64,000 nt of DNA from Curtobacterium flaccumfaciens pv. betae (GTDB lineage: Bacteria; Actinomycetota; Actinomycetes; Actinomycetales; Microbacteriaceae), in contig NZ_JAPJDC010000001.1 in assembly GCF_026241855.1 (NCBI RefSeq), positions 1-64,000 of the forward strand, written 5' to 3'. The notes under the pieces are model-generated. The model was not told the DNA's origin. It did no database searches and saw nothing but the letters and a program-made list of their open reading frames with translations. This document shows, piece by piece, positions 1 through 64,000 of the stretch; the stretch's first letter is position 1; every line of letters begins with the position of its first letter. The translations under genes and the position numbers were made by a program.

Positions 1-1455
1 ATGACGATGCCGGCCGACCCCGTCGAGGACCTCTGGTCATCCGTACTCGGACTCCTCGCCGAGGACCCCCGCATCACGCCGCAGCTCCACGGGTTCCTGA
101 ACCTCGTCGAGCCGAAGGGCGTGCTCGCCGGCACCCTGTACCTCGAGGTACCGAACGACCTGACCCGGGGCATGCTCGAACAGCGCATCCGCATCCCGAT
201 CACCGAGGCGGTCGCGCGCATCGGTGACGACTCGGTCGCGAACTTCGCGATCACGGTCAACCCCGACATGGCCTCGGAGCCGCGGGTGGACCCGAACGTC
301 CCCGAGTACGCCGAGCCCGTGCAGGAAGCCGTCGAGCAGAGTGCCGCGCCGCGCCAGTACATCGAGGCGCCGTTCGTGCCGAGCCAGATCGACTCTCCCG
401 GCACCAGCGGGCGCCCCGAGTCGCGGCTCAACCCCAAGTACAACTTCGACAACTTCGTCATCGGGTCGTCGAACCGGTTCGCCCACGCCGCAGCGGTCGC
501 CGTCGCCGAGGCACCGGCCAAGGCCTACAACCCGCTCTTCATCTACGGGGACTCCGGGCTGGGCAAGACCCACCTGCTCCACGCCATCGGGCACTACGCC
601 GAGAGCCTCTACCCGGGGATCCGCGTCCGGTACGTGTCGAGCGAGGAGTTCACCAACGACTTCATCAACTCGATCGCGAACAACCGCTCGAACCAGTTCC
701 AGCAGCGGTACCGCGACATCGACATCCTGCTGATCGACGACATCCAGTTCCTGCAGGGGAAGGACTCCACGCAGGAGGCCTTCTTCCACACGTTCAACAC
801 GCTGCACGACCACAACAAGCAGGTCGTCATCACGTCCGACGTCGCGCCGAAGCACCTGACCGGGTTCGAGGACCGGATGCGATCGCGCTTCGAGTGGGGC
901 CTGATCACCGACGTGCAGGCACCCGAGCTCGAGACGCGCATCGCGATCCTCCGCAAGAAGGCACAGTCCGACCACCTGCAGGTGCCCGACGACATCCTCG
1001 AGTTCATGGCGTCGAAGGTGTCGAGCAACATCCGCGAGCTCGAGGGCACCCTGATCCGGGTCACCGCGTTCGCGAGCCTGAACCGGACGGCCGTGGACAT
1101 GGCCCTGGTGCAGACGGTCCTCAAGGACCTGATCACCCTCGACGAGGACAACGTCGTCGCGCCGACGGACATCATCAACCACACCGCGGAGTACTTCAAG
1201 CTCTCCGTCGACGACCTGTACGGGTCGTCCCGCTCCCAGGCGATCGCCACCGCACGACAGATCGCGATGTACCTGTGCCGCGAGCTGACGAGCCTGTCCC
1301 TGCCCAAGATCGGGCAGCTGTTCGGCAACCGCGACCACACCACCGTGATGTACGCGAACAAGAAGATCACCGAGCTGATGAAGGAGCGTCGGTCGATCTA
1401 CAACCAGGTCACCGAGCTCACCAGCCGCATCAAGCAGGACCGCCGCTACCGCTGA
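1..1455 (+). CDS. dnaA: Chromosomal replication initiator DnaA
   Basis: DnaA binds 9-bp DnaA boxes at oriC, oligomerises with ATP and melts the origin. The 484-residue protein shows an N-terminal domain I (about 1-85), a short acidic/proline-containing linker, the AAA+ domain with Walker A GDSGLGKT (183-190) and Walker B LLIDD (243-247), and the C-terminal DNA-binding domain with the DnaA signature GNRDHTTVMYA (442-452). The linker is short compared with Streptomyces DnaA. The gene starts at the first base of the window, so its promoter is not visible. Downstream lies oriC and then dnaN, the usual bacterial order. Confidence 0.99.
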   Translation: MTMPADPVEDLWSSVLGLLAEDPRITPQLHGFLNLVEPKGVLAGTLYLEVPNDLTRGMLEQRIRIPITEAVARIGDDSVANFAITVNPDMASEPRVDPNVPEYAEPVQEAVEQSAAPRQYIEAPFVPSQIDSPGTSGRPESRLNPKYNFDNFVIGSSNRFAHAAAVAVAEAPAKAYNPLFIYGDSGLGKTHLLHAIGHYAESLYPGIRVRYVSSEEFTNDFINSIANNRSNQFQQRYRDIDILLIDDIQFLQGKDSTQEAFFHTFNTLHDHNKQVVITSDVAPKHLTGFEDRMRSRFEWGLITDVQAPELETRIAILRKKAQSDHLQVPDDILEFMASKVSSNIRELEGTLIRVTAFASLNRTAVDMALVQTVLKDLITLDEDNVVAPTDIINHTAEYFKLSVDDLYGSSRSQAIATARQIAMYLCRELTSLSLPKIGQLFGNRDHTTVMYANKKITELMKERRSIYNQVTELTSRIKQDRRYR

Positions 1456-1862
1456 GATCGGCCCGTTCCCGGCCCCATCCACCATCTGAGACGGTTCCAT
1501 GGGCCGGAGTTCTCACAGTGTGGATAGCCTGTGGATAACTGTGGAGGACACGCCGCCCGGTTGTACACAGGTGGGGGGTCACCTGTGGAGACTGGGGATG
1601 GAAGTGGATAGATGAGATTCATTCATCCCGTTAACGCTCACACACCGCTCACAAGTCACAAGCGTGCAGTTCCCTACTGCGGAGCGGGATGCACAGGGTT
1701 ATCCACAGTGTGCACAGGCGTTAACACCATTACTCCTGGTTAACGATCAATCTCTGCGGGACAACCTTGTGGACGGCGGGATGACAAGAAATCCGGCCCC
1801 CGTCCGCCTGTGCCAGAATGGGGCGGCCGGACAGTCCAAGCCGATCGACAGGGGTTCCAGCT
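1456..1862. other. oriC: oriC: dnaA-dnaN intergenic region with DnaA boxes
   Basis: This 407-bp non-coding stretch between dnaA and dnaN carries perfect DnaA boxes TGTGGATAA at 1530-1538 and TTATCCACA at 1699-1707, a one-mismatch box TGTGGATAG at 1519-1527 and weaker relatives (for example AGTGGATAG at 1603-1611). Local AT-richer tracts containing GTTAAC occur near 1630 and 1719-1745 and could be the unwinding element. Position, box content and neighbours agree with an actinobacterial chromosomal origin. The dnaN promoter must also lie here. Confidence 0.92.
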
Positions 1863-3008
1863 GTGAAGTTCGAGGTCAACCGGGACGTCTTCTCCGAAGC
1901 CGTCTCCTTCGCAGTGAAGCTCCTCCCGCAGCGCACGACCCTCCCGATCCTCTCGGGCGTCCTGATCCACGCCGACGGAGATCGTCTGACGCTCTCGTCG
2001 TTCGACTACGAGGTGTCGGCGCAGACGTCCATCTCGGCCCAGATCGACGAGCCGGGCACGGTCCTGGTCTCCGGTCGACTGCTGAACGACATCGCGAGCC
2101 GGCTGCCGAACGCCCCCGTGTCGTTCACCACCGAGGACGCCAAGATCTCCGTCTCCTGCGGCTCGGCGCACTTCACGTTGCTGTCCATGCCGGTCGAGGA
2201 GTACCCGACGCTGCCGGAGATCGGGCCGCAGACCGGTGTGATCCCCGGCGACGCGTTCTCCGAAGCGGTGTCCCAGGTCGCCGTCGCCGCCAGCCGCGAC
2301 GACGTGACCCCCGTCATCACGGGCGTGCAGCTCGAGGTCGGCGACAACGACCTCTCCCTCATCGCCACGGACCGCTACCGTGTCGCCGTCCGCACCATCG
2401 CGTGGGACTCCGGCCGAGTCGGCTCGGACCCCCTGCACGCACTGGTCCCGGCCCGCACCCTGCAGGAGGTCGGCCGCACGTTCGGTTCGGCGTCCACGGT
2501 GTCGGTCTCGATCAGTGGCAACTCCGACCGCGAGCTCATCGCGTTCCACGCCGACGACAAGACCGTGACGTCGTTGCTCATCAAGGGCAACTACCCGCCG
2601 GTCCGTCGGCTCTTCCCCGAGACCGTCAACGACCACGCGGTGATCAACACCGCGGAGCTCGTCGAGGCGGTCCGACGGGTCTCCCTCGTCCTGGAGCGCG
2701 AAGCGGCGCTCCGGTTCTCCTTCACGGTCGACGGGCTCACGCTCGAGGCGATCGGATCCGAACAAGCGCAGGCGTCAGAGTCGATCAGTGCGTTGTTGAC
2801 CGGCGAGGAAACGGTGGTCTCGTTGAAGCCCGCCTTCCTCCTGGACGGACTGAACGCGGTGCACTCCGAGTTCGTCCGCATCTCCTTCACCAAGACGGAG
2901 AACCCCAACAAGCCGGGCCCGGTGCTGATCACCGGCCAGACTTCGCAAGAGGCCGCAGCGACCGATGGATACCGGTACCTGCTGCAGCCGAACCTGCTGC
3001 TGCGATAG
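1863..3008 (+). CDS. dnaN: DNA polymerase III beta sliding clamp
   Basis: The beta clamp is a ring-shaped dimer that tethers DNA polymerase III to DNA. I place the start at the GTG at 1863 (381 aa) because it gives the family N-terminus MKFEVNRDVF and has an AGGGG ribosome site about 10 nt upstream; an upstream in-frame ATG would add 15 residues lying in oriC. The protein spans the three repeated clamp domains at normal length. It follows oriC and precedes gnd by 71 bp, a conserved order in Actinobacteria. Confidence 0.98.
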   Translation: MKFEVNRDVFSEAVSFAVKLLPQRTTLPILSGVLIHADGDRLTLSSFDYEVSAQTSISAQIDEPGTVLVSGRLLNDIASRLPNAPVSFTTEDAKISVSCGSAHFTLLSMPVEEYPTLPEIGPQTGVIPGDAFSEAVSQVAVAASRDDVTPVITGVQLEVGDNDLSLIATDRYRVAVRTIAWDSGRVGSDPLHALVPARTLQEVGRTFGSASTVSVSISGNSDRELIAFHADDKTVTSLLIKGNYPPVRRLFPETVNDHAVINTAELVEAVRRVSLVLEREAALRFSFTVDGLTLEAIGSEQAQASESISALLTGEETVVSLKPAFLLDGLNAVHSEFVRISFTKTENPNKPGPVLITGQTSQEAAATDGYRYLLQPNLLLR

Positions 3009-3079
3009 GCGCAACAGGCAACCTGCGCTGGCGCACACCACCGGCAGCATCAGCGCGACGACGAACAGAAGAGGAAATC

Positions 3080-3967
3080 ATGCACATCGGTCTTGTCGGC
3101 CTTGGTCGCATGGGCAACAACATGCGTGCCCGTCTCCGCAACGCAGGTATCGAGGTCACCGGGTACGACGCCAACCCCGCCGTCTCGGACGTCGCCGACC
3201 TCGGCGCCCTCGCCGCTGCCCTCCCGGAGGGCAAGCGTCTTGTGTGGGTCATGGTCCCGCACGGCAAGATCACCGACGACGTGATCACCGACCTGGCCGG
3301 CGTCCTCGGCGAGGGCGACCTGGTCATCGACGGTGGCAACTCGAAGTGGCTGGACGACACGACGCACGCCGAGCAGCTCGGTGCGCGCGGCATCCGCTAC
3401 ATGGACGTCGGCGTCTCCGGTGGCGTCTGGGGCAAGGACAACGGCTACGGCCTCATGGTCGGCGGTGACGCCGCGGACGTCGAGTTCGCGATGCCCGTGT
3501 TCGACGCCCTGCGTCCCGAGGGTCCCCGCGAAGAAGGCTTCTCGCACGCCGGCCCGATCGGCGCCGGCCACTACGCGAAGATGGTCCACAACGGCATCGA
3601 GTACGCGATCATGCAGGCGTACGGCGAGGGCTACGAGCTCCTCGAGGCCAAGGACCTGATCACCGACGTCCCCGCCGTGTTCGCCGGCTGGCAGCGTGGA
3701 ACGGTCGTCCGTTCCTGGCTGCTGGACCTGATGGTGCTCGCGCTGAACGAGGACCCGAAGCTCGACGAGCTCGAGGGCTACGTCGAGGACTCGGGCGAGG
3801 GCCGCTGGACGCTGGAAGAGGGCATCGAGCTCGCCGTGCCGATGCCGGCGCTCTCGGCGTCGATCTTCGCGCGCTTCGTCTCGCGCCAGGGCAGCGCCTC
3901 GCCGACGATGAAGGCCGTCGCGGCGCTCCGCAACCAGTTCGGCGGTCACGCCGTCAAGAAGTCCTAG
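3080..3967 (+). CDS. gnd: 6-phosphogluconate dehydrogenase (decarboxylating), short form
   Basis: Oxidatively decarboxylates 6-phosphogluconate to ribulose 5-phosphate in the pentose phosphate pathway. The 295-residue protein belongs to the short, generally NAD-preferring GntZ/YqeC-type group rather than the 470-residue form. Visible motifs are the Rossmann loop GLGRMG (7-12), GGNSKW (85-90) and the catalytic HYAK segment (H164-K167). The ATG at 3080 has a GAGGAA ribosome site 3-8 nt upstream. Its placement between dnaN and recF is typical of Actinobacteria and may reflect shared transcription rather than shared function. Confidence 0.96.
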   Translation: MHIGLVGLGRMGNNMRARLRNAGIEVTGYDANPAVSDVADLGALAAALPEGKRLVWVMVPHGKITDDVITDLAGVLGEGDLVIDGGNSKWLDDTTHAEQLGARGIRYMDVGVSGGVWGKDNGYGLMVGGDAADVEFAMPVFDALRPEGPREEGFSHAGPIGAGHYAKMVHNGIEYAIMQAYGEGYELLEAKDLITDVPAVFAGWQRGTVVRSWLLDLMVLALNEDPKLDELEGYVEDSGEGRWTLEEGIELAVPMPALSASIFARFVSRQGSASPTMKAVAALRNQFGGHAVKKS

Positions 3968-3998
3968 GACTTCCCGGGGGAACCCGGACTCGGCCCGC

Positions 3999-5318
3999 GT
4001 GCACGTCGACCATCTCCAACTGACCGACTTCCGGAACTACCGGGAGGCGGACGTCGACCTCGCACGCGGGCCGAACCTGTTCGTCGGGCGCAACGGACAG
4101 GGCAAGACCAACCTGGTCGAGGCGATCGGGTACCTCTCCACGCTCGGCTCGCACCGCGTCCCCACCGACGCGGCCCTCGTCCGTCAGGGATGCGACGCCG
4201 CGATCGTCCGTGCAAGGCTCGCCCACGAGGAACGCAGCATCCTCGCCGAGGTGCAGATCAACCGCACCGGCGCGAACCGTGCGCAGGTGAACCGCTCCGC
4301 GATCAAGCCGCGCGAGCTGCCGCGCTACTGCACGAGCGTGCTCTTCGCGCCGGAGGACCTGGCGCTCGTCCGAGGCGAGCCGGCCGGTCGGCGCCGGATG
4401 CTCGACGAGCTGCTCGGCCAGATCGCGCCTCGGATGCAGGGCGTGCTCGCCGACTACGACCGCACGCTCCGCCAGCGGAACACCCTGCTCAAGTCAGCCC
4501 GTGCCACCGGCGCGAAGGCGAACGCCCTGTCGACGCTCGACGTCTGGGACGACCGGCTCGTCGGACTCGGCGCCGAGATCGTCGCGGCCCGTGACCACCT
4601 GACCCGGCGGCTCGCACCCTTCGTGGCCGAGGCCTACGCGACCGTCGCCGGCGAGCACCACGACGCCTCGATCACCGGTGTCCTGTCGATCCGCGGTGGC
4701 GACCCCGAGTCGGCGGCGGCCACCGATCCCGTCCTCGGGACCCCCGACGAGCCCGTCACGGTCGCGTCGGCGGCCGAGGCCTTCGCCGCCGCGCTCGAGC
4801 GACGTCGCCGGGACGAACTCGATCGCGGGCTCACCCTCGTCGGACCGCACCGGGACGACGTTCTGTTCCAGCTCAACGGGTTACCGGCACGGGGGTACGC
4901 CAGCCACGGCGAATCCTGGTCCTTCGCGCTGGCCATCCAGCTCGCGAGCGCCTCGATCCTGCGTGCGGAGTCGAACCTCGGCGACCCGATCATCATCCTC
5001 GACGACGTCTTCGCCGAGCTCGACGAATCGCGTCGGGAGCGACTGGCGAACGCCGTCGCCGACTACGAGCAGGTGCTCATCACGGCCGCGGTGTTCGGCG
5101 ACGTGCCCCCGAAGCTGGCGGCGCACACCGTGCGGATCGAGGCGGGCACGATCGTGACCGACGAGGCGGACGCGATCCGGGCCTCCAGTCCGGCGACGGA
5201 CCCGACGGACGCCACGGACGCCACCGGCACAACGGACCCGACAGACCCGACGGACGCCGCCGACCCGACGGACGCCACCGGCACCCCCGACCCGACCCCC
5301 GCCGAAGCCGACGCCTGA
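3999..5318 (+). CDS. recF: DNA replication/repair protein RecF with a low-complexity tail
   Basis: RecF is an SMC-like ATPase that helps load RecA at gaps through RecR/RecO. It shows Walker A GRNGQGKT (about 30-37), the ABC-type signature region and a Walker B ILDDVFAELD (about 333-342). The start is GTG at 3999, giving MHVDHLQLTDFRNY. At 439 residues it is longer than the usual 370-400; the excess is a tail from about residue 395 made of Asp-Pro-Thr/Asp-Ala-Thr repeats, acidic and probably disordered. The stop overlaps the next start (TGATG), so it is co-translated with dciA. Confidence 0.97.
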   Translation: MHVDHLQLTDFRNYREADVDLARGPNLFVGRNGQGKTNLVEAIGYLSTLGSHRVPTDAALVRQGCDAAIVRARLAHEERSILAEVQINRTGANRAQVNRSAIKPRELPRYCTSVLFAPEDLALVRGEPAGRRRMLDELLGQIAPRMQGVLADYDRTLRQRNTLLKSARATGAKANALSTLDVWDDRLVGLGAEIVAARDHLTRRLAPFVAEAYATVAGEHHDASITGVLSIRGGDPESAAATDPVLGTPDEPVTVASAAEAFAAALERRRRDELDRGLTLVGPHRDDVLFQLNGLPARGYASHGESWSFALAIQLASASILRAESNLGDPIIILDDVFAELDESRRERLANAVADYEQVLITAAVFGDVPPKLAAHTVRIEAGTIVTDEADAIRASSPATDPTDATDATGTTDPTDPTDAADPTDATGTPDPTPAEADA

Positions 5319-5818
5319 TGCCGAAGCCCCGCAAGCCCACCGAGCCCTCGCAGGTGTACCGACACCTGCGCGCGGTGTTCGGCGACCCGTCCAAGCGCGG
5401 CACCGATGCCCGCCGCCGCCGTGCCCGCGAGTTCGACGCCGACACCGTGCCGTACGGGCGCGGCCGCGAGCCGAAGGGCCTCGCCGACATCGTCGGTTCG
5501 CTCGCCCAGGAGCTGGGCTGGACGGAACCCCTCGCCCGTTCCGAGCTCTTCGTGGACTGGCCGAGCGTGGTCGGCGAGGAGCTGGCGAAGCACTCCCGAC
5601 CGGTCACCATCGAGGACGGCGCCCTGGTCATCCGGTGCGACTCGACGGCCTGGGCGACCCAGCTCCGACTCATGCGTGCGACGGTCACGACGACCATCGC
5701 GGAACGGCACCCAGAAGCCGGCGTCGAGTCGATCAGGGTTTCCGGCCCGGACGCCCCCACGTGGAAACGCGGCCCCAGGACGGTCCAGGGGCGCGGTCCT
5801 CGCGACACCTACGGTTGA
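5318..5818 (+). CDS. dciA: DciA family (DUF721) replication protein
   Basis: DUF721 proteins of the DciA type assist the replicative helicase DnaB in bacteria lacking DnaC/DnaI; this role is established for the family, not shown here. The 166-residue protein has a basic N-terminus, an Arg-rich stretch near residues 30-40 and the conserved DUF721 core ending in a VRVSGP-like segment. Its ATG shares one base with the recF stop, and it sits in the recF-dciA-gyrB order seen across Actinobacteria. A terminator-like hairpin (5869-5890) follows. Confidence 0.9.
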   Translation: MPKPRKPTEPSQVYRHLRAVFGDPSKRGTDARRRRAREFDADTVPYGRGREPKGLADIVGSLAQELGWTEPLARSELFVDWPSVVGEELAKHSRPVTIEDGALVIRCDSTAWATQLRLMRATVTTTIAERHPEAGVESIRVSGPDAPTWKRGPRTVQGRGPRDTYG

Positions 5819-5868
5819 GGCGACGAAATCATCCTGGAGTGCCAGAAAAGCCCGTCTGAGGGGCAGAT

Positions 5869-7955
<2,087 letters not shown>

Positions 7956-8069
7956 CGGCCAGGAGGCGCGGCGTGAGCCGCGTCGACCAGTCCTGACCAC
8001 CTGTGGTCGCGCCCGGCGCGACCAACGGAACCACAGCCTCCAGGCTGTCCAGAAAGGGAACGAAGCCAC

Positions 8070-10727
8070 ATGGCTGACGACAACGAGAACGGCGCCGACG
8101 AGCTGCCCGAGATCGTCCACGGCGACAGCGGGGACATCGTCGTCTCCGGTGACCGCATCTCGCAGGTCGACCTGCAGCTCGAGATGCAGCGCTCGTACCT
8201 CGACTACGCGATGTCGGTCATCGTCGGTCGTGCCCTGCCGGAGGTCCGCGACGGCCTCAAGCCGGTGCACCGCCGTGTGATCTACGCGATGTTCGACGGC
8301 GGCTACCGCCCGGACCGTGCGTTCTCGAAGTGCTCCCGCGTCGTCGGTGACGTCATGGGTCAGTTCCACCCGCACGGTGACTCGGCGATCTACGACGCCC
8401 TCGTCCGCCTGGTGCAGCCGTGGTCGCTCCGGTACCCGCTCGCGCTCGGCCAGGGCAACTTCGGTTCGCCGGGCAACGACGGTGCCGCCGCCCCGCGGTA
8501 CACCGAGACGAAGATGGCGCCGCTCGCGCTCGAGATGGTCCGCGACATCGACGAGGACACCGTCGACTTCCAGGACAACTACGACGGCCGCACCCAGGAG
8601 CCGGCGATCCTGCCGGCCCGGTTCCCGAACCTGCTCGTCAACGGCTCGGTCGGCATCGCGGTCGGCATGGCCACGAACATCCCGCCGCACAACCTGCGCG
8701 AGGTCGCCGAGGGTGCCAAGTGGGCGCTCGACAACCCCGATGCCACCCGCGAAGAGCTGCTCGCCGCGCTCATGCAGCGCATCAAGGGCCCGGACTTCCC
8801 GACCGGTGCGCAGGTGCTCGGCACGAAGGGCATCCAGGACGCCTACCGAACCGGCCGTGGCTCGATCACGATGCGGGCCGTCGTCTCGGTGGAGGAGATC
8901 CAGGGTCGCACCTGCCTCGTCGTCACCGAGCTGCCGTACCAGGTCAACCCGGACAACCTGGCGATCAAGATCGCCGAGCTGGTCAAGGACGGCAAGCTCG
9001 CCGGTGTCGCCGACATCCGTGACGAGACCTCCGGTCGCACCGGGCAGCGCCTGGTGATCGTGCTGAAGCGCGACGCCGTTGCCAAGGTCGTGCTGAACAA
9101 CCTGTACAAGCACACCCAGCTGCAGGAGAACTTCGGCGCGAACATGCTCGCGATCGTCGACGGGGTGCCCCGCACCCTGCCGCTCGACGGCTTCATCTCG
9201 GCGTGGGTCGCGCACCAGGTCGACGTCATCGTCCGCCGCACGCAGTTCCGTCTGCGCGAGGCCGAGAAGCGCGCCCACATCCTGCGCGGCTACCTGGCCG
9301 CGCTCGACGCCCTCGACGAGGTCATCGCGCTCATCCGTCGCTCGCCCGACGTCGAAGAGGCCCGCACCGGCCTGATGGACCTGCTGTCCGTCGACGAGAT
9401 CCAGGCGCGCGCGATCCTCGAGCTGCAGCTCCGTCGTCTCGCCGCCCTCGAGCGTCAGAAGATCCACGACGAGGCCGAAGAGCTCGAGCGCAAGATCGCC
9501 GACTTCCAGGACATCCTCGGGTCGGAGAGCCGTCAGCGCTCGATCATCCGCGACGAGCTGAGCGAGATCGTCGACCGCTTCGGCGACGACCGCCGTACCG
9601 AGATCATGTTCGGCTACGACGGCGACATGTCGATGGAAGACCTGATCCCCGAAGAGGAGATGGTCGTCACCATCACCCGCGGTGGCTACGTCAAGCGCAC
9701 GCGCAGCGACCAGTACCGCTCGCAGCACCGCGGTGGCCGAGGTGTCCGTGGCGCCCAGCTCCGCGCGGACGACATCGTCGAGCACTTCTTCGTCACGACG
9801 ACGCACCACTGGCTCCTGTTCCTCACCGATCAGGGCCGGGTCTACCGCGCGAAGGCGTACGAGCTGCAGGAAGCCGGCCGCGACGCGAAGGGCCAGCACG
9901 TCGCGAACCTCCTCGCGATGCAGCCCGACGAGCAGATCCAGCAGGTGCTCGACATCCGCGACTACGAGGTCGCGCAGTACCTGGTCCTCGCGACCGAGCA
10001 CGGCCTGGTGAAGAAGACCGCGCTCACCGAGTACGACACGAACCGCACCGGCGGCATCATCGCGATCAACCTGCGCGACGGCGACAAGCTCCGCCAGGCG
10101 CTGCTCGTCGACGAGCACGACGACCTGCTCCTGGTGTCCCGCCAGGGCATGTCGCTCCGGTTCACGGCGACGAACGACACCCTGCGTCCGATGGGTCGCT
10201 CGACCTCGGGCGTGAAGGGCATGTCCTTCCGCGACGGCGACTCGCTGCTCGCAGCCCGAGTCGTGTCCGACGACGGCTACGTCTGGGTGATGACCGAGGG
10301 TGGCTACGCCAAGCGCACCGCGGTCGACCAGTACCGCGTGCAGGGCCGTGGTGGTCTGGGCATCAAGGTGGCCAAGTTGGCGGTCGACCGAGGCGATCTT
10401 GTGGGCGCTCTCATCGTCGGCGAGGACGACGAGGTGCTCGTCGTGCTGCAATCGGGCAAGGTGGTAAGGTCTGCCGTGGCCGAGGTCCCTGCCAAGGGCC
10501 GTGACACGATGGGCGTCGTCTTCGCGAGGTTTGCGGAGAACGACCGGATCATCGCGGTGGCCCGGAACACCGAGCGGAACCTGGACGACCAGGACGACGC
10601 CGAGATCGAGCCCGCGGGCCCGGTGGAGACGGTCAGCCCTGCCGAAGCGGCCCCGGATTCCACTGATCCCATCGACACCGAGCCCGTCGCAGACGAGGCC
10701 GGAGAGGACCAGTCAAGCAATGAGTAG
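8070..10727 (+). CDS. gyrA: DNA gyrase subunit A
   Basis: DNA-cleaving subunit of gyrase. The catalytic tyrosine is Y144 in PRYTE. The quinolone-resistance region keeps the usual [11 protein letters not shown] segment. The winged-helix and tower domains are followed by the C-terminal beta-pinwheel with repeated GGYVKRT/GGYAKRT blades. It is 885 residues long with an acidic, Pro/Asp/Glu-rich tail of about 45 residues. Start ATG at 8070 follows an AGAAAGGGA ribosome site. The last 8 bp overlap the next gene, so the two are translationally coupled. Confidence 0.98.
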
Positions 10728-11127
10728 TGTCGCCGAGAAGCTCCAGAAGAAGGCGAAGCGACCCGTCGGCACCCGCCAGGTGCGGTTGCGGCTGGTCTAC
10801 GTCGACTTCTGGTCGATGGTGAAGCTCAGCTTCCTCATCGCCCTGGCCGGCAGCATCGTGATCGTGGTCGCCACGGCACTGGTGTGGGTCATCCTGAACC
10901 AGACGGGTGTGTTCACCCAGGTCGACGCCCTGTTGAAGGACGTCACCGGGCAGAACAGTTACTCGATCATGGACCAGTTCTCGCTGGGCCAGGTCCTCGG
11001 GTTCTCCATCGTCGTGGGCATCCTCAACGTGGTCGTCGGGACCGTGCTCGGCGCCATCGTGAGCGTGCTCTACAACCTCAGTGTGCGGATCACGGGCGGT
11101 CTGCTCGTGGGCTTCACGAACAACTGA
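10720..11127 (+). CDS. DUF3566 membrane protein downstream of gyrA
   Basis: A 135-residue protein with a basic N-terminal tail and two predicted membrane segments (about residues 32-58 and 88-115), matching the DUF3566 family found after gyrA throughout Actinobacteria. Function is unknown. The ATG at 10720 overlaps the gyrA stop by 8 bp in another frame; the longer upstream frame lies wholly within gyrA and is not used. The link to gyrA is conserved synteny and coupling, not demonstrated partnership. Confidence 0.9.
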
Positions 11128-11202
11128 CACACCCGGGCCGGATGGGCCCACTGCTCGATTTCGTTCCGGCGGGATCGTACGGTAGGCTTTCATCCGGTCT
11201 GA

Positions 11203-11279
11203 GGGGCTATAGCTCAGGCGGTTAGAGCGCTTCGCTGATAACGAAGAGGTCCAAGGTTCAAGTCCTTGTAGCCCCACCA
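11203..11279 (+). tRNA. ileT: tRNA-Ile (anticodon GAT)
   Basis: A full cloverleaf is readable: acceptor GGGGCTA/TAGCCCC, D arm, anticodon stem CTTCG/CGAAG with loop CTGATAA (anticodon GAT), T arm with GTTCAAG, discriminator A and an encoded CCA. Position after gyrA together with tRNA-Ala is typical for Actinobacteria. Confidence 0.98.
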
Positions 11280-11335
11280 GTTCTCCGGAACAGCACGACA
11301 ATTCCATCCCGTCGCCGAGCACCTCGGTGGCACTC

Positions 11336-11408
11336 GGGGCCTTAGCTCAGTTGGTAGAGCGCCTGCTTTGCAAGCAGGATGTCGGGAGTTCGATTCTCCC
11401 AGGCTCCA
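11336..11408 (+). tRNA. alaT: tRNA-Ala (anticodon TGC)
   Basis: Cloverleaf with acceptor GGGGCCT/AGGCTCC (one G-T pair), anticodon stem CCTGC/GCAGG around loop TTTGCAA (anticodon TGC), and T loop TTCGATT. CCA is not encoded (the genomic bases after the discriminator A are CT). It lies 56 bp after tRNA-Ile. Confidence 0.98.
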
Positions 11409-11416
11409 CTCGCATC

Positions 11417-11454
11417 AGCCCCTGGTTGCCGACTTCGTCGTCTGCCCAGGGGCT
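11417..11454 (+). terminator. Terminator-like hairpin after tRNA-Ala
   Basis: Arms AGCCCCTGG (11417-11425) and CCAGGGGCT (11446-11454) form a 9-bp stem with a 20-nt loop, 9 bp after the tRNA. It probably ends the tRNA transcript. Confidence 0.65.
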
Positions 11455-11848
11455 TCGTTCTGTGCCCGTGCGCGCCGCCGCCCCTGCGGCGCGATCGTCG
11501 CGGGGAGGCCGGTCGTCGTGTTTGTCTGCGCGCCTTCGGCGACGCGCCGCTCCGCGGTGGTCGGGTCCGCTACTCCGGGACGCTTTGGTCAAGTGGTCAC
11601 GACATCCGCGTCATCGTCTTCGAGTGGTCACGACGTGCCGCGTGCGTGGTGGCGTGGTGGCACGAACGGTCGTCTGCGGGCCGCCTGGGCGACGGGTTGC
11701 GACCTCTCGGCGGCGTTCCCGGGGCGCGTGGCGTGACTGCGCGGCGGACGGGAGGCGCGGGGCCAGGCCGGCGCGGGCCTCCAGGCCGGTGGTTGGGCGC
11801 GTTCAGGGCACGCGGCGTGTGGGGCGGCAGATGCCAGCCCGAGAACGA
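11455..11848. other. Non-coding stretch with a degenerate palindromic repeat copy
   Basis: No convincing gene: the open frames here are long only because of high GC and show no recognisable protein. It holds a direct repeat GTGGTCACGAC (near 11592 and 11620) and, at 11745-11765, a 16-base exact match to one arm of the perfect palindrome at 32801-32854, followed by an imperfect opposite arm (about 11769-11785). Confidence 0.5.
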
Positions 11849-11880
11849 CGAAGGGCCCCGGCAACAGCCGGGGCCCTTCG
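11849..11880 (-). terminator. Strong bidirectional-looking terminator hairpin
   Basis: A perfect 14-bp stem (11849-11862 with 11867-11880, core GGGCCCCGGC) closed by AACA lies 14 bp after the stop of the leftward gene at 11895. It is the likely end of that transcript and could block readthrough from the tRNAs. Confidence 0.85.
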
Positions 11881-11894
11881 TACGAACCGGGAGG

Positions 11895-12470
11895 TCAGGC
11901 GGCGGGCTTCTCCGCCGTGTCGGCGTCGTCGGCGACCCACAGGTCGTCGTCGGCGCGGAGCGTCTGGTACGCGGCGTACGCAGCACCGGCGACGGCGACG
12001 ACGCCGACGATGATGAGTGCGACTCCGCCGAAGCCGAGACCCTTCTTCTGCTGCGACGGGACGTACTTCGCCGCGGCCTTCTTCGCGCTCTTGCTCTTCT
12101 TCTGCGCGTTCTTCACGATCTTCTTGACCCGGGGGTCCTTCGCGAGATCGGTCACGCTGAGCACCGAACCAGCGGTCGAGACGAGTCCGGGGACCACCTC
12201 GGACTGGAACTTGTGCGAAGCGCTCTGCGCTGCCGAGGTGGCAGCGTGCACGCCGGTTGCGAACGCGGGACGGATCCCGTTGTCGATCGCGTTCTGCACG
12301 CGGGGTGCGATGTCCTTGCGAGCTGCGTCCGCGGCGTTCGACCGGGCCTCAGCCAGGATCGCGTTCGCGTGCTCGAGGACCTTGCGCTGCTCGCCGAGGA
12401 GCGAGGCGGTCTGGCCCTTGAGCTTCTTGATCTGCTTCCGACGCTTTCGCGGGATCTCGATCGTCGTCAT
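11895..12470 (-). CDS. Hypothetical coiled, membrane-anchored protein
   Basis: I do not recognise a named family. The 191-residue product starts at ATG 12470 behind a GGAGGT-type ribosome site (longer frames upstream lack one). It has a Lys/Arg-rich N-terminus, an Ala-rich helical middle, a second Lys-rich patch (about 125-150), one hydrophobic segment (about 152-174) and an acidic C-terminus. The arrangement suggests a membrane-anchored cytoplasmic or surface protein, but no function can be assigned. It is divergent from ppiA with 115 bp between the starts. Confidence 0.75.
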   Translation of the reverse strand: MTTIEIPRKRRKQIKKLKGQTASLLGEQRKVLEHANAILAEARSNAADAARKDIAPRVQNAIDNGIRPAFATGVHAATSAAQSASHKFQSEVVPGLVSTAGSVLSVTDLAKDPRVKKIVKNAQKKSKSAKKAAAKYVPSQQKKGLGFGGVALIIVGVVAVAGAAYAAYQTLRADDDLWVADDADTAEKPAA

Positions 12471-12585
12471 CTGGTACCTCCATCGGATCGGCGTGCCCCC
12501 ATCCTGCCACCACACTGCCTGACAGGTCACGGAACCGCAGCTGTGCAATCCGTCCGCGGTCAGGAGTACATGCGAGAATCGGAAC

Positions 12586-13125
12586 ATGTCTCTGCACACC
12601 GCTGTCGCAACGATCCACACCAACAAGGGCGACATCCGCGTCAACCTGTTCGGCAACCACGCACCGAAGACCGTCAAGAACTTCGTCGACCTCGCCACGG
12701 GCCAGCAGGAGTGGACCCACCCCGGCACGGGCAAGGTCTCGACCGACAAGCTCTACGACGGCGTGATCTTCCACCGCATCATCAAGGACTTCATGATCCA
12801 GGGCGGCGACCCGCTCGGCCAGGGCATCGGTGGCCCGGGTTACCGCTTCGACGACGAGATCTCCCCGGAGCTCACGTTCCAGAACCCCTACATCTTCGCC
12901 ATGGCGAACGCCGGCATCCAGGGCGGCCGCGGCACCAACGGCTCGCAGTTCTTCATCACCACGGTGGCGACGCCGTGGCTGCAGGGCAAGCACACCATCT
13001 TCGGTGAGGTCGCCGACGACGAGTCCCGCGCGGTCGTCGACGCGATCGAGGGTGTTCCCACCGACGGTCGCGACAAGCCCGTCGAGGACGTCGTCATCCA
13101 GAGCATCGACGTCGAAGGCGTCTGA
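12586..13125 (+). CDS. ppiA: Cyclophilin-type peptidyl-prolyl isomerase
   Basis: Catalyses cis-trans isomerisation of X-Pro bonds. The 179-residue protein has the cyclophilin core with the conserved blocks VIFHRIIKDFMIQGGD, ELTFQNPYIFAMANAG, NGSQFFITT and HTIFGEV, and no signal peptide, so it is cytoplasmic. The start ATG lacks a ribosome site; a GAGAAT hexamer at 12574-12579 ends 6 nt before it, which suggests a leaderless transcript. It is followed 7 bp later by the rhomboid gene, the same order as in other Actinobacteria. Confidence 0.95.
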   Translation: MSLHTAVATIHTNKGDIRVNLFGNHAPKTVKNFVDLATGQQEWTHPGTGKVSTDKLYDGVIFHRIIKDFMIQGGDPLGQGIGGPGYRFDDEISPELTFQNPYIFAMANAGIQGGRGTNGSQFFITTVATPWLQGKHTIFGEVADDESRAVVDAIEGVPTDGRDKPVEDVVIQSIDVEGV

Positions 13126-13132
13126 CCCTCAC

Positions 13133-13987
13133 GTGACCGACCAGGCGTACAACCCGAACAACACCTGCTACCGGCATCCGGACCGGCAGAGCTTCGTCCT
13201 CTGCCAGCGCTGTGGGCGGACGATCTGCCCGGAGTGCCAGACGCCGGCGGCGGTCGGGGTGCACTGCCCGGAGTGCGTGCGTGAGCAGCGCGCACAGTTC
13301 GCAGCGAACCGCCGAGCGTCCGGAGCCCCGAGTGGGTTCACGGTCGCTCGGCGGCGCTTCGCCATGCTCGACCAGAAGGCCACGGTCGTCATCGTGGCCG
13401 TCACGGTCGCCATCTGGCTGCTCGATCAGGTGAGCGGTGGGTTCTTCTCGAACCTGTTCGCCTACAACTCGCTGTTGTTCCCGACCCAGCCCTGGCGCGT
13501 GGTGACGGTCCTGTTCGTGCACTCGGGCATCTTCCACATCCTGTTCAACATGTGGGCGCTGTGGATCTTCGGTCGGATGCTCGAGAACATGCTCGGTGCC
13601 TGGCGGTTCCTGGCGCTGTACTTCATCACCGGGATCTTCGGGTCGATGCTCGTGACGTTCCTCGCTCCGGGCACCTGGGTCGTCGGAGCGTCCGGCGCCA
13701 TCTTCGGTCTCTTCGCCGCGTTCTTCGTGCTGCAGCGCAGTCTGGGGAACAACGCCGTGCAACTCCTCGTGATCATCGGGCTGAACCTGGTGATCGGGTT
13801 CCTGCCCGGGACCAACATCTCGTGGCAGGCGCACGTCGGCGGGATCATCGGGGGCTTCGTGATGGGCTTCGTCTTCGCGCAGACGCGGAACATCCGGAAG
13901 CGTCCGTTGCAGATCGCGTTGATCGTCGCTGCGGCGGTGCTCGGCCTCGCCCTCACTGCAGTCGGGTACGCCGTCACGGTCGGCTGA
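13133..13987 (+). CDS. Rhomboid family intramembrane serine protease with zinc-finger N-terminus
   Basis: Rhomboids cleave membrane helices. The GTG start at 13133 gives 284 residues. The N-terminus carries a B-box-like zinc finger (CYRH, CQRCG, CPEC, CPEC within residues 12-50). Six membrane segments follow. The catalytic dyad is present: Ser187 in GASGAIFGL and His234 in AHVGG. It probably forms a unit with ppiA (7-bp gap). Substrates cannot be read from the sequence. Confidence 0.93.
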   Translation: MTDQAYNPNNTCYRHPDRQSFVLCQRCGRTICPECQTPAAVGVHCPECVREQRAQFAANRRASGAPSGFTVARRRFAMLDQKATVVIVAVTVAIWLLDQVSGGFFSNLFAYNSLLFPTQPWRVVTVLFVHSGIFHILFNMWALWIFGRMLENMLGAWRFLALYFITGIFGSMLVTFLAPGTWVVGASGAIFGLFAAFFVLQRSLGNNAVQLLVIIGLNLVIGFLPGTNISWQAHVGGIIGGFVMGFVFAQTRNIRKRPLQIALIVAAAVLGLALTAVGYAVTVG

Positions 13988-14007
13988 CACGTCGGCAGCA
14001 CCAGCCT

Positions 14008-14040
14008 CGAACGCCCCGTCGCACTACGGCGGGGCGTTCG
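14008..14040 (+). terminator. Terminator hairpin after the rhomboid gene
   Basis: CGAACGCCCCG (14008-14018) pairs perfectly with CGGGGCGTTCG (14030-14040), followed by TCGTT; it lies 20 bp after the stop. Confidence 0.85.
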
Positions 14041-14065
14041 TCGTTCCGAGGGCACCCGCTCCTGC

Positions 14066-14171
14066 TCATCCACAGCTCTCCACAGCGTCCCCGGGAGTTA
14101 TCCACAGGTGTGGAGAAGTCGGTGAGTTACACCAGTGTGATTATCCCCACTGTGGACTCAGCTGTGGATAA
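14066..14171. other. Secondary cluster of DnaA boxes
   Basis: Within the 349-bp gap between the rhomboid gene and crgA there are two perfect DnaA boxes, TTATCCACA (14098-14106) and TGTGGATAA (14163-14171), and three one-mismatch boxes: TCATCCACA (14066-14074), TTATCCCCA (14141-14149) and TGTGGATGA (14186-14194). This is as dense as oriC itself. It could be a DnaA-titrating or DnaA-recharging site or part of origin control; it contains no gene. Confidence 0.75.
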
Positions 14172-14282
14172 CTCCGGGGTGCGGGTGTGGATGACCGTGT
14201 GGAGAGTGGGGAAAAGTGTGGAGAACGGCCGGATCATCGAGGATCTGCGTTCCTCTGGTGCTCGACCTTGTGGAGAACGACA

Positions 14283-14314
14283 ACGCCCGCCGCACCTTGC
14301 GGTGCGACGGGCGT
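14283..14314 (-). terminator. Terminator hairpin for crgA
   Basis: A 14-bp stem with one imperfect pair (14283-14296 with 14301-14314, core CGCCCGCCGCACC, loop TTGC) lies 22 bp after the leftward crgA stop. Confidence 0.8.
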
Positions 14315-14336
14315 CGAGAGAACAGCGGGCTGGGGG

Positions 14337-14591
14337 TCAGCGCCACCGGGTGGTCATGAGGAAGCCGACGAACATGATGCCGAAGCCGATCACGATGTTC
14401 CACGAGCCGAGGCTCGGAACCGGCAGCGTGGCGTTCGAGATGTAGAAGACGATCACCCACACCAGACCGATGAGCATGAAGCCGAACATGACCGGCTTGA
14501 ACCACACCGGGTTCGGGGCGTCCCCCGCGGTGTCGACCGAGTCAGCTCGGGTCGTCCGGGCGGGCTTGGTGCGGTCCTTGTCCTTGGCCAT
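14337..14591 (-). CDS. crgA: Cell division protein CrgA
   Basis: CrgA is a small actinobacterial septum protein that helps recruit FtsI and the divisome. The 84-residue product has a basic N-terminus, the conserved NPVWFKPVMFGFMLIGLVW first membrane segment and a second segment ending in MTTRWR, the family C-terminus. The ATG at 14591 has no ribosome site; TAGGAT (reverse strand, 14599-14604) lies 7 nt upstream, so the mRNA is probably leaderless. Longer upstream frames run antisense through pabA and are rejected. Confidence 0.95.
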   Translation of the reverse strand: MAKDKDRTKPARTTRADSVDTAGDAPNPVWFKPVMFGFMLIGLVWVIVFYISNATLPVPSLGSWNIVIGFGIMFVGFLMTTRWR

Positions 14592-14672
14592 GGCCGGTAT
14601 CCTACCGTGACCACGTGTGTGGATCGGCCCGCGGACCGCCGCACACATCCCCCACGAGTACGGTGAACCGCC

Positions 14673-15317
14673 ATGACCAGGATCCTCGTCGTCGACAACT
14701 ACGACAGCTTCGTCTACACGCTCAACGGGTACGTGCAGCAACTCGGCACCGAGACCGACGTCGTGCGCAACGATGCCTTCCCCGAGTCCGAGATCGCCGA
14801 CCGGATCGCCGAGTACGACGGCGTGCTCCTGTCCCCGGGTCCGGGAACGCCAGCGGCTGCGGGCGTCTCGATCCCCACGGTGCACGCGGCCATCGCTGCC
14901 GAGACCCCCCTGCTGGGTGTCTGCCTGGGGCACCAGGCCATCGCTGAGGCCCTCGGTGCCACGGTGACGCACGCCGAGGAGCTCATGCACGGCAAGACCT
15001 CCGAGGTCGACCACGACGACAGCGCGCTCTTCGCCGGTGTCCCGCACCCCTTCACGGCCACGCGGTACCACTCGCTCGCCATCGTCGACGGCACCGTCCC
15101 CGACGAGCTCACCGTCACCGCGCGCACCGAGGGCGGGGTCATCATGGGCGTCCAGCACCGTGCGCACCCCGTGTTCGGCGTGCAGTTCCACCCGGAGTCG
15201 GTCCTGACCGAGGGCGGCTACCGCATGGTCGGCAACTGGCTCGAGACCACCGGCCTGACCGGAGCCGCTGCGCGCGCCGCTGACCTCGGGCCACTCATCG
15301 CCACGCACCGCGCCTGA
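14673..15317 (+). CDS. pabA: Glutamine amidotransferase, aminodeoxychorismate/anthranilate synthase component II
   Basis: Supplies ammonia from glutamine to the chorismate-aminating partner (folate or tryptophan path). The class I amidotransferase triad is visible: Cys84 in GVCLGHQAI, His173 and Glu175 in FHPESV. Length, 214 aa, is normal. No component I gene is nearby, and this family member is conserved between crgA and pknB in Actinobacteria, so PabA versus TrpG cannot be settled from the sequence. TACGGT at 14659-14664 ends 8 nt before the ATG; no ribosome site is seen. Confidence 0.93.
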   Translation: MTRILVVDNYDSFVYTLNGYVQQLGTETDVVRNDAFPESEIADRIAEYDGVLLSPGPGTPAAAGVSIPTVHAAIAAETPLLGVCLGHQAIAEALGATVTHAEELMHGKTSEVDHDDSALFAGVPHPFTATRYHSLAIVDGTVPDELTVTARTEGGVIMGVQHRAHPVFGVQFHPESVLTEGGYRMVGNWLETTGLTGAAARAADLGPLIATHRA

Positions 15318-15397
15318 CGCACCTGTCCGCCGTACGCGGACCTGGCGATCACGCTCGGGGCTCTGCCGTCCGACCGGTCGTGGGCGCGGCGGACGGA

Positions 15398-17200
15398 TCA
15401 GCGTCCGTCGTCACCGTCACCGTCACCGCCGCGGTCGCCCTTGTCGCCGCTCGGGGTCGGGTTCTTCGCCGGCTCGTTCGGTGCCGCGCAGTAGGCCAAG
15501 GTGACGGTGCTGCCCTGGGCGATGTCGCCCTGCGGGGTGCTCTGCTGGGTGACCAGGCCGCCGGTGCACGAGTTCGACGGTGCCGGAGCGACCGTCAATC
15601 CGAGTTGCTCGAGGGACGCCTTGGCTTCGGTGTACGGCTGGTTCGTCACGTTCGGCAGCTGCACCTTGCCGTTGGAGACCGTGAGGTTCACCGCGGAGCC
15701 CTTGGTCTGGATCGAGCCTGACGCCGGGTCGGAGCTCATCACGGTGCCGGAGGGGACATCGGGCGAGTACCCGGACGTGATGGCGCCGAGCGTGAAGCCC
15801 GCACTGTCCAACGCCTGCTGTGCTGCTGCCTGTGACTGGCCGCTCAGCTCGGGGATGGCAACGGGTTCCGGACCCGAGGACACGATGACGTTCACGCTCT
15901 GGCTGCGTCCGACGTTGATCCCTGAGCCGGGGTCGGTGCGGATGACCGTCCCCTTGTCGACGTCGTCGGAGTTCTCCTCGACCTGGACCGCCTTCAGGTC
16001 GCGCTTCTCCAACGCGGCGGCGGCGGCGTCGTAGGACAACCCGGCGACGTTCGGCACCGAGACCGAGGACGACACCGGCGGCTTGCCGGGCTGCAGGTTC
16101 GCCACGAAGAAGACGACCCCGACGACGACGGCGACCGTCAGCAGGACGCCGACCCAGATCCACGCGACGGGCGGGCGGTTCTGCGTGCGCTGCGGACGGT
16201 GTTCGGCGGTGTCGTCGTCGAGCTCACGGAAGGCCGACGCGGCGTTCGAGGTCATGCGCGGATCGACCCCGAACAACACCGTCGAGGCATCGTTCGCGGC
16301 GTTCTGCTGCAGCTTCTTCGTCGATGCCGGGACGTGCCCGGCTGCGGCCTGCTGCAGATCCGAGCGGAACTCGGCGGCGTTCTGGAACCGGCGGGTGCGG
16401 TCCTTGACGAGGGCGTGGAGTGTGACCGCGTCGAGCGCCGGGGAGACCGCGGGGGTGATGGTGGACGGCGCAACGGGCTGCTCGCTGACGTGCTGGTACG
16501 CGACCGCGACCGGGGTGTCACCGAGGAACGGCGCGCGACCGGTGAGGAGCTCGAAGAGCACGACGCCGGTCGAGTACAGGTCGGTCCGGGCATCCACGGT
16601 CTCGCCGCGGGCCTGCTCCGGGGAGAAGTACGACGCGGTACCGAGGATCGACGTGGTCTGCGCGACCGTGGCCGAGGTGTCGGTGATGGCCCGCGCGATG
16701 CCGAAGTCCATGACCTTGACCTGGCCGCTGTGCGTGACCATCACGTTGGCCGGCTTGATGTCGCGGTGCACGACGCCCGCCCGGTGCGAGTACTCGAGCG
16801 CCGTGAGGATGCCCTCGGTGATGCGAACGGCCTCGTCCGGGGCGACGGCACCCTCGGCGATGATGTCGGAGAGCGGCCGCCCCTCGACGTACTCCATCAC
16901 GATGAAGGGGACCTGCACCTCGGCACCCGACGGCTCTGACACCGTCTCTTCGCCGGCGTCGTAGACGCGGACGACGGTCGGGTGTGCCATGCGCGCAGCT
17001 GCCTGGGCTTCCTGGCGGAACCGAGTGCGGAAGACCGGGTCGTTCGCGAGGCTCGGCTTGAGGAGCTTCACCGCGACCTTCCGGCCGAGGCGGGTGTCGT
17101 TGCCGAGGTGCACGGTCGCCATGCCGCCTCGACCGATGACGTCACCGATCTCGTAGCGATTCGCGAGGAGCGTGATCCCCGCGGTCACACCTTCTGGCAC
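15398..17200 (-). CDS. pknB: Serine/threonine protein kinase PknB with PASTA domains
   Basis: Transmembrane kinase that senses peptidoglycan fragments and phosphorylates cell-wall and division proteins. I use GTG 17200 (600 aa), 4-5 nt after GGAGGA; the frame extends 15 codons further without a site. Kinase domain about 15-275 with Gly-rich loop GRGGMATV, Lys45, catalytic Asp147 in HRDIKPANV and DFGIAR. One membrane helix lies near 349-371. Outside are three PASTA repeats (about 385-590). It ends the leftward operon, 121 bp after pknA. Confidence 0.96.
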   Translation of the reverse strand: MPEGVTAGITLLANRYEIGDVIGRGGMATVHLGNDTRLGRKVAVKLLKPSLANDPVFRTRFRQEAQAAARMAHPTVVRVYDAGEETVSEPSGAEVQVPFIVMEYVEGRPLSDIIAEGAVAPDEAVRITEGILTALEYSHRAGVVHRDIKPANVMVTHSGQVKVMDFGIARAITDTSATVAQTTSILGTASYFSPEQARGETVDARTDLYSTGVVLFELLTGRAPFLGDTPVAVAYQHVSEQPVAPSTITPAVSPALDAVTLHALVKDRTRRFQNAAEFRSDLQQAAAGHVPASTKKLQQNAANDASTVLFGVDPRMTSNAASAFRELDDDTAEHRPQRTQNRPPVAWIWVGVLLTVAVVVGVVFFVANLQPGKPPVSSSVSVPNVAGLSYDAAAAALEKRDLKAVQVEENSDDVDKGTVIRTDPGSGINVGRSQSVNVIVSSGPEPVAIPELSGQSQAAAQQALDSAGFTLGAITSGYSPDVPSGTVMSSDPASGSIQTKGSAVNLTVSNGKVQLPNVTNQPYTEAKASLEQLGLTVAPAPSNSCTGGLVTQQSTPQGDIAQGSTVTLAYCAAPNEPAKNPTPSGDKGDRGGDGDGDDGR

Positions 17201-17321
17201 GTACTCCTCCGTCTGTCGGTCCGGGCTAGTGTACGGCAGCCCCACCTGGTGGGATGCTGGTCACCGCGCGCTCGACCGAACCGTTACCGAACGGTGTCGA
17301 CAGTCCCCGTCCGGGGGGCGT

Positions 17322-19066
<1,745 letters not shown>

Positions 19067-19070
<4 letters not shown>

Positions 19071-20521
19071 TTGTTCAGCACCGCCTCCATGACTTTCTTC
19101 GCGACCGGGGCCGCGACCGTGTTGCCGACTCCGGACTGCCCGAGCCCGCCGCCGTTGCCGACGACGACCGCCACGGCGACCTCCGGGTCCTTCGCGGGGG
19201 CGAACCCCGTGAACCAGAGCGTGTAGGGATCGCCGGTGCCACCTTCGGCCGTGCCGGTCTTGCCGGCGACGTCGACACCGTCGATCTTGGCATTGGTACC
19301 GGTCCCCGCGTTCACGACGCTCTGCATGGCCTCGGTGAGGTCAGCGGACTCGGAGGGTGACAGCGGATCACTGTACTGCTTCGGGGAGAAGGACTCGACC
19401 GTCTTCAGGTCGCTCGTGGTGATCGAGTCGATGAGCGACGGCTGCATGACCTTGCCGCCGTTCGCGATGCCGGCCGACACCATCGCCATCTGCAGCGGGG
19501 AGACCCGGACGCTGGCCTGGCCGAAGGCGCTCAGCATGAGCTGGGCCGTCGAGTCGACGTCGGGGTACTGGCTCGCGGTGGCAGCCATCGGGACCTCGAT
19601 CGCGTCGCCGAAGCCGTACTTGTCGGCCATGCTCTTGATCGCGTCGTACCCGAGCTTCTGGCCGAGTTCGGCGAAGGGGATGTTGCAGGAGTACTGGATG
19701 GCCGTGCGGAGCTTGACCTTGTCGCCACCGCCGCAGGTGCCACCCTCGGCGTTGTTGATGTACGAGCTCGTCCCGGGCAGCTGCAGTCGCGACGGGTTCG
19801 GGAACGTGGAGTCGAGGTTGTACTTGCCGCCCTCGAGTGCCGCGGAGGCCACCACGAGCTTGAACACCGACCCGGGTGTGTACAGGTCACCGCCGATGGC
19901 GCGGTTCTGCAACGGGGCGGTGTCGGCGCCGAGCAGGGCGTCGTACTGCCGCTTGACCTCGGCCGTGTCGTGCGAGGTGAGCGAGTTCGGGTCGTAGCTC
20001 GGCTTCGAGACCATCGCGAGGATCTTGCCGGTCTTCGGCTGGATCGCGACGACGGCACCGCTGTTGGTGCCGAGTGCGTCGTACGCGGCCTGTTGCACGT
20101 CGGGGTCGATGGTCAGGTTGACGTTGTCGCCCTGGACGTCCTGGCCGGTGAGGATCGAGTTGAGGTTCTGGAAGAACGAGGCGTCGGAGTTGCCCGACAG
20201 CACGGTGTTCTCCGCGCTCTCGATGCCGGTGTTGCCCTGCCCGATCGTGAAGTACCCGGTCACCGCCGAGTACAGGTCGCCGTTGGTGTACTTCCGCTGG
20301 TACTGGTACTGGTCGTCCACCGGGGTCGACTCGGCGATCGGGCTGCCGTCGACGAGGATCGCGCCACGCTTCGTCGAGTAACTGTCCAAGATGGTTCGGG
20401 AGTTCCGGGAGTCGGCGCGCAACGAGTCGGCTGCGAAGAACTGGATCGACGTCGTCGACACGAAGAGTGCGACGAACATGAGCACGATGACGGTCGAGAC
20501 ACCGCGGAGCTGTCGGTTCAT
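19067..20521 (-). CDS. pbpA: Penicillin-binding protein 2 (transpeptidase) PbpA
   Basis: Class B PBP that cross-links peptidoglycan, working with RodA. It has an N-terminal membrane anchor (about 7-28), a dimerisation region and the transpeptidase domain with active-site Ser218 in SVFK (218-221), SCN (278-280) and KTG (421-423). Length 484 aa matches actinobacterial PbpA. It overlaps both neighbours by 4 bp, so translation is coupled through the rodA-pbpA-pknA stretch. Confidence 0.96.
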
Positions 20522-21951
20522 CGACGACGCTCCTTCCTGGTCCGCCCGCTCGCGGCGGGCAGCGCGCCCTGCTGGACACGCTGTTCGGCGGGGATCGAGT
20601 CGGTCAGGCGCAGCAGCATCGCGGCGATGATCCAGTTGGCGATGAGGGACGAACCACCGGCGGCCATGAACGGCGTCGTCAGGCCCGTCACCGGGATGAT
20701 CCGGGTGATGCCGCCGACGACGACGAACACCTGCAGGGCGATGATGAATCCGAAGCCGACACCGAGCAGCTTGCCGAAGTCGTCCTGCGCCATGAACCCG
20801 ACGCGGATGCCACGTGACGCGAACACGATGAAGAGGGCGAGGATCGCGAAGACGCCGATCAGGCCGAGCTCCTCACCGAGCGACGCGACGATGTAGTCGG
20901 CGTTGGCGACCGGCGTGATGTACGGCCTGCCCTGCCCGAGCCCGGTTCCGGTGATCCCGCCGTTCGCGAACCCGAACAGGCCCTGCACGAGCTGGTAGCT
21001 CGCCTGGGTGTCGCGGCTGAAGACCTCTTGGTTGAACGGGTCGAGCCACTGTTCGAAGCGGCCGCGCACGTACTCCAGGACGCTCTGCGCGACGAGGGCA
21101 CCACCGATGAACAGCGTGAGCCCGATCGCGACCCAGCTGATGCGTGCCGTGGCGACGTAGATCATCACGAGGAACAGGCCGAAGTACAGCAGGGCGGTGC
21201 CGAGGTCGCGCTGGAACACGAGGACGGCCATCGCGGCGCCCCACATCACCAGGATCGGACCGAGGTCACGGGCACGCGGGAACGTCATGCCGAGGAACTT
21301 CTTGCCGACGATCGACAGCGAGTCGCGGGCGGTGACGAGGTACCCGGCGAAGAACAGCGCCATGGTGATCTTCGCGAGTTCACCGGGCTGGAACGAGAAC
21401 GGGCCGATCTTGATCCAGACCCGCGCGCCACCGATGTTCGTGCCGATGCCCGGCAGCATCGGCAGGAGCAGCAGGACGATCGTCAGCGCCATGAAGATGT
21501 AGCGGTACCGCTGCAGGAACCGGTGGTTGCGGACGGCGACGAGCGTGATGATCGCCAGGACCATCGCGAGCATCGTCCAGACGATCTGCTTCACGCCGAT
21601 GGCGTCCCAGCCGGACAGGCCGTTGTGGACGTCGATGCGGTAGATCTCGGCGATGCCGATGCCGTTCAGGACGAGCGCGATCGGCAGGATGAACGGGTCG
21701 GCGTTCTTCGCCACGACCCGCAGCACCACGTGCATGACGAGTGCGAGGCCGAGGATGCCACCGCCGACCCAGAGCACCGACTGGTCGAACAGCCGGCCCT
21801 TGGTGCCGAGCTGCACGAGCACCATCGCACCCGCGCAGATGCCGCACGCGATGACGAGCAGGAAGAGCTCGAGGTTCCGCGCGCGGGCGGGCTCCCGGAG
21901 CTTGATCGTGATCGCCTGGGTGAAGGACTGGGCGGCCGTGGCGTTGCTCAT
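20518..21951 (-). CDS. rodA: FtsW/RodA/SpoVE family glycosyltransferase
   Basis: SEDS-family membrane glycosyltransferase that polymerises lipid II, paired with PbpA. The 477-residue protein has about 12 membrane segments and SEDS motifs such as GGARVWI, FQPGELAK and the C-terminal GGSSLIANW. Placement directly before pbpA is the standard arrangement. Start ATG overlaps the pstP stop by 4 bp. RodA rather than FtsW is inferred from the operon. Confidence 0.95.
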   Translation of the reverse strand: MSNATAAQSFTQAITIKLREPARARNLELFLLVIACGICAGAMVLVQLGTKGRLFDQSVLWVGGGILGLALVMHVVLRVVAKNADPFILPIALVLNGIGIAEIYRIDVHNGLSGWDAIGVKQIVWTMLAMVLAIITLVAVRNHRFLQRYRYIFMALTIVLLLLPMLPGIGTNIGGARVWIKIGPFSFQPGELAKITMALFFAGYLVTARDSLSIVGKKFLGMTFPRARDLGPILVMWGAAMAVLVFQRDLGTALLYFGLFLVMIYVATARISWVAIGLTLFIGGALVAQSVLEYVRGRFEQWLDPFNQEVFSRDTQASYQLVQGLFGFANGGITGTGLGQGRPYITPVANADYIVASLGEELGLIGVFAILALFIVFASRGIRVGFMAQDDFGKLLGVGFGFIIALQVFVVVGGITRIIPVTGLTTPFMAAGGSSLIANWIIAAMLLRLTDSIPAEQRVQQGALPAASGRTRKERRR

Positions 21952-23300
21952 CGCGGGCTCCGCGTCGGGCTCGGCGACGGCGATCGGGTCGGCGAGGGCG
22001 ACGGTGACGAGCTGGCGTCGCCGTCCCCACCCGTGCCGGCCTGGTCCTCGCCGGTCGCGGCGGCCTTGCGCAGGCGGTCGACGATGTCACGGGCGTCGGT
22101 GAGGGACTGCGCGTTGATCGTCGAGCGGACGTTCTCGCGGGTGTAGTCCGGCAGCGACGAGACCGTGATGTCGGTGTCCTCGTACACGTCGGACAAGGCC
22201 AACGGCCCGATCGACTGCTGCACGCCCTTGTAGATCGCGACGGTGCCGCGGTCGGTGCCGACGTAGTAGTGGTCCTGCGTGATCCGCCAGCCGATGAACA
22301 CCGCGCCGACGAGCACGGCGACCGCGACCACGAGCGCGACGGTCCAGGAAACCCGACGGCGGATGCGGCGTCGGCGGTCCTCGGCGATGAGCTCGGCGAA
22401 GAACTGGTCGGACTCGGGCTCGAAGTGCGAGTCTTCGGGCGCGGTGGTGACCTTGAGCGGGTGCAGCAGGATCGTGGGGAGGCGGATCGGCTTGCGGCCG
22501 GTCGACGCCTCGAAGGTGAGCGGTGCCGCAGCGGAGCCGACCGTGGTGGCCGCGTCGTCGTCGTCCTCGGGTTCGGTGTCCGTGACGTCCATCACCACGA
22601 CGGTGACGTTGTCGGGGGCGCCGTGGTCGAGCGTCTCCTTCACCAGGCGCTGCGTGACCTGGTTGGCGTCCATGTTCGAGGCCAGGGCGTGGCGGATGCG
22701 CTCTTCGGCCAGGTACGAGGACAGGCCGTCGGAGCAGAGCAGCCAGCGGTCGCCCGGCTGGATGTCCATGATCGCCGTGTCGACCTCGGGTGCGGCGTCG
22801 ACGTCACCGAGCACGCGCATCAGCACGGAGCGACGCGGGTGGACCGCGGCTTCCTCCGGCGTGATCCGGCCGCTGTCGACGAGACGCTGGACGAAGGTGT
22901 GGTCGGACGTGATCTGCTGCAGCTCGCCGTCGCGGTGACGGTAGATGCGGGAGTCACCGATGTGCGCGATCGCGATCTGCTCGCCGACGCGGATCATCGC
23001 GGACACCGTGGTGCCCATCCCGGTGAGCTCCTGGTGCTCGAACACGGTCTCGGTGATCAGCTGGTTCGCCGCGATGAGTGCCGACTGCAGCGCGAACTCG
23101 GCGTCGTGCGCCGACGGGAACTCGCGGTCGACCTCGCGGATGCGCCGGATCGCGATCGCCGAGGCGACGTCACCGCCGGCGTGGCCGCCCATGCCGTCCG
23201 CCACCGCGAACAGGTGCGCCCCGGCGTAGCCGGAGTCCTGGTTGTTCGCGCGGATGCGCCCCACGTGGGACACAGCGGCGCTCAGCGTGCGAGCGGTCAT
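21948..23300 (-). CDS. pstP: PP2C-type Ser/Thr phosphatase
   Basis: Removes phosphates placed by PknA/PknB. The PP2C domain (about 1-235) has metal-binding motifs VADGMGGHAGGD, GDSRIYRH and LCSDGL. A single membrane helix near 318-342 follows, then an extracellular region and a tail of Ser-Pro/Arg repeats at the end. At 450 residues it is somewhat shorter than the mycobacterial protein. The gap to fhaB is only 6 bp. Confidence 0.96.
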   Translation of the reverse strand: MTARTLSAAVSHVGRIRANNQDSGYAGAHLFAVADGMGGHAGGDVASAIAIRRIREVDREFPSAHDAEFALQSALIAANQLITETVFEHQELTGMGTTVSAMIRVGEQIAIAHIGDSRIYRHRDGELQQITSDHTFVQRLVDSGRITPEEAAVHPRRSVLMRVLGDVDAAPEVDTAIMDIQPGDRWLLCSDGLSSYLAEERIRHALASNMDANQVTQRLVKETLDHGAPDNVTVVVMDVTDTEPEDDDDAATTVGSAAAPLTFEASTGRKPIRLPTILLHPLKVTTAPEDSHFEPESDQFFAELIAEDRRRRIRRRVSWTVALVVAVAVLVGAVFIGWRITQDHYYVGTDRGTVAIYKGVQQSIGPLALSDVYEDTDITVSSLPDYTRENVRSTINAQSLTDARDIVDRLRKAAATGEDQAGTGGDGDASSSPSPSPTRSPSPSPTRSPR

Positions 23301-23306
23301 GCCGGG

Positions 23307-23858
23307 TTACCGCCGCAGCTCGAACGTCGTCGTCCCGATCGTGATGGGCGTGCCCTCTGCCACGAGGACGGGAGCGCTCACCTTCTGACCGTTGACGAAG
23401 GTGCCGTTCGTGGACTCGAGGTCGGTGAGGAGCCAGCCGTCGGCGCGGAGGTCGAGGCGGGCGTGGTTGGTCGAGGTGTAGTCGTCACGGATCACGACGT
23501 TCGACTCGCTCGAACGTCCGATCGTGATGGGGCCGCCACCCAGGGGCATCTCCATGCCCTCGCGTGCACCCTCGGTGATGACCAGGCGGGACGCGGCCGG
23601 CGAGGCGGGCCGTTGCGCACCGCCGGGTTGCCCGATCACGTCGGTGAACGCACCGCTCGAGGCGGGGCCGGGGGCCGCCGCAGCCGGGACGGTGGGGGTG
23701 CTCGGTCCGGACGGCGCCGACTTGGGATCGGTCGGTATCGTGCGGACGCGCTGGCCGAAGAGATCGCTGCGCAGGGCGAACACGATCACGAACACGAACA
23801 GCCAGAGCACCGCGAGGAATGCGAAGCGCAGGACGAGCAGGGTCAGGCCTGTGGTCAT
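23307..23858 (-). CDS. fhaB: FHA domain protein FhaB/FipA-like
   Basis: Phosphothreonine-binding adaptor of the division kinases. The 183-residue protein has an N-terminal membrane helix (about 6-28), a variable Pro/Ala-rich linker and a C-terminal FHA domain (about 100-183) with conserved GRSSESN, STNHARL and STNGTFVNG. ATG 23858 overlaps the fhaA stop (ATGA); a longer frame upstream runs through fhaA and is rejected. Confidence 0.95.
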   Translation of the reverse strand: MTTGLTLLVLRFAFLAVLWLFVFVIVFALRSDLFGQRVRTIPTDPKSAPSGPSTPTVPAAAAPGPASSGAFTDVIGQPGGAQRPASPAASRLVITEGAREGMEMPLGGGPITIGRSSESNVVIRDDYTSTNHARLDLRADGWLLTDLESTNGTFVNGQKVSAPVLVAEGTPITIGTTTFELRR

Positions 23859-24535
23859 CGAGCACCTCCGTCGTTCTCCGGGATCACCCGGAACACCATA
23901 CGGGTACGACCGATCTCGATGGTGGAGTCCGGCTCGACGATCGCCTGCTGGAAGTGCTGACCGTTCAGCTTCGAGCCGTTCGTGGAGCCGAGATCGGTGG
24001 CCTGGGCGTGCTTGCCGTCCCACAGCACTTCGACGTGCTTCCGGCTCGTCCCGGTGTCCGCGATGGTGATGTCGGCGTCGCTGCCGCGCCCGATCACCGT
24101 GCGCCCGCGGTGCAGTCGGTGTCGCTGCGAGCCGATGTCGAGCACCGGGACCCAGGCCACGTCGCGCTGCACGGTGGTGGAGTCGACCTGCAGGATGCCC
24201 GTCGAGAGCGTGCCGTCCTGCTGGAGCCGGATGGTGACCGGGCCGGAGAACGAGTAGTTCTGCGCGACGGCGTGTTGGTGCACCATCTGGGTCAGTTCGT
24301 CGATGAGCGGGCGACCGACGTCGTTCATGCGCGTGAAGTCCGGCGGTGCCAGGCGCACGGTGAACTCGTTCGGCACGAGGATGCGCTCGCGGGAGACCAC
24401 TGCAGCCTTCGTGTCGAGCTCGCGCCGCAGAGCGCTCGAGATCTCGACGGGCTGCACCCCGGAGCGGAAGGTCTTCGCGAACGCGCCGTTGACGGCGCGT
24501 TCCAACCCTCGCTCGAAGTTGTCCAGCAGGCCCAT
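23855..24535 (-). CDS. fhaA: FhaA: DUF3662 plus FHA domain protein
   Basis: In mycobacteria FhaA binds the phosphorylated MviN pseudokinase domain and regulates peptidoglycan synthesis. Here the 226-residue protein has an N-terminal DUF3662 domain (about 1-120) starting MGLLDNFERGLERAVNG and a C-terminal FHA domain (about 145-226) with GRGSDAD, SRKHVEV and STNGS. The central linker is much shorter than in M. tuberculosis. ATG 24535 follows a GGGAGA ribosome site. It is the first gene of the fhaA-fhaB-pstP-rodA-pbpA-pknA-pknB operon. Confidence 0.95.
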   Translation of the reverse strand: MGLLDNFERGLERAVNGAFAKTFRSGVQPVEISSALRRELDTKAAVVSRERILVPNEFTVRLAPPDFTRMNDVGRPLIDELTQMVHQHAVAQNYSFSGPVTIRLQQDGTLSTGILQVDSTTVQRDVAWVPVLDIGSQRHRLHRGRTVIGRGSDADITIADTGTSRKHVEVLWDGKHAQATDLGSTNGSKLNGQHFQQAIVEPDSTIEIGRTRMVFRVIPENDGGAR

Positions 24536-24584
24536 GCGTCTCCCGTGTCGTCGGTCGTCAACCACTGCATGGTAGTGGTTGGCG

Positions 24585-24611
24585 TTGACACCCGTCTGTG
24601 CGTGGTAGTGT
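24585..24611 (+). promoter_or_regulatory. Probable tRNA-Leu promoter
   Basis: TTGACA (24585-24590) and TAGTGT (24606-24611), spaced 15 bp, stand 10 bp before the tRNA. The -35 is a perfect consensus, rare in this window. Confidence 0.55.
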
Positions 24612-24621
24612 TTCGGGGCTG

Positions 24622-24708
24622 GCGCGAGTGGCGGAATTGGTAGACGCGCACGGTTCAGGTCCGTGTGCTGGAAACGGCGTGGGGGTTCAAGTCCCCCCTC
24701 GCGCACCA
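24622..24708 (+). tRNA. leuT: tRNA-Leu (anticodon CAG)
   Basis: Class II tRNA with long variable arm: acceptor GCGCGAG/CTCGCGC, anticodon stem CACGG/CCGTG with loop TTCAGGT (anticodon CAG), T arm with GTTCAAG, and encoded CCA. A tRNA-Leu next to fhaA is conserved in Actinobacteria. Confidence 0.98.
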
Positions 24709-24713
24709 GGCGA

Positions 24714-24755
24714 AAACAGGAAAGGCCCCGGAGGAATCCGGGGCCTTTCCTGTTT
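24714..24755 (+). terminator. Strong intrinsic terminator after tRNA-Leu
   Basis: A perfect 18-bp stem (24714-24731 with 24738-24755; core AAAGGCCCCGG) and a 6-nt loop, ending in a T-containing arm CCTGTTT. It sits 6 bp after the tRNA and can also end the leftward gene at 24784. Confidence 0.93.
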
Positions 24756-24783
24756 CCTCCGAGTCGTCCGCGGTTCGCGGCTG

Positions 24784-25263
24784 TCAGGCCCGGTCGGCGT
24801 CCGTCGTGTGGTCGGCATCCGGCCGGGAGGCACGGCCCGGCCCCGACACGCCGGTTCCGTCGAACCCGTGGTCGGCTCTCCGTCCTTGCTGCGAGGCGAA
24901 GAACGGGCGCGCGCTGGGCAGGAAGAGCAGGACCGCGGCGACGACCGACAGCGCGATCGTCAGGACCGCGAGTTCGCCGCCGGTGAGGCTCAGGACCGCG
25001 CGGAAGGCCGCGACGACGACGAGCACGATGCGCGCGACGCGGGAGCCTCCGGCCATCCGGAACACCGCCCACGTCACCAGGGCCCAGAGCGCCAGGGCGA
25101 CGATCCCGGCGAGGACCGGTGCCTGGCCGACCGCGGCGTCCGTCGCGAAGAACTGGAGCACGGTGGCGACGACGCAGGCTGCCACCCACACCAGCCACAG
25201 CACGAAGGACACGGTGACCACCTGCGGCCGGTCCGGTCGTCGGAGGATGAACGTCCTGGTCAT
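24784..25263 (-). CDS. Hypothetical four-helix membrane protein
   Basis: A 159-residue protein with four hydrophobic segments (about 17-40, 48-70, 76-94 and 97-117) and a charged, His/Asp-rich cytoplasmic-type tail of about 40 residues. No named family recognised. The start at 25263 gives MTRTFILRRPDRP; GGCGGT-like bases precede it but no strong ribosome site. It is divergent from the Nudix gene with a 90-bp gap. Confidence 0.75.
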   Translation of the reverse strand: MTRTFILRRPDRPQVVTVSFVLWLVWVAACVVATVLQFFATDAAVGQAPVLAGIVALALWALVTWAVFRMAGGSRVARIVLVVVAAFRAVLSLTGGELAVLTIALSVVAAVLLFLPSARPFFASQQGRRADHGFDGTGVSGPGRASRPDADHTTDADRA

Positions 25264-25353
25264 GCTGCACCGCCCTCTGCCGCTCCCTGGTGCGGCACGT
25301 CGAGCGTACCGAGCGGACGGAGACCTGCCGAGGTGCCCCGCTACGGTGACCGG

Positions 25354-26040
25354 GTGACCGACGAACGCACGACCGCCCCTCGTCCCGGTGTCGACGTCCC
25401 CGACGACCGCGGTCGCATCGGACTCGACGCGGTGGGCCGTGCCCTCGACCGCAACCCCGACGTCGTCGTGCAGGACGTCGAGGTGGTGTCGAACGGCTGG
25501 CACGTGCTCCGCCGCACGACCCTCGACGTCCGGCGCCGTGACGGTCGGTGGGACCGGCAGCAGCGCGAGACCTACGACCGCGGCAACGGTGCGACGGTCC
25601 TCCCGTACGACGCCGAGCGCGGCACCGTCCTGCTCACGCGGCAGTTCCGGTGGCCGGCGTACGTGAACGGACACCCGGACGGCATGTTGATCGAGGCCGC
25701 GGCGGGACTGCTCGACGAGGACGACCCCGAGACCGCGGTGCGGCGTGAAGCGGTCGAGGAGCTCGGCATCCGGCTCGGTGCGCTCGAGCACCTGGGCGAC
25801 GTGTTCATGAGCCCCGGTTCGGTCACCGAGCGGGTGCACTTCTCCCTCGGCGCGTACACCCCGGCCGACCGGGTCGAGGCCGGTGGTGGCGTGGAGGACG
25901 AGGGCGAGGACATCGAGGTGCTCGAGGTGCAGCTCGACGAGGCGCTCGCGATGGTGGCGGACGGTCGGATCGCCGACGGCAAGACGATCATGCTGCTGCA
26001 GTGGGTGGCGCTGCGGCGGGTGTCACCCCGACAGGGCTGA
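25354..26040 (+). CDS. nudK: Nudix hydrolase, NudK-like
   Basis: Nudix enzymes cleave nucleoside diphosphates linked to X. The Nudix box AAGLLDEDDPETAVRREAVE plus ELGI has one residue fewer between the Gly and RE than ADP-ribose pyrophosphatases, matching the spacing in E. coli NudK (GDP-mannose hydrolase); the N-terminal NGWHVLRR segment also resembles NudK. I start at GTG 25354 (228 aa): TACGGT (25342-25347) ends 6 nt before it and there is no ribosome site, so it is probably leaderless. It converges on the next gene with an 18-bp overlap. Confidence 0.85.
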   Translation: MTDERTTAPRPGVDVPDDRGRIGLDAVGRALDRNPDVVVQDVEVVSNGWHVLRRTTLDVRRRDGRWDRQQRETYDRGNGATVLPYDAERGTVLLTRQFRWPAYVNGHPDGMLIEAAAGLLDEDDPETAVRREAVEELGIRLGALEHLGDVFMSPGSVTERVHFSLGAYTPADRVEAGGGVEDEGEDIEVLEVQLDEALAMVADGRIADGKTIMLLQWVALRRVSPRQG

Positions 26041-26640
26041 CCCGTCCAGGCCCACCGCTCGCGCGATCGTCGTGCGGACCAGGCCCTCGCGGGTCGGGCG
26101 GTCGAGGTAGTCGACCAGGGCGTACCCGTTGGTGGCGTCGACGAGCGCGAAGAGCAGGCGTCCGACGCCGTCCGGGTCGTCGGTGTGCAGCACCTCCGCG
26201 CGCACCCCGTCGACGACGACCGTGGTCGCGAGGAGCTGCCAGTCGTCCATGACGTCCCGTGCCGCAGTCGCCAGTGCCGCGTTCGTGCGGCCGATGCTCC
26301 ACGCGTCGGCCCACAGGGTGGCGACGTCGTCGCGGGCGGGATCGGCGATGCAGTCGAGCAGGGCGCGGAGGCCGGAGACGGGGCCGGGCGCAGCTGCGAC
26401 GATCGCGCGGACCTCGGCGACCTCGGCCACCGCGACGGTGCGGAACGTCTCGCCGACCAGGTCCTCCATGCTCGGGCGGTAGTGGGCGACGAGCGAGGGC
26501 GCGACCCCGATCACGGCGGCGACCCCGCGGAGCGTCACCGCCGCGAGGCCCTCGGCACGCGCCAGGTCGACGGCGGCCGCCGTGATCTGGGCTTCGCGTT
26601 CGGCCGGGCTCAGGCGCCGGCGGGCCGGTGTCGACGGCAT
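26023..26640 (-). CDS. TetR family transcriptional regulator
   Basis: DNA-binding repressor with the TetR helix-turn-helix near residues 20-60 (VTLRGVAAVIGVAPSLVAHY) and an all-helical ligand domain; the C-terminal part resembles BetI/RutR-type TetR_C. The start at 26640 (205 aa) is preferred over an ATG 8 codons upstream because TACGGT on the minus strand (26647-26652) ends exactly 6 nt before it, a leaderless arrangement. No neighbour identifies the target. Confidence 0.88.
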   Translation of the reverse strand: MPSTPARRRLSPAEREAQITAAAVDLARAEGLAAVTLRGVAAVIGVAPSLVAHYRPSMEDLVGETFRTVAVAEVAEVRAIVAAAPGPVSGLRALLDCIADPARDDVATLWADAWSIGRTNAALATAARDVMDDWQLLATTVVVDGVRAEVLHTDDPDGVGRLLFALVDATNGYALVDYLDRPTREGLVRTTIARAVGLDGSALSG

Positions 26641-26660
26641 CGTCCCACCGTATCCGCGCG

Positions 26661-28196
26661 TCACGCGCCCTCGACCACGAAGGCTGCCCAGAGGTCGGCC
26701 CGGGTCGAGAAGACGGAGAGGTCACGGTCGAGGAGCCGACCGGCGTGCTCCACCCGGGCGCGGGCGGTGTGCCGGTGGATGCCGAGGACCCGTGCGGTGC
26801 GGTCGTACTCGCAGTTCTCCTGCAGCCAGGTCCGGACGGTGCCCGTGAGCTCGGTGCCGGCCGTGCGGTCGTGGTCGAGCAGCGGGGCGAGGAACGCGCG
26901 GGCGACGGCACCGGCGTCCACGTCGACGTGGGCGAGGTGGGCGAGCACCCCCTCTCGGGCGAGGTCGCCGAACTCGGTGGTGCCCGGGCGTCCTTCACGG
27001 CGTCGGTCGAGCGCCTGCACGGCCTCGGTGCGGGCGCGTCCGAACGACCGGTACGCGGCGCCGTCGGACAGGCCGGCGCGCAGGTCGAAGCGGTCGACGA
27101 GTTCACCGACGATCCCGGTGTCGTCCGCGTTCACGCAGAGGAACAGGGCGTCGTCGACCGCGAAGAACAGGTGCCCCGGACGGTCCTGCACCCACAGTTC
27201 GAGCAGGTCCACCACGGTGTCGAGGTCGTGGTCGGGGACGTCGACGGCCGCGATCCGGACGGGTTCGGCGGGCAGCGGCCCCCACACCTCGCGTGACGTC
27301 GCCTGCACCACCTCGGGTTCGCCGACGGACAGCATCGTGAGGAGTCCGGTGCGCAGGAGTCCGCGGGCACGGGCGAGCTCGCGGTTCTGCTGCAGGGCGA
27401 GGCTGGCCAGGGCGATCACGGCCGTGACGACCTCGCGTCCGGCCCGGTCGAGGGCTCCGCCGTTCGCGATCGCGAGCACGCCGCTCAGGTGCCCGCCGCT
27501 GCCGAGCGTCTGCAGGGTGTACCCGACGCCCCGGTCCGTGGCGACCGGCAGGCTCGCCCGCTGCCCGGAGCGCAGCAGCCGCAGCGCCTCGGTCCGCAGG
27601 AGGTCGAGGTCGGCAGCGGGCAGCCCGTCGGCGGGGTGTCCGCGGTCGAGCCGCCCGGAGACGTCGAACAGGCCGACCCACCCGTCGAGCTGCCGGGACA
27701 GCTCGGCGATGGTCGCGCCGAGTCCGTCCGGTCGCATCGCGGCGAGCGAGATGGCCCGTTGCGCCGCGAGGGCCCAGGCACCGCGTGCGTTGGCGTCCCG
27801 CGCGACCGCTTCGGCGTTGGCCTGCGCGACCGCGATGAAGGAGGTCTCGTAGGGCACCTCGAACAGCGGCAGTCCGTTCCGGGTGCAGGCGGCGACCAGG
27901 GCGTCGGGGGTGCCGGCCCGGACCACCTCGGTGCCGAACCCGAGCGCCACGACGCCGCCGTCCACGAGCCGCCGGACGTAGGCCTCGGCGACGTCGTCGC
28001 GCACCTCGGCCTCGGCACCGAACTGGGTGCCGGTCGTGAGCAGTCCCTGTCCCTCGGTGAGGAACGGGGTCGGGTCCTCGAGATCCGAGCTGTGCAGCCA
28101 GGACAGCGGGGCATCGAGGGCGTGCTCGTCCGCGTCGGTGAGCGGGCGCAGGTGGAGTTCACGCCGGTGCAGCAGGGAGCGCAGCGTTGCGGGCAT
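26661..28196 (-). CDS. PucR family transcriptional regulator
   Basis: PucR-type activators control purine, GABA and other nitrogen-compound catabolism. The 511-residue protein has the N-terminal PucR domain (about 5-125), a middle GGDEF-like CdaR region and the C-terminal PucR helix-turn-helix (about 450-505, with ENCEYDRTARVLGIHRHTAR). It is divergent from gabT with 92 bp between starts, so it is the likely regulator of the putrescine/GABA genes. TAGGGT (minus strand, 28203-28208) ends 6 nt before its ATG, indicating a leaderless mRNA. Confidence 0.93.
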   Translation of the reverse strand: MPATLRSLLHRRELHLRPLTDADEHALDAPLSWLHSSDLEDPTPFLTEGQGLLTTGTQFGAEAEVRDDVAEAYVRRLVDGGVVALGFGTEVVRAGTPDALVAACTRNGLPLFEVPYETSFIAVAQANAEAVARDANARGAWALAAQRAISLAAMRPDGLGATIAELSRQLDGWVGLFDVSGRLDRGHPADGLPAADLDLLRTEALRLLRSGQRASLPVATDRGVGYTLQTLGSGGHLSGVLAIANGGALDRAGREVVTAVIALASLALQQNRELARARGLLRTGLLTMLSVGEPEVVQATSREVWGPLPAEPVRIAAVDVPDHDLDTVVDLLELWVQDRPGHLFFAVDDALFLCVNADDTGIVGELVDRFDLRAGLSDGAAYRSFGRARTEAVQALDRRREGRPGTTEFGDLAREGVLAHLAHVDVDAGAVARAFLAPLLDHDRTAGTELTGTVRTWLQENCEYDRTARVLGIHRHTARARVEHAGRLLDRDLSVFSTRADLWAAFVVEGA

Positions 28197-28288
28197 GGGG
28201 TCACCCTATCCATCGGGTCGATCTGGCCGGGGGCCGATGTACGCCGTGGACAGTACGAGTGCGCGGTGGTGGCTCCTACCATCGCGGC

Positions 28289-29650
28289 ATGTCCTCCACC
28301 GCAGCGTCCGCGACCCGAGCGACCACCGGCGGCCCCTCGCTGCCCCAGGAGCGACGGCTCGTCACCGCCGTCCCCGGCCCGCGATCGCAGGAGCTGCTCG
28401 CCCGGAAGGCCGGTGCCGTCGCGGCCGGGGTCGGCGTCGCCGTGCCCATCGCCGTCGTCGCGGCCGGTGGCGGCGTCGTGGTCGACGCCGACGGCAACTC
28501 GTTCGTCGACCTCGGGTCCGGGATCGCCGTGACGTCGGTCGGCAACGCCCACCCCGGCGTGGTCGCTGCGGTCACCGAGCAGGTCGCCGCCTTCACGCAC
28601 ACGTGCTTCACCATCGCCGCCTACGACGGGTACGTCGCCGTCGCCGAGGCACTCAACCGTCTGACCCCCGGCGACCACGAGAAGCGGACGGCGCTGTTCA
28701 ACTCCGGGGCCGAGGCCGTCGAGAACGCCGTCAAGATCGCCCGGAAGCACACCGGTCGGCAGGCCGTCGTCGTCTTCGACCACGCCTACCACGGCCGCAC
28801 GAACCTGACGATGGCGCTGACCGCGAAGAACCAGCCCTACAAGAACGGCTTCGGACCGTTCGCACCCGAGGTCTACCGCGTCCCGATGTCGTACCCGTTC
28901 CACGACGGGCTGTCGGGGCCCGAGGCGGCGAAGCGTGCGATCAGCCAGATCGAGAAGCAGGTCGGGGCTCTGAACACCGCCGCGGTCCTGATCGAACCGA
29001 TCCAGGGCGAGGGCGGCTTCGTCGTCCCGGCACCGGGTTTCCTCACCGCACTGTCCGAGTGGGCCACCGCCAACGGCGTCGTGTTCATCGCCGACGAGGT
29101 GCAGACCGGGTTCGCCCGCACCGGCGCGATGTTCGCCAGCGAGCACGAGGGGATCGTGCCCGACGTCGTCACGACCGCGAAGGGCATGGCCGGCGGACTC
29201 CCGCTGTCCGGTGTGACCGGGCGTGCGGCGATCATGGACTCCGCCCACGTCGGCGGCCTCGGCGGGACGTACGGCGGCAACCCGATCGCCTGCGCCGCAG
29301 CCCTCGCGGCCATCGACGCCTTCGAGCACGACGGACTCGTCGAGCGCGCCGGGGCGATCGGCACGGTCCTGCTCGACGCCCTGCGCAGCGCGCAGGCCGA
29401 CGACCCCCGCATCGGCGACGTCCGCGGCCGCGGTGCGATGGTCGCGATGGAGCTCGTCGACCCCGCCACCGGTGATCCCGACCCCGGGCTCACCGGACGG
29501 GTGGTGCAGCACGCGTTCGAGCACGGCGTCATCGCCCTCACGGCCGGCACGTACGGCAACGTCGTGCGCTTCCTGCCGCCGCTGTCGATCGACGACGACC
29601 TGCTCCGCGACGGCCTGACCGTCGTCCTCGACGGGCTGGCCGCGTCGTGA
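28289..29650 (+). CDS. gabT: 4-aminobutyrate transaminase
   Basis: PLP enzyme that transfers the amino group of GABA to 2-oxoglutarate, giving succinate semialdehyde and glutamate. Class III aminotransferase features: FNSGAEAVENAVKIAR, AYHGRTNLTMALTAK, EPIQGEGGF, DEVQTGFARTG and the PLP-lysine K298 in TAKGMAGGLP. ATG 28289 gives 453 aa; TACCAT (28277-28282) ends 6 nt upstream and there is no ribosome site. The stop overlaps the next start (GTGA), so gabT and the dehydrogenase are coupled. Confidence 0.96.
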   Translation: MSSTAASATRATTGGPSLPQERRLVTAVPGPRSQELLARKAGAVAAGVGVAVPIAVVAAGGGVVVDADGNSFVDLGSGIAVTSVGNAHPGVVAAVTEQVAAFTHTCFTIAAYDGYVAVAEALNRLTPGDHEKRTALFNSGAEAVENAVKIARKHTGRQAVVVFDHAYHGRTNLTMALTAKNQPYKNGFGPFAPEVYRVPMSYPFHDGLSGPEAAKRAISQIEKQVGALNTAAVLIEPIQGEGGFVVPAPGFLTALSEWATANGVVFIADEVQTGFARTGAMFASEHEGIVPDVVTTAKGMAGGLPLSGVTGRAAIMDSAHVGGLGGTYGGNPIACAAALAAIDAFEHDGLVERAGAIGTVLLDALRSAQADDPRIGDVRGRGAMVAMELVDPATGDPDPGLTGRVVQHAFEHGVIALTAGTYGNVVRFLPPLSIDDDLLRDGLTVVLDGLAAS

Positions 29651-31206
29651 GCGCGACGATCCCCGCCACAGCGTGGCCCAGCGTCCCCGACGCCACCGGA
29701 CCAGCCGCCGAACAGGCGGTGCTCGACCGCGTCCCCACGGGCCTCCTGGTCGACGGTGTCTGGCAGCCGGCGGTCGACGGCGGTACCTTCGCCGTCGTCG
29801 ACCCTGCGACCGGCGAAACACTCCTGCACATCGCCGACGCCTCGCCCGAGGACGGCCGGAAGGCGCTGGACGCCGCCGTCGCCGCACGGCACGGCTGGGC
29901 GACCACGCCCCCGCGGCAGCGCGCCGAGGTGCTGCGCCGCGCCTTCGACCTGCTGCAGGAGCGACGCGAGGAGTTCGCGCTCCTGATGACGCTGGAGATG
30001 GGCAAGCCCCTGGCCGAGGCCCGCGGCGAGGTCGCGTACGGCGGCGAGTTCCTCCGCTGGTTCTCGGAGGAAGCGGTCCGGATCGGTGGTTCGTACAGCA
30101 CCAACCCCGAGGGGACCGGCCGTGCCACCGTCTCGCACAAGCCCGTCGGACCCGCGTTCCTGATCACACCGTGGAACTTCCCGCTGGCGATGGCGACCCG
30201 CAAGATCGCACCGGCGCTCGCCGCAGGCTGCACCGTCGTCGTGAAGCCGGCCGAACTGACGCCGCTGACCACCCTGCTGTTCGCCGACCTGCTCGTCGAG
30301 GCGGGTGTGCCCGCCGGCGTCGTCAACGTCGTCCCGACCACCCGGGCCGCCGACGTCTCCGCACCCGTGATCGCCGACCGCCGCCTGCGCAAGCTGTCCT
30401 TCACGGGTTCCACGGCGGTCGGACGCACACTGCTCGGCCAGGCGGCACAGAACGTGCTCCGGACGAGCATGGAACTCGGCGGCAACGCCCCGTTCCTGGT
30501 GTTCGCCGACGCCGACCTCGACCTGGCGGTGGAGGGCGCGCTCGCCGCGAAGTTCCGGAACACCGGCCAGGCCTGCACCGCCGCGAACCGGTTCCTGGTG
30601 CACGAGGACGTCGCCGACGAGTTCACCCGCCGGGTCACCGAGCGGGTCGCCGCGATGCGGGTCGGCCGGGGGACCGAGGACGGCGTGGCCATCGGGCCGC
30701 TCATCGACGCCCGAGCCGTGGACAAGGCGCACCGCCTGGTCACCGACGCGGTCGAGCGCGGGGCGACGCTCCGGACCGGCGGACACCCGGTCGACGGGCC
30801 CGGCACCTTCTACGCACCGACCGTCCTGACCGACGTGCGACCCGGCAGCGCGATCCTCGACGACGAGATCTTCGGGCCGGTGCTCGCGATCCGCACGTTC
30901 CGCTCCGAGGACGAGGCCGTGGCCGCCGCGAACGACACCGAGTACGGTCTGGTCGGCTACGCGTTCACCGAGGACCCGGCACGCGGGCAGCGCCTGATGG
31001 AGCGGCTCGAGACCGGCATGCTGGGGCTGAACACCGGGGTCGTGTCGAACGCCTCGGCCCCGTTCGGCGGCGTGAAGCAGTCCGGCCTCGGTCGCGAGGG
31101 CGGCGGCGAGGGCATCGCCGAGTACCTCGAGACCATGTACACGCTCACCCCGGACCCGTTCCGGCACACCGACAGCACCACGACCGCACAGGGAGCAGCT
31201 CGATGA
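29647..31206 (+). CDS. gabD: NAD(P)-dependent succinate-semialdehyde dehydrogenase
   Basis: Oxidises succinate semialdehyde to succinate, completing GABA breakdown. Aldehyde dehydrogenase fold at 519 aa, with catalytic Glu276 in MELGGN and nucleophile Cys310 in GQACTAANRF, plus FTGSTAVGR. The N-terminal 30 residues exceed most GabD proteins. Coupled by 4-bp overlaps to gabT before and to the amine oxidase after it. Substrate assignment rests on similarity to GabD and on context. Confidence 0.94.
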   Translation: MSATIPATAWPSVPDATGPAAEQAVLDRVPTGLLVDGVWQPAVDGGTFAVVDPATGETLLHIADASPEDGRKALDAAVAARHGWATTPPRQRAEVLRRAFDLLQERREEFALLMTLEMGKPLAEARGEVAYGGEFLRWFSEEAVRIGGSYSTNPEGTGRATVSHKPVGPAFLITPWNFPLAMATRKIAPALAAGCTVVVKPAELTPLTTLLFADLLVEAGVPAGVVNVVPTTRAADVSAPVIADRRLRKLSFTGSTAVGRTLLGQAAQNVLRTSMELGGNAPFLVFADADLDLAVEGALAAKFRNTGQACTAANRFLVHEDVADEFTRRVTERVAAMRVGRGTEDGVAIGPLIDARAVDKAHRLVTDAVERGATLRTGGHPVDGPGTFYAPTVLTDVRPGSAILDDEIFGPVLAIRTFRSEDEAVAAANDTEYGLVGYAFTEDPARGQRLMERLETGMLGLNTGVVSNASAPFGGVKQSGLGREGGGEGIAEYLETMYTLTPDPFRHTDSTTTAQGAAR

Positions 31207-32573
31207 TCGAGAAGGACGTCGTCGTCATCGGAGCCGGTGTCGCCGGTCTCACCGCCGCGAACCGCCTGCGGGCCGCCGGCCTGCGGGTCGCCGTGCTCGA
31301 GGCCCGCGACCGCGTGGGGGGCCGCACCTGGACGAACGACATCGACGGGGTGACCCTGGAGATCGGCGGGCAGTGGGTCTCGCCCGACCAGACCGCACTG
31401 CTCGAGACCCTCGACGAGCTCGGCCTGCAGACCTACGACCGGTACCGCGAGGGCTCCAGCGTCTACATCGACGCCGACGGCACCCGGACCGAGTACACCG
31501 GCGACATCTTCCCCCTGCCCGAGGCCACGGCGAACGAGATCGAACGGCTCGTCGCCGTCGTCGACGAGTACGTCGCGAAGGTCGACCCGGCCCGCCCCTG
31601 GGAGACCCCGGACGCGGCCGCCCTCGACGAGGTCTCGTTCCGCGCCTGGCTGCACGACCTCAGCCCGGACCGGGTCGCGACCGACAACGTCGAGCTGTTC
31701 ATCGCCGGCGCGATGCTCACGAAGCCCGCGCACGCGTTCTCGGCGCTGCAGGCCCTGCTGATGGCGGCGTCCGCCGGGAGCTTCACCAACCTGGTCGACG
31801 CCGACTTCATCCTCGACAAGCGGGTCGTCGGCGGCATGCAGCAGGTGTCCGAGCGGCTCGCCGAGCGCCTCGGCGACGACGTGCACCTGAACGCTCCGGT
31901 CCGGACGCTGCGGTGGGGCGACGACGGGGTCGTCGCGCTCGCCGACGGCGGGATCGAGGTGCACGCCCGACAGGCCCTCGTCGCGGTGCCGCCGCCCCTG
32001 TACTCGCGGATCTCGTACGAGCCGCCGCTGCCCCGACGCCAGCACCAGCTGCACCAGCACCTGTCGATGGGCTTCGTGATCAAGGTGCACGCCGTCTACG
32101 ACCGTCCCTTCTGGCGTGCGGCGGGCCTGTCCGGCACCGCGTTCAGCCCGTACGAGGTCGTGCACGAGGCGTACGACAACACCTCGCACGGTTCGGAGCA
32201 GGGGACCCTGGTCGGGTTCGTCTCCGACCAGCACGCCGACGACCTGTTCGCGCTGTCGACCGAGGAACGCCGGGCCCGGGTGCTCGCCTCGCTGGCGCAC
32301 TACTACGGCGACGAGGCCCTGTCGCCCGTCGTCTACTACGAGAGCGACTGGGGCACCGAGGAGTGGACGCGCGGCGCCTACGCGGCGAGCTTCGACCTGG
32401 GCGGGCTCGTCCGCTACGGCGCCGACCAGCGCGCCGCGGTCGGTCCGATCCGGTTCGCCTCGAGCGACCTGGCCGGGCAGGGCTACCAGCACGTCGACGG
32501 TGCCGTGCGGATCGGGCGCGAGGTCGCCGAGGAGATCCTGGCGGTCGTTCCACAGCCCACTGCGGCACGGTAA
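31203..32573 (+). CDS. Flavin amine oxidase, putrescine-oxidase-like
   Basis: FAD enzyme that oxidatively deaminates an amine; with gabT and gabD beside it, putrescine to 4-aminobutanal is the best reading. The 456-residue protein has the N-terminal dinucleotide motif VVVIGAGVAGLTAA (G10, G12, G15), ARDRVGGRTWT, EIGGQWVSP, and the C-terminal FAD-contact segment DLAGQGYQHVDGAVRIG. This resembles Rhodococcus/Micrococcus putrescine oxidase and tyramine-type monoamine oxidases; a monoamine substrate cannot be excluded. ATG overlaps the gabD stop by 4 bp. Confidence 0.92.
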   Translation: MIEKDVVVIGAGVAGLTAANRLRAAGLRVAVLEARDRVGGRTWTNDIDGVTLEIGGQWVSPDQTALLETLDELGLQTYDRYREGSSVYIDADGTRTEYTGDIFPLPEATANEIERLVAVVDEYVAKVDPARPWETPDAAALDEVSFRAWLHDLSPDRVATDNVELFIAGAMLTKPAHAFSALQALLMAASAGSFTNLVDADFILDKRVVGGMQQVSERLAERLGDDVHLNAPVRTLRWGDDGVVALADGGIEVHARQALVAVPPPLYSRISYEPPLPRRQHQLHQHLSMGFVIKVHAVYDRPFWRAAGLSGTAFSPYEVVHEAYDNTSHGSEQGTLVGFVSDQHADDLFALSTEERRARVLASLAHYYGDEALSPVVYYESDWGTEEWTRGAYAASFDLGGLVRYGADQRAAVGPIRFASSDLAGQGYQHVDGAVRIGREVAEEILAVVPQPTAAR

Positions 32574-32633
32574 TCACCTGGGCCGGTTACGGCTGGGTGC
32601 CCCGTCCAGGCGCCGACGCGTACCGTCCGGGCC

Positions 32634-32792
32634 ATGAGTGACGCAGCGAACGGGTCCAGCGACCCCACCAAGGACCAGGAGCAGTACACCGAGGACCTGC
32701 CGGACGGGTCGCCCACCGGCGACGCGACGGAGGACCCGCAGCAGGACAGCGACACGGATTCCGGCGGCGAGCCCGCGGACCCGCAGCAGTAG
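32634..32792 (+). CDS. Small acidic hypothetical protein (52 aa)
   Basis: A 52-residue, strongly acidic, hydrophilic peptide rich in Asp, Glu, Gln, Ser and Thr, with no Cys or Trp; probably disordered. The evidence for a gene is its leaderless-type promoter, TACCGT at 32621-32626 ending 7 nt before ATG, and the near-perfect placement before a 54-nt palindrome. No family recognised. Confidence 0.6.
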   Translation: MSDAANGSSDPTKDQEQYTEDLPDGSPTGDATEDPQQDSDTDSGGEPADPQQ

Positions 32793-32800
32793 CGGCGACC

Positions 32801-32854
32801 CACGACGGACGGGAGGCGCGGTGCCAGCTGGCACCGCGCCTCCCGTCCGTCGTG
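32801..32854. repeat. 54-nt perfect palindrome, terminator and repeat-family member
   Basis: The two 25-nt arms (32801-32825, 32830-32854) are exact complements and the AGCT loop is itself palindromic. Centre GGTGCCAGCTGGCACC. It can end the small acidic gene. A 16-base exact match to one arm occurs at 11745-11760 and a weaker half-copy at 58248-58260, so it may belong to a dispersed intergenic repeat family. Confidence 0.85.
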
Positions 32855-32901
32855 GGGCTGGCTGCAACACACCGGCGTCTTGATCGGACGCCGTCACGTC
32901 A

Positions 32902-32951
32902 GCGAGACGCCGCCGGATTCGGCGGCGTCTCGCGGAGACGCCGGCGTCTCC
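32902..32951 (-). terminator. Double hairpin ending the leftward dehydrogenase gene
   Basis: A perfect 14-bp stem (32902-32915 with 32920-32933, loop GATT) is followed at once by an 18-nt perfect palindrome GGAGACGCCGGCGTCTCC (32934-32951), 8-57 bp after the stop at 32959. Confidence 0.8.
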
Positions 32952-32958
32952 GCGTCGG

Positions 32959-34323
32959 TCAGCCGATGCGGATCAGCTTCTTGTTCACGAACTCGTCGGC
33001 CCCCAGGGGGCCGAGCTCGCGGCCGAAGCCGCTGCCCCTGACGCCACCGAACGGCAGCTCCGGGCTGTCCGCGCCGACGATGTTCACGTAGACCATGCCG
33101 GCCTCGATCCGGTCGGCAACCCGGAGCGCCTGGTCGGCGTCGGTCGTGAACAGGTACGAACCGAGGCCGTACGGGGTGTCGTTGGCCAGGGCGATCGCCT
33201 CGTCCTCGTCGGCGACGCGGTACACGGCGGCGACGGGGCCGAAGAACTCCTCGCGGTAGGCGTCGTTGTCCGGTGTGACGTCGGTCAGGATCGTCGGCAG
33301 GAAGGCGTTTCCCCGGCGGTCGCCGCCCGTGACGACGGTCGCACCCTGCTCGACGGCGGCAGCGAGCTGTTCCTGCAGCCGGTCGGCCGCGGCCGGGGAC
33401 GACAACGGACCGAGTTCGGCACCGGGCACGCTCGGATCGGTCGGTTCGACCGCCGACATCGCCGCGGTGAACTTCGCCAGGAACTCGTCGTACAGGCCGT
33501 CGACCACCAGGAACCGCTTCGGGGCGTTGCAGACCTGGCCGTTCCCTTCGAGCCGGGTGGTGACGGCGGACTCGACGACGGCGTCCAGGTCGTCGGTGGA
33601 CAGCACGATGAAGGGGTCGGACCCGCCGAGTTCGAGCACCACCTTCGTCAGGTTCCGGCCGGCGATCTCGGCGACCGCGGCACCGGCGCGCGCCGAACCG
33701 GTGAGCGAGACGCCCTGCACGCGCGGGTCGGCGATGACGTCGGCGACCTGGTCGTTCGTCGCGAAGACGTTCGTGTAGGCGCCGTCCGGGAAGCCGGCAT
33801 CGTGGAAGATCCGCTCGATGGCCAGGGCGGATTCCGGGCACTGCGGTGCGTGCTTCAGCAGCACGGTGTTGCCGATGACCAGGTTCGGTCCGGCGAACCG
33901 GGCGATCTGGTAGGCGGGGAAGTTCCACGGCATGATGCCGAGCACGACGCCGATGGAGGCCTTGCGGATGAACGCGGACCCCTCGGACCCGTCAGCCAGG
34001 GTGATCGGCTGGTCGGCCAGGAACGCCTCGGCGTGGTCCGCGTAGTAGTCGTAGATGTCGGCGCAGAAGTCGACCTCGCCCTCGGCCTGGTCGATCGGCT
34101 TCGCCATCTCGCGCACGATCGTGGCGGCGAGCTCGGCGTGCCGCTCCCGGTACAGGTCCGCGACCCGGTGGAGCAGGGCCGCGCGGTCGGCGACCGTCGT
34201 CGTCCGTGACCACTCGGTGTGGGTGCGGTCGGCGGCTGCGACGGCGTCGTGCAGCTCCGCGTCCGTGATGGTCGGGTAGGTCTCGAGGGTCGTGCCCGTG
34301 GTGGGGTCGGTGACGGCGTACAT
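32959..34323 (-). CDS. NAD-dependent aldehyde dehydrogenase, succinate-semialdehyde type
   Basis: A second aldehyde dehydrogenase (454 aa) of the Sad/GabD2-type group: LELGGSDPF with the catalytic Glu, Cys265 in GQVCNAPKRF, and C-terminal ELPFGGVRGSGFGRELG. Substrate could be succinate semialdehyde or 4-aminobutanal; since the dedicated aminobutyraldehyde dehydrogenase of this locus is deleted (39.08 kb), it may fill that step, which is inference. It lies 21 bp after the broken permease in the same direction, probably one transcript. Confidence 0.9.
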   Translation of the reverse strand: MYAVTDPTTGTTLETYPTITDAELHDAVAAADRTHTEWSRTTTVADRAALLHRVADLYRERHAELAATIVREMAKPIDQAEGEVDFCADIYDYYADHAEAFLADQPITLADGSEGSAFIRKASIGVVLGIMPWNFPAYQIARFAGPNLVIGNTVLLKHAPQCPESALAIERIFHDAGFPDGAYTNVFATNDQVADVIADPRVQGVSLTGSARAGAAVAEIAGRNLTKVVLELGGSDPFIVLSTDDLDAVVESAVTTRLEGNGQVCNAPKRFLVVDGLYDEFLAKFTAAMSAVEPTDPSVPGAELGPLSSPAAADRLQEQLAAAVEQGATVVTGGDRRGNAFLPTILTDVTPDNDAYREEFFGPVAAVYRVADEDEAIALANDTPYGLGSYLFTTDADQALRVADRIEAGMVYVNIVGADSPELPFGGVRGSGFGRELGPLGADEFVNKKLIRIG

Positions 34324-34344
34324 GGCGTCCTCTCGTGGTGGCGG

Positions 34345-35758
34345 TCAGGCCTGGTCGGTCAGCTGCTTGTTCACACCGGTGACGGGCTGGTTCTCGTCGA
34401 AGCCCTTCGGTGCGACCCGGAAGCCCTTCGTGATGACGAGCAGGTAGACGAACCCGATCGCCGCCCACACTCCTCCTGCGATCAGGGCGTCGGCATGGAG
34501 CTGTGACCAGAGCACCCCGGTCAGGAGCATCGCGACCCCCGGCAGCACGATGTAGCGCCAGCGGTCGCCCGCCGTGTGACGGCGTCCGTTCCGGATCGCG
34601 AAGTGCACGATCACGGTGGCGTTGACGAAGGTGAACGCGATGAGCGCGCCGAAGTTGATGTAGGCCGCGATCGTGTCGAGCGAGAAGCTCATCGCCAGCA
34701 GGGTGACCGCGCCGACGAAGACGACGTTGAACACCGGGGTGTGCGTACGGGGGGTGCACGTACCCGAAGACCCGCTTCGGCAGCACGTTGTTCCGGCCCA
34801 TCACCATGAGCATGCGGGCGACGCTGGCGTGCGACGCGAGACCCGAGGCGAGTGCGGCGACGAACCCGGCCGACACCAGGACCGCCTGGAACACCGGACC
34901 GCCGACGAGCAGGCCGATCTGGGGGAGCGGGTCGTCGGTGAACTCGCCGAACGGTGCGTTGGTGGGGAAGCGGAGCTGGGCGAAGTAGGCGGAGACCAGG
35001 AAGATCGCGCCGCCGAGCAGGACGGTCAGCATGATCGCCTTCGGCATGATGCGGATCGACTTCGCCTCTTCCGTGTACATCGTCACGGCGTCGAACCCGA
35101 TGAACGAGAAGCACACCACCGTCGCCCCGGTGAGCAGGGCCGACATCGTCACGCCGTCGTGGACGAAGGGTTCGGCGCTGACGATCGTGCCCGCACCGGC
35201 ACCGTGGGTGAGCTCGATCACGGTGAAGACCACGAACGCGATCATCGCCAGGACCGCACCGATGAGCAGCACCATGTTGAGGTTCGACGTGCCGCGCATC
35301 GACAGGCAGATCACCGTCGTCACGAACACCGTGTACACGACGACGGTCACCCACGGGGGCAGCCCCGGGAACACCTGCTCCAGGTAGAGCCGGATGATCA
35401 GGGCGTTCACCATCGGCAGCAGCAGGTAGTCGAGCAGTGACGCCCAGCCGACCATGAAGCCGAGGTTCGGGTGCATCGACTCCCGGACGTACGTGTACGC
35501 GGAACCGGCCGCGGGGTAGACGCGCACCATCTTCCCGTAGCTGATCGCGGTGAGCGCCATGATGACGAGTGCGATGAGGTACGCGCTCGGCACCGCGCCG
35601 TCGGTCTGCCCGGAGACGATGCCGAAGGTGTCGAACACGACCGTCGGGGTCATGTAGCCGAGGCCGAGTCCGACGATCGCCCAGAGCCCGAGGCTCCGCT
35701 TCAGCGAGCCGCCGCGCACCGGTGCTGCCGGCGCGGTGACCGCGATCGGTGATGCCAT
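34345..35758 (-). pseudogene. APC family amine/amino-acid permease, frameshifted
   Basis: Residues 1 to about 335 run in one frame from ATG 35758 (MASPIAVTAP, then 9 or so membrane segments) and the rest (MFNVVFVGAVTLLAMSFSLD onward, last three segments, ending TDQA) continues in another frame. The break falls in a run of six G (34749-34754, six C on the coding strand). Removing one base restores a seamless GYVHPRTHTPVFNVVF and a full-length permease of 470 aa. Either a recent inactivating insertion or a base-calling error in the homopolymer. Context suggests putrescine import. Confidence 0.9.
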
Positions 35759-35844
35759 GTGACTTCCCTGCTCTTCGGGGCCGGGCAGCGTCGCCCGGAT
35801 CAGTTCGGAGCACCATACCGACGGGTCGGCAGTGGGCGGACCGG

Positions 35845-35884
35845 CCGCGGTGTACAGGTGATCGGCACCCGCTGTACACCGCGG
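35845..35884. promoter_or_regulatory. Inverted repeat between aguA and the permease
   Basis: Arms CCGCGGTGTACAG (35845-35857) and CTGTACACCGCGG (35872-35884) are exact complements around a 14-nt spacer. It lies 7 bp after the aguA stop and 86 bp before the permease start. It may be an aguA terminator or a regulator operator for the permease operon; TGTAC half-sites also appear near 28237-28255 in front of gabT. Confidence 0.6.
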
Positions 35885-35891
35885 CAGTGGT

Positions 35892-36902
35892 TCAGGCCAC
35901 CGGTTGCTGCTGCGTGATGCAGTGCAGCCCGCCGCCGCGCGCGAACACCTGTCGCGCGTCGATCGAGCGGACCCGTCGGCCCGGGTACGCCTCGGCGAGG
36001 ATGCCCCTGGCGCGGTCGTCAGCGACCGGGTCGCCGAACGCGCAGGCGATCACGGCACCGTTCACCACGACGTGGTTCACGTAGTTCCAGTCCACCGGTC
36101 CACCGTCGTCCGACAGCGTCGAGGGGGCGGGCAACTCGATGATCGTCGCGTCGGTCGCCTGCTCGAGCGCACGCCGGATCTGGGGCATGACCAGGTGGTC
36201 CGGGTGGCCCGCATCCGGCTGGGCGTGCAGCAGGACCGTGCCCGGGTCGGCGAAGGTCGCCACCATGTCGACGTGCCCCCGGGTGCCGAAGCCGTCGTAG
36301 TCGCGCGTCAGACCTCGGGGCAGCCAGATCACCCGTGTGGCGCCGATCGTGCGCGCCAGCTCCAGCTCGACGCGCTCCCGGTCGGCGTACGGGTTCCGGC
36401 GCGGGTCGAGCTGCACCGTCTCCGTCACGAGCACGGTGCCGGTGCCGTCGACGTGGATCGCCCCGCCCTCGTTGACGAGCAACGACGGGATCCGTGTGGC
36501 TCCCGCAGCACGGGCGACCGTCGCGGCGACCTCGGCGTCACGCGTCCAGGTCGACCACGGGTTCGCCCCCCAGCCGTTGAAGACCCAGTCGACTGCGCCG
36601 AGTCGCCCGGTGTCGTCGTCGACGACGAACGTCGGACCGATGTCGCGCATCCAGAAGTCGTCGAGGGGCGCCTCGAGCACGTCCACGCCTGACGACAGCA
36701 GGCGACCGGCATCCGCGCGGGCGACCGGGTCCACGACGACGGTCACCGGCTGGTGCTCGCTGATCGTGTTGGCCGTGGTCGCCCACGCCGTGCGCGCGGC
36801 CTCGGCACTCGCCGCGTCGTCGCCGAGCGTCAGGCCGGGGCGCGGGAACGCCATCCAGGTGCGTTCCTGCGGAGCCGTCTCGGGAGGCATCACCCACGTC
36901 AT
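35892..36902 (-). CDS. aguA: Agmatine deiminase
   Basis: Hydrolyses agmatine to N-carbamoylputrescine and ammonia. The 336-residue protein starts MTWVMPPETAPQERTWMAFP, the family N-terminus (a longer frame upstream lies inside aguB and is rejected). Peptidyl-arginine-deiminase fold with DFWMRDIGPTFVVD, NEGGAIHVDGTGT and the nucleophile Cys328 in GGGLHCITQQ near the end. It overlaps aguB by 4 bp, so the two steps are coupled. Confidence 0.96.
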   Translation of the reverse strand: MTWVMPPETAPQERTWMAFPRPGLTLGDDAASAEAARTAWATTANTISEHQPVTVVVDPVARADAGRLLSSGVDVLEAPLDDFWMRDIGPTFVVDDDTGRLGAVDWVFNGWGANPWSTWTRDAEVAATVARAAGATRIPSLLVNEGGAIHVDGTGTVLVTETVQLDPRRNPYADRERVELELARTIGATRVIWLPRGLTRDYDGFGTRGHVDMVATFADPGTVLLHAQPDAGHPDHLVMPQIRRALEQATDATIIELPAPSTLSDDGGPVDWNYVNHVVVNGAVIACAFGDPVADDRARGILAEAYPGRRVRSIDARQVFARGGGLHCITQQQPVA

Positions 36903-37933
36903 GCGCGCGCCTCGCGCCCGGCGGTGGCCGGTTCCACGGCCAGGGCCGCGTCGATCGCGTCGCGTGCGCCGTACGCGTGGCGTTGCTCGTCGACGGGGTC
37001 GACGAGCCCGGCGTACAGGTCGGGTCGCCGGGTCAGGTAGAAGGGGAACAGCCGGAGCCACTCCGTCCGGGCGTCGAGGTCGAGGTCGGCGACGAGCACC
37101 ACGCTCGCGTCACGGGGCGCCTCGACGAGCACCCGGCCGAACGGGTCCGAGATGAAGGACGAGCCGTAGAACGTGATGTCGCCCTCGTCACCCCACCGGT
37201 TCGGCACGACCATGAACTGCCCGGCGGTGATGCCGTTCGCCACGATCACCCGCTGCCAGATCGGCGCGGTGTCGAAGTCGGGGAAGGTCGGTTCGGAGCC
37301 GATCGCCGTCGGGTACACGAGCACCTCGGACCCGGCGACGCCGTATGAACGGGCGACCTCGGGGAACCACTCGTCCCAGCACGTCGGCAGCCCGAGGCGC
37401 ACGCCGAGTCCGGCGGGCTCGTACACCGGGAAGGCGTCGTCGTCCGTCCCCGGGCGGAAGTACGTGTCCTCGTGGTAGCCGGCGCTGATCGGGATGTGGG
37501 TCTTCCGGGTCCGGCCGACCAGGGTGCCGTCGGGCGCGACGAGGACGGCGGTGTTGTACCCGCGCGGGTCGTCGGGCTGGTCGTCGTCATCCGGCCGCTC
37601 GTAGAGGGAGGCGTGCACGAACACCCCGTGCTCGATCGCCTGGGCACGGGCGAAGGCAACGGTCGGACCGTCCTGCAGCGACTCGGCGAGGTCCTTCGGG
37701 GTCCCGCTCGCCGGGGAGTCGCCCGGGTAGCGGCGCAGCGTCAGTTCGGGCAGGAACACCGCGGTGGCTCCGTGCGCTGCGGCGGTCGCGATGCCGTCGG
37801 CGAGCTGGGCCCGGTGCTCGTCCGGGTCGGGGAGCCACCGCACCTGCACGAGGGCGACGCGGAGGGACCGGCGGGGTGCGCCGGTGTCGGCGTGCAGCGG
37901 CGACGGGAGCGGGGGTGCGGTGACGACGTCCAT
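36899..37933 (-). CDS. aguB: N-carbamoylputrescine amidase (nitrilase superfamily)
   Basis: Converts N-carbamoylputrescine to putrescine, CO2 and ammonia. The Glu-Lys-Cys triad is visible: Glu63 in LPELTL, Lys144 in RKTHIP, Cys185 in LPTCWDEWFPE. Length 344 aa is longer than usual (about 290) by an N-terminal extension of about 22 residues and a C-terminal one. Coupled to aguA by a 4-bp overlap. AACAAT (minus strand, 37939-37944) ends 5 nt before the ATG, and a palindrome sits just upstream. Confidence 0.95.
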   Translation of the reverse strand: MDVVTAPPLPSPLHADTGAPRRSLRVALVQVRWLPDPDEHRAQLADGIATAAAHGATAVFLPELTLRRYPGDSPASGTPKDLAESLQDGPTVAFARAQAIEHGVFVHASLYERPDDDDQPDDPRGYNTAVLVAPDGTLVGRTRKTHIPISAGYHEDTYFRPGTDDDAFPVYEPAGLGVRLGLPTCWDEWFPEVARSYGVAGSEVLVYPTAIGSEPTFPDFDTAPIWQRVIVANGITAGQFMVVPNRWGDEGDITFYGSSFISDPFGRVLVEAPRDASVVLVADLDLDARTEWLRLFPFYLTRRPDLYAGLVDPVDEQRHAYGARDAIDAALAVEPATAGREARA

Positions 37934-37942
37934 GCGCCATTG

Positions 37943-37958
37943 TTGATCACACGATCAA
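37943..37958. promoter_or_regulatory. Operator-like palindrome before aguBA
   Basis: TTGATC-ACAC-GATCAA is a 6+6 inverted repeat overlapping the -10 hexamer of the aguBA promoter (37939-37944). It stands out as AT-richer than its surroundings and is placed to act as a repressor site; the regulator is not evident. Confidence 0.65.
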
Positions 37959-37972
37959 TTACCGCAAGGCCT

Positions 37973-38626
37973 TCAGCTGATGATGTTGACCGCGCGCGAG
38001 ATGACCAGTGCCAGCAGGATGAACCCGCTGAGCGCCTGGTAGGCCATGATCATCTTCGCCCGGACGGTCATCGGCATCGTGTCCGTCGGGCTGAACGCCA
38101 TCATGTTCGTCATCGCCACGTAGAGGTAGTCGAGGTAGACCGGCCGCCAGTCCGCGGTCTTCGGGTCGGTCTCCTGCGGGAACTGGAAGTCTGCCTCGGC
38201 ACTCGCCCACAGCTCGGGGCGACGCCGTGCCACCGGACCCCCGCGGTCGAGCTCCCAGTAGACGAGCCCGAACACGATGATCGTGCTCACCCAGACCTGC
38301 AGCGCGGTGAGCAGCACGGCCGCACCGTCTGCGTGCCCGCCGAGCAGCTCGGTGATGGTCCGGATGACGGTGAGCTGGCTGGCGACGGTGAGCAGGGCCG
38401 CCAGCGCGAACGACAGCCAGCGTGACCAGGTGGTCTCGCGCGTCAGACGCCGCGGGTTGAAGACGATGAGCGGGGCGAGCAGCAGGACGCCCAGGACGGG
38501 CACCACCCACGACGGGAAGAACAGCACCTCGTCCGGCAGGAACAGGCTCAGCGCCAGGTTCACCAGGACCGCGACGGCGACCGGGGCCCGGTGTTCGTGT
38601 CTCGGTCGGGTCCTCGTCGGGGTCAC
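37973..38626 (-). CDS. DUF1345-like integral membrane protein
   Basis: A 217-residue protein with about five membrane segments and the C-terminal YLDYLYVAMTNMMAFSPTD segment typical of DUF1345-like proteins, which resemble small ion-channel-type membrane proteins; function unknown. I use GTG 38626 because GACACT (minus strand, 38633-38638) ends 6 nt before it and because the frame further upstream runs antisense through the amine oxidase remnant. It ends 39 bp before aguB in the same direction. Confidence 0.8.
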   Translation of the reverse strand: MTPTRTRPRHEHRAPVAVAVLVNLALSLFLPDEVLFFPSWVVPVLGVLLLAPLIVFNPRRLTRETTWSRWLSFALAALLTVASQLTVIRTITELLGGHADGAAVLLTALQVWVSTIIVFGLVYWELDRGGPVARRRPELWASAEADFQFPQETDPKTADWRPVYLDYLYVAMTNMMAFSPTDTMPMTVRAKMIMAYQALSGFILLALVISRAVNIIS

Positions 38627-38669
38627 GGAGCGAGTGTCGCACGGGCCGACACCCGCGGGGGTGTGGCGC

Positions 38670-39077
38670 TCAGGGCGTGGACAGCGGGTCGGCGAGCGAG
38701 AGCGACTCGAGCTGGGTGCCGAGCAACCGCCCGGCTGCCCGCAGTCCGGACAGCAGCGCACCGTGCACGGTCGCCGGGTCGTCGCTCCAGGTGGCCTCGC
38801 CGGCGAGCTGCACCCGGCCGGACGGGGTGCCGAGCAGGTCGTGGTCGTCGGGTGACGCCCCGACGTGCAGGTACGAGTACGAGCCCCGCGAGAACGGGTC
38901 CTCGGCCCACCGGGTGATCCGGAACGCCTCGGGCCGGGGGACGGACGCGCCGAACATCCTCCGCAGCGCCACCACCCCCTCGTCGACGACCATGGCGTCC
39001 GGCAGGGTCTCGAGCCGACGGGCTCCGGCACCACCGACCAGGGCAGCGAGCACCGGCGCACCGGTCACCCGGGACAT
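38670..39077 (-). pseudogene. Flavin amine oxidase, C-terminal remnant
   Basis: About 133 residues remain of a roughly 450-residue FAD polyamine/monoamine oxidase: the start of the homologous part is RVTGAPVLAALVGG, and the C-terminal FAD segment GRVQLAGEATWSDDPATVHG and the helix LLSGLRAAGRLL are intact. The N-terminal dinucleotide-binding part is missing and no start signal exists. Homology stops at about 39069-39077, where the opposite-strand dehydrogenase remnant begins. Confidence 0.88.
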
Positions 39078-39239
39078 GTCGACCTGGACTTCGGCTGCGT
39101 GTGGATCAACACGCACATCCCGATCGTCGCCGAGATGCCGCACGGCGGGTTCAAGCACAGCGGGTACGGCAAGGACCTGTCCCAGTACGGCTTCGACGAC
39201 TACACCCGCATCAAGCACGTCATGTCCTACATCGGCTGA
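39078..39239 (+). pseudogene. Gamma-aminobutyraldehyde dehydrogenase, C-terminal remnant
   Basis: About 52 residues, from LDFGCVWINTHIP to YTRIKHVMSYIG, match the C-terminus of PatD/PuuC-type 4-aminobutanal dehydrogenases; the catalytic Cys and Glu regions are gone. It ends 24 bp before potA, the place where an intact copy is expected in actinobacterial putrescine operons. It is joined head to head to the amine oxidase remnant on the other strand. Confidence 0.88.
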
Positions 39240-39263
39240 GGCCGACCACCCCCTGGAGGCACC

Positions 39264-40451
39264 ATGGCAATGACCGGAACGTTCGCCGAATCGGGAGCCG
39301 ATCTCCGGCTCGACCAGATCACGAAGTCCTTCCCCGGCCACACCGCGGTGGACAGCCTCGACCTGACGGTGCCCGCCGGCTCGTTCTTCGCGTTGCTCGG
39401 CCCGTCGGGCTGCGGCAAGACGACGACCCTGCGGCTCGTCGCCGGGCTCGAGGAACCCACGAGCGGCACCATCACCATCGGCGGTCAGGACGTCACCGAC
39501 ACGAAGCCGTACCAGCGGCCCGTCAACACGGTGTTCCAGAACTACGCGCTGTTCCCCCACATGAGCGTGCTCGACAACGTCGCGTTCGGGCTGAAGCGCC
39601 GCCGGATCCCGGACCCGATGACGAAGGCCAAGGAAGCGCTGCGGCTCGTCGAGCTCGAGGGGTCGGCGTCGAAGCGGCCCGCCCAGCTCTCCGGCGGCAT
39701 GCAGCAGCGCGTCGCCCTGGCCCGCGCGATCGTGAACCGGCCGGCCCTGCTGCTGCTTGACGAGCCCCTCGGCGCCCTCGACCTGAAGCTCCGCCACCAG
39801 ATGCAGCTCGAGCTGAAGACGATCCAGGCCGAGGTCGGACTCACGTTCCTGCACGTCACCCACGACCAGGAAGAGGCGATGACTATGGCCGACACGGTCG
39901 CCGTCATGAACGGCGGCCGGATCGAGCAGATGGGCAGCCCGCAGGACCTGTACGAGCTGCCGCGCACCGCGTTCGTCGCGAACTTCCTCGGCCAGTCGAA
40001 CCTGCTCGAGGGCGAGGTCCGGGGCACCGACGCCGGCCTGCTCGTCGTCGCCACCGCGGCCGGCTCCATCGCGGTGCCGGCCGACCGAGCCGTCGCCACG
40101 ACCGGTCGCGTCGTCGTCGGCGTCCGGCCCGAGAAGCTCAAGATCCGCACCGCCGAACCGACCCCCGAGGCCGGACGGAACATCCTCGGCCCCGGTCGGG
40201 TCGTGGACGTCTCGTTCTCCGGCGTCAGCACCCAGTACTTGGTCGACGTGCCGGGCGCCGGGCGCGTCTCGGTGTTCGCGCAGAACTCGAAGGGCGGGCC
40301 GCGGATCGCGACCGGCACCGAGGTCTGGCTCACGTGGGGCGTCGACCACGGGTTCGGCCTGGAGGCGCACCCCGCGTCCGACGCGACCGTCACCACCCAG
40401 GACGACCCGGGCCTCCAGGCCGTCCCCGCCACGGCAGGATCGCTCGCGTGA
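39264..40451 (+). CDS. potA: Spermidine/putrescine ABC transporter ATPase
   Basis: Energises polyamine uptake. 395 aa, with Walker A GPSGCGKT (46-53), signature LSGGMQQRVALARA, Walker B LLLLDEPLGALD and H-loop HVTHD, followed by the C-terminal TOBE domain of the PotA/MalK type. ATG 39264 follows a GGAGG ribosome site. Start of the potA-potD-potB-potC operon, each gene overlapping the next by 4 bp. The ancestral promoter probably lay before the deleted aldehyde dehydrogenase. Confidence 0.95.
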   Translation: MAMTGTFAESGADLRLDQITKSFPGHTAVDSLDLTVPAGSFFALLGPSGCGKTTTLRLVAGLEEPTSGTITIGGQDVTDTKPYQRPVNTVFQNYALFPHMSVLDNVAFGLKRRRIPDPMTKAKEALRLVELEGSASKRPAQLSGGMQQRVALARAIVNRPALLLLDEPLGALDLKLRHQMQLELKTIQAEVGLTFLHVTHDQEEAMTMADTVAVMNGGRIEQMGSPQDLYELPRTAFVANFLGQSNLLEGEVRGTDAGLLVVATAAGSIAVPADRAVATTGRVVVGVRPEKLKIRTAEPTPEAGRNILGPGRVVDVSFSGVSTQYLVDVPGAGRVSVFAQNSKGGPRIATGTEVWLTWGVDHGFGLEAHPASDATVTTQDDPGLQAVPATAGSLA

Positions 40452-41668
40452 CCGGCGCGGTGCCCGGTCCGGACCTGCTGCGGGGGCTGACGTCGGCCCG
40501 CGTGAGCCGACGCGGCCTGCTGGCCGGCGGCGGGGCCGCCGCGCTGGCCGCCCTGCTCACCGGCTGCAGCATCAAGGGCTCCGCCGCCGCCGGCGCCGAG
40601 GACACCGTCGACTGGGCGGCGTTCTGGAAGGACGCGAAGGCGACCGGCACCCTGAACTTCGCAAACTGGCCGCTGTACATCGACTCCGACCACGGCAAGT
40701 CCGAGTCCCTGGCGCTGTTCAAGCAGGAGACGGGGATCGCGGTCGACTACCAGGCGGTCATCCAGGACAACGCGACCTTCTACGCGACCGTCTCACCGAT
40801 CCTGCGGGCGCACGGTGCGACCGGCTACGACCTCGTCGTCATGACGAACGGGTTCGAGCTGACCCAGATGATCAAGAACGGGTTCGTGTGCGAGCTCGAC
40901 CACTCGCGGCTGCCGAACTTCGCCGCGAACGCCTCGGACTCCGTCAAGGACCCCATCTACGACCCGGGCAACAAGCACTCCGTCGTCTGGCAGACCGGGT
41001 TCACCGGGCTCGCCTACAACCCGAAGTACACCGGGCGGAAGATCACCTCGCTCAAGGACCTGCAGGACCCGGCCTTCAAGGGCCGCATCGGGCTGATGAG
41101 CGACAACACCGAACTCGGGTCGCTCGGACTGCTCGCGCTCGGCATCGACCCGGAGACCTCGACGCCCGCCGACTGGCGGAAGGCCCAGGCCTGGCTGCGC
41201 GAACTGCGGCCGAGCGTCACCGGCTTCTACGACCAGAGCTACATCAACCGGTTGGAGAACGGCGACACCTGGATCACCCAGGCGTGGTCGGGCGACGTGT
41301 TCCAGGCGCAGCAGTCCGGGTTCCCCGACCTGGAGTTCGTCACGCCGGAAGAGGGACAGATGACCTGGCACGACAACATGCTCATCCCACGGCAGGCCGC
41401 GAACCCGGTGTCGGCGCTGGAGTGGATGAACTTCTACTACACGCCGAAGGTCGCCGGGATCGTCGAGGACTGGGTCAACTACGTCTGCCCGGTGCCCGCG
41501 GCCGAGGACTACGTGCGGGACGAACTCGACGACGCCACCGTGGCGGACAGCCCGCTCGTGTTCCCCTCTGCGGACGTGCTGGAGCAGTCGCACGAGTTCC
41601 GGGTGTTCGAGAACTACGACGAGTACTCGGAGTGGAACGGCATCTTCAACGCGGTGGTGCAGTCGTGA
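40448..41668 (+). CDS. potD: Spermidine/putrescine-binding lipoprotein
   Basis: Substrate-binding protein of the importer. The 406-residue precursor (GTG 40448) has a twin-arginine type signal SRRGLLAGGGAAALAALLTG ending in a lipobox Cys, so it is likely Tat-exported and lipid-anchored. The mature part resembles PotD/PotF: LNFANWPLYID, YDLVVMTNG, WQTGFTGLAYNP, WSGDVFQAQ and the hinge-side MLIPRQAANPVSA. GTGA overlap with potA. Confidence 0.95.
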   Translation: MTGAVPGPDLLRGLTSARVSRRGLLAGGGAAALAALLTGCSIKGSAAAGAEDTVDWAAFWKDAKATGTLNFANWPLYIDSDHGKSESLALFKQETGIAVDYQAVIQDNATFYATVSPILRAHGATGYDLVVMTNGFELTQMIKNGFVCELDHSRLPNFAANASDSVKDPIYDPGNKHSVVWQTGFTGLAYNPKYTGRKITSLKDLQDPAFKGRIGLMSDNTELGSLGLLALGIDPETSTPADWRKAQAWLRELRPSVTGFYDQSYINRLENGDTWITQAWSGDVFQAQQSGFPDLEFVTPEEGQMTWHDNMLIPRQAANPVSALEWMNFYYTPKVAGIVEDWVNYVCPVPAAEDYVRDELDDATVADSPLVFPSADVLEQSHEFRVFENYDEYSEWNGIFNAVVQS

Positions 41669-42597
41669 GCGCGGTCGGAGTGGCGCCGGGGCTCGCTCCC
41701 GGTGGTTCCGCCGGCCCGGCGCCGGTGCGGCGGGGACGCCGTCGGAGCACACCGTTCTTCCTGGCGCTCGTCGGCACCGCGTACCTCTGCGTGTTCTTCG
41801 TCATCCCGCTGGTGTCCGGGCTGATCGTCTCGCTCATGACCGGCAACCCGGACGACGGCTACACGTTCACCTGGAACTTCGGGATCTACGGCTCGCTGTT
41901 CGTCGACCCGCAGGTGCCCTACCTGACGTTCCTGCTCCGGTCGCTCTGGTACGGCGCCGCCGCCACGATCGCCTGCATCGTCGTCGGGTACCCGGTGGCG
42001 TACTTCATCGCGTTCCGGGTGTCCCCGCGGTGGAAGAACCCGCTGCTCATGCTCGTGTTCATCAGCTTCCTGGTGTCGTTCATCATCCGGACCGACATGT
42101 GGGCGTTCGTGCTCGCGTCGCAGGGCCCGGTCGTCACGACGCTGCAGGCGCTCGGGCTGGCCGGCAAGGACTTCCACATCCTCGGCACCGGCGGCGCGGT
42201 CATCTTCGGCGACGCCTACAACGACCTGGCCTTCATGGTGCTGCCGATCTACGCCGCCCTCGAGCGCATCGACCCACGACTCGGCGAGGCCGCCAACGAC
42301 CTGTACGCCGGCAAGTTCCGGGCGTTCTGGCACACCACGCTGCCGCTGTCCCGTTCGGGCATCTTCGCCGGGGTGCTGCTCGTCTTCATCGACAGCGTCG
42401 GCGACCCGGTGAACTCGGCCCTGCTCGGCGGCACGAACACGTACACGATCGGTCAGGCGATCCAGGACGCCTACTCCGGCAACCAGCAGTACAACGTCGC
42501 CGCAGCCCTGTCGACCGTGCTCATGGTCGTGCTCGGCATCATCCTGTTCATCTACGCCCGCGTCTCCGGAACCGACGACCTCGAGGACCTCGTATGA
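41665..42597 (+). CDS. potB: Spermidine/putrescine ABC permease PotB
   Basis: Membrane subunit of the importer. GTG 41665 gives 310 aa with an Arg-rich N-terminus and six membrane segments; the coupling EAA loop is LGEAANDLYAGKFRAFWHTTLP. Overlaps potD and potC by 4 bp. A much longer upstream frame runs through potD and is rejected. Confidence 0.95.
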   Translation: MSAVGVAPGLAPGGSAGPAPVRRGRRRSTPFFLALVGTAYLCVFFVIPLVSGLIVSLMTGNPDDGYTFTWNFGIYGSLFVDPQVPYLTFLLRSLWYGAAATIACIVVGYPVAYFIAFRVSPRWKNPLLMLVFISFLVSFIIRTDMWAFVLASQGPVVTTLQALGLAGKDFHILGTGGAVIFGDAYNDLAFMVLPIYAALERIDPRLGEAANDLYAGKFRAFWHTTLPLSRSGIFAGVLLVFIDSVGDPVNSALLGGTNTYTIGQAIQDAYSGNQQYNVAAALSTVLMVVLGIILFIYARVSGTDDLEDLV

Positions 42598-43472
42598 CCG
42601 CCGTCGCACCGTCCCGATCCGCCGCCGCTCCGGCCTCGCCCGTGATCGGTTCCGTCGCCGGCCGTCCGCGTCGTCACGGGGTGAACCGTCGTGGGCCCTG
42701 GCTCGCCATCGTGTACTGGGTGACGATCGCGATCACCCTGGTGCCGATCGTCTACATGATCGTGTACTCGTTCAACGACGCCCCCACCAACCGGCTGTCG
42801 TTCGCCTGGAACGGTTTCACGACCTACTGGTACGCGAACCTGGTGAACGTGTCCGGGCTCGGGGCGGCGTTCGTCACCTCGGTGCTCGTCGCGTTCCTCG
42901 CCGCCATCGTCTCCGTCGCGATCGGGCTGCCCCTCGCGCTGGCGCTGGAGCGGTACCGGTTCCCGGGTCGCGGAGTCGTGAACACCGTCGTGTTCGCCGA
43001 CATCGCGGCGCCGTCGATCGTCGTCGGTTCCGCGTCGCTCTCGTTCTTCCTGTCGGTGGGGCTCGGCACCGGGTTCCTGACCGTGCTGATCACGCACGTG
43101 GCGTTCGACGTCGCCTACGTGGTCGTGGTGCTGCGGGCTCGGATCGCGGGGACCTCGAGGGCGCTCGAGGAGGCCGCGGGTGACCTCGGGGCGACGCCGT
43201 TCCAGGCCTTCCGGCTCGTCACCCTGCCGCTGCTGGCGCCGGGCATGCTCGCCGCCGGGCTGCTGGCGCTGGCGATGTCGATCGACGACTACGTGATCAC
43301 CTCGTTCGTCGCCGGGCCCGCGGTCACCTTCCCGCTGTTCGTCTACGGCGCCGCGAAGGCCGGGATGCCGCCGCAGGTGCTGTGCTTCGGGACGCTGGTG
43401 TTCGCGGTGGGGCTGCTCGTCGCGCTGCTGAACGGGGCGCTCAACCGGCGGCTGGCCCGGACCCGCGGCTGA
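42594..43472 (+). CDS. potC: Spermidine/putrescine ABC permease PotC
   Basis: Second permease subunit. ATG 42594 gives 292 aa with six membrane segments and the EAA loop LEEAAGDLGATPFQAFRLVT. It closes the operon and is followed by a strong hairpin. Confidence 0.95.
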   Translation: MTAVAPSRSAAAPASPVIGSVAGRPRRHGVNRRGPWLAIVYWVTIAITLVPIVYMIVYSFNDAPTNRLSFAWNGFTTYWYANLVNVSGLGAAFVTSVLVAFLAAIVSVAIGLPLALALERYRFPGRGVVNTVVFADIAAPSIVVGSASLSFFLSVGLGTGFLTVLITHVAFDVAYVVVVLRARIAGTSRALEEAAGDLGATPFQAFRLVTLPLLAPGMLAAGLLALAMSIDDYVITSFVAGPAVTFPLFVYGAAKAGMPPQVLCFGTLVFAVGLLVALLNGALNRRLARTRG

Positions 43473-43486
43473 GCCATCGTCCCTGA

Positions 43487-43520
43487 ACGTGCCGCACCGA
43501 TCGCGATCGGTGCGGCACGT
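43487..43520 (+). terminator. Terminator after potC
   Basis: A 34-nt perfect palindrome: ACGTGCCGCACCGATCG (43487-43503) and its complement (43504-43520), followed by CCTTGT. It also faces the leftward small gene ending at 43528. Confidence 0.85.
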
Positions 43521-43527
43521 CCTTGTC

Positions 43528-43638
43528 TCAGTCCTTCCGGGTCAGGTCGACCAGGAGCCTGGTGAGGTTCACGAGCAAGCCCGCGACCCCCAGCCAGAAC
43601 ACCCGACGCCTGGGCTTGGGATCGGTGTCGTTCGACAT
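43528..43638 (-). CDS. Small membrane peptide (36 aa)
   Basis: MSNDTDPKPRRR followed by one hydrophobic helix (about 13-30) and a charged end, 36 residues in all. A GAGGTGG ribosome site lies 6 nt before the ATG, which supports translation, and the peptide has the positive-inside charge pattern. Function unknown; it lies alone between potC and the ABC exporter. Confidence 0.6.
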   Translation of the reverse strand: MSNDTDPKPRRRVFWLGVAGLLVNLTRLLVDLTRKD

Positions 43639-43905
43639 CGAGACCACCTCCGGTGTCAGCGCCGGCGGACACGAGGAGCGGTGGACCGGGACGGGCGTGC
43701 AATCGAGCCGGAGCGCGATTACACTGGACCCGAGCGTTACGACTCGGGAACGGCTGTTGCCCGTCCCGGCTTTCCACCCGGAGAGCAACTCGAAGCCCAT
43801 CACCGTCCTACCGGTGGTGGGCTTCATCGTTGCCCTGGGGTCGCTTCCCGGCGGAGACGCGACCCGTTCGGCAAGCCTATGTGGTATTTCAGACCTCCGT
43901 CGTGA
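43639..43905. other. Intergenic region with a hairpin of unknown role
   Basis: No gene is convincing. A near-perfect hairpin, GAAGCCCATCACCG (43792-43805) with CCGGTGGTGGGCTTC (43811-43825), and a smaller one around 43733-43748 (CCCGAG/CTCGGG) suggest a short structured transcript reading rightwards, possibly from TACACT near 43729. Evidence is structural only. Confidence 0.35.
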
Positions 43906-45195
43906 TCAGGGGGCGGTGTCGGCGAGCTGCGGGCCGAGTGCCCGGCGTCGGGCCTGCAGCACGGGGTTGACGGTCGCGACGAGCATGATCAGCAGGCCGA
44001 TCGCGATCACGAACGGCACCGGTCGGAGCGGGTCGGTCCAGCTCGTCAGGGCGGTGGGGATGCTCGCGAGTGCGAACGGCAGCGCGATGAGCACCGAGGT
44101 CACGACGAGCGCGACGGCCTCGAGGACGGCTCCGACGAGTGCGGTCCGGAACGTCCCGCCGGCGACGACGAGCAGGGCGACATCGCGCCGCCGACCCGAC
44201 GTGGTCATCACGACGGTCGCGGCGCCGGTGAACAGGACGATCAGGACCGGCCCGCCGAAGATCGCCAGGCCGCCCAGGTAGTACGCCGGGGAGTCCCAGA
44301 CGCCGGCCAGACCGGTGAGCGCGGCGAGCATCACGGCCACGGCGAGCAGTGCGATCGCCGCGTGGCTCCGTGCAGCGTGGAAGCGCAGTGACTCGCGGGC
44401 GAGGAACCAGGGGGCCGTCGCCGCGGGCACTGCTGTGGTCCACGCCGAGACCAGCCAACCACACAGCCACGGTGCCGATGTGATGACCAGGCCCATTGCC
44501 GGGACGAGGAAGAGCATCGACATCCCGCGTTCGCCGAGCAGCGTCGCGGCGTACATCGCCAGGGAGATGCCGCCGAGGGCGCACGCGGTGACGAGTCGAG
44601 CACGGCCGGGGCGCGTCGGCTCGAGCTCGGGCTCCCGGACGGCGAGGAGTGCGGGGGTCCTCGAGGCCGCGCGTGCCGCCCCGAGGGCGCTCAGCAGGAC
44701 CACGAGGACGAACACCACGAGCGCGAGCATGGTCTCGACGACCCCGAGTCGCGGCTGGAGCGCCGCTGCACCCGGGTTCCGTAGCGGTGCCGACAGGAAC
44801 GCCATCAGGGCGCCGAGCACGAGCGGCACGAGTGCCAGGGCCGTGGCGAACGCGACGAGGGCCAGCGTCGCGGCCTGGGCGAGCACCACGCGCTCGACGA
44901 GTCCGGGACCGATCCCCGCCAGCTGCCAGCGTGCGTGGTCCTGACGCTGCGTCCGGATCGAGAAGCCGACGAGCACGTTCAGGGCACCGATCACCACGAT
45001 CGCGTTCATCGCCCCGAACACCAGAGCGTGGTTCCGGAGTCCGGCTGCCTCGACGGGGTCGGTGACGGCGGCGGCGGTCGAGACGTCCCCGGCGCAGACC
45101 AGGGCGACGAGGGCCGCGAGCACCATCACGACGAAGGCCGCGGTCCACAGACGCCACGACCGCGCCACCTCGGAGAGGACGAGTCGGGCGATCAC
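43906..45195 (-). CDS. FtsX-like ABC exporter permease
   Basis: A 429-residue membrane protein with an N-terminal helix, FtsX-type helices grouped near 60-180 and again near 300-420, and small extracellular parts, as in MacB/BceB-like permeases that export or sense peptides and antibiotics. Coupled by a 4-bp overlap to the ATPase gene upstream. Substrate unknown; no two-component system adjoins it. Confidence 0.85.
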   Translation of the reverse strand: MIARLVLSEVARSWRLWTAAFVVMVLAALVALVCAGDVSTAAAVTDPVEAAGLRNHALVFGAMNAIVVIGALNVLVGFSIRTQRQDHARWQLAGIGPGLVERVVLAQAATLALVAFATALALVPLVLGALMAFLSAPLRNPGAAALQPRLGVVETMLALVVFVLVVLLSALGAARAASRTPALLAVREPELEPTRPGRARLVTACALGGISLAMYAATLLGERGMSMLFLVPAMGLVITSAPWLCGWLVSAWTTAVPAATAPWFLARESLRFHAARSHAAIALLAVAVMLAALTGLAGVWDSPAYYLGGLAIFGGPVLIVLFTGAATVVMTTSGRRRDVALLVVAGGTFRTALVGAVLEAVALVVTSVLIALPFALASIPTALTSWTDPLRPVPFVIAIGLLIMLVATVNPVLQARRRALGPQLADTAP

Positions 45196-45908
45196 CGGGA
45201 CACCGCCTGCAGCACGTCGGCCGCGGTCGGTGCGACGAGTTCGCGGTGCAGACGTCCGTCACGCAGGACGAGCACCCGGTCGCCACGGGCCGCCGCCTCG
45301 AGGTCGTGCGTGACCATCACCACGGAGCGCGATCCCGTGGCAGCGCCCTGCAGCAAGGCGAGCACCCTCGCGCCGGACTCGGAGTCGAGGGCACCGGTCG
45401 GCTCGTCGGCGAAGACCACGTCGGGGGCCGTGACGATCGTGCGCGCGATCGCCACCCGCTGCTGCTGCCCGCCGGAGAGCTGCCCCGGTCGCTGCCGGGC
45501 CACGTCGGACAGGCCGACGGCGGCGAGGGCGTCGTGGACGGCCGACCGATCGAGTGAGCCGGACGCCAGGCGCAGCGGCAGGGCGACGTTGTCGAACGCC
45601 GTCAGTGCCGGGATGAGGTTGTACGACTGGAACACGAAACCGAGGTGGTCGCGGCGGAACCGTGCAAGGGCGTCCCCGCGGAGCGTCGCCAGGTCGGTGC
45701 CGTCGATGCGGACCGAGCCGGAGCTGGGGGAGTCCAGTCCGGACAGGCACTGCAGCAGGGTGGACTTGCCCGACCCGCTGGGTCCGACGATGGTGACGAA
45801 CTCGCCACGGGGGACGGACACCGTGATGTCGTCGAGGACGATGGCTTCCCGTTCGCCGGGGCCGCGGAACGAGCGGGACAGCCCGACGGCGGAGATGAGA
45901 GAGTTCAT
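45192..45908 (-). CDS. ABC transporter ATPase, MacB/LolD type
   Basis: Partner of the FtsX-like permease. With Walker A GPSGSGKST, Q-loop, signature LSGGQQQRVAIARTI, Walker B VVFADEPTGALD and H-loop THD. I start at ATG 45908 (238 aa), not the ATG six codons upstream, because the minus-strand TATATT (45915-45920) ends exactly 6 nt before it: a leaderless transcript. An AT-rich palindrome overlaps this promoter. Confidence 0.92.
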   Translation of the reverse strand: MNSLISAVGLSRSFRGPGEREAIVLDDITVSVPRGEFVTIVGPSGSGKSTLLQCLSGLDSPSSGSVRIDGTDLATLRGDALARFRRDHLGFVFQSYNLIPALTAFDNVALPLRLASGSLDRSAVHDALAAVGLSDVARQRPGQLSGGQQQRVAIARTIVTAPDVVFADEPTGALDSESGARVLALLQGAATGSRSVVMVTHDLEAAARGDRVLVLRDGRLHRELVAPTAADVLQAVSR

Positions 45909-45914
45909 CGCGCC

Positions 45915-45930
45915 AATATATGACATATGT
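45915..45930. promoter_or_regulatory. AT-rich promoter with operator-like palindrome
   Basis: ATATGACATAT (45918-45928) is an 11-nt perfect odd palindrome overlapping the -10 hexamer TATATT of the leftward ABC exporter. Such AT-rich palindromes are typical of PadR/MarR/TetR operators. No regulator gene is adjacent. Confidence 0.6.
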
Positions 45931-45994
45931 TACGAGCGTGAGTCGGGCGGAGCGGCGGCGGACAGGCCACAGGGCGTACGCGTAGGTTCCAGCC

Positions 45995-48580
45995 ATGAGT
46001 GCAGAGCTGACGCTCGGCGCCGAGGAAGAGCTGCACCTCATCGACCTCGAGTCCGGCCGACTTTCCGCGAAGGCCCCGCGCCTTCTGCCCAAACTGCCCA
46101 CCGACCGCTTCGGCGCCGAGCTGCAGCGCACGACGATCGAGACGAACACCCCGGTGGTGCGGACCCTCGACGACCTGCGGCGGGTGATCGTCGACCTGCG
46201 CAGTGAGCTCAGCGCCGCGATCGCCCCGGCCGGCGTCACCATCGCGGCCGTCGGCACCGCGCCGAGGTCGGAGTACGCCGACTTCGAGCTGAGCTCCGGC
46301 GGTCGGTACGGCCGGATGCAGGAGCAGTACCGGATGCTCGTCGACGAACAGCTCATCTGCGGCCTGCAGGTGCACGTCGGGGTGAGCGACCGCGACCTGG
46401 CGGTGCTGATCGCCCAGCGGGTGGCGCCGGTGCTCCCGGTGCTGCTCGCCCTGAGCGCGTCGAGTCCGTTCTGGAACGGGCAGGACACCGGGTACGCCTC
46501 GTTCCGCAGCATCATCTGGCAGCGGTGGCCGTCGGCCGGCAGCTTCGGTCCGGTCGAAGACGCCGCCGAGTACGACCGGGTGCTCGACGACCTGATCGCC
46601 TCGGGCGTGATCGCCGACAAGAAGATGGCGTACTTCGACGTGCGGCCGTCCTCGCACGCACCGACGCTGGAACTCCGGGTCTGCGACGCGACCCCGGTGG
46701 TGGACGACGCCGTGCTCATCGCCGGACTCTTCCGCGCCGCCGTGCGCAAGGCCGAGAAGTCGGTCGTGTCGGGCGCCGAGTGGCATCCGCGCAGCGAACC
46801 CCTGCACCGTGCGGCGATGTGGCAGGCCGCCCGCTCCGGGTTGAGCGGGGAACTCGTCGGCCTCGGACAGCACCCCGAACGCCTGCCCGCCGAGGTCGCG
46901 GTGCGCCAGCTCGTGTCCCGCCTGCGCCCGGAGCTCGAGGAGCTCGGCGACTGGGGGACGGTGACGGAGCTGCTCGACGCGACCCTGGCCCGCGGCAACT
47001 CCACCGACCGGCAGCGCACCGCGTACGCCGAGCGTGGGGAGATGGACGACGTCGTCGCCCTGGTGGTGGAGGACACCGCGGGGCTCCCGTCCGGACGCGA
47101 CGAGGACCCCGTGGTCCCGATCCACGGGTACCGCGTCCGCGCCGGCGACGAGGCGGTCGGCCCCGGTGCACGCCCTCGTCCCGCGTTCCGTGACCTGGCG
47201 GCGTTCTTCGACGGCTGGGACGCCGAGACCGCGATCGAGCGCTGCACCGCCCGCGACGTCTGGACCCGCGAGCACCACGTCGGCTTCGTGGTGGACGGCG
47301 GGGCGCAGGAGTTCGGCTGCGACCTGGTGCCCCGGACGATCAGCGCGTACGAGTGGTCACAGCTCGAGCGTGGCCTGGGGCAGCGTGCCCGCGCGATCGA
47401 GCTGTTCCTGCGTGACGCGTACGGCGACCGGCGGATCGTGGCCGACGGCGTGCTGGACGCGGACCACTTCGTCGGCGCGAAGGGCTGGGACCCGGACGCC
47501 ACCCGGCTGCCGGCGACCGCCGTCCGTGCGCCGGTGCTCGGGTTCGACCTGGTGCGCAACGAGTTCGGCGGCTGGCGGGTGCTCGAGGACAACGTCCGCT
47601 CGCCCTCGGGCGTCGCGTACGGCATCGCGCTGCGCGAGCTGATGGACGACGTCGTGCCGGACGCCCCGCGGCCGGCGCACCTGCGCGACCCGCACGGCGT
47701 GACCGACCGCCTCCGCCGGACCCTCTGCGCGAACACCTCCGCGGTGACGGGCGCGACCGACCCCGTGATCGCGCTGGTCAGCGACGGCCCCGCCGCCGGC
47801 GCGTGGTTCGAGCACCGCAGGCTGGCCGACGGGGCCGGGATGCGCCTCCTGTCCGGGTCGGACCTGGACGTCCGTGACGGACGCGTGGTCGACGCGACGA
47901 CGGGCGACGTGCTCGACGGGCTGTACCTGCGGATCGACCGCGACGTCAGCGCGCTGACCGCGGAGCACGCTCCCGACCTGGGCGCGCGGATCCTCGACGC
48001 GGCGGAGGCAGGACTCGTCTACCTGGCGAACGCGCCGGGCAACGCGCTGGTCGACGACAAGGCGATGTACGTCACCGTGCCGGACCTGATCTGGTACTAC
48101 CTGGACGAGAAACCGCTGCTGGCATCGGTGCCGACCTACCGCACGAGCATCGAGGTCGAACGGCTGTCGGTCCTGGACCGCGTCGGGGAACTCGTCACGA
48201 AGCCGGTCGACGGCGAGGGCGGACGCGGGGTCCTGATCGGACCGAGCGCGAGCGCCCCCGAGGTGGCCGAGCGACGGCGCGAGATCGCCGCGGACCCCGC
48301 CGGGTGGGTGGGGCAGGAGGTGGTGCAGCTGTCCTCGCACCCGACGATCGGACCGGCCGGTCTCGACCCGCGGCACGTGGACCTGCGGGCCTTCGTCTAC
48401 GCGACGGGGACCGGACCGGACGACGTGCACCTGGCCGACGTCGCCCTGACGCGCGTCGCGCCCGAGGGCAGCATGGTCGTCAACTCGTCGCAGGGCGGCG
48501 GCGCGAAGGACACGTGGATCGTCGGGAACGCCCCGGCGGACACCGACCCCGCCCCGGCGGACACCGAGGGAGAGCGCTGA
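45995..48580 (+). CDS. Fusion: carboxylate-amine ligase (GCS2/YbdK) + circularly permuted ATP-grasp
   Basis: Two peptide-bond-forming domains in one 861-residue chain. Residues about 1-370 are glutamate-cysteine-ligase family 2 (starts LTLGAEEELHLID; later QVHVGVSDRDL, SSPFWNGQDTGYAS and ELRVCDATP). Residues about 390-861 are a circularly permuted type 2 ATP-grasp with LEDNVRSPSG (N533), KPVDGEGGRGV and NSSQGGGAKDTW (N830). Each could ligate an amino acid to a carboxylate. TAGGTT (45983-45988) ends 6 nt before ATG: leaderless. The stop overlaps the amidotransferase start by one base. Product unknown. Confidence 0.92.
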   Translation: MSAELTLGAEEELHLIDLESGRLSAKAPRLLPKLPTDRFGAELQRTTIETNTPVVRTLDDLRRVIVDLRSELSAAIAPAGVTIAAVGTAPRSEYADFELSSGGRYGRMQEQYRMLVDEQLICGLQVHVGVSDRDLAVLIAQRVAPVLPVLLALSASSPFWNGQDTGYASFRSIIWQRWPSAGSFGPVEDAAEYDRVLDDLIASGVIADKKMAYFDVRPSSHAPTLELRVCDATPVVDDAVLIAGLFRAAVRKAEKSVVSGAEWHPRSEPLHRAAMWQAARSGLSGELVGLGQHPERLPAEVAVRQLVSRLRPELEELGDWGTVTELLDATLARGNSTDRQRTAYAERGEMDDVVALVVEDTAGLPSGRDEDPVVPIHGYRVRAGDEAVGPGARPRPAFRDLAAFFDGWDAETAIERCTARDVWTREHHVGFVVDGGAQEFGCDLVPRTISAYEWSQLERGLGQRARAIELFLRDAYGDRRIVADGVLDADHFVGAKGWDPDATRLPATAVRAPVLGFDLVRNEFGGWRVLEDNVRSPSGVAYGIALRELMDDVVPDAPRPAHLRDPHGVTDRLRRTLCANTSAVTGATDPVIALVSDGPAAGAWFEHRRLADGAGMRLLSGSDLDVRDGRVVDATTGDVLDGLYLRIDRDVSALTAEHAPDLGARILDAAEAGLVYLANAPGNALVDDKAMYVTVPDLIWYYLDEKPLLASVPTYRTSIEVERLSVLDRVGELVTKPVDGEGGRGVLIGPSASAPEVAERRREIAADPAGWVGQEVVQLSSHPTIGPAGLDPRHVDLRAFVYATGTGPDDVHLADVALTRVAPEGSMVVNSSQGGGAKDTWIVGNAPADTDPAPADTEGER

Positions 48581-50415
48581 TGTGTGGACTCGCGGGCGAG
48601 ATCCGGTTCGACGGCCGAGCGCCGGACGTCGGGGCGGTCGCCCGGATGACCGGCTGCATGATGCACCGCGGCCCGGACGGCGACGGTCTGTGGGCTCGCG
48701 GCCCGGTCGCGCTCGGGCACCGACGGCTGTCCATCGTCGACCTGTCCACCGCGGGCGCGCAGCCGATGGTGCTGGCCGAGGCCGGGCTGACGATCGCCTA
48801 CAACGGGATGGTCTACAACTACCGGCAGCTCCGCGACGAGCTGCACGGCAAGGGGCACCGGTTCGCGTCGACGTCGGACACCGAGGTCATCGCCCTGGCG
48901 TACGCCGAGTGGGGCACCGCCTTCGTCGACCACCTGATCGGGATGTTCGCCATCGTCATCTGGGAGCACGGCAGCGGCCGACTCGTGCTGGCGCGGGACC
49001 GGCTCGGCATCAAGCCGCTCTACGTCGCGCCCGTCCCGGGCGGCCTCCGGTTCGCGAGCTCCCTGCCGGCGATCCTGGCCGGCGACGCCGGCAGCAGCCG
49101 CACGAGCGGCAGCGGTGGCACGGGCACCGGCACCAAGGAAGTCGACACGTCCATCGACCCTGTCGCCTTCGCCTCGTACATGAGCTTCCACTCGATCGTC
49201 CCCGCGCCCCGCACGATCCTGGCCGGCGTCGGCAAGCTGCCGCCGGCGACCGTCCGGGTGATCGACCCCGACGGCACCGCGCGCGACACCGTCTACTGGG
49301 AGCCCCGTTTCGAGCGTGACCCCGCCCGGGCGGACTGGTCGGAGCGGGACTGGGAGCAGGCGTTCATCGGCTCGCTCCGCACCGCCGTCGAGCGCCGGAT
49401 GGTGGCCGACGTCCCCGTCGGGGTGCTGCTCTCCGGTGGGATCGACTCCTCGCTCGTGGTCGGGCTGCTCGCCGAGGCCGGGCAGCAGGACCTCGCCACG
49501 TTCAGCATCGGGTTCGAGGCGGCGGGCGGTGAGTCCGGCGACGAGTTCGAGTACTCCGACCAGGTCGCTGCGCACTTCGGCACCGACCACCACCGCATCC
49601 ACATCCCCTCGTCGCGCCTGCTCGACGGCATCGACGGTGCGGTCGCCGCCATGAGCGAGCCGATGGTCAGCCACGACTGCGTCGCCTTCTACCTGCTGTC
49701 GCAGGAGGTCTCGCAGCACGTCAAGGTGGTGCAGTCCGGCCAGGGCGCCGACGAGGTGCTCGCCGGGTACGACTGGTACCCGCCGCTCGCCGACGTCCCG
49801 CGCGACCAGGCCGCCGAGGCGTACCGCTCCGTGTTCATGGACCGCCGGTGGCCCGCGCTGCAGGGCCTGCTCGGGGAGCGGTGGAAGAGCGACGACGACA
49901 CCCCGTCGGCCTTCGTCGACCGCCAGTTCGCACGGCCGGGCGCGGAGACGAGCGTGGATACCGCGCTCCGCAGCGACACCACGATCATGCTCGTCGACGA
50001 CCCGGTGAAGCGCGTCGACAACATGACGATGGCATGGGGGCTCGAGGCCCGCGTGCCGTTCCTGGACCACGAGTTCGTCGAGCTCGCCGCCGCGATCCCG
50101 CCGTCGATGAAGCTCACCGACGGCGGCAAGGGCGTGATGAAGCGCGCCTCGCGCGGGATCGTGCCCGACGCCGTCATCGACCGCAGCAAGGGCTCGTTCC
50201 CGGTCCCCGCCATCCGGCAGCTCGAGGGCCCGTACCTGGAGCGCGTCCGCGACGCGCTGCACGCACCCGAGGCGCGGGAGCGCGGGCTCTTCGACCCCGC
50301 CACCGTCGAGCGGATGCTGCAGGACCCGAACAGCACCAGGACCGCGATCGGCGCGAACGCGCTCTGGCAGCTCGGCCTGATCGAGATGTGGCTGCAGCAG
50401 CAGGGGGTGCGGTGA
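48580..50415 (+). CDS. Asparagine-synthetase-like amidotransferase (NAGGN AsnO type)
   Basis: Glutamine-hydrolysing amidotransferase that converts a carboxylate to an amide. N-terminal Ntn domain begins with Cys2 (MCGLAGEIRFDG), and the synthetase domain has the PP-loop SGGIDSS (285-291) and GQGADEVLAGYDWY. Length 611 aa; a short Gly/Ser/Thr-rich insert lies near residues 170-190. The sequence around YDWYPP resembles the N-acetylglutaminylglutamine amidotransferase more than AsnB; context, between a peptide ligase and a peptidase, fits. Both ends overlap neighbours. Confidence 0.88.
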   Translation: MCGLAGEIRFDGRAPDVGAVARMTGCMMHRGPDGDGLWARGPVALGHRRLSIVDLSTAGAQPMVLAEAGLTIAYNGMVYNYRQLRDELHGKGHRFASTSDTEVIALAYAEWGTAFVDHLIGMFAIVIWEHGSGRLVLARDRLGIKPLYVAPVPGGLRFASSLPAILAGDAGSSRTSGSGGTGTGTKEVDTSIDPVAFASYMSFHSIVPAPRTILAGVGKLPPATVRVIDPDGTARDTVYWEPRFERDPARADWSERDWEQAFIGSLRTAVERRMVADVPVGVLLSGGIDSSLVVGLLAEAGQQDLATFSIGFEAAGGESGDEFEYSDQVAAHFGTDHHRIHIPSSRLLDGIDGAVAAMSEPMVSHDCVAFYLLSQEVSQHVKVVQSGQGADEVLAGYDWYPPLADVPRDQAAEAYRSVFMDRRWPALQGLLGERWKSDDDTPSAFVDRQFARPGAETSVDTALRSDTTIMLVDDPVKRVDNMTMAWGLEARVPFLDHEFVELAAAIPPSMKLTDGGKGVMKRASRGIVPDAVIDRSKGSFPVPAIRQLEGPYLERVRDALHAPEARERGLFDPATVERMLQDPNSTRTAIGANALWQLGLIEMWLQQQGVR

Positions 50416-52358
50416 CCGTGGGTTCCGTCCGGACTGGAGGCGCGCAGGGCGTCGCGTCGTCGGCCACCGTCGAGCCGTCGGTCACCACCAGGGCCGCGGC
50501 CGACCTGGGTGCGCGGCTCACCGCCGCCTGGGGGTCGTGGGGACCGACCATGACCCGGAACGCCCGGCGGGTGGCGTTCGTGAGCGACCGGCACGGCACC
50601 CCCGAGGTCTTCGTGCAGGACGTCGTCGTCGACGGCGAGCTGCCGGAACCGGTGCGGATCGCGCTCTCCGACGACCCCGTGATCCGGGTGTCGTGGTCCT
50701 CCGACGGGGAGTGGCTCGCCGTCGCCATCGCAACCGACGGCGGCGTGAAGCAACAGGTCTGGGTGGTGCGGCCGGACGGCTCCGACGCCGCGCAGATCGC
50801 CGGCTCGCGGTACCAGCACGCCGAACTCGGACCGTGGAGCCGCAGCGGACACCGGGTCGTCATCACCCTGCCGTCGACCGAGCCCGAGCAGCCGGCCCGT
50901 GCGTACCTGGTCGACCCGGTCACCGGTGATCGCGACGACCTGGCCGTGGGGGAGCTCATCCACATCCTCGACCTGTCGGTGGAGGAACGGCTCGTCGTGC
51001 TGAGCGACGGCCAGCGCGGCCAGGAGTTCGTCGTGGTCGTCGACCGGCTGACGGACGAGAGCCACGCCCTGTTCGCCGACGACCCCGACGGGTCCGCCGA
51101 GATCGCGTTCCTGCGACCCTCGCCCGCGAGCGAGACCAGTCCGCTCGTCGCCTACGTCGCCACCGAGGCCGGACTGCCCCGCCGCGGACTCGTCGCGCAG
51201 CCGGTCGGGCCGCACGGCTGGCGCGGCACACCGCGGCGGATCGTCGAGCGCGACGACGCCGAGCTCGAGTACCTGGACGCCGACGACGCCGGTCGCACGC
51301 TGCTGCTCGTCTGGAACGTCGACGGTCGCAGCGAACTCGACCTCATCAACACCCACGACGCCTCGCGCACCCCCGTGCCGGACCTGCCCGGGTACGTCGT
51401 CACCGACCCCGTGCTCAGCCGTGACGGCCGGAGCGTGCTGCTCGCCGTCGAGGGACCGACCCGGCCGCGCGAACTGTGGCGACTCGACACGAACGCGCTG
51501 ACCTGGAGCCGGGTCACCGACGTGCCGGTGCTGCCCGACGTGCAGCTGGTCGAGCCGACGCTCGAGCGGTTCGCCGCCCGCGACGGACTGGAGCTGACCG
51601 GGTGGCTGTACCGGGCCGTGGAGCCGACCGCGTCGGCGGCGCATGCCGACCCTGGTGCTGGTGCCGTGCCTCCCGGCCGCGCAGCGCTCGTCCACCTGCA
51701 CGGCGGACCGGAGTCGCAGGAACGACCCACGTTCTCGCCGCAGCACCAGGCGCTCGCCGCCGCCGGGGTGACCGTGTTCGCACCGAACATCCGCGGGTCC
51801 TCCGGGTACGGCCACGAGTTCGTGCACGCCGACGACCTGGCGCTGCGGTGGAACGCGCTCGCCGACGTCGTCGACTGCGCTCGGTTCCTGGTGACCAACG
51901 GGTACGCCGAGCGTTCCCGGGTCGCCGTCGAGGGACGCTCGTACGGCGGGTACGCGACGCTCGCGTCGTTGGCCTTCACGCCCGACGTGTTCGCGGCCGG
52001 GGTCGCGGTGTGCGGGATGAGCGACTTCGCGACCTTCTACCGGGACACCGAACCGTGGATCGCGGCCGCTGCCGCCACGAAGTACGGCCACCCCGTCGAG
52101 GACGAGGCCCTGCTCGCGGCACTGTCGCCGATGCGCGCGATCGACGACGTCACGGCGCCGCTGCTCGTCGTGCACGGTGAGCTCGACACGAACGTGCCGA
52201 TCGGTGAGGCGCACCAGGTCGTCGCGGCGCTGCGGGAGCGGTCGCACGACGTGGAGTACCTGGAGCTCGAGGGTGAGGGGCACGAGTACCGGCGGGCGTC
52301 GTCGCAGGCGCTGCTCGTGCGGCGGATGGTCGAGTTCGTGGCGGCGCGGCTGGGGTGA
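50412..52358 (+). CDS. S9 family (prolyl oligopeptidase-type) peptidase
   Basis: Serine aminopeptidase/acylaminoacyl peptidase-like protein of 648 aa from GTG 50412 (GTGA overlap with the amidotransferase). The N-terminal half has beta-propeller repeats (VSWSSDGEWLAVAI, DPVLSRDGRSVLLAV), the C-terminal alpha/beta hydrolase has Ser510 in GRSYGGY, Asp592 in GELDTNV and His624 in GEGHEY. No signal peptide, so cytoplasmic. In the cluster it may recycle or trim the dipeptide product. Confidence 0.92.
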   Translation: MTVGSVRTGGAQGVASSATVEPSVTTRAAADLGARLTAAWGSWGPTMTRNARRVAFVSDRHGTPEVFVQDVVVDGELPEPVRIALSDDPVIRVSWSSDGEWLAVAIATDGGVKQQVWVVRPDGSDAAQIAGSRYQHAELGPWSRSGHRVVITLPSTEPEQPARAYLVDPVTGDRDDLAVGELIHILDLSVEERLVVLSDGQRGQEFVVVVDRLTDESHALFADDPDGSAEIAFLRPSPASETSPLVAYVATEAGLPRRGLVAQPVGPHGWRGTPRRIVERDDAELEYLDADDAGRTLLLVWNVDGRSELDLINTHDASRTPVPDLPGYVVTDPVLSRDGRSVLLAVEGPTRPRELWRLDTNALTWSRVTDVPVLPDVQLVEPTLERFAARDGLELTGWLYRAVEPTASAAHADPGAGAVPPGRAALVHLHGGPESQERPTFSPQHQALAAAGVTVFAPNIRGSSGYGHEFVHADDLALRWNALADVVDCARFLVTNGYAERSRVAVEGRSYGGYATLASLAFTPDVFAAGVAVCGMSDFATFYRDTEPWIAAAAATKYGHPVEDEALLAALSPMRAIDDVTAPLLVVHGELDTNVPIGEAHQVVAALRERSHDVEYLELEGEGHEYRRASSQALLVRRMVEFVAARLG

Positions 52359-52398
52359 GGCCTGGCGGGGCGGGGCGCTCGGTCTGGTGCTCGGTCTG

Positions 52399-52459
52399 GT
52401 GCGAGGTTCCGTACTCCGTGCGGCGCACGTGCCCTCGCACCGAGTACGGAACCTCGCAC
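52399..52459. repeat. Long inverted repeat between the peptidase and GNAT genes
   Basis: 18-bp perfect arms (52399-52416 and 52442-52459; core GAGGTTCCGTACTC) separated by 25 nt. A smaller palindrome CTCGCAC-C-GTGCGAG follows near 52474-52488. It may be a terminator for the upstream operon or a mobile palindromic element. The 197-bp gap contains no gene. Confidence 0.75.
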
Positions 52460-52555
52460 GGGCCGTGGGCCCCCTCGCACCGTGCGAGCCGCGGCTCGGC
52501 GTCACCGGGTGCAACGATGCGTCGGCGGCGCTCGCCGCGGGCGGAGAATGGTGGC

Positions 52556-53515
52556 ATGACGACGACTGCGCCGACCTCGACCGCGCTGCCCCGACCGGGA
52601 GAGGTCCTCGTGGCCTCGGCAGCGGAGGTCGAGCAGGTCGTCCACCATGCCACGAACCAGTACGCCTCCGACGTCGTCGCGGACACCGCCGGGTGGGCGG
52701 ACGGCGATCGTCGGCGGATCGAGGACCTCGGGTTCCGTGGTGGTGATGCCCGCGGCGAGGCGCTCCGGACCCTCGACCTGACGATCGCCGACGACGGAAC
52801 CCCGACGCGCATGCTCGACGCACCCGCGATGGCCGCACTGAACAGCCACCACGCGCGGTTCGCCGAGCGGCGCGGCGACGTGGTCCGCTACCAGACCGAC
52901 GTGTCGGTGTGGACGGGGATCCCCGAGCGACCCACCGCGCAGGACTGGGAGGACGTCCGGGCGCTGCTCGGGTCGGGCGGGATGCTCGGCGTCGGTGCGG
53001 CTGCCGTCCTGCCCGAGGGGTGGGAGCTCGTCGAGGGTGCCGGCGGCGTGCAGCTGACCGGTGAGGCGATCGAGGGTGCGCCGGATGACGAAGCCGTCGT
53101 GCTGACGCCCGATGACGTGCCGGAGATGACCGCCCTGGTGGAACGGACGAAGCCCGGGCCGTTCCTGCCGCGCACGATCGAGCTCGGCACGTACCTGGGC
53201 ATCCGGCGGGACGGGCGGCTCGTCGCCATGGCGGGGGAGCGGTTGCACCCGCCGGGGTGGACCGAGATCAGCGCGGTGTGCACGGACGAGGCGTACCGGG
53301 GGCAGGGGTTCGGGCGTCGGTTGGTGCTCGCCGTCGCGCACGGGATCCGGGAGCGCGGGGAGATCCCTCTGATGCACGCGGCCGCCGGCAACACCGGGGC
53401 GATCGGGCTGTACCAGCACCTGGGGTTCCGCCTGCGGGACCGTGGGGCGCCGCGGTTCGTGCGGGTGCCGGACGGGAGCGATCGGCCGGCCGGGAGCGGC
53501 AGTTCGGGGGGTTGA
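52556..53515 (+). CDS. GNAT family N-acetyltransferase with an extra N-terminal domain
   Basis: A 319-residue protein. The C-terminal half (about 170-305) is an FR47-like acetyltransferase with acetyl-CoA loop YRGQGFGRRL (Y247 onward) and NTGAIGLYQHLGF. The first 165 residues are not recognised as a separate family. GAGAAT (52544-52549) ends 6 nt before ATG 52556, so it has its own leaderless promoter and is not co-transcribed with the peptidase. N-acetylation of the cluster's product is possible but unproven. Confidence 0.85.
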   Translation: MTTTAPTSTALPRPGEVLVASAAEVEQVVHHATNQYASDVVADTAGWADGDRRRIEDLGFRGGDARGEALRTLDLTIADDGTPTRMLDAPAMAALNSHHARFAERRGDVVRYQTDVSVWTGIPERPTAQDWEDVRALLGSGGMLGVGAAAVLPEGWELVEGAGGVQLTGEAIEGAPDDEAVVLTPDDVPEMTALVERTKPGPFLPRTIELGTYLGIRRDGRLVAMAGERLHPPGWTEISAVCTDEAYRGQGFGRRLVLAVAHGIRERGEIPLMHAAAGNTGAIGLYQHLGFRLRDRGAPRFVRVPDGSDRPAGSGSSGG

Positions 53516-53591
53516 CTGCCCCGAGTGGCGCTCCGCACACTGTCTTGGTCGCCGGGGGACCTCGGCGCGTCATGACAGGAGAACCATCATC

Positions 53592-54584
53592 GTGAGGACG
53601 TCGTCGTGGACCGCAGGTGCGGTCACCCTCGGTATCGCGCTGGCCGCGGTCGTCGTCTCGACCGGCCCGGGTTCGCCGGCGGTCGCAGCGCCGGCGTGCA
53701 ACGGGGACCGTGTCACCCTCGAGCAGCTCGCGAGCGGGTGCGCCGTGGCCACGCCGACGATCGTGCTGCCCGACGGCCGGCAGTTCGTCGTGCCGGAACC
53801 GGGCACGACGGTATCCGCGCTGCCGGTGGCCGCGTCGGGCGTCGACGACGGCGGGGATGTGTCGATCACGAACACCGGCCGCGCGGGTGTCGCGGTGCGT
53901 GTCGACGACGCGTGGTCCGGGTCGGCGGCCGCCGTCCGGCAGGAACGCCAGGCGCTGCGCGACCGGGTGGCCGCCGCCGTCGTGACGCGCGGAGCGGCCA
54001 CCACGTCGGCCACGAAGGCGGCCACGAGCTGCACCAACACCTCGTACACCCGGCTCGGGTTCCGCTGGGCGGGCCCGGTGAACTGGAGCTACAACCCGAA
54101 CAACCAGAAGGTCACCGGTCCGTCGGCGATCGGGGCCGGAGCCGACGCCTGGACCGGGCCGGTCTCGTCGTGCGGCCGGACGATCACCTCGACCGCCGAC
54201 CAGAAGCACCTCGGGGTGCTCAAGCAGGCGATGGGCGTCACCGCGACCGGAGGCTGCGGAGCCGCGAACGCGTCGAGCGTGGTCGGGTGGGGGTCGCTGC
54301 CGAAGGACACCCTCGGCGTGACCTGCGTGTGGTCGCGCTCCGGCACGGCCGTCGAGACGGACCAGCGGTACTCGACGTCGGTCAACTGGTCCGCCGCCGC
54401 GACCTGCTCCGGGGCACGGTTCGACCTACGTGGCGTCGCCACGCACGAGTGGGGTCACGCCTACGGGCTCGGGCACACGGCCGCGAACAGCGGCCTGGTG
54501 ATGAAGCCGTCGGTGTCGACGTGCGAGACGAGTCAGCGCGGCCTCGGCCTCGGCGACCTGCTGGGGATCGACGCGATCTACTGA
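53592..54584 (+). CDS. Secreted matrixin-like zinc metalloprotease
   Basis: Starts at GTG 53592 behind an AGGAGA ribosome site (330 aa). A signal peptide (about 1-33, ending AVAAPA) is followed by a propeptide-like region and a catalytic part with the long zinc motif HEWGHAYGLGH (His285, Glu286, His289, His295) and a later Met in SGLVMKPSVS consistent with a Met-turn. Six or more cysteines suggest disulphides outside the cell. Resembles M10A/matrixin-like proteins of soil Actinobacteria; substrate unknown. Confidence 0.88.
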   Translation: MRTSSWTAGAVTLGIALAAVVVSTGPGSPAVAAPACNGDRVTLEQLASGCAVATPTIVLPDGRQFVVPEPGTTVSALPVAASGVDDGGDVSITNTGRAGVAVRVDDAWSGSAAAVRQERQALRDRVAAAVVTRGAATTSATKAATSCTNTSYTRLGFRWAGPVNWSYNPNNQKVTGPSAIGAGADAWTGPVSSCGRTITSTADQKHLGVLKQAMGVTATGGCGAANASSVVGWGSLPKDTLGVTCVWSRSGTAVETDQRYSTSVNWSAAATCSGARFDLRGVATHEWGHAYGLGHTAANSGLVMKPSVSTCETSQRGLGLGDLLGIDAIY

Positions 54585-54619
54585 TCGGGACGCCTTCGTG
54601 GATTCTCTAGGATCGACCC

Positions 54620-55336
54620 ATGTCCACGACCATGCCCGGCTTCGGGACGGAGCGCATCACGCAGCTCGGTCTGCGTGACCGCGTCTACGACCGGGTGCTC
54701 GAGGTCCTGATGGGCCACGACGTCGAACCGGGCATGCGGCTGTCGATCGACGGCCTCGCCCGCTCCCTCGGGGTCTCGCCGACCCCGGTGCGTGAAGCCC
54801 TGGTGCAACTCGAACGCACCGGCCTCGTCACCCGCGAAGCGAACAAGGGGTACCGGGTCTCCCCGCCCCTGGCCGGCGACCAGCTCGAGGCCCTGTTCGA
54901 CGCCCGGCTCATCGTGGAGAGCGGTGCCGTCGAGCTCGCGGCCCGCGGTGACGTCGACGGCCTGCGCGAGCGACTCGCGGCAGCGCTCGACGAGCAGGCT
55001 GCGGTGGCCGCCGAGGTCGCGTCGGTCGGGGCTGCGCACGCCCCGGAGGAGCTGATGGCCCGCTTCTTCCGCAGCGACTGGCAGTTCCACCAGCTGATCT
55101 TCGATGCGACGCGGAACCCGTTCCTCGAGGAGATGTCCGAGATCATCACGACGCGCGTGCACCGCATGCGGCAGATCGTCGAGGGTGGCGGGGACGACAC
55201 GGATCGTGCGGTCCAGGAACACCGGGCCATCCTGGAGGCGCTTGCTGCGGACCCGACGTCGGCCGTCGCCGCGATGCGGCTCCACATCGACGCCGTCCGG
55301 TTGCGTTCGCGCGCGGACGCATCCCACACCAGCTGA
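54620..55336 (+). CDS. GntR family regulator (FadR/FCD type)
   Basis: A 238-residue regulator with the winged helix at about 15-80 (SIDGLARSLGVSPTPVREAL) and a C-terminal FCD ligand domain with metal-type residues in WQFHQLIF and EHRAILEAL. It precedes the sugar operon in the same direction with an 18-bp palindrome in between, so it is the likely regulator. TAGGAT (54608-54613) ends 6 nt before ATG: leaderless. Confidence 0.94.
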   Translation: MSTTMPGFGTERITQLGLRDRVYDRVLEVLMGHDVEPGMRLSIDGLARSLGVSPTPVREALVQLERTGLVTREANKGYRVSPPLAGDQLEALFDARLIVESGAVELAARGDVDGLRERLAAALDEQAAVAAEVASVGAAHAPEELMARFFRSDWQFHQLIFDATRNPFLEEMSEIITTRVHRMRQIVEGGGDDTDRAVQEHRAILEALAADPTSAVAAMRLHIDAVRLRSRADASHTS

Positions 55337-55370
55337 GGCAGAGGGGTTGCGATCTGGCGACGTGCGAGTA

Positions 55371-55388
55371 TCTTTCCTATAGGAAAGA
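55371..55388. promoter_or_regulatory. GntR-type operator palindrome
   Basis: TCTTTCCTATAGGAAAGA is a perfect 18-bp palindrome in an AT-rich patch 42 bp before the first catabolic gene and 34 bp after the GntR gene. TATAGG and the following bases may be part of the operon promoter. Confidence 0.85.
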
Positions 55389-55429
55389 GGTTCATCGCCG
55401 AACCGCCACGACATGCAAGGGAGCATTCC

Positions 55430-56452
55430 GTGACCACTCCACAGGACTGGGTCGACCAGGATTGGGACCCCACCACCTGGACGTCGGAGACCTGGCCGAT
55501 CGCCGCGTGCCTGCACGGGTTCGCGCAGGTCACCCGCGACGGGACGGCCTTCCACGACGCCCCCACCGAGGTGTGGGACGAGGTGTTCGGGCAGATCGAG
55601 GCCGTCGGCTTCTCGCTCGCCGAACTCGCCGACAGCCACATCCGCCCCGCAGACCTCGAAGCCTCGCGCCGCGACGAGCTGTTCGCCGTCGCGAAGTCGC
55701 ACGGCGTCGGGATCCCGTCCGTGCACCTGCAGCGCAAGAGCGTCATCCAGCCCGGGCACGAGGAGGAGAACCTCGCCTACGCCCACCGCACCATCGACGC
55801 GGCGGCCGAGTGGGGCATGCAGGTCTTCTCGACCGGGCTGCACCAGCCGTTCACCGACGCCCAGAAGCGCGCGCTGTGGTTCTGGACGGCGCCGGGCCCG
55901 AAGGACCCCGACGACCCCGAGGTCTGGAACGCCGCGGTCAAGCGACTGCGGGAGCTCGGCGAGCACGCTGCGAGCGTCGGGCTGCCGATGGCGCTCGAGC
56001 TGTACGAGGACACGTACCTCGGCACCGCCGACAGCGCGGTCCGTCTGGTCGAGGAGATCGGGCTCGACAACGTCGGGCTGAACGCGGACGTCGCGAACCT
56101 CATCCGGCTGCACCGTCCGGTCGAGGACTGGCGGGAGCTCTTCGCGAAGACCATGCCGTACACGAACTACCTGCACGTGAAGAACTACACGCGTGACGAG
56201 GCCGGCGACGGGAGCTGGGCGACGAGCGCGCCGAGCACGATGGAGACGGGTCTCATCAACTACCGCCAGGTCCTGCGCGACGCCGTCGCCGACGGGTTCC
56301 GCGGGATCGTCATGACCGAGCAGTACGGCGGGGACAGCCTCGGCGTCTGCGCCACCAACCAGCAGTACATCCGATCCGTCCTCGCGACGACGAAGCTCGA
56401 CGCGACGGCGACCCCGACTGCACCAACCAGCACCGAAGGAGCAATTCGATGA
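55430..56452 (+). CDS. Sugar phosphate isomerase/epimerase family (TIM barrel)
   Basis: A 340-residue AP-endonuclease-2-type TIM barrel as in xylose-isomerase-like, hydroxypyruvate-isomerase and tetrulose epimerase enzymes. Likely metal ligands lie in MALELYEDTY (Glu), NVGLNADVAN (Asp), YLHVKNYT (His) and VMTEQYGG (Glu). GTG 55430 follows an AGGGAG ribosome site. First gene of the operon; overlaps the next by 4 bp. Exact substrate cannot be read. Confidence 0.85.
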   Translation: MTTPQDWVDQDWDPTTWTSETWPIAACLHGFAQVTRDGTAFHDAPTEVWDEVFGQIEAVGFSLAELADSHIRPADLEASRRDELFAVAKSHGVGIPSVHLQRKSVIQPGHEEENLAYAHRTIDAAAEWGMQVFSTGLHQPFTDAQKRALWFWTAPGPKDPDDPEVWNAAVKRLRELGEHAASVGLPMALELYEDTYLGTADSAVRLVEEIGLDNVGLNADVANLIRLHRPVEDWRELFAKTMPYTNYLHVKNYTRDEAGDGSWATSAPSTMETGLINYRQVLRDAVADGFRGIVMTEQYGGDSLGVCATNQQYIRSVLATTKLDATATPTAPTSTEGAIR

Positions 56453-57402
56453 GCACCCTCGACATCGCCGTCGTCGGGTCCGGCTACATGGGCGGTGGGA
56501 TCGCCCAGGTCCTCGCCCTCGCCGGCCACACCGTCCGGATCGCCGACGTCTCGGCCGAGATCGCCGCGTCCAACCGAGCCCGGCTCATCGCAGAGACCGA
56601 GCAGTTCGTCGCGGACGGCCTGTTCCCCGCGGACGCCGTGGCACGCGTCGAGGCCCACCTCAGCGCAGCCGCCTCCATCGAGGAAGCGGTCGCCACGGCG
56701 GACTTCATCGAGGAGGCCGTGCCCGAGAAGCTCGAGATCAAGCACGCGACGCTCCGCCGCATCAGCGAGGCCGCCCGCCCCGACGCCGTGATCGGCTCGA
56801 ACACCTCGACGATCCTGATCGAGTCGCTGGCCGAGGCGGTCGTGGGCCCGGAGCGGTTCCTCGGGGTGCACTTCTCGAACCCGGCACCGTTCATCCCCGG
56901 CGTCGAGCTCATCCCGCACCCGACCACCAACGAGCACGCGATCGAGGTCGGCGAGACCGTCGTCGCCGCGACCGGCAAGCAGTCGGCGCGGGTGAAGGAC
57001 TCGACGGGGTTCGTCCTGAACCGCCTGCAGTACGCGCTGTTCGAGGAGGCCACGAAGATCGCCGACGAGGGCATCGCGAGCCCCGACGACATCGACACCA
57101 TCGTGCGGACCACGTTCGGGTTCCGCCTGCCGTTCTTCGGCCCGTTCGCGATCGCCGACATGGCCGGGCTCGACGTCTACGCGTTCTGCTTCGAGTCGCT
57201 GCAGACCCGCTGGCCCGAGCGCTTCGCCACCCCGCCGTCGCTGCAGCAGCACGTCGACGCCGGTGAGCTCGGCACGAAGTCCGGCGCCGGGTACCTCGAG
57301 GTCCCCGCCGACCGCACGCCCGAACTCGTCGCCTACCGGAACAAGGCGTACGTCGCGATGCAGAAGCTCCTCGACGAGCTCGGCCCGGCACCGATCCACT
57401 GA
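56449..57402 (+). CDS. 3-hydroxyacyl-CoA dehydrogenase family, possible sugar-acid 3-dehydrogenase
   Basis: NAD-linked 3-hydroxy acid dehydrogenase fold (317 aa): GSGYMGGGIA near residue 10, EAVPEKLEIK, SNTSTI, catalytic His141 in GVHFSNPA, and a C-terminal helical domain. In a sugar operon, such proteins act like L-gulonate 3-dehydrogenase on sugar acids rather than on acyl-CoA. A 3-keto C4 acid would lose CO2 to give dihydroxyacetone, matching the downstream kinase; this is inference. ATGA overlap with the epimerase gene. Confidence 0.85.
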   Translation: MSTLDIAVVGSGYMGGGIAQVLALAGHTVRIADVSAEIAASNRARLIAETEQFVADGLFPADAVARVEAHLSAAASIEEAVATADFIEEAVPEKLEIKHATLRRISEAARPDAVIGSNTSTILIESLAEAVVGPERFLGVHFSNPAPFIPGVELIPHPTTNEHAIEVGETVVAATGKQSARVKDSTGFVLNRLQYALFEEATKIADEGIASPDDIDTIVRTTFGFRLPFFGPFAIADMAGLDVYAFCFESLQTRWPERFATPPSLQQHVDAGELGTKSGAGYLEVPADRTPELVAYRNKAYVAMQKLLDELGPAPIH

Positions 57403-57417
57403 GGCGGGAGGGACACC

Positions 57418-58203
57418 ATGAGCGACCAGAACCAGTCAGCCGTCCAGCACCGGGACCGCACCGTCGTCCTCACCGGGGCCGCCTCACCACGGGGCATCGG
57501 CCGCGCCACCGCCCACCACCTGGCCGAGGCCGGGTGGGACGTCGGGATCATCGACCTCGACCAGACGGCGAGCGAGCAGGTCGCCGCCGAGATCCGCGAA
57601 CAGCACGGCGTGCGGGCCGTCGGCGTCGGGGCGAACGTCGCCGACGCGTCCGCCGTCCGTGCGGCCTTCGACACGATCGAGGCCGAACTCCGGCCGATCA
57701 CCGCACTGGTGAACCTGGCCGGGGTCTCGTCCGCGCACGCCTACCTCGACCTGCCCGAGGGGGAGTGGCACCGGGTGCTGTCGATCAACCTCGACGGTGT
57801 GCACTTCGCCAGCCTGCGGGCGGCGGAGTCGATGGTGCGGTCCGGCTACGGGCGCATCGTGAACCTGTCGTCGGTCTCCGCCCAGCGTGGCGGCGGCACC
57901 TTCAGCAAGACCCCGTACACGGTGGCGAAGGCCGGCGTGATCGGCCTGACCCGCGGACTGGCGCGCGAGCTCGGCCCGTGCGGCGTCACGGTCAACGCGA
58001 TCGCCCCCGGTCCGATCGACACCGACATCATGGGCGGCACCCTGTCCGAGGAGCGGAAGGCCGAGATGGCCGCCGACGGCGTGCTGCCGCGCATCGGTAC
58101 CCCGCGGGACATCGCCGCGGCCGTCGCGTACCTGATCAGCGAGGACGCCGGGTTCGTCACGGGCCAGACGCTCAACGTCGACGGCGGCCTGTACATGCAC
58201 TAG
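57418..58203 (+). CDS. Short-chain dehydrogenase/reductase
   Basis: Classical SDR of 261 aa: cofactor loop TGAASPRGIGRAT, NLAGVSS, active-site Ser in NLSSVS (151-154), Tyr167 and Lys171 in YTVAK. An Asp at the end of beta2 (IIDLDQ) suggests NAD preference. GGGAGGGA ribosome site before ATG 57418, 15 bp after the previous gene. Probably oxidises a polyol or sugar acid in the same pathway. Confidence 0.93.
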   Translation: MSDQNQSAVQHRDRTVVLTGAASPRGIGRATAHHLAEAGWDVGIIDLDQTASEQVAAEIREQHGVRAVGVGANVADASAVRAAFDTIEAELRPITALVNLAGVSSAHAYLDLPEGEWHRVLSINLDGVHFASLRAAESMVRSGYGRIVNLSSVSAQRGGGTFSKTPYTVAKAGVIGLTRGLARELGPCGVTVNAIAPGPIDTDIMGGTLSEERKAEMAADGVLPRIGTPRDIAAAVAYLISEDAGFVTGQTLNVDGGLYMH

Positions 58204-58323
58204 GGCCAGCCGCCCACGGAACGCGCGCCGACCGGGCGACGCGATCCGTGCCTCCCGTCCGGACGACCGAACCGACCGCCGGACGCCAGAACGACCGCAC
58301 CGTGCTCGCAAAGGAGCGAACCC

Positions 58324-59715
58324 GTGTCACTACCCCCTGCCCCCGCGCTCGGGTCGACGAACGACCCCGGCCTGAAGTCCGCCATCGGCAAGGCGACGAA
58401 GCACCTCATGCCGATGCTCGTCATCCTGTACTTCGTCGCGTTCCTCGACCGCACGAACGTCGGCTTCGCCGAAGAGGCCCTGCGCGTCGACCGTGGCATC
58501 TCGGACGCCGCCTTCGCCCTGGGCGCCGGCATCTTCTTCATCGGCTACGCGATCTTCGAGATCCCGTCGAACCTGCTGCTCAAGCGGTTCGGTGCGCGCT
58601 TCTGGCTCGCCCGCATCGCCGTCACGTGGGGCATCGTCGCCGCACTGTTCGCCTTCACGACGAACGACACGATGTTCATCATCCTGCGCTTCATCCTGGG
58701 TGTGACCGAGGCCGGGCTGTTCCCGGGCGTGATCATGTACCTGTCCGAGTGGTTCCCGAACAAGGTGCGCGTGCGCATGTTCGCGATCTTCTACCTGGCG
58801 CAGCCGTTCTCGCAGATGATCGGCGCCCCGCTGTCCGGCGGCCTCATCAGCGTCGGTGACCAGGTCACGCCGTTCCACGGCTGGCAGGTCATGTTCGCCG
58901 GCGAGGGGATCCTCGCGGTGCTGGCGGGCGTCGCGGCCCTCGTTTTCCTGACGAACAGTCCGCAGCAGGCGAAGTGGCTCGAACCGGGCGAGAAGGCGTC
59001 GCTCACCGCGGCCATGGAGCGCGAGGACACCGCCCGCAGCGAGGACGGCCCGAAGGGCATCTGGCGCGCGATGGCGAGCGGGCGCGTCTGGTACTTCACG
59101 ATCATCTACTTCTGCCTGCAGGTCGCCGTGTACGGCACGACGTTCTACCTGCCGCAGCAGGTGTCCTCGCTGCTCGGGCAGGACGTCGGCTGGCAGGTCG
59201 GTCTGGTGTCCGCGATCCCGTGGCTCGTCGGGCTCGTCGCCTGCTACCTGATCGGGTCGCGTGCGGACTCCGTCGGTCGCCGTCGTCGCTGGGGCACCCT
59301 GTTCTACGTCACGACCGGCCTGTCGATCCTCGGCTCGGCGTGGGCGGGTGCGAACGGGCAGCCCGTGCTCGGCATCCTGTTCATCACCCTGGCCGTCGCG
59401 AGCTTCCTGGCCGTCGGCCCGATCACCTGGGCGTACCCGACGGCGTTCCTGACCGGTGCCGCAGCCGCCGCGGGCATCGGTCTGATCAACTCGCTCGGCA
59501 ACCTCGGCGGGTTCGTCGCCCCGATCATGCGCACCGCGATCAACGAGGTGGTGCCCACCGACAGCGGTGCGTTCGGCATCGTCTCGCTCGGCGTCCTGGC
59601 GTTCGTCGCCGCGGTGATGATCTTCTGCACCAAGTTCTTCCGCGGGGCCAAGGCCGACGAACTGCTCGACACCTCGCACGTCCGCACCACCGACCCGAAG
59701 GGCAGCAAGCGATGA
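58324..59715 (+). CDS. MFS transporter, anion:cation symporter family
   Basis: A 463-residue carrier with 12 membrane segments and the ACS-family start YFVAFLDRTNVGFAEEAL, then GLFPGVIMYLSEWFP. ACS members mostly import organic anions such as sugar acids, tartrate or phthalate, which hints at an acidic substrate for this operon. GTG 58324 follows AAAGGAG. A 120-bp gap precedes it; the stop overlaps the kinase start (ATGA). Confidence 0.93.
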   Translation: MSLPPAPALGSTNDPGLKSAIGKATKHLMPMLVILYFVAFLDRTNVGFAEEALRVDRGISDAAFALGAGIFFIGYAIFEIPSNLLLKRFGARFWLARIAVTWGIVAALFAFTTNDTMFIILRFILGVTEAGLFPGVIMYLSEWFPNKVRVRMFAIFYLAQPFSQMIGAPLSGGLISVGDQVTPFHGWQVMFAGEGILAVLAGVAALVFLTNSPQQAKWLEPGEKASLTAAMEREDTARSEDGPKGIWRAMASGRVWYFTIIYFCLQVAVYGTTFYLPQQVSSLLGQDVGWQVGLVSAIPWLVGLVACYLIGSRADSVGRRRRWGTLFYVTTGLSILGSAWAGANGQPVLGILFITLAVASFLAVGPITWAYPTAFLTGAAAAAGIGLINSLGNLGGFVAPIMRTAINEVVPTDSGAFGIVSLGVLAFVAAVMIFCTKFFRGAKADELLDTSHVRTTDPKGSKR

Positions 59716-61418
59716 CCAGACTGTTCAACGACCCGGCGGACTTCGCCGACGAGGCGACCGACGGCTTCGTCGCCGCGAACGAGCGGTGGGTGCGCGGGGT
59801 GCACGGCGGGGTCGCCCGTTCCACCACGAGCCCCGACGGCACGGTCGCGGTCGTGATCGGCGGGGGCTCGGGCCACTACCCCGCGTTCGGCGGACTGGTC
59901 GGACACGGCCTGGCCGCCGGTGCTGCGATGGGCAACCTGTTCGCCAGCCCCAGCGCCCAGCAGGTCACCGGGGTCGCGAAGGCCGCGGAGCACGGTGGCG
60001 GGGTGCTGCTCAGCTACGGCAACTACGCCGGTGACGTCCTGAACTTCGACGCCGCGGCGCGCGCGCTCGAGGCCGACGGCATCCCGGTCCGGACGGTCCG
60101 CGTCACCGACGACGTGACGAGCGCGCCGGCCGACGACCGCGCGAAGCGCCGCGGCATCGCCGGTGACCTCTGCGTCTTCAAGGTGGCCGGCGCCGCCGCC
60201 GAGCGCGGGGACGACCTCGACACGGTCACCGCCGTCGCCGAACGGGCGAACGACCGGACGCGCAGCTTCGGCGTCGCGTTCTCCGGGTGCTCCCTGCCCG
60301 GCGCCGAGGAACCCCTGTTCACGGTGCCCGAGGGCCGGATGGCGGTCGGCATGGGCATCCACGGCGAGCGTGGCATCGACGAGACGGACGTGCCCACCGC
60401 CGACGGGCTGGCCGAGCTACTGGTGTCCCGTCTGCTCGACGAACTGCCCGACGGCGTGGCACTCGAGGGCCAGCGGGTGGTCCCGATCCTGAACGGCCTG
60501 GGCTCGGTCAAGTACGAGGAGCTCTTCGTCGTCTACCGCTCGGTGCAGCGGCGCCTGGCGGACGCCGGCGTCGTCATCGTGGAGCCCGAGGTCGGCGAAC
60601 TCGTCACGAGCTTCGACATGGCCGGGGTCTCCCTGACGCTGTTCTGGCTCGACGACGAGCTCGAGGAACTCTGGGCAGCACCCGCGGACACGCCCGCCTA
60701 CCGCAAGGGCGGTGTGGTCGCCGAACAGCGGGTCGACCCGCCCACCGTGGCGGCGGACGCCGAGGGCGTCGGCGTCGGCCCGGCGACCGACGAGTCCCGT
60801 GCGGTCGCCGAGCAGGTCGCCGCCGGGTTCGCCGCGGTCCGCGCCGTCCTCGACGAGCACGCCGACGAACTCGGGCGCATCGACGCCGTGGCCGGTGACG
60901 GCGACCACGGCATCGGGATGCAGCGCGGATCGCACGCCGCCGACGTCGCAGCCGCCGACGCGGTCACCCGCGGTGCCGGTGCCGGCACCGTCCTGCTGGT
61001 CGCCGCGGACGCCTGGTCCGACAAGGCCGGCGGCACGTCCGGTGCGATCTGGGGTGCCGCCCTGGAGGCACTGGGTCGCTTGGTCGGGGACGAGTCGCGT
61101 CCGTCGGGTGCCACCGTCGCGCAGGGGGTCCGCGCGGCCACCGAGGCCGTGCTCGCGTTCGGCGCCACCGTCGGTGACAAGACGATGGTGGACGCCCTGG
61201 TGCCGTTCGACGAGGTGCTCCGCACCCGGCTCGATGCCGGGGCGGCGCTCGCCGAGGCCTGGGGCGACGCCGTCCGTGCCGCTCGCGAAGCCGCCGACGC
61301 CACGGAGTCCCTGGTGCCGAGGATGGGCCGGGCGCGCACCCATGCCGATCAGGCCGTCGGCACCGCGGACCCCGGTGCGCTGTCCTTCGCCCTCGTCGTG
61401 GAGACGGTCGCCCCGTGA
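59712..61418 (+). CDS. Fused dihydroxyacetone-type kinase (DhaK-DhaL)
   Basis: A single-chain ATP-dependent kinase (568 aa): DhaK domain about 1-330 with GGGSGHYPAFGG and the substrate-binding His217 in MGIHGE; DhaL domain about 360-568 with DGDHGIGM (D396 onward) and DKAGGTSGA. It phosphorylates dihydroxyacetone or a related ketose such as L-erythrulose (as LerK of mycobacteria). Overlaps both neighbours by 4 bp, so kinase and isomerase are coupled. Confidence 0.93.
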   Translation: MTRLFNDPADFADEATDGFVAANERWVRGVHGGVARSTTSPDGTVAVVIGGGSGHYPAFGGLVGHGLAAGAAMGNLFASPSAQQVTGVAKAAEHGGGVLLSYGNYAGDVLNFDAAARALEADGIPVRTVRVTDDVTSAPADDRAKRRGIAGDLCVFKVAGAAAERGDDLDTVTAVAERANDRTRSFGVAFSGCSLPGAEEPLFTVPEGRMAVGMGIHGERGIDETDVPTADGLAELLVSRLLDELPDGVALEGQRVVPILNGLGSVKYEELFVVYRSVQRRLADAGVVIVEPEVGELVTSFDMAGVSLTLFWLDDELEELWAAPADTPAYRKGGVVAEQRVDPPTVAADAEGVGVGPATDESRAVAEQVAAGFAAVRAVLDEHADELGRIDAVAGDGDHGIGMQRGSHAADVAAADAVTRGAGAGTVLLVAADAWSDKAGGTSGAIWGAALEALGRLVGDESRPSGATVAQGVRAATEAVLAFGATVGDKTMVDALVPFDEVLRTRLDAGAALAEAWGDAVRAAREAADATESLVPRMGRARTHADQAVGTADPGALSFALVVETVAP

Positions 61419-62176
61419 TCACCGTCGGGGTGTCGCTGAAGACGTACTTCTCGCATGCCCGGACGCTGTCGTGGGCGGCGGAGGTCGCCGACATCGCCCG
61501 GCGACAACCCGCGGTGCGCTCGGGTGCGGCGTCGCTCTTCGTGGCGCCGACGTTCCCGGCCCTCGTCCCGGTGCGTGAGCTGCTGACCGGCACCGGTGTG
61601 GAGCTCGCCGCGCAGGACCTGTCGTGGGCCGACGCGGGCGCGTTCACCGGCGAGGTCTCCGGCGCCGAACTGCGGGAGATCGGTGTCGACCTGGTCGAGA
61701 TCGGGCACGCCGAACGGCGCTCCCTGTTCCACGAGGACGACGCGACGATCGCGGGGAAGGTGCACGCGGCGTTCCGCAACCACCTGCGTCCGCTGGTCTG
61801 CGTCGGGGAGCCGGACCGGGCCTCCGATCCGACGGAAGCGTTGGCGGCGGTGACCGCGCAGCTCGACCGGGCCGTCTCGACCGCCGTCGCGGACGGTCTC
61901 GCCGGGCCCCTGACCGTCGCCTACGAACCGGTGTGGGCGATCGGCGCACCGGCACCCGCACCGGACGACCACATCGTGGCGGTGCTCGCCGGGATCGAGC
62001 AGCACCTCGCCACCCGGCCCGAACTGCACGGCAGCACCGTCCTCTACGGCGGCAGCGCCGGACCCGGCCTGCTCACGCGGGGGCGGGGCCGGATCGGCGG
62101 GCTGTTCCTCGGACGGTTCGCCCACGACCCCGCAGCGGTCGAGGCGATCCTCGACGAGGTCGCGGCGCTCAGCTGA
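61415..62176 (+). CDS. Triosephosphate isomerase paralogue
   Basis: TIM fold of 253 aa. Catalytic Lys9, His98 (EIGHAERR) and Glu171 (AYEPVWAIG) are present, and LYGGSAGP and GLFLGRFAHD form the phosphate site. The conserved Asn of the NWK motif is Ser7 (SLKTYF), as in divergent isomerases of tetrulose pathways; thus it may isomerise a C4 ketose phosphate or DHAP. GTG start overlaps the kinase stop. Last gene of the operon, converging on the next by 8 bp. Confidence 0.9.
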   Translation: MITVGVSLKTYFSHARTLSWAAEVADIARRQPAVRSGAASLFVAPTFPALVPVRELLTGTGVELAAQDLSWADAGAFTGEVSGAELREIGVDLVEIGHAERRSLFHEDDATIAGKVHAAFRNHLRPLVCVGEPDRASDPTEALAAVTAQLDRAVSTAVADGLAGPLTVAYEPVWAIGAPAPAPDDHIVAVLAGIEQHLATRPELHGSTVLYGGSAGPGLLTRGRGRIGGLFLGRFAHDPAAVEAILDEVAALS

Positions 62177-63011
62177 GCTGGTCGCGGACCGGCCGTGGGG
62201 CGCGACCGAGCAGCTCGCCGAGCAGCGGATCGGTGCCGGCGAACAGGCCCCGCTCGGCGGCCTGGTACATGCCGAGCAGGAACGCGACCATGTGCGGGTC
62301 CTGCCCCGCTGCCAGCGCACGGGCACGCCACTCGTCCTCGCCCAGGGCCTCGAACCCGATCGTCCGACCGGACACCTCGGACGCCTGCCGGGCCAGGTCG
62401 GCGAAGGTCGGCGCGTCCGGAGCGGTGAGCGTCACCGGCCCGTCGAACGGCTGGTCGGCGAGGAGGATCGCGGCGGCTGCCTCGGCGGCGTCCTCGCGGG
62501 CGGTCCACGACACCGGGCCGTCGACGGGGACGGACACCGTGCCGGTCTCCTGCCACGGGCCCGTCATCCAGGCGGCGCTGTGCGCGTAGAAGCCGTTCCG
62601 CAGGCTCGTCCACGGCAGCCCGGAGTCGCGGAGCAGGTCCTCGGTGGCGGCGTGGTGCGCTGCGGGCACGAAGGGCGAACCGTGCGCGGCGCCCTGGTGG
62701 CTCGTGTACAGGACCCGGCCGACGCCGGCGTCGACGGCTGCGTCGACCGCGGCACGGTGCAGCGCGACGGCGTCGGCGGCCGGGTCGCTCGACGAGACGA
62801 GCAGGAGCTGATCGGCGCCCGCGAAGGCTGCCGGCAGGGTTTCCGGTTCGGCGTAGTCGCCTCGGCGGACCTCGACGCCGCGGTCGGCGAACCGCTGTGC
62901 TCGGGCCGGATCACGGGTCACCACCGCCAGGTCGGACGGTGCGAGGTGCTCGAGCAGGTGGTCGGCGGTGGCGCCGTTGAGGGCTCCGGTGGCCCCGGTG
63001 ATGACGATCAT
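62169..63011 (-). CDS. NmrA-like NAD(P)-binding oxidoreductase (QOR2 type)
   Basis: An atypical SDR of 280 aa starting MIVITGATGALNG, with NAD(P) loop at 6-13, VVTRDP, SSSDP and YTSHQGA, as in quinone oxidoreductase QorB. ATG 63011 follows a GGAGAAG ribosome site; a longer frame upstream is rejected. Divergent from a TetR gene (79 bp), which probably regulates it, as is common for this pair. Confidence 0.9.
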   Translation of the reverse strand: MIVITGATGALNGATADHLLEHLAPSDLAVVTRDPARAQRFADRGVEVRRGDYAEPETLPAAFAGADQLLLVSSSDPAADAVALHRAAVDAAVDAGVGRVLYTSHQGAAHGSPFVPAAHHAATEDLLRDSGLPWTSLRNGFYAHSAAWMTGPWQETGTVSVPVDGPVSWTAREDAAEAAAAILLADQPFDGPVTLTAPDAPTFADLARQASEVSGRTIGFEALGEDEWRARALAAGQDPHMVAFLLGMYQAAERGLFAGTDPLLGELLGRAPRPVRDQLS

Positions 63012-63090
63012 GACTTCTCCGTATCGGTGGAAACAGCGCGTCGGTAGCGCTGGTAACACAGTGATAGCACACATCCGTTATCGTTGTTCC

Positions 63091-63843
63091 GTGATCGAGC
63101 AGGGAAGCCAGCGCGACGAGACGCGTTCGCGCATCGTCGAGGTCGCCGGCACCATGCTGCGCGAACGCGGTGCCGCGGCGGTGACCACACGGGCGGTCGC
63201 AACCGGCGCAGGCGTCCAGGCACCGACCATCTACCGGCTGTTCGGCGACAAGGACGGTCTGCTGGAAGCGGTCGCCGAGCACGCGATGGCGACGTTCTCG
63301 GCGATGAAGGCCGACGCCGTCCGGGCTGCTCGTGACGAGGCGACCGACCCCGTCGAGGACCTGCGCACCGGGTGGTCGATGACGATCGGCTTCGGGCTGG
63401 CGAACCCCGACCTGTTCGTGCTGTTGAGCGACCCGGAGCGCGGCCGTCGGTCGGCAGCCGCCCGCGCCGGTACCGCGCTGCTCGCCGAACGCATCCGGCG
63501 GGTGGCCGAGGCCGGACGACTGGCCGTGCCGGAACACCGCGCGGTCGAGCTCGTGCACGCGGCCGGCACCGGTGCGGTGCTCGCGATCCTGGCCGCTCCG
63601 GCGGACGAGCGGGACCCGTCACTCGCCGATGACGTCCTCGACGCGGTGCTCGGGCGGATCCTCGTGCCGAGCGGGCCGACGAGGGACGACGGCGGCGCGG
63701 CCCCGGGTGGTCGCGGTCGGGGGACCGACCCCGTGACGAGCGCCGCGATCACGCTCCGGGCCGCAGCGCCCCGGCTCGATCGACTGTCGGCAGCCGAGCG
63801 GACGATGCTCGCGGAGTGGCTCGACCGGATCGCCGCGGACTAG
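63091..63843 (+). CDS. TetR family transcriptional regulator
   Basis: A 250-residue regulator with the HTH at about 28-60 ([21 protein letters not shown]). The C-terminal domain carries an extra helix ([18 protein letters not shown]). GTG 63091 is chosen because TATCGT (63079-63084) ends 6 nt before it, with no ribosome site: leaderless. It faces away from the oxidoreductase, sharing the 79-bp region that should hold its operator. Confidence 0.9.
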
Positions 63844-64000
63844 TCCTCGCGGGCGCCCGCCAGCCCGTGGTCGTGTGCGTAGACGACGAGCTGCACCCGG
63901 TCGCGCAGCGACAACTTGCCCAGGATGCTCGAGATCTGGGTCTTCACCGTCGACTCGGTGACGTACTCCCTGGTGGCGATCTCGGCGTTCGAGAGCCCAC
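63840..64000 (-). CDS. LuxR-type response regulator, C-terminal end (partial)
   Basis: Only the last 53 codons lie in the window. They read [20 protein letters not shown] followed by [20 protein letters not shown], the LuxR/NarL helix-turn-helix, ending in ARED. The rest continues past base 64000. Its stop overlaps the converging TetR gene by 4 bp. Confidence 0.9.

Follow-up and report, generated by a model that had tools for sequence, protein, structure and literature searches.

Gene content and layout of the locus

The window analysed here is a 64,000-nucleotide stretch of the genome of Curtobacterium flaccumfaciens pv. betae. Between positions 45995 and 52358 it holds three genes with overlapping ends, which encode a fused peptide ligase, a glutamine amidotransferase and a serine peptidase (Table 1). 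The ATG of the amidotransferase shares one base with the stop codon of the fusion gene (TGATG), and the peptidase, read from a GTG (with GTG 50418 as an alternative start), overlaps the end of the amidotransferase by four bases, in keeping with the mutual overlap of these genes that was originally predicted. Promoter and terminator scans gave no signal above chance.

Table 1 Features of the locus, in window coordinates
Feature	Position	Strand	Evidence
Divergent exporter gene pair	43906..45926	-	
GCS2 + circularly permuted (CP) ATP-grasp fusion peptide ligase, 861 aa	45995..48580	+	Pfam and NF010041 profile matches
GCS2 domain, residues 7-283, GhExE-type motif G8-A-E10-E-E12	46013..46843	+	Pfam
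CP_ATPgrasp_2 domain, residues 446-822	47330..48460	+	Pfam; sole match to CP_ATPgrasp_2 genome-wide
TIGR03104-family glutamine amidotransferase, AsnO type, 611 aa	48580..50415	+	TIGR03104 over cut-off
S9 family serine peptidase, 648 aa	50412..52358	+	Pfam and solved-structure matches

The prediction of a GCS2-type ligase joined to a permuted ATP-grasp is borne out by the Pfam scores of the first gene product (180.6 bits for GCS2 and 328.3 bits for CP_ATPgrasp_2), and the same domain pair occurs in all 120 relatives among the matches listed. The N-terminal half is a member of the YbdK-type GCS2 carboxylate-amine ligases (NF010041, TIGR02050), as indicated by the NF010041 score of the fusion (348.1 bits, cut-off 332) and by the GhExE motif that marks the GCS2 domain of these enzymes, as defined in the available part of PMC2588565; an alignment of 30 fusions shows no variation at the GhExE residues or at further motif residues. 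The fusion differs from the free-standing ligases by its added CP-ATP-grasp domain, which could be aligned to the solved chain 3n6x, and by the linked amidotransferase. In a GCS2 tree, six free-standing Microbacteriaceae GCS2 genes are nested within the fusion clade.

Judged by its profile score (895.9 bits, cut-off 570.1), the second gene product is more than AsnO-like: it belongs fully to TIGR03104, the NAGGN family, and no other protein of the genome exceeds that cut-off. It also passes the general asparagine synthase model TIGR01536 (412.6 bits, cut-off 267.1), while falling below the cut-off of the AsnB model NF006949 (279.0 bits, cut-off 499). We therefore rejected a housekeeping AsnB identity, the outcome against which the original prediction had asked to be checked, on the basis of the scores (896 bits for the NAGGN model vs 279 for AsnB) and of the 61 of 74 ngg-type signature positions that the enzyme keeps. 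Signature positions were those rare in 18 AsnB-like rows, with long rows cut at 700 residues; this set comprised 20 rows minus L235 and L260 (apparent misreads, whose starts lack the Cys-Gly usual in most others), and partial loci (L237, L249, L251, L258 and L259) as well as loci that are themselves TIGR03104 were left out. Fusion-type amidotransferases retain 87% of these positions, compared with 86-98% in seven held-out ngg clades, although the window's own enzyme (82%) is lower than every held-out clade, and the ngg-type residue is absent from the fusion rows at positions such as 398. Only 2 of 611 positions separate the two classes (at least 85% conserved per class, yet different), and we accordingly dropped any reading of a different substrate from class-specific residues. 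Fusion-type and Streptomyces-type amidotransferases form a single clade with a support of 97 in a tree of 16 new rows and 48 of the 63 rows of a second tree, where the support is 90.

The best solved match of the peptidase is the amino acyl peptidase 5l8s, with further matches to prolyl oligopeptidase and acylamino-acid-releasing enzymes.

Conservation of the three-gene unit

Among 80 named fusion loci, an adjacent TIGR03104 amidotransferase was found at 60, with a median gap of 35 bases between the profile matches, and both amidotransferase and S9 peptidase at 55. The fusion and the amidotransferase, whose separation in most genomes would have spoken against a single pathway, are thus mostly found together, and fusion, S9 peptidase and amidotransferase are the only genes that recur under many genus labels at these loci. 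In our Microbacteriaceae family sample the amidotransferase adjoins the fusion in 23 of 26 fusion genomes, with an S9 gene downstream in 22 of the 23 (0.7-2.6 kb of intervening DNA in three of them), the remaining one stopping at a contig end. The unit is conserved in several actinobacterial families, and since its order recurs across them it is more than chance. The presence of S9 tracks that of the amidotransferase (55/2/3/16 over 76 of the 80 rows, the four cut-off rows being dropped; Fisher p 1e-11, with rows that are not independent). The three loci that have S9 but no amidotransferase beside it all belong to genomes with ngg, and in both of the two examined a TIGR03104 gene adjoins that ngg.

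The unit also varies in composition. A lone GCS2 gene replaces the fusion in Streptomyces, Nonomuraea and Embleya clusters that include S9, and no ATP-grasp was seen near these genes, which makes the number of ligation steps uncertain. The Streptomyces locus L147 has an amidotransferase and S9 with no ligase found nearby, and the amidotransferases of Microbacteriaceae L139 and L141 have no visible partner. A GCS2-amidotransferase fusion suspected in genome G117 resolved into two separate genes read in different frames.

Comparison with NAGGN and a candidate pathway

NAGGN, or N-acetylglutaminylglutamine amide, is a known salt protectant. The locus resembles its biosynthesis trio (asnO - ngg - M42 peptidase; TIGR03103, TIGR03104) in that the amidotransferase has a peptide ligase of two domains and also a peptidase beside it, and the logic of ligation, amidation and turnover is shared. 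The amidotransferase family is TIGR03104 in both systems, contrary to the original view that every partner role had been rebuilt from other families. The ligases differ, Ngg being composed of a GNAT and a RimK-type ATP-grasp rather than GCS2 and CP-ATP-grasp, and BLASTP aligned the fusion with an Ngg only locally, at 27 bits. The fusion lies 5' of the amidotransferase whereas Ngg lies 3', and the peptidase is of the S9 rather than the M42 family. No TIGR03103 Ngg matched in the genome at E 1e-60, and a single-sequence M42 query had no match in the neighbourhood of the amidotransferase.

Taking together the domain make-up, conserved motifs, gene overlaps, conserved linkage and exclusion of ngg at the locus, all of them read from sequence, we propose with a probability of about 0.6 that the three genes form one operon for the synthesis and turnover of a small peptide amide by a route separate from, though parallel to, that of NAGGN. 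The GCS2 half would likely form a (gamma-)glutamyl peptide bond and the CP-ATP-grasp half a further amide bond, after which the TIGR03104 enzyme would amidate the free carboxylate of a C-terminal residue, which as in NAGGN is probably glutamine, and the S9 peptidase would likely break down the amidated product. More tentatively, the product may be a gamma-glutamyl-(X)-glutamine amide that serves as a compatible solute; its osmolyte role and exact identity, including its nature as a peptide amide, are what we infer.

A different role for the fusion has to be weighed against this proposal, as the fusion stands alone at 16 of the 80 loci. The 16 genomes concerned, whose completeness is not stated, yielded no TIGR03104 gene, which implies a function of the fusion that does not depend on amidation. 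The product of the fusion could then be a specialised peptide, cofactor or peptide tag with no osmotic role, which the amidotransferase merely tailors, a reading that we regard as unlikely. It would be consistent with the absence of the amidotransferase from scattered lineages that have the fusion, where branches lacking both amidotransferase and S9 force 7 label changes on the GCS2 tree (the cut-off locus L224 included). An alpha-E gene is a usual partner of CP-ATP-grasp, and CP-ATP-grasp / alpha-E gene systems, which have CP_ATPgrasp_2 in common with the C-terminal half of the fusion, were reportedly predicted by Iyer et al. 2009 to act in peptide-tagging. The genome has one alpha-E gene and no other CP_ATPgrasp_2 to serve it, but that gene (C1:658933-659655) is 610 kb from the fusion (C1:45995-48580) and none lies beside it. 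Furthermore, beyond S9 and the amidotransferase no gene recurs widely next to the fusion, and S9 accompanies the amidotransferase as the M42 peptidase does in the canonical trio. In lineages that lack the amidotransferase, our proposed pathway would end in an un-amidated peptide.

We find it rather improbable that the fusion is a non-orthologous replacement that makes the same dipeptide as Ngg, with NAGGN itself as the product. The largely kept ngg-type signature and near absence of class-specific positions in the amidotransferase would agree with such a replacement, as would the Microbacteriaceae, where ngg was found in none of 249 genomes and TIGR03104 in 26, and a phylum sample of 31 amidotransferase genomes, in which the partner of the enzyme is ngg in 21 and GCS2 and/or CP-ATP-grasp in 10, with both at one amidotransferase locus in 0/31. 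However, ngg is also present in 9 of 18 fusion genomes outside the Microbacteriaceae (two of the nine being metagenome assemblies), due to which the product is probably not NAGGN, and two Blastococcus genomes carry asnO-ngg alongside fusion-amidotransferase; the occurrence of both systems in one genome lowers the plain-replacement reading. The fusion also occurs in genomes where no amidotransferase was found, and at the 80 named loci neither an acetyltransferase nor any other N-capping enzyme is conserved beside it. Annotation of this locus as NAGGN machinery is likely to mislead.

A broader extension of our proposal, for which we would give slightly less than even odds, is that Actinomycetota possess a second family of peptide-amide solutes that was built independently, in which a GCS2/CP-ATP-grasp ligase and a NAGGN-type amidotransferase would yield gamma-glutamyl-(X)-glutamine amide, alongside NAGGN in some genomes and left un-amidated where the amidotransferase is missing.

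Flanking genes

A GNAT gene does follow S9 downstream on the same strand, as originally noted, with its start most likely at ATG 52556 (197 bases past the S9 stop) and not at 52355. Between the two genes lies a strong hairpin of 61 nt (81 nt folded, z -7.1) with 18 uninterrupted outer pairs. The divergent exporter pair likewise exists as described, but its permease was found at none of the 80 fusion loci within up to 7 kb per side, two named C. flaccumfaciens loci included, and it can neither be counted as part of the cluster nor retained as exporter of the product. The exporter ATPase has matches at 17/80 loci (29-49% identity, in varying places), a scatter that is as expected for a common family. 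A five-part version, in which the GNAT caps the N-terminus and the ABC pair exports the product, is hardly credible, for although the GNAT is close by on the same strand and present at 11 of 21 Curtobacterium-group loci, it is beside the fusion at 0/59 other loci, S9 is followed by the window's GntR gene at 7 of the 10 Curtobacterium-group loci without it, and both the hairpin and the missing permease count against it. Of the five parts first predicted, fusion, amidotransferase and S9 peptidase stand as a conserved unit.

Literature and implications

No description of the cluster was found in the open-licence literature searched, including the available parts of PMC8070244, PMC5563000, PMC11537254, PMC8146288, PMC2588565, PMC8170138 and PMC12067966; an earlier mention is possible outside it, for example in the survey of amidoligases by Iyer et al. 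2009 or the asnO-ngg paper. The label 'N-acetylglutaminylglutamine amidotransferase' is given in records without an adjacent ngg (Streptomyces fungicidicus and Streptomyces sp. NBC_01276), and NAGGN may thus be wrongly inferred from amidotransferase annotation. Our analysis predicts a small peptide amide for many actinobacteria and provides a plain three-gene set for testing. The scattered absence of the amidotransferase, along with coexistence with true NAGGN clusters, should allow experiments to tell apart what each end of the peptide does. Judging by record names, several of the fusion-bearing actinobacteria come from leaves, lichens or soil.

Gene content of the locus

In this genome of 3.78 Mb, the window carries genes for a fusion of a GCS2 domain with a circularly permuted (CP) ATP-grasp domain, an AsnO-type amidotransferase and an S9 peptidase. 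The original prediction had these three overlapping one another, and they do: the amidotransferase ATG shares one base with the fusion stop codon, and the S9 GTG start overlaps the amidotransferase stop by four bases. The fusion is 98% identical to that of C. flaccumfaciens LMG 3645, and the nearest named relatives at the locus are Curtobacterium. The amidotransferase was correctly described as AsnO-like, but it does not come from a different family as had been supposed, since it scores 896 bits (cut-off 570) on TIGR03104, the curated model for N-acetylglutaminylglutamine amide (NAGGN) synthesis. On the general asparagine synthase model it scores half as much, and it is the sole TIGR03104 match over cut-off in the genome. 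The NAGGN ligase gene ngg (TIGR03103) was not found in the genome at E 1e-60. CP_ATPgrasp_2 occurs in the genome only in the fusion; the single alpha-E gene is a possible unlinked partner, and CP-ATP-grasp was not among the four frames examined beside it.

Features of the locus, the unlinked alpha-E gene and the fusion-only loci
Feature	Position or loci	Strand	Basis or remark
Fusion, GCS2 domain + circularly permuted ATP-grasp domain, 861 aa	45995-48580	+	Domain search
Amidotransferase, 611 aa	48580-50415	+	TIGR03104 match
S9 peptidase	50412-52358	+	GTG start
Hairpin, 61 nt, 18 uninterrupted outer pairs	52399-52459		Fold; between S9 stop and GNAT start
GntR gene	54620-55336		Window position
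Alpha-E gene (PF04168), one in genome, outside window	G000:C1:658933-659655 (L274, 6886-7824)	+	Profile match
Fusion without amidotransferase or S9 nearby	L168, L171-L173, L175-L177, L181		First part of list
Fusion without amidotransferase or S9 nearby	L194, L204, L210, L215, L222, L223, L226, L228		Second part of list

Conservation of the locus

Across 249 Microbacteriaceae genomes, the fusion (E 1e-110) was present in 26, counting one split across two contigs and one matching 785 of 861 residues, and TIGR03104 was present in 26 (27 genes); the GCS2 half alone was matched in six further genomes. The S9 gene lies downstream in 22 of the 23 loci where amidotransferase and fusion adjoin, the remaining one stopping at a contig end. 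Intervening DNA precedes S9 in three loci of one genus; at the single locus examined it holds a HAD hydrolase gene. Four more Microbacteriaceae amidotransferases stand apart: two lie close to a GCS2 gene, in one case together with an M20 peptidase, and the others have no visible partner. At one Microbacteriaceae locus (genome G247, L138, 7983-12629, minus strand) M20 peptidase, GCS2 and amidotransferase genes overlap, a different peptidase in the same place.

A second sample of 80 named fusion loci, the best 80 of 120, partly overlaps the first and is Curtobacterium-rich, as 21 loci belong to the Curtobacterium group; it also covers other Microbacteriaceae, Geodermatophilaceae, Kineosporiaceae, Propionibacteriaceae, Nocardioidaceae, Nakamurellaceae and one record labelled Streptomyces. 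Amidotransferase and S9 were both present at 55 of these 80 loci, amidotransferase without S9 at two (and at three more with the contig ending), S9 without amidotransferase at three (one close to a contig end) and neither at 16, with one further locus cut off; S9 presence thus tracks amidotransferase presence. The predicted linkage of fusion and amidotransferase is therefore upheld in 23 of the 26 Microbacteriaceae fusion genomes and in most of the best 80 of 120 loci. Neighbour clustering at the latter, with a home-made gene caller and the first word of the record title as genus label, gave only three widely recurring clusters, namely fusion (23 labels), S9 (18) and amidotransferase (16); the next had seven labels and is exemplified by a frame on the opposite strand. 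The profiles used to recognise neighbours were home-made from a small number of seeds. In Frondihabitans sucicola (L174, 9543-13212) the amidotransferase and S9 genes are each broken across frames, through decay or sequencing errors.

Two other proposed cluster members did not hold up among the best 80 of 120 loci. The GNAT gene occurs at 11 of the 21 loci of the Curtobacterium group and at none of the 59 others. One of the ten group loci lacking it is a short contig, and in seven of these ten the gene after S9 is the GntR gene also present in the window. The permease of the divergent exporter pair matched at none of the 80 loci, and its ATPase at 17, with 29-49% identity and in varying places. 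The hairpin region (81 nt folded) gave -57.8 kcal/mol (z -7.1), and exact copies of its 16-base arm motif occur in only 2 of 274 loci: L151 and L153 each have one, lying between S9 and GNAT.

Partners of the amidotransferase

In an evenly drawn sample of 246 Actinomycetota genomes, TIGR03104 (E 1e-150) was found in 31. In 21 of these ngg is present, always 3' of the amidotransferase; in the remaining ten, GCS2 and/or CP-ATP-grasp lie on its 5' side, and within the stretches examined none of the 31 had both partner types at one locus (Fisher p 2e-8, from rows that are not independent). The ten comprise two fusions, five lone GCS2 genes (four with S9) and three loci of family f18 (L050, L051, L055), where a separate CP-ATP-grasp precedes the amidotransferase, DUF1028 follows it and, in two of the three, a distant GCS2 lies upstream. 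From a plasmid collection, six of 88 records with a TIGR03104 relative were examined. At the Streptomyces fungicidicus locus, GCS2 and amidotransferase are accompanied by an alpha/beta hydrolase, which Pfam assigns to S9, an arrangement shared by Nonomuraea and Embleya (profile search); Streptomyces sp. NBC_01276 has amidotransferase and S9 with no ligase, Azospirillum thermophilum the canonical NAGGN trio, and Sinorhizobium meliloti 1021 asnO-ngg. The Azospirillum Ngg, a GNAT plus RimK-type ATP-grasp protein, differs from the fusion, with at most a weak local match.

Proposed pathway and its product

GCS2 enzymes are described as phosphorylating a carboxylate, usually the glutamate gamma-carboxylate, before ligation to an amine (PMC2588565). 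In the accounts of NAGGN synthesis in PMC8070244 and PMC5563000, Ngg makes N-acetylglutaminylglutamine, AsnO amidates it, and a peptidase is assumed to keep the pool in balance; NAGGN has been isolated from an actinobacterium carrying asnO and ngg (PMC8146288), and Micromonospora is described as rich in NAGGN-type clusters (PMC11537254). By analogy, the fusion would form a glutamyl peptide for the amidotransferase to amidate, and S9 would recycle the amidated peptide. Among solved structures, S9 matches an amino acyl peptidase best, with prolyl oligopeptidase and acylamino-acid-releasing types coming next.

The fusion could simply replace Ngg on the way to NAGGN, which the lack of ngg in all 249 Microbacteriaceae genomes (a set without a positive, the same model being positive in 21 of 246 phylum-level genomes) would fit if taken alone. 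However, ngg also occurs in 9 of 18 fusion genomes from outside Microbacteriaceae (two of the nine metagenome assemblies), with none in two Microbacteriaceae control genomes in the same search; both amidotransferase types co-occur in two Blastococcus genomes; and 16 fusion-only genomes, of unstated completeness, gave no TIGR03104 match. Because of this co-occurrence and these fusion-only genomes, we conclude from gene content that the product of the fusion pathway probably differs from NAGGN and that amidation would be an optional late step. All three genomes with S9-bearing loci but no local amidotransferase have ngg, and a TIGR03104 gene adjoining it was confirmed for two. In Blastococcus (L190, L205 with L265, L266) an asnO-ngg cluster accompanies a second, fusion-linked amidotransferase that lacks an adjacent S9.

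Phylogeny and conserved residues

A quick-search amidotransferase tree of 64 rows (48 of 63 earlier rows and 16 new) places on one side of a branch, with 33 rows, all fusion-linked amidotransferases together with those of S9/GCS2 type from Streptomyces, Nonomuraea and Embleya (SH-aLRT 97; 90 in the first 63-row set). The fusion-linked amidotransferases of the two Blastococcus two-gene genomes fall inside this clade, and their ngg-linked copies outside. As a signature we took 74 positions that reach 90% conservation or more among 23 ngg-linked rows and are seldom shared by 18 AsnB-like rows. Retention was 87% in 24 fusion rows, 85% in seven Streptomyces-type rows, 96% in f18, 89% in genome G117 and 74% in the four outliers. 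For seven held-out ngg clades, each scored on a separate set of 62-82 positions, it ranges from 86 to 98% (87% for the Sinorhizobium meliloti/Azospirillum pair); the window amidotransferase alone keeps 61 of 74 (82%), below every held-out ngg clade. From the retention of these positions we infer that the acceptor end is conserved and is probably a C-terminal glutamine.

In the GCS2 tree, six free-standing Microbacteriaceae GCS2 genes nest within the fusion clade, and the label 'fusion without amidotransferase' (the cut-off locus L224 counted in) has to change seven times across the starred branches, so the ATP-grasp half and the amidotransferase each appear to have been gained or lost repeatedly, loss being the simplest explanation. 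Among 30 aligned fusions, the GCS2 half is invariant at G8, E10, E12, H127, R171, R217, E226 and R228, positions that align with YbdK; in the ATP-grasp half, E531, D532, N533, K736, D796 and R798 are invariant, in stretches that align with 3n6x, and N830 nearly so. By our reading, the conserved residues beyond GhExE may have catalytic roles.
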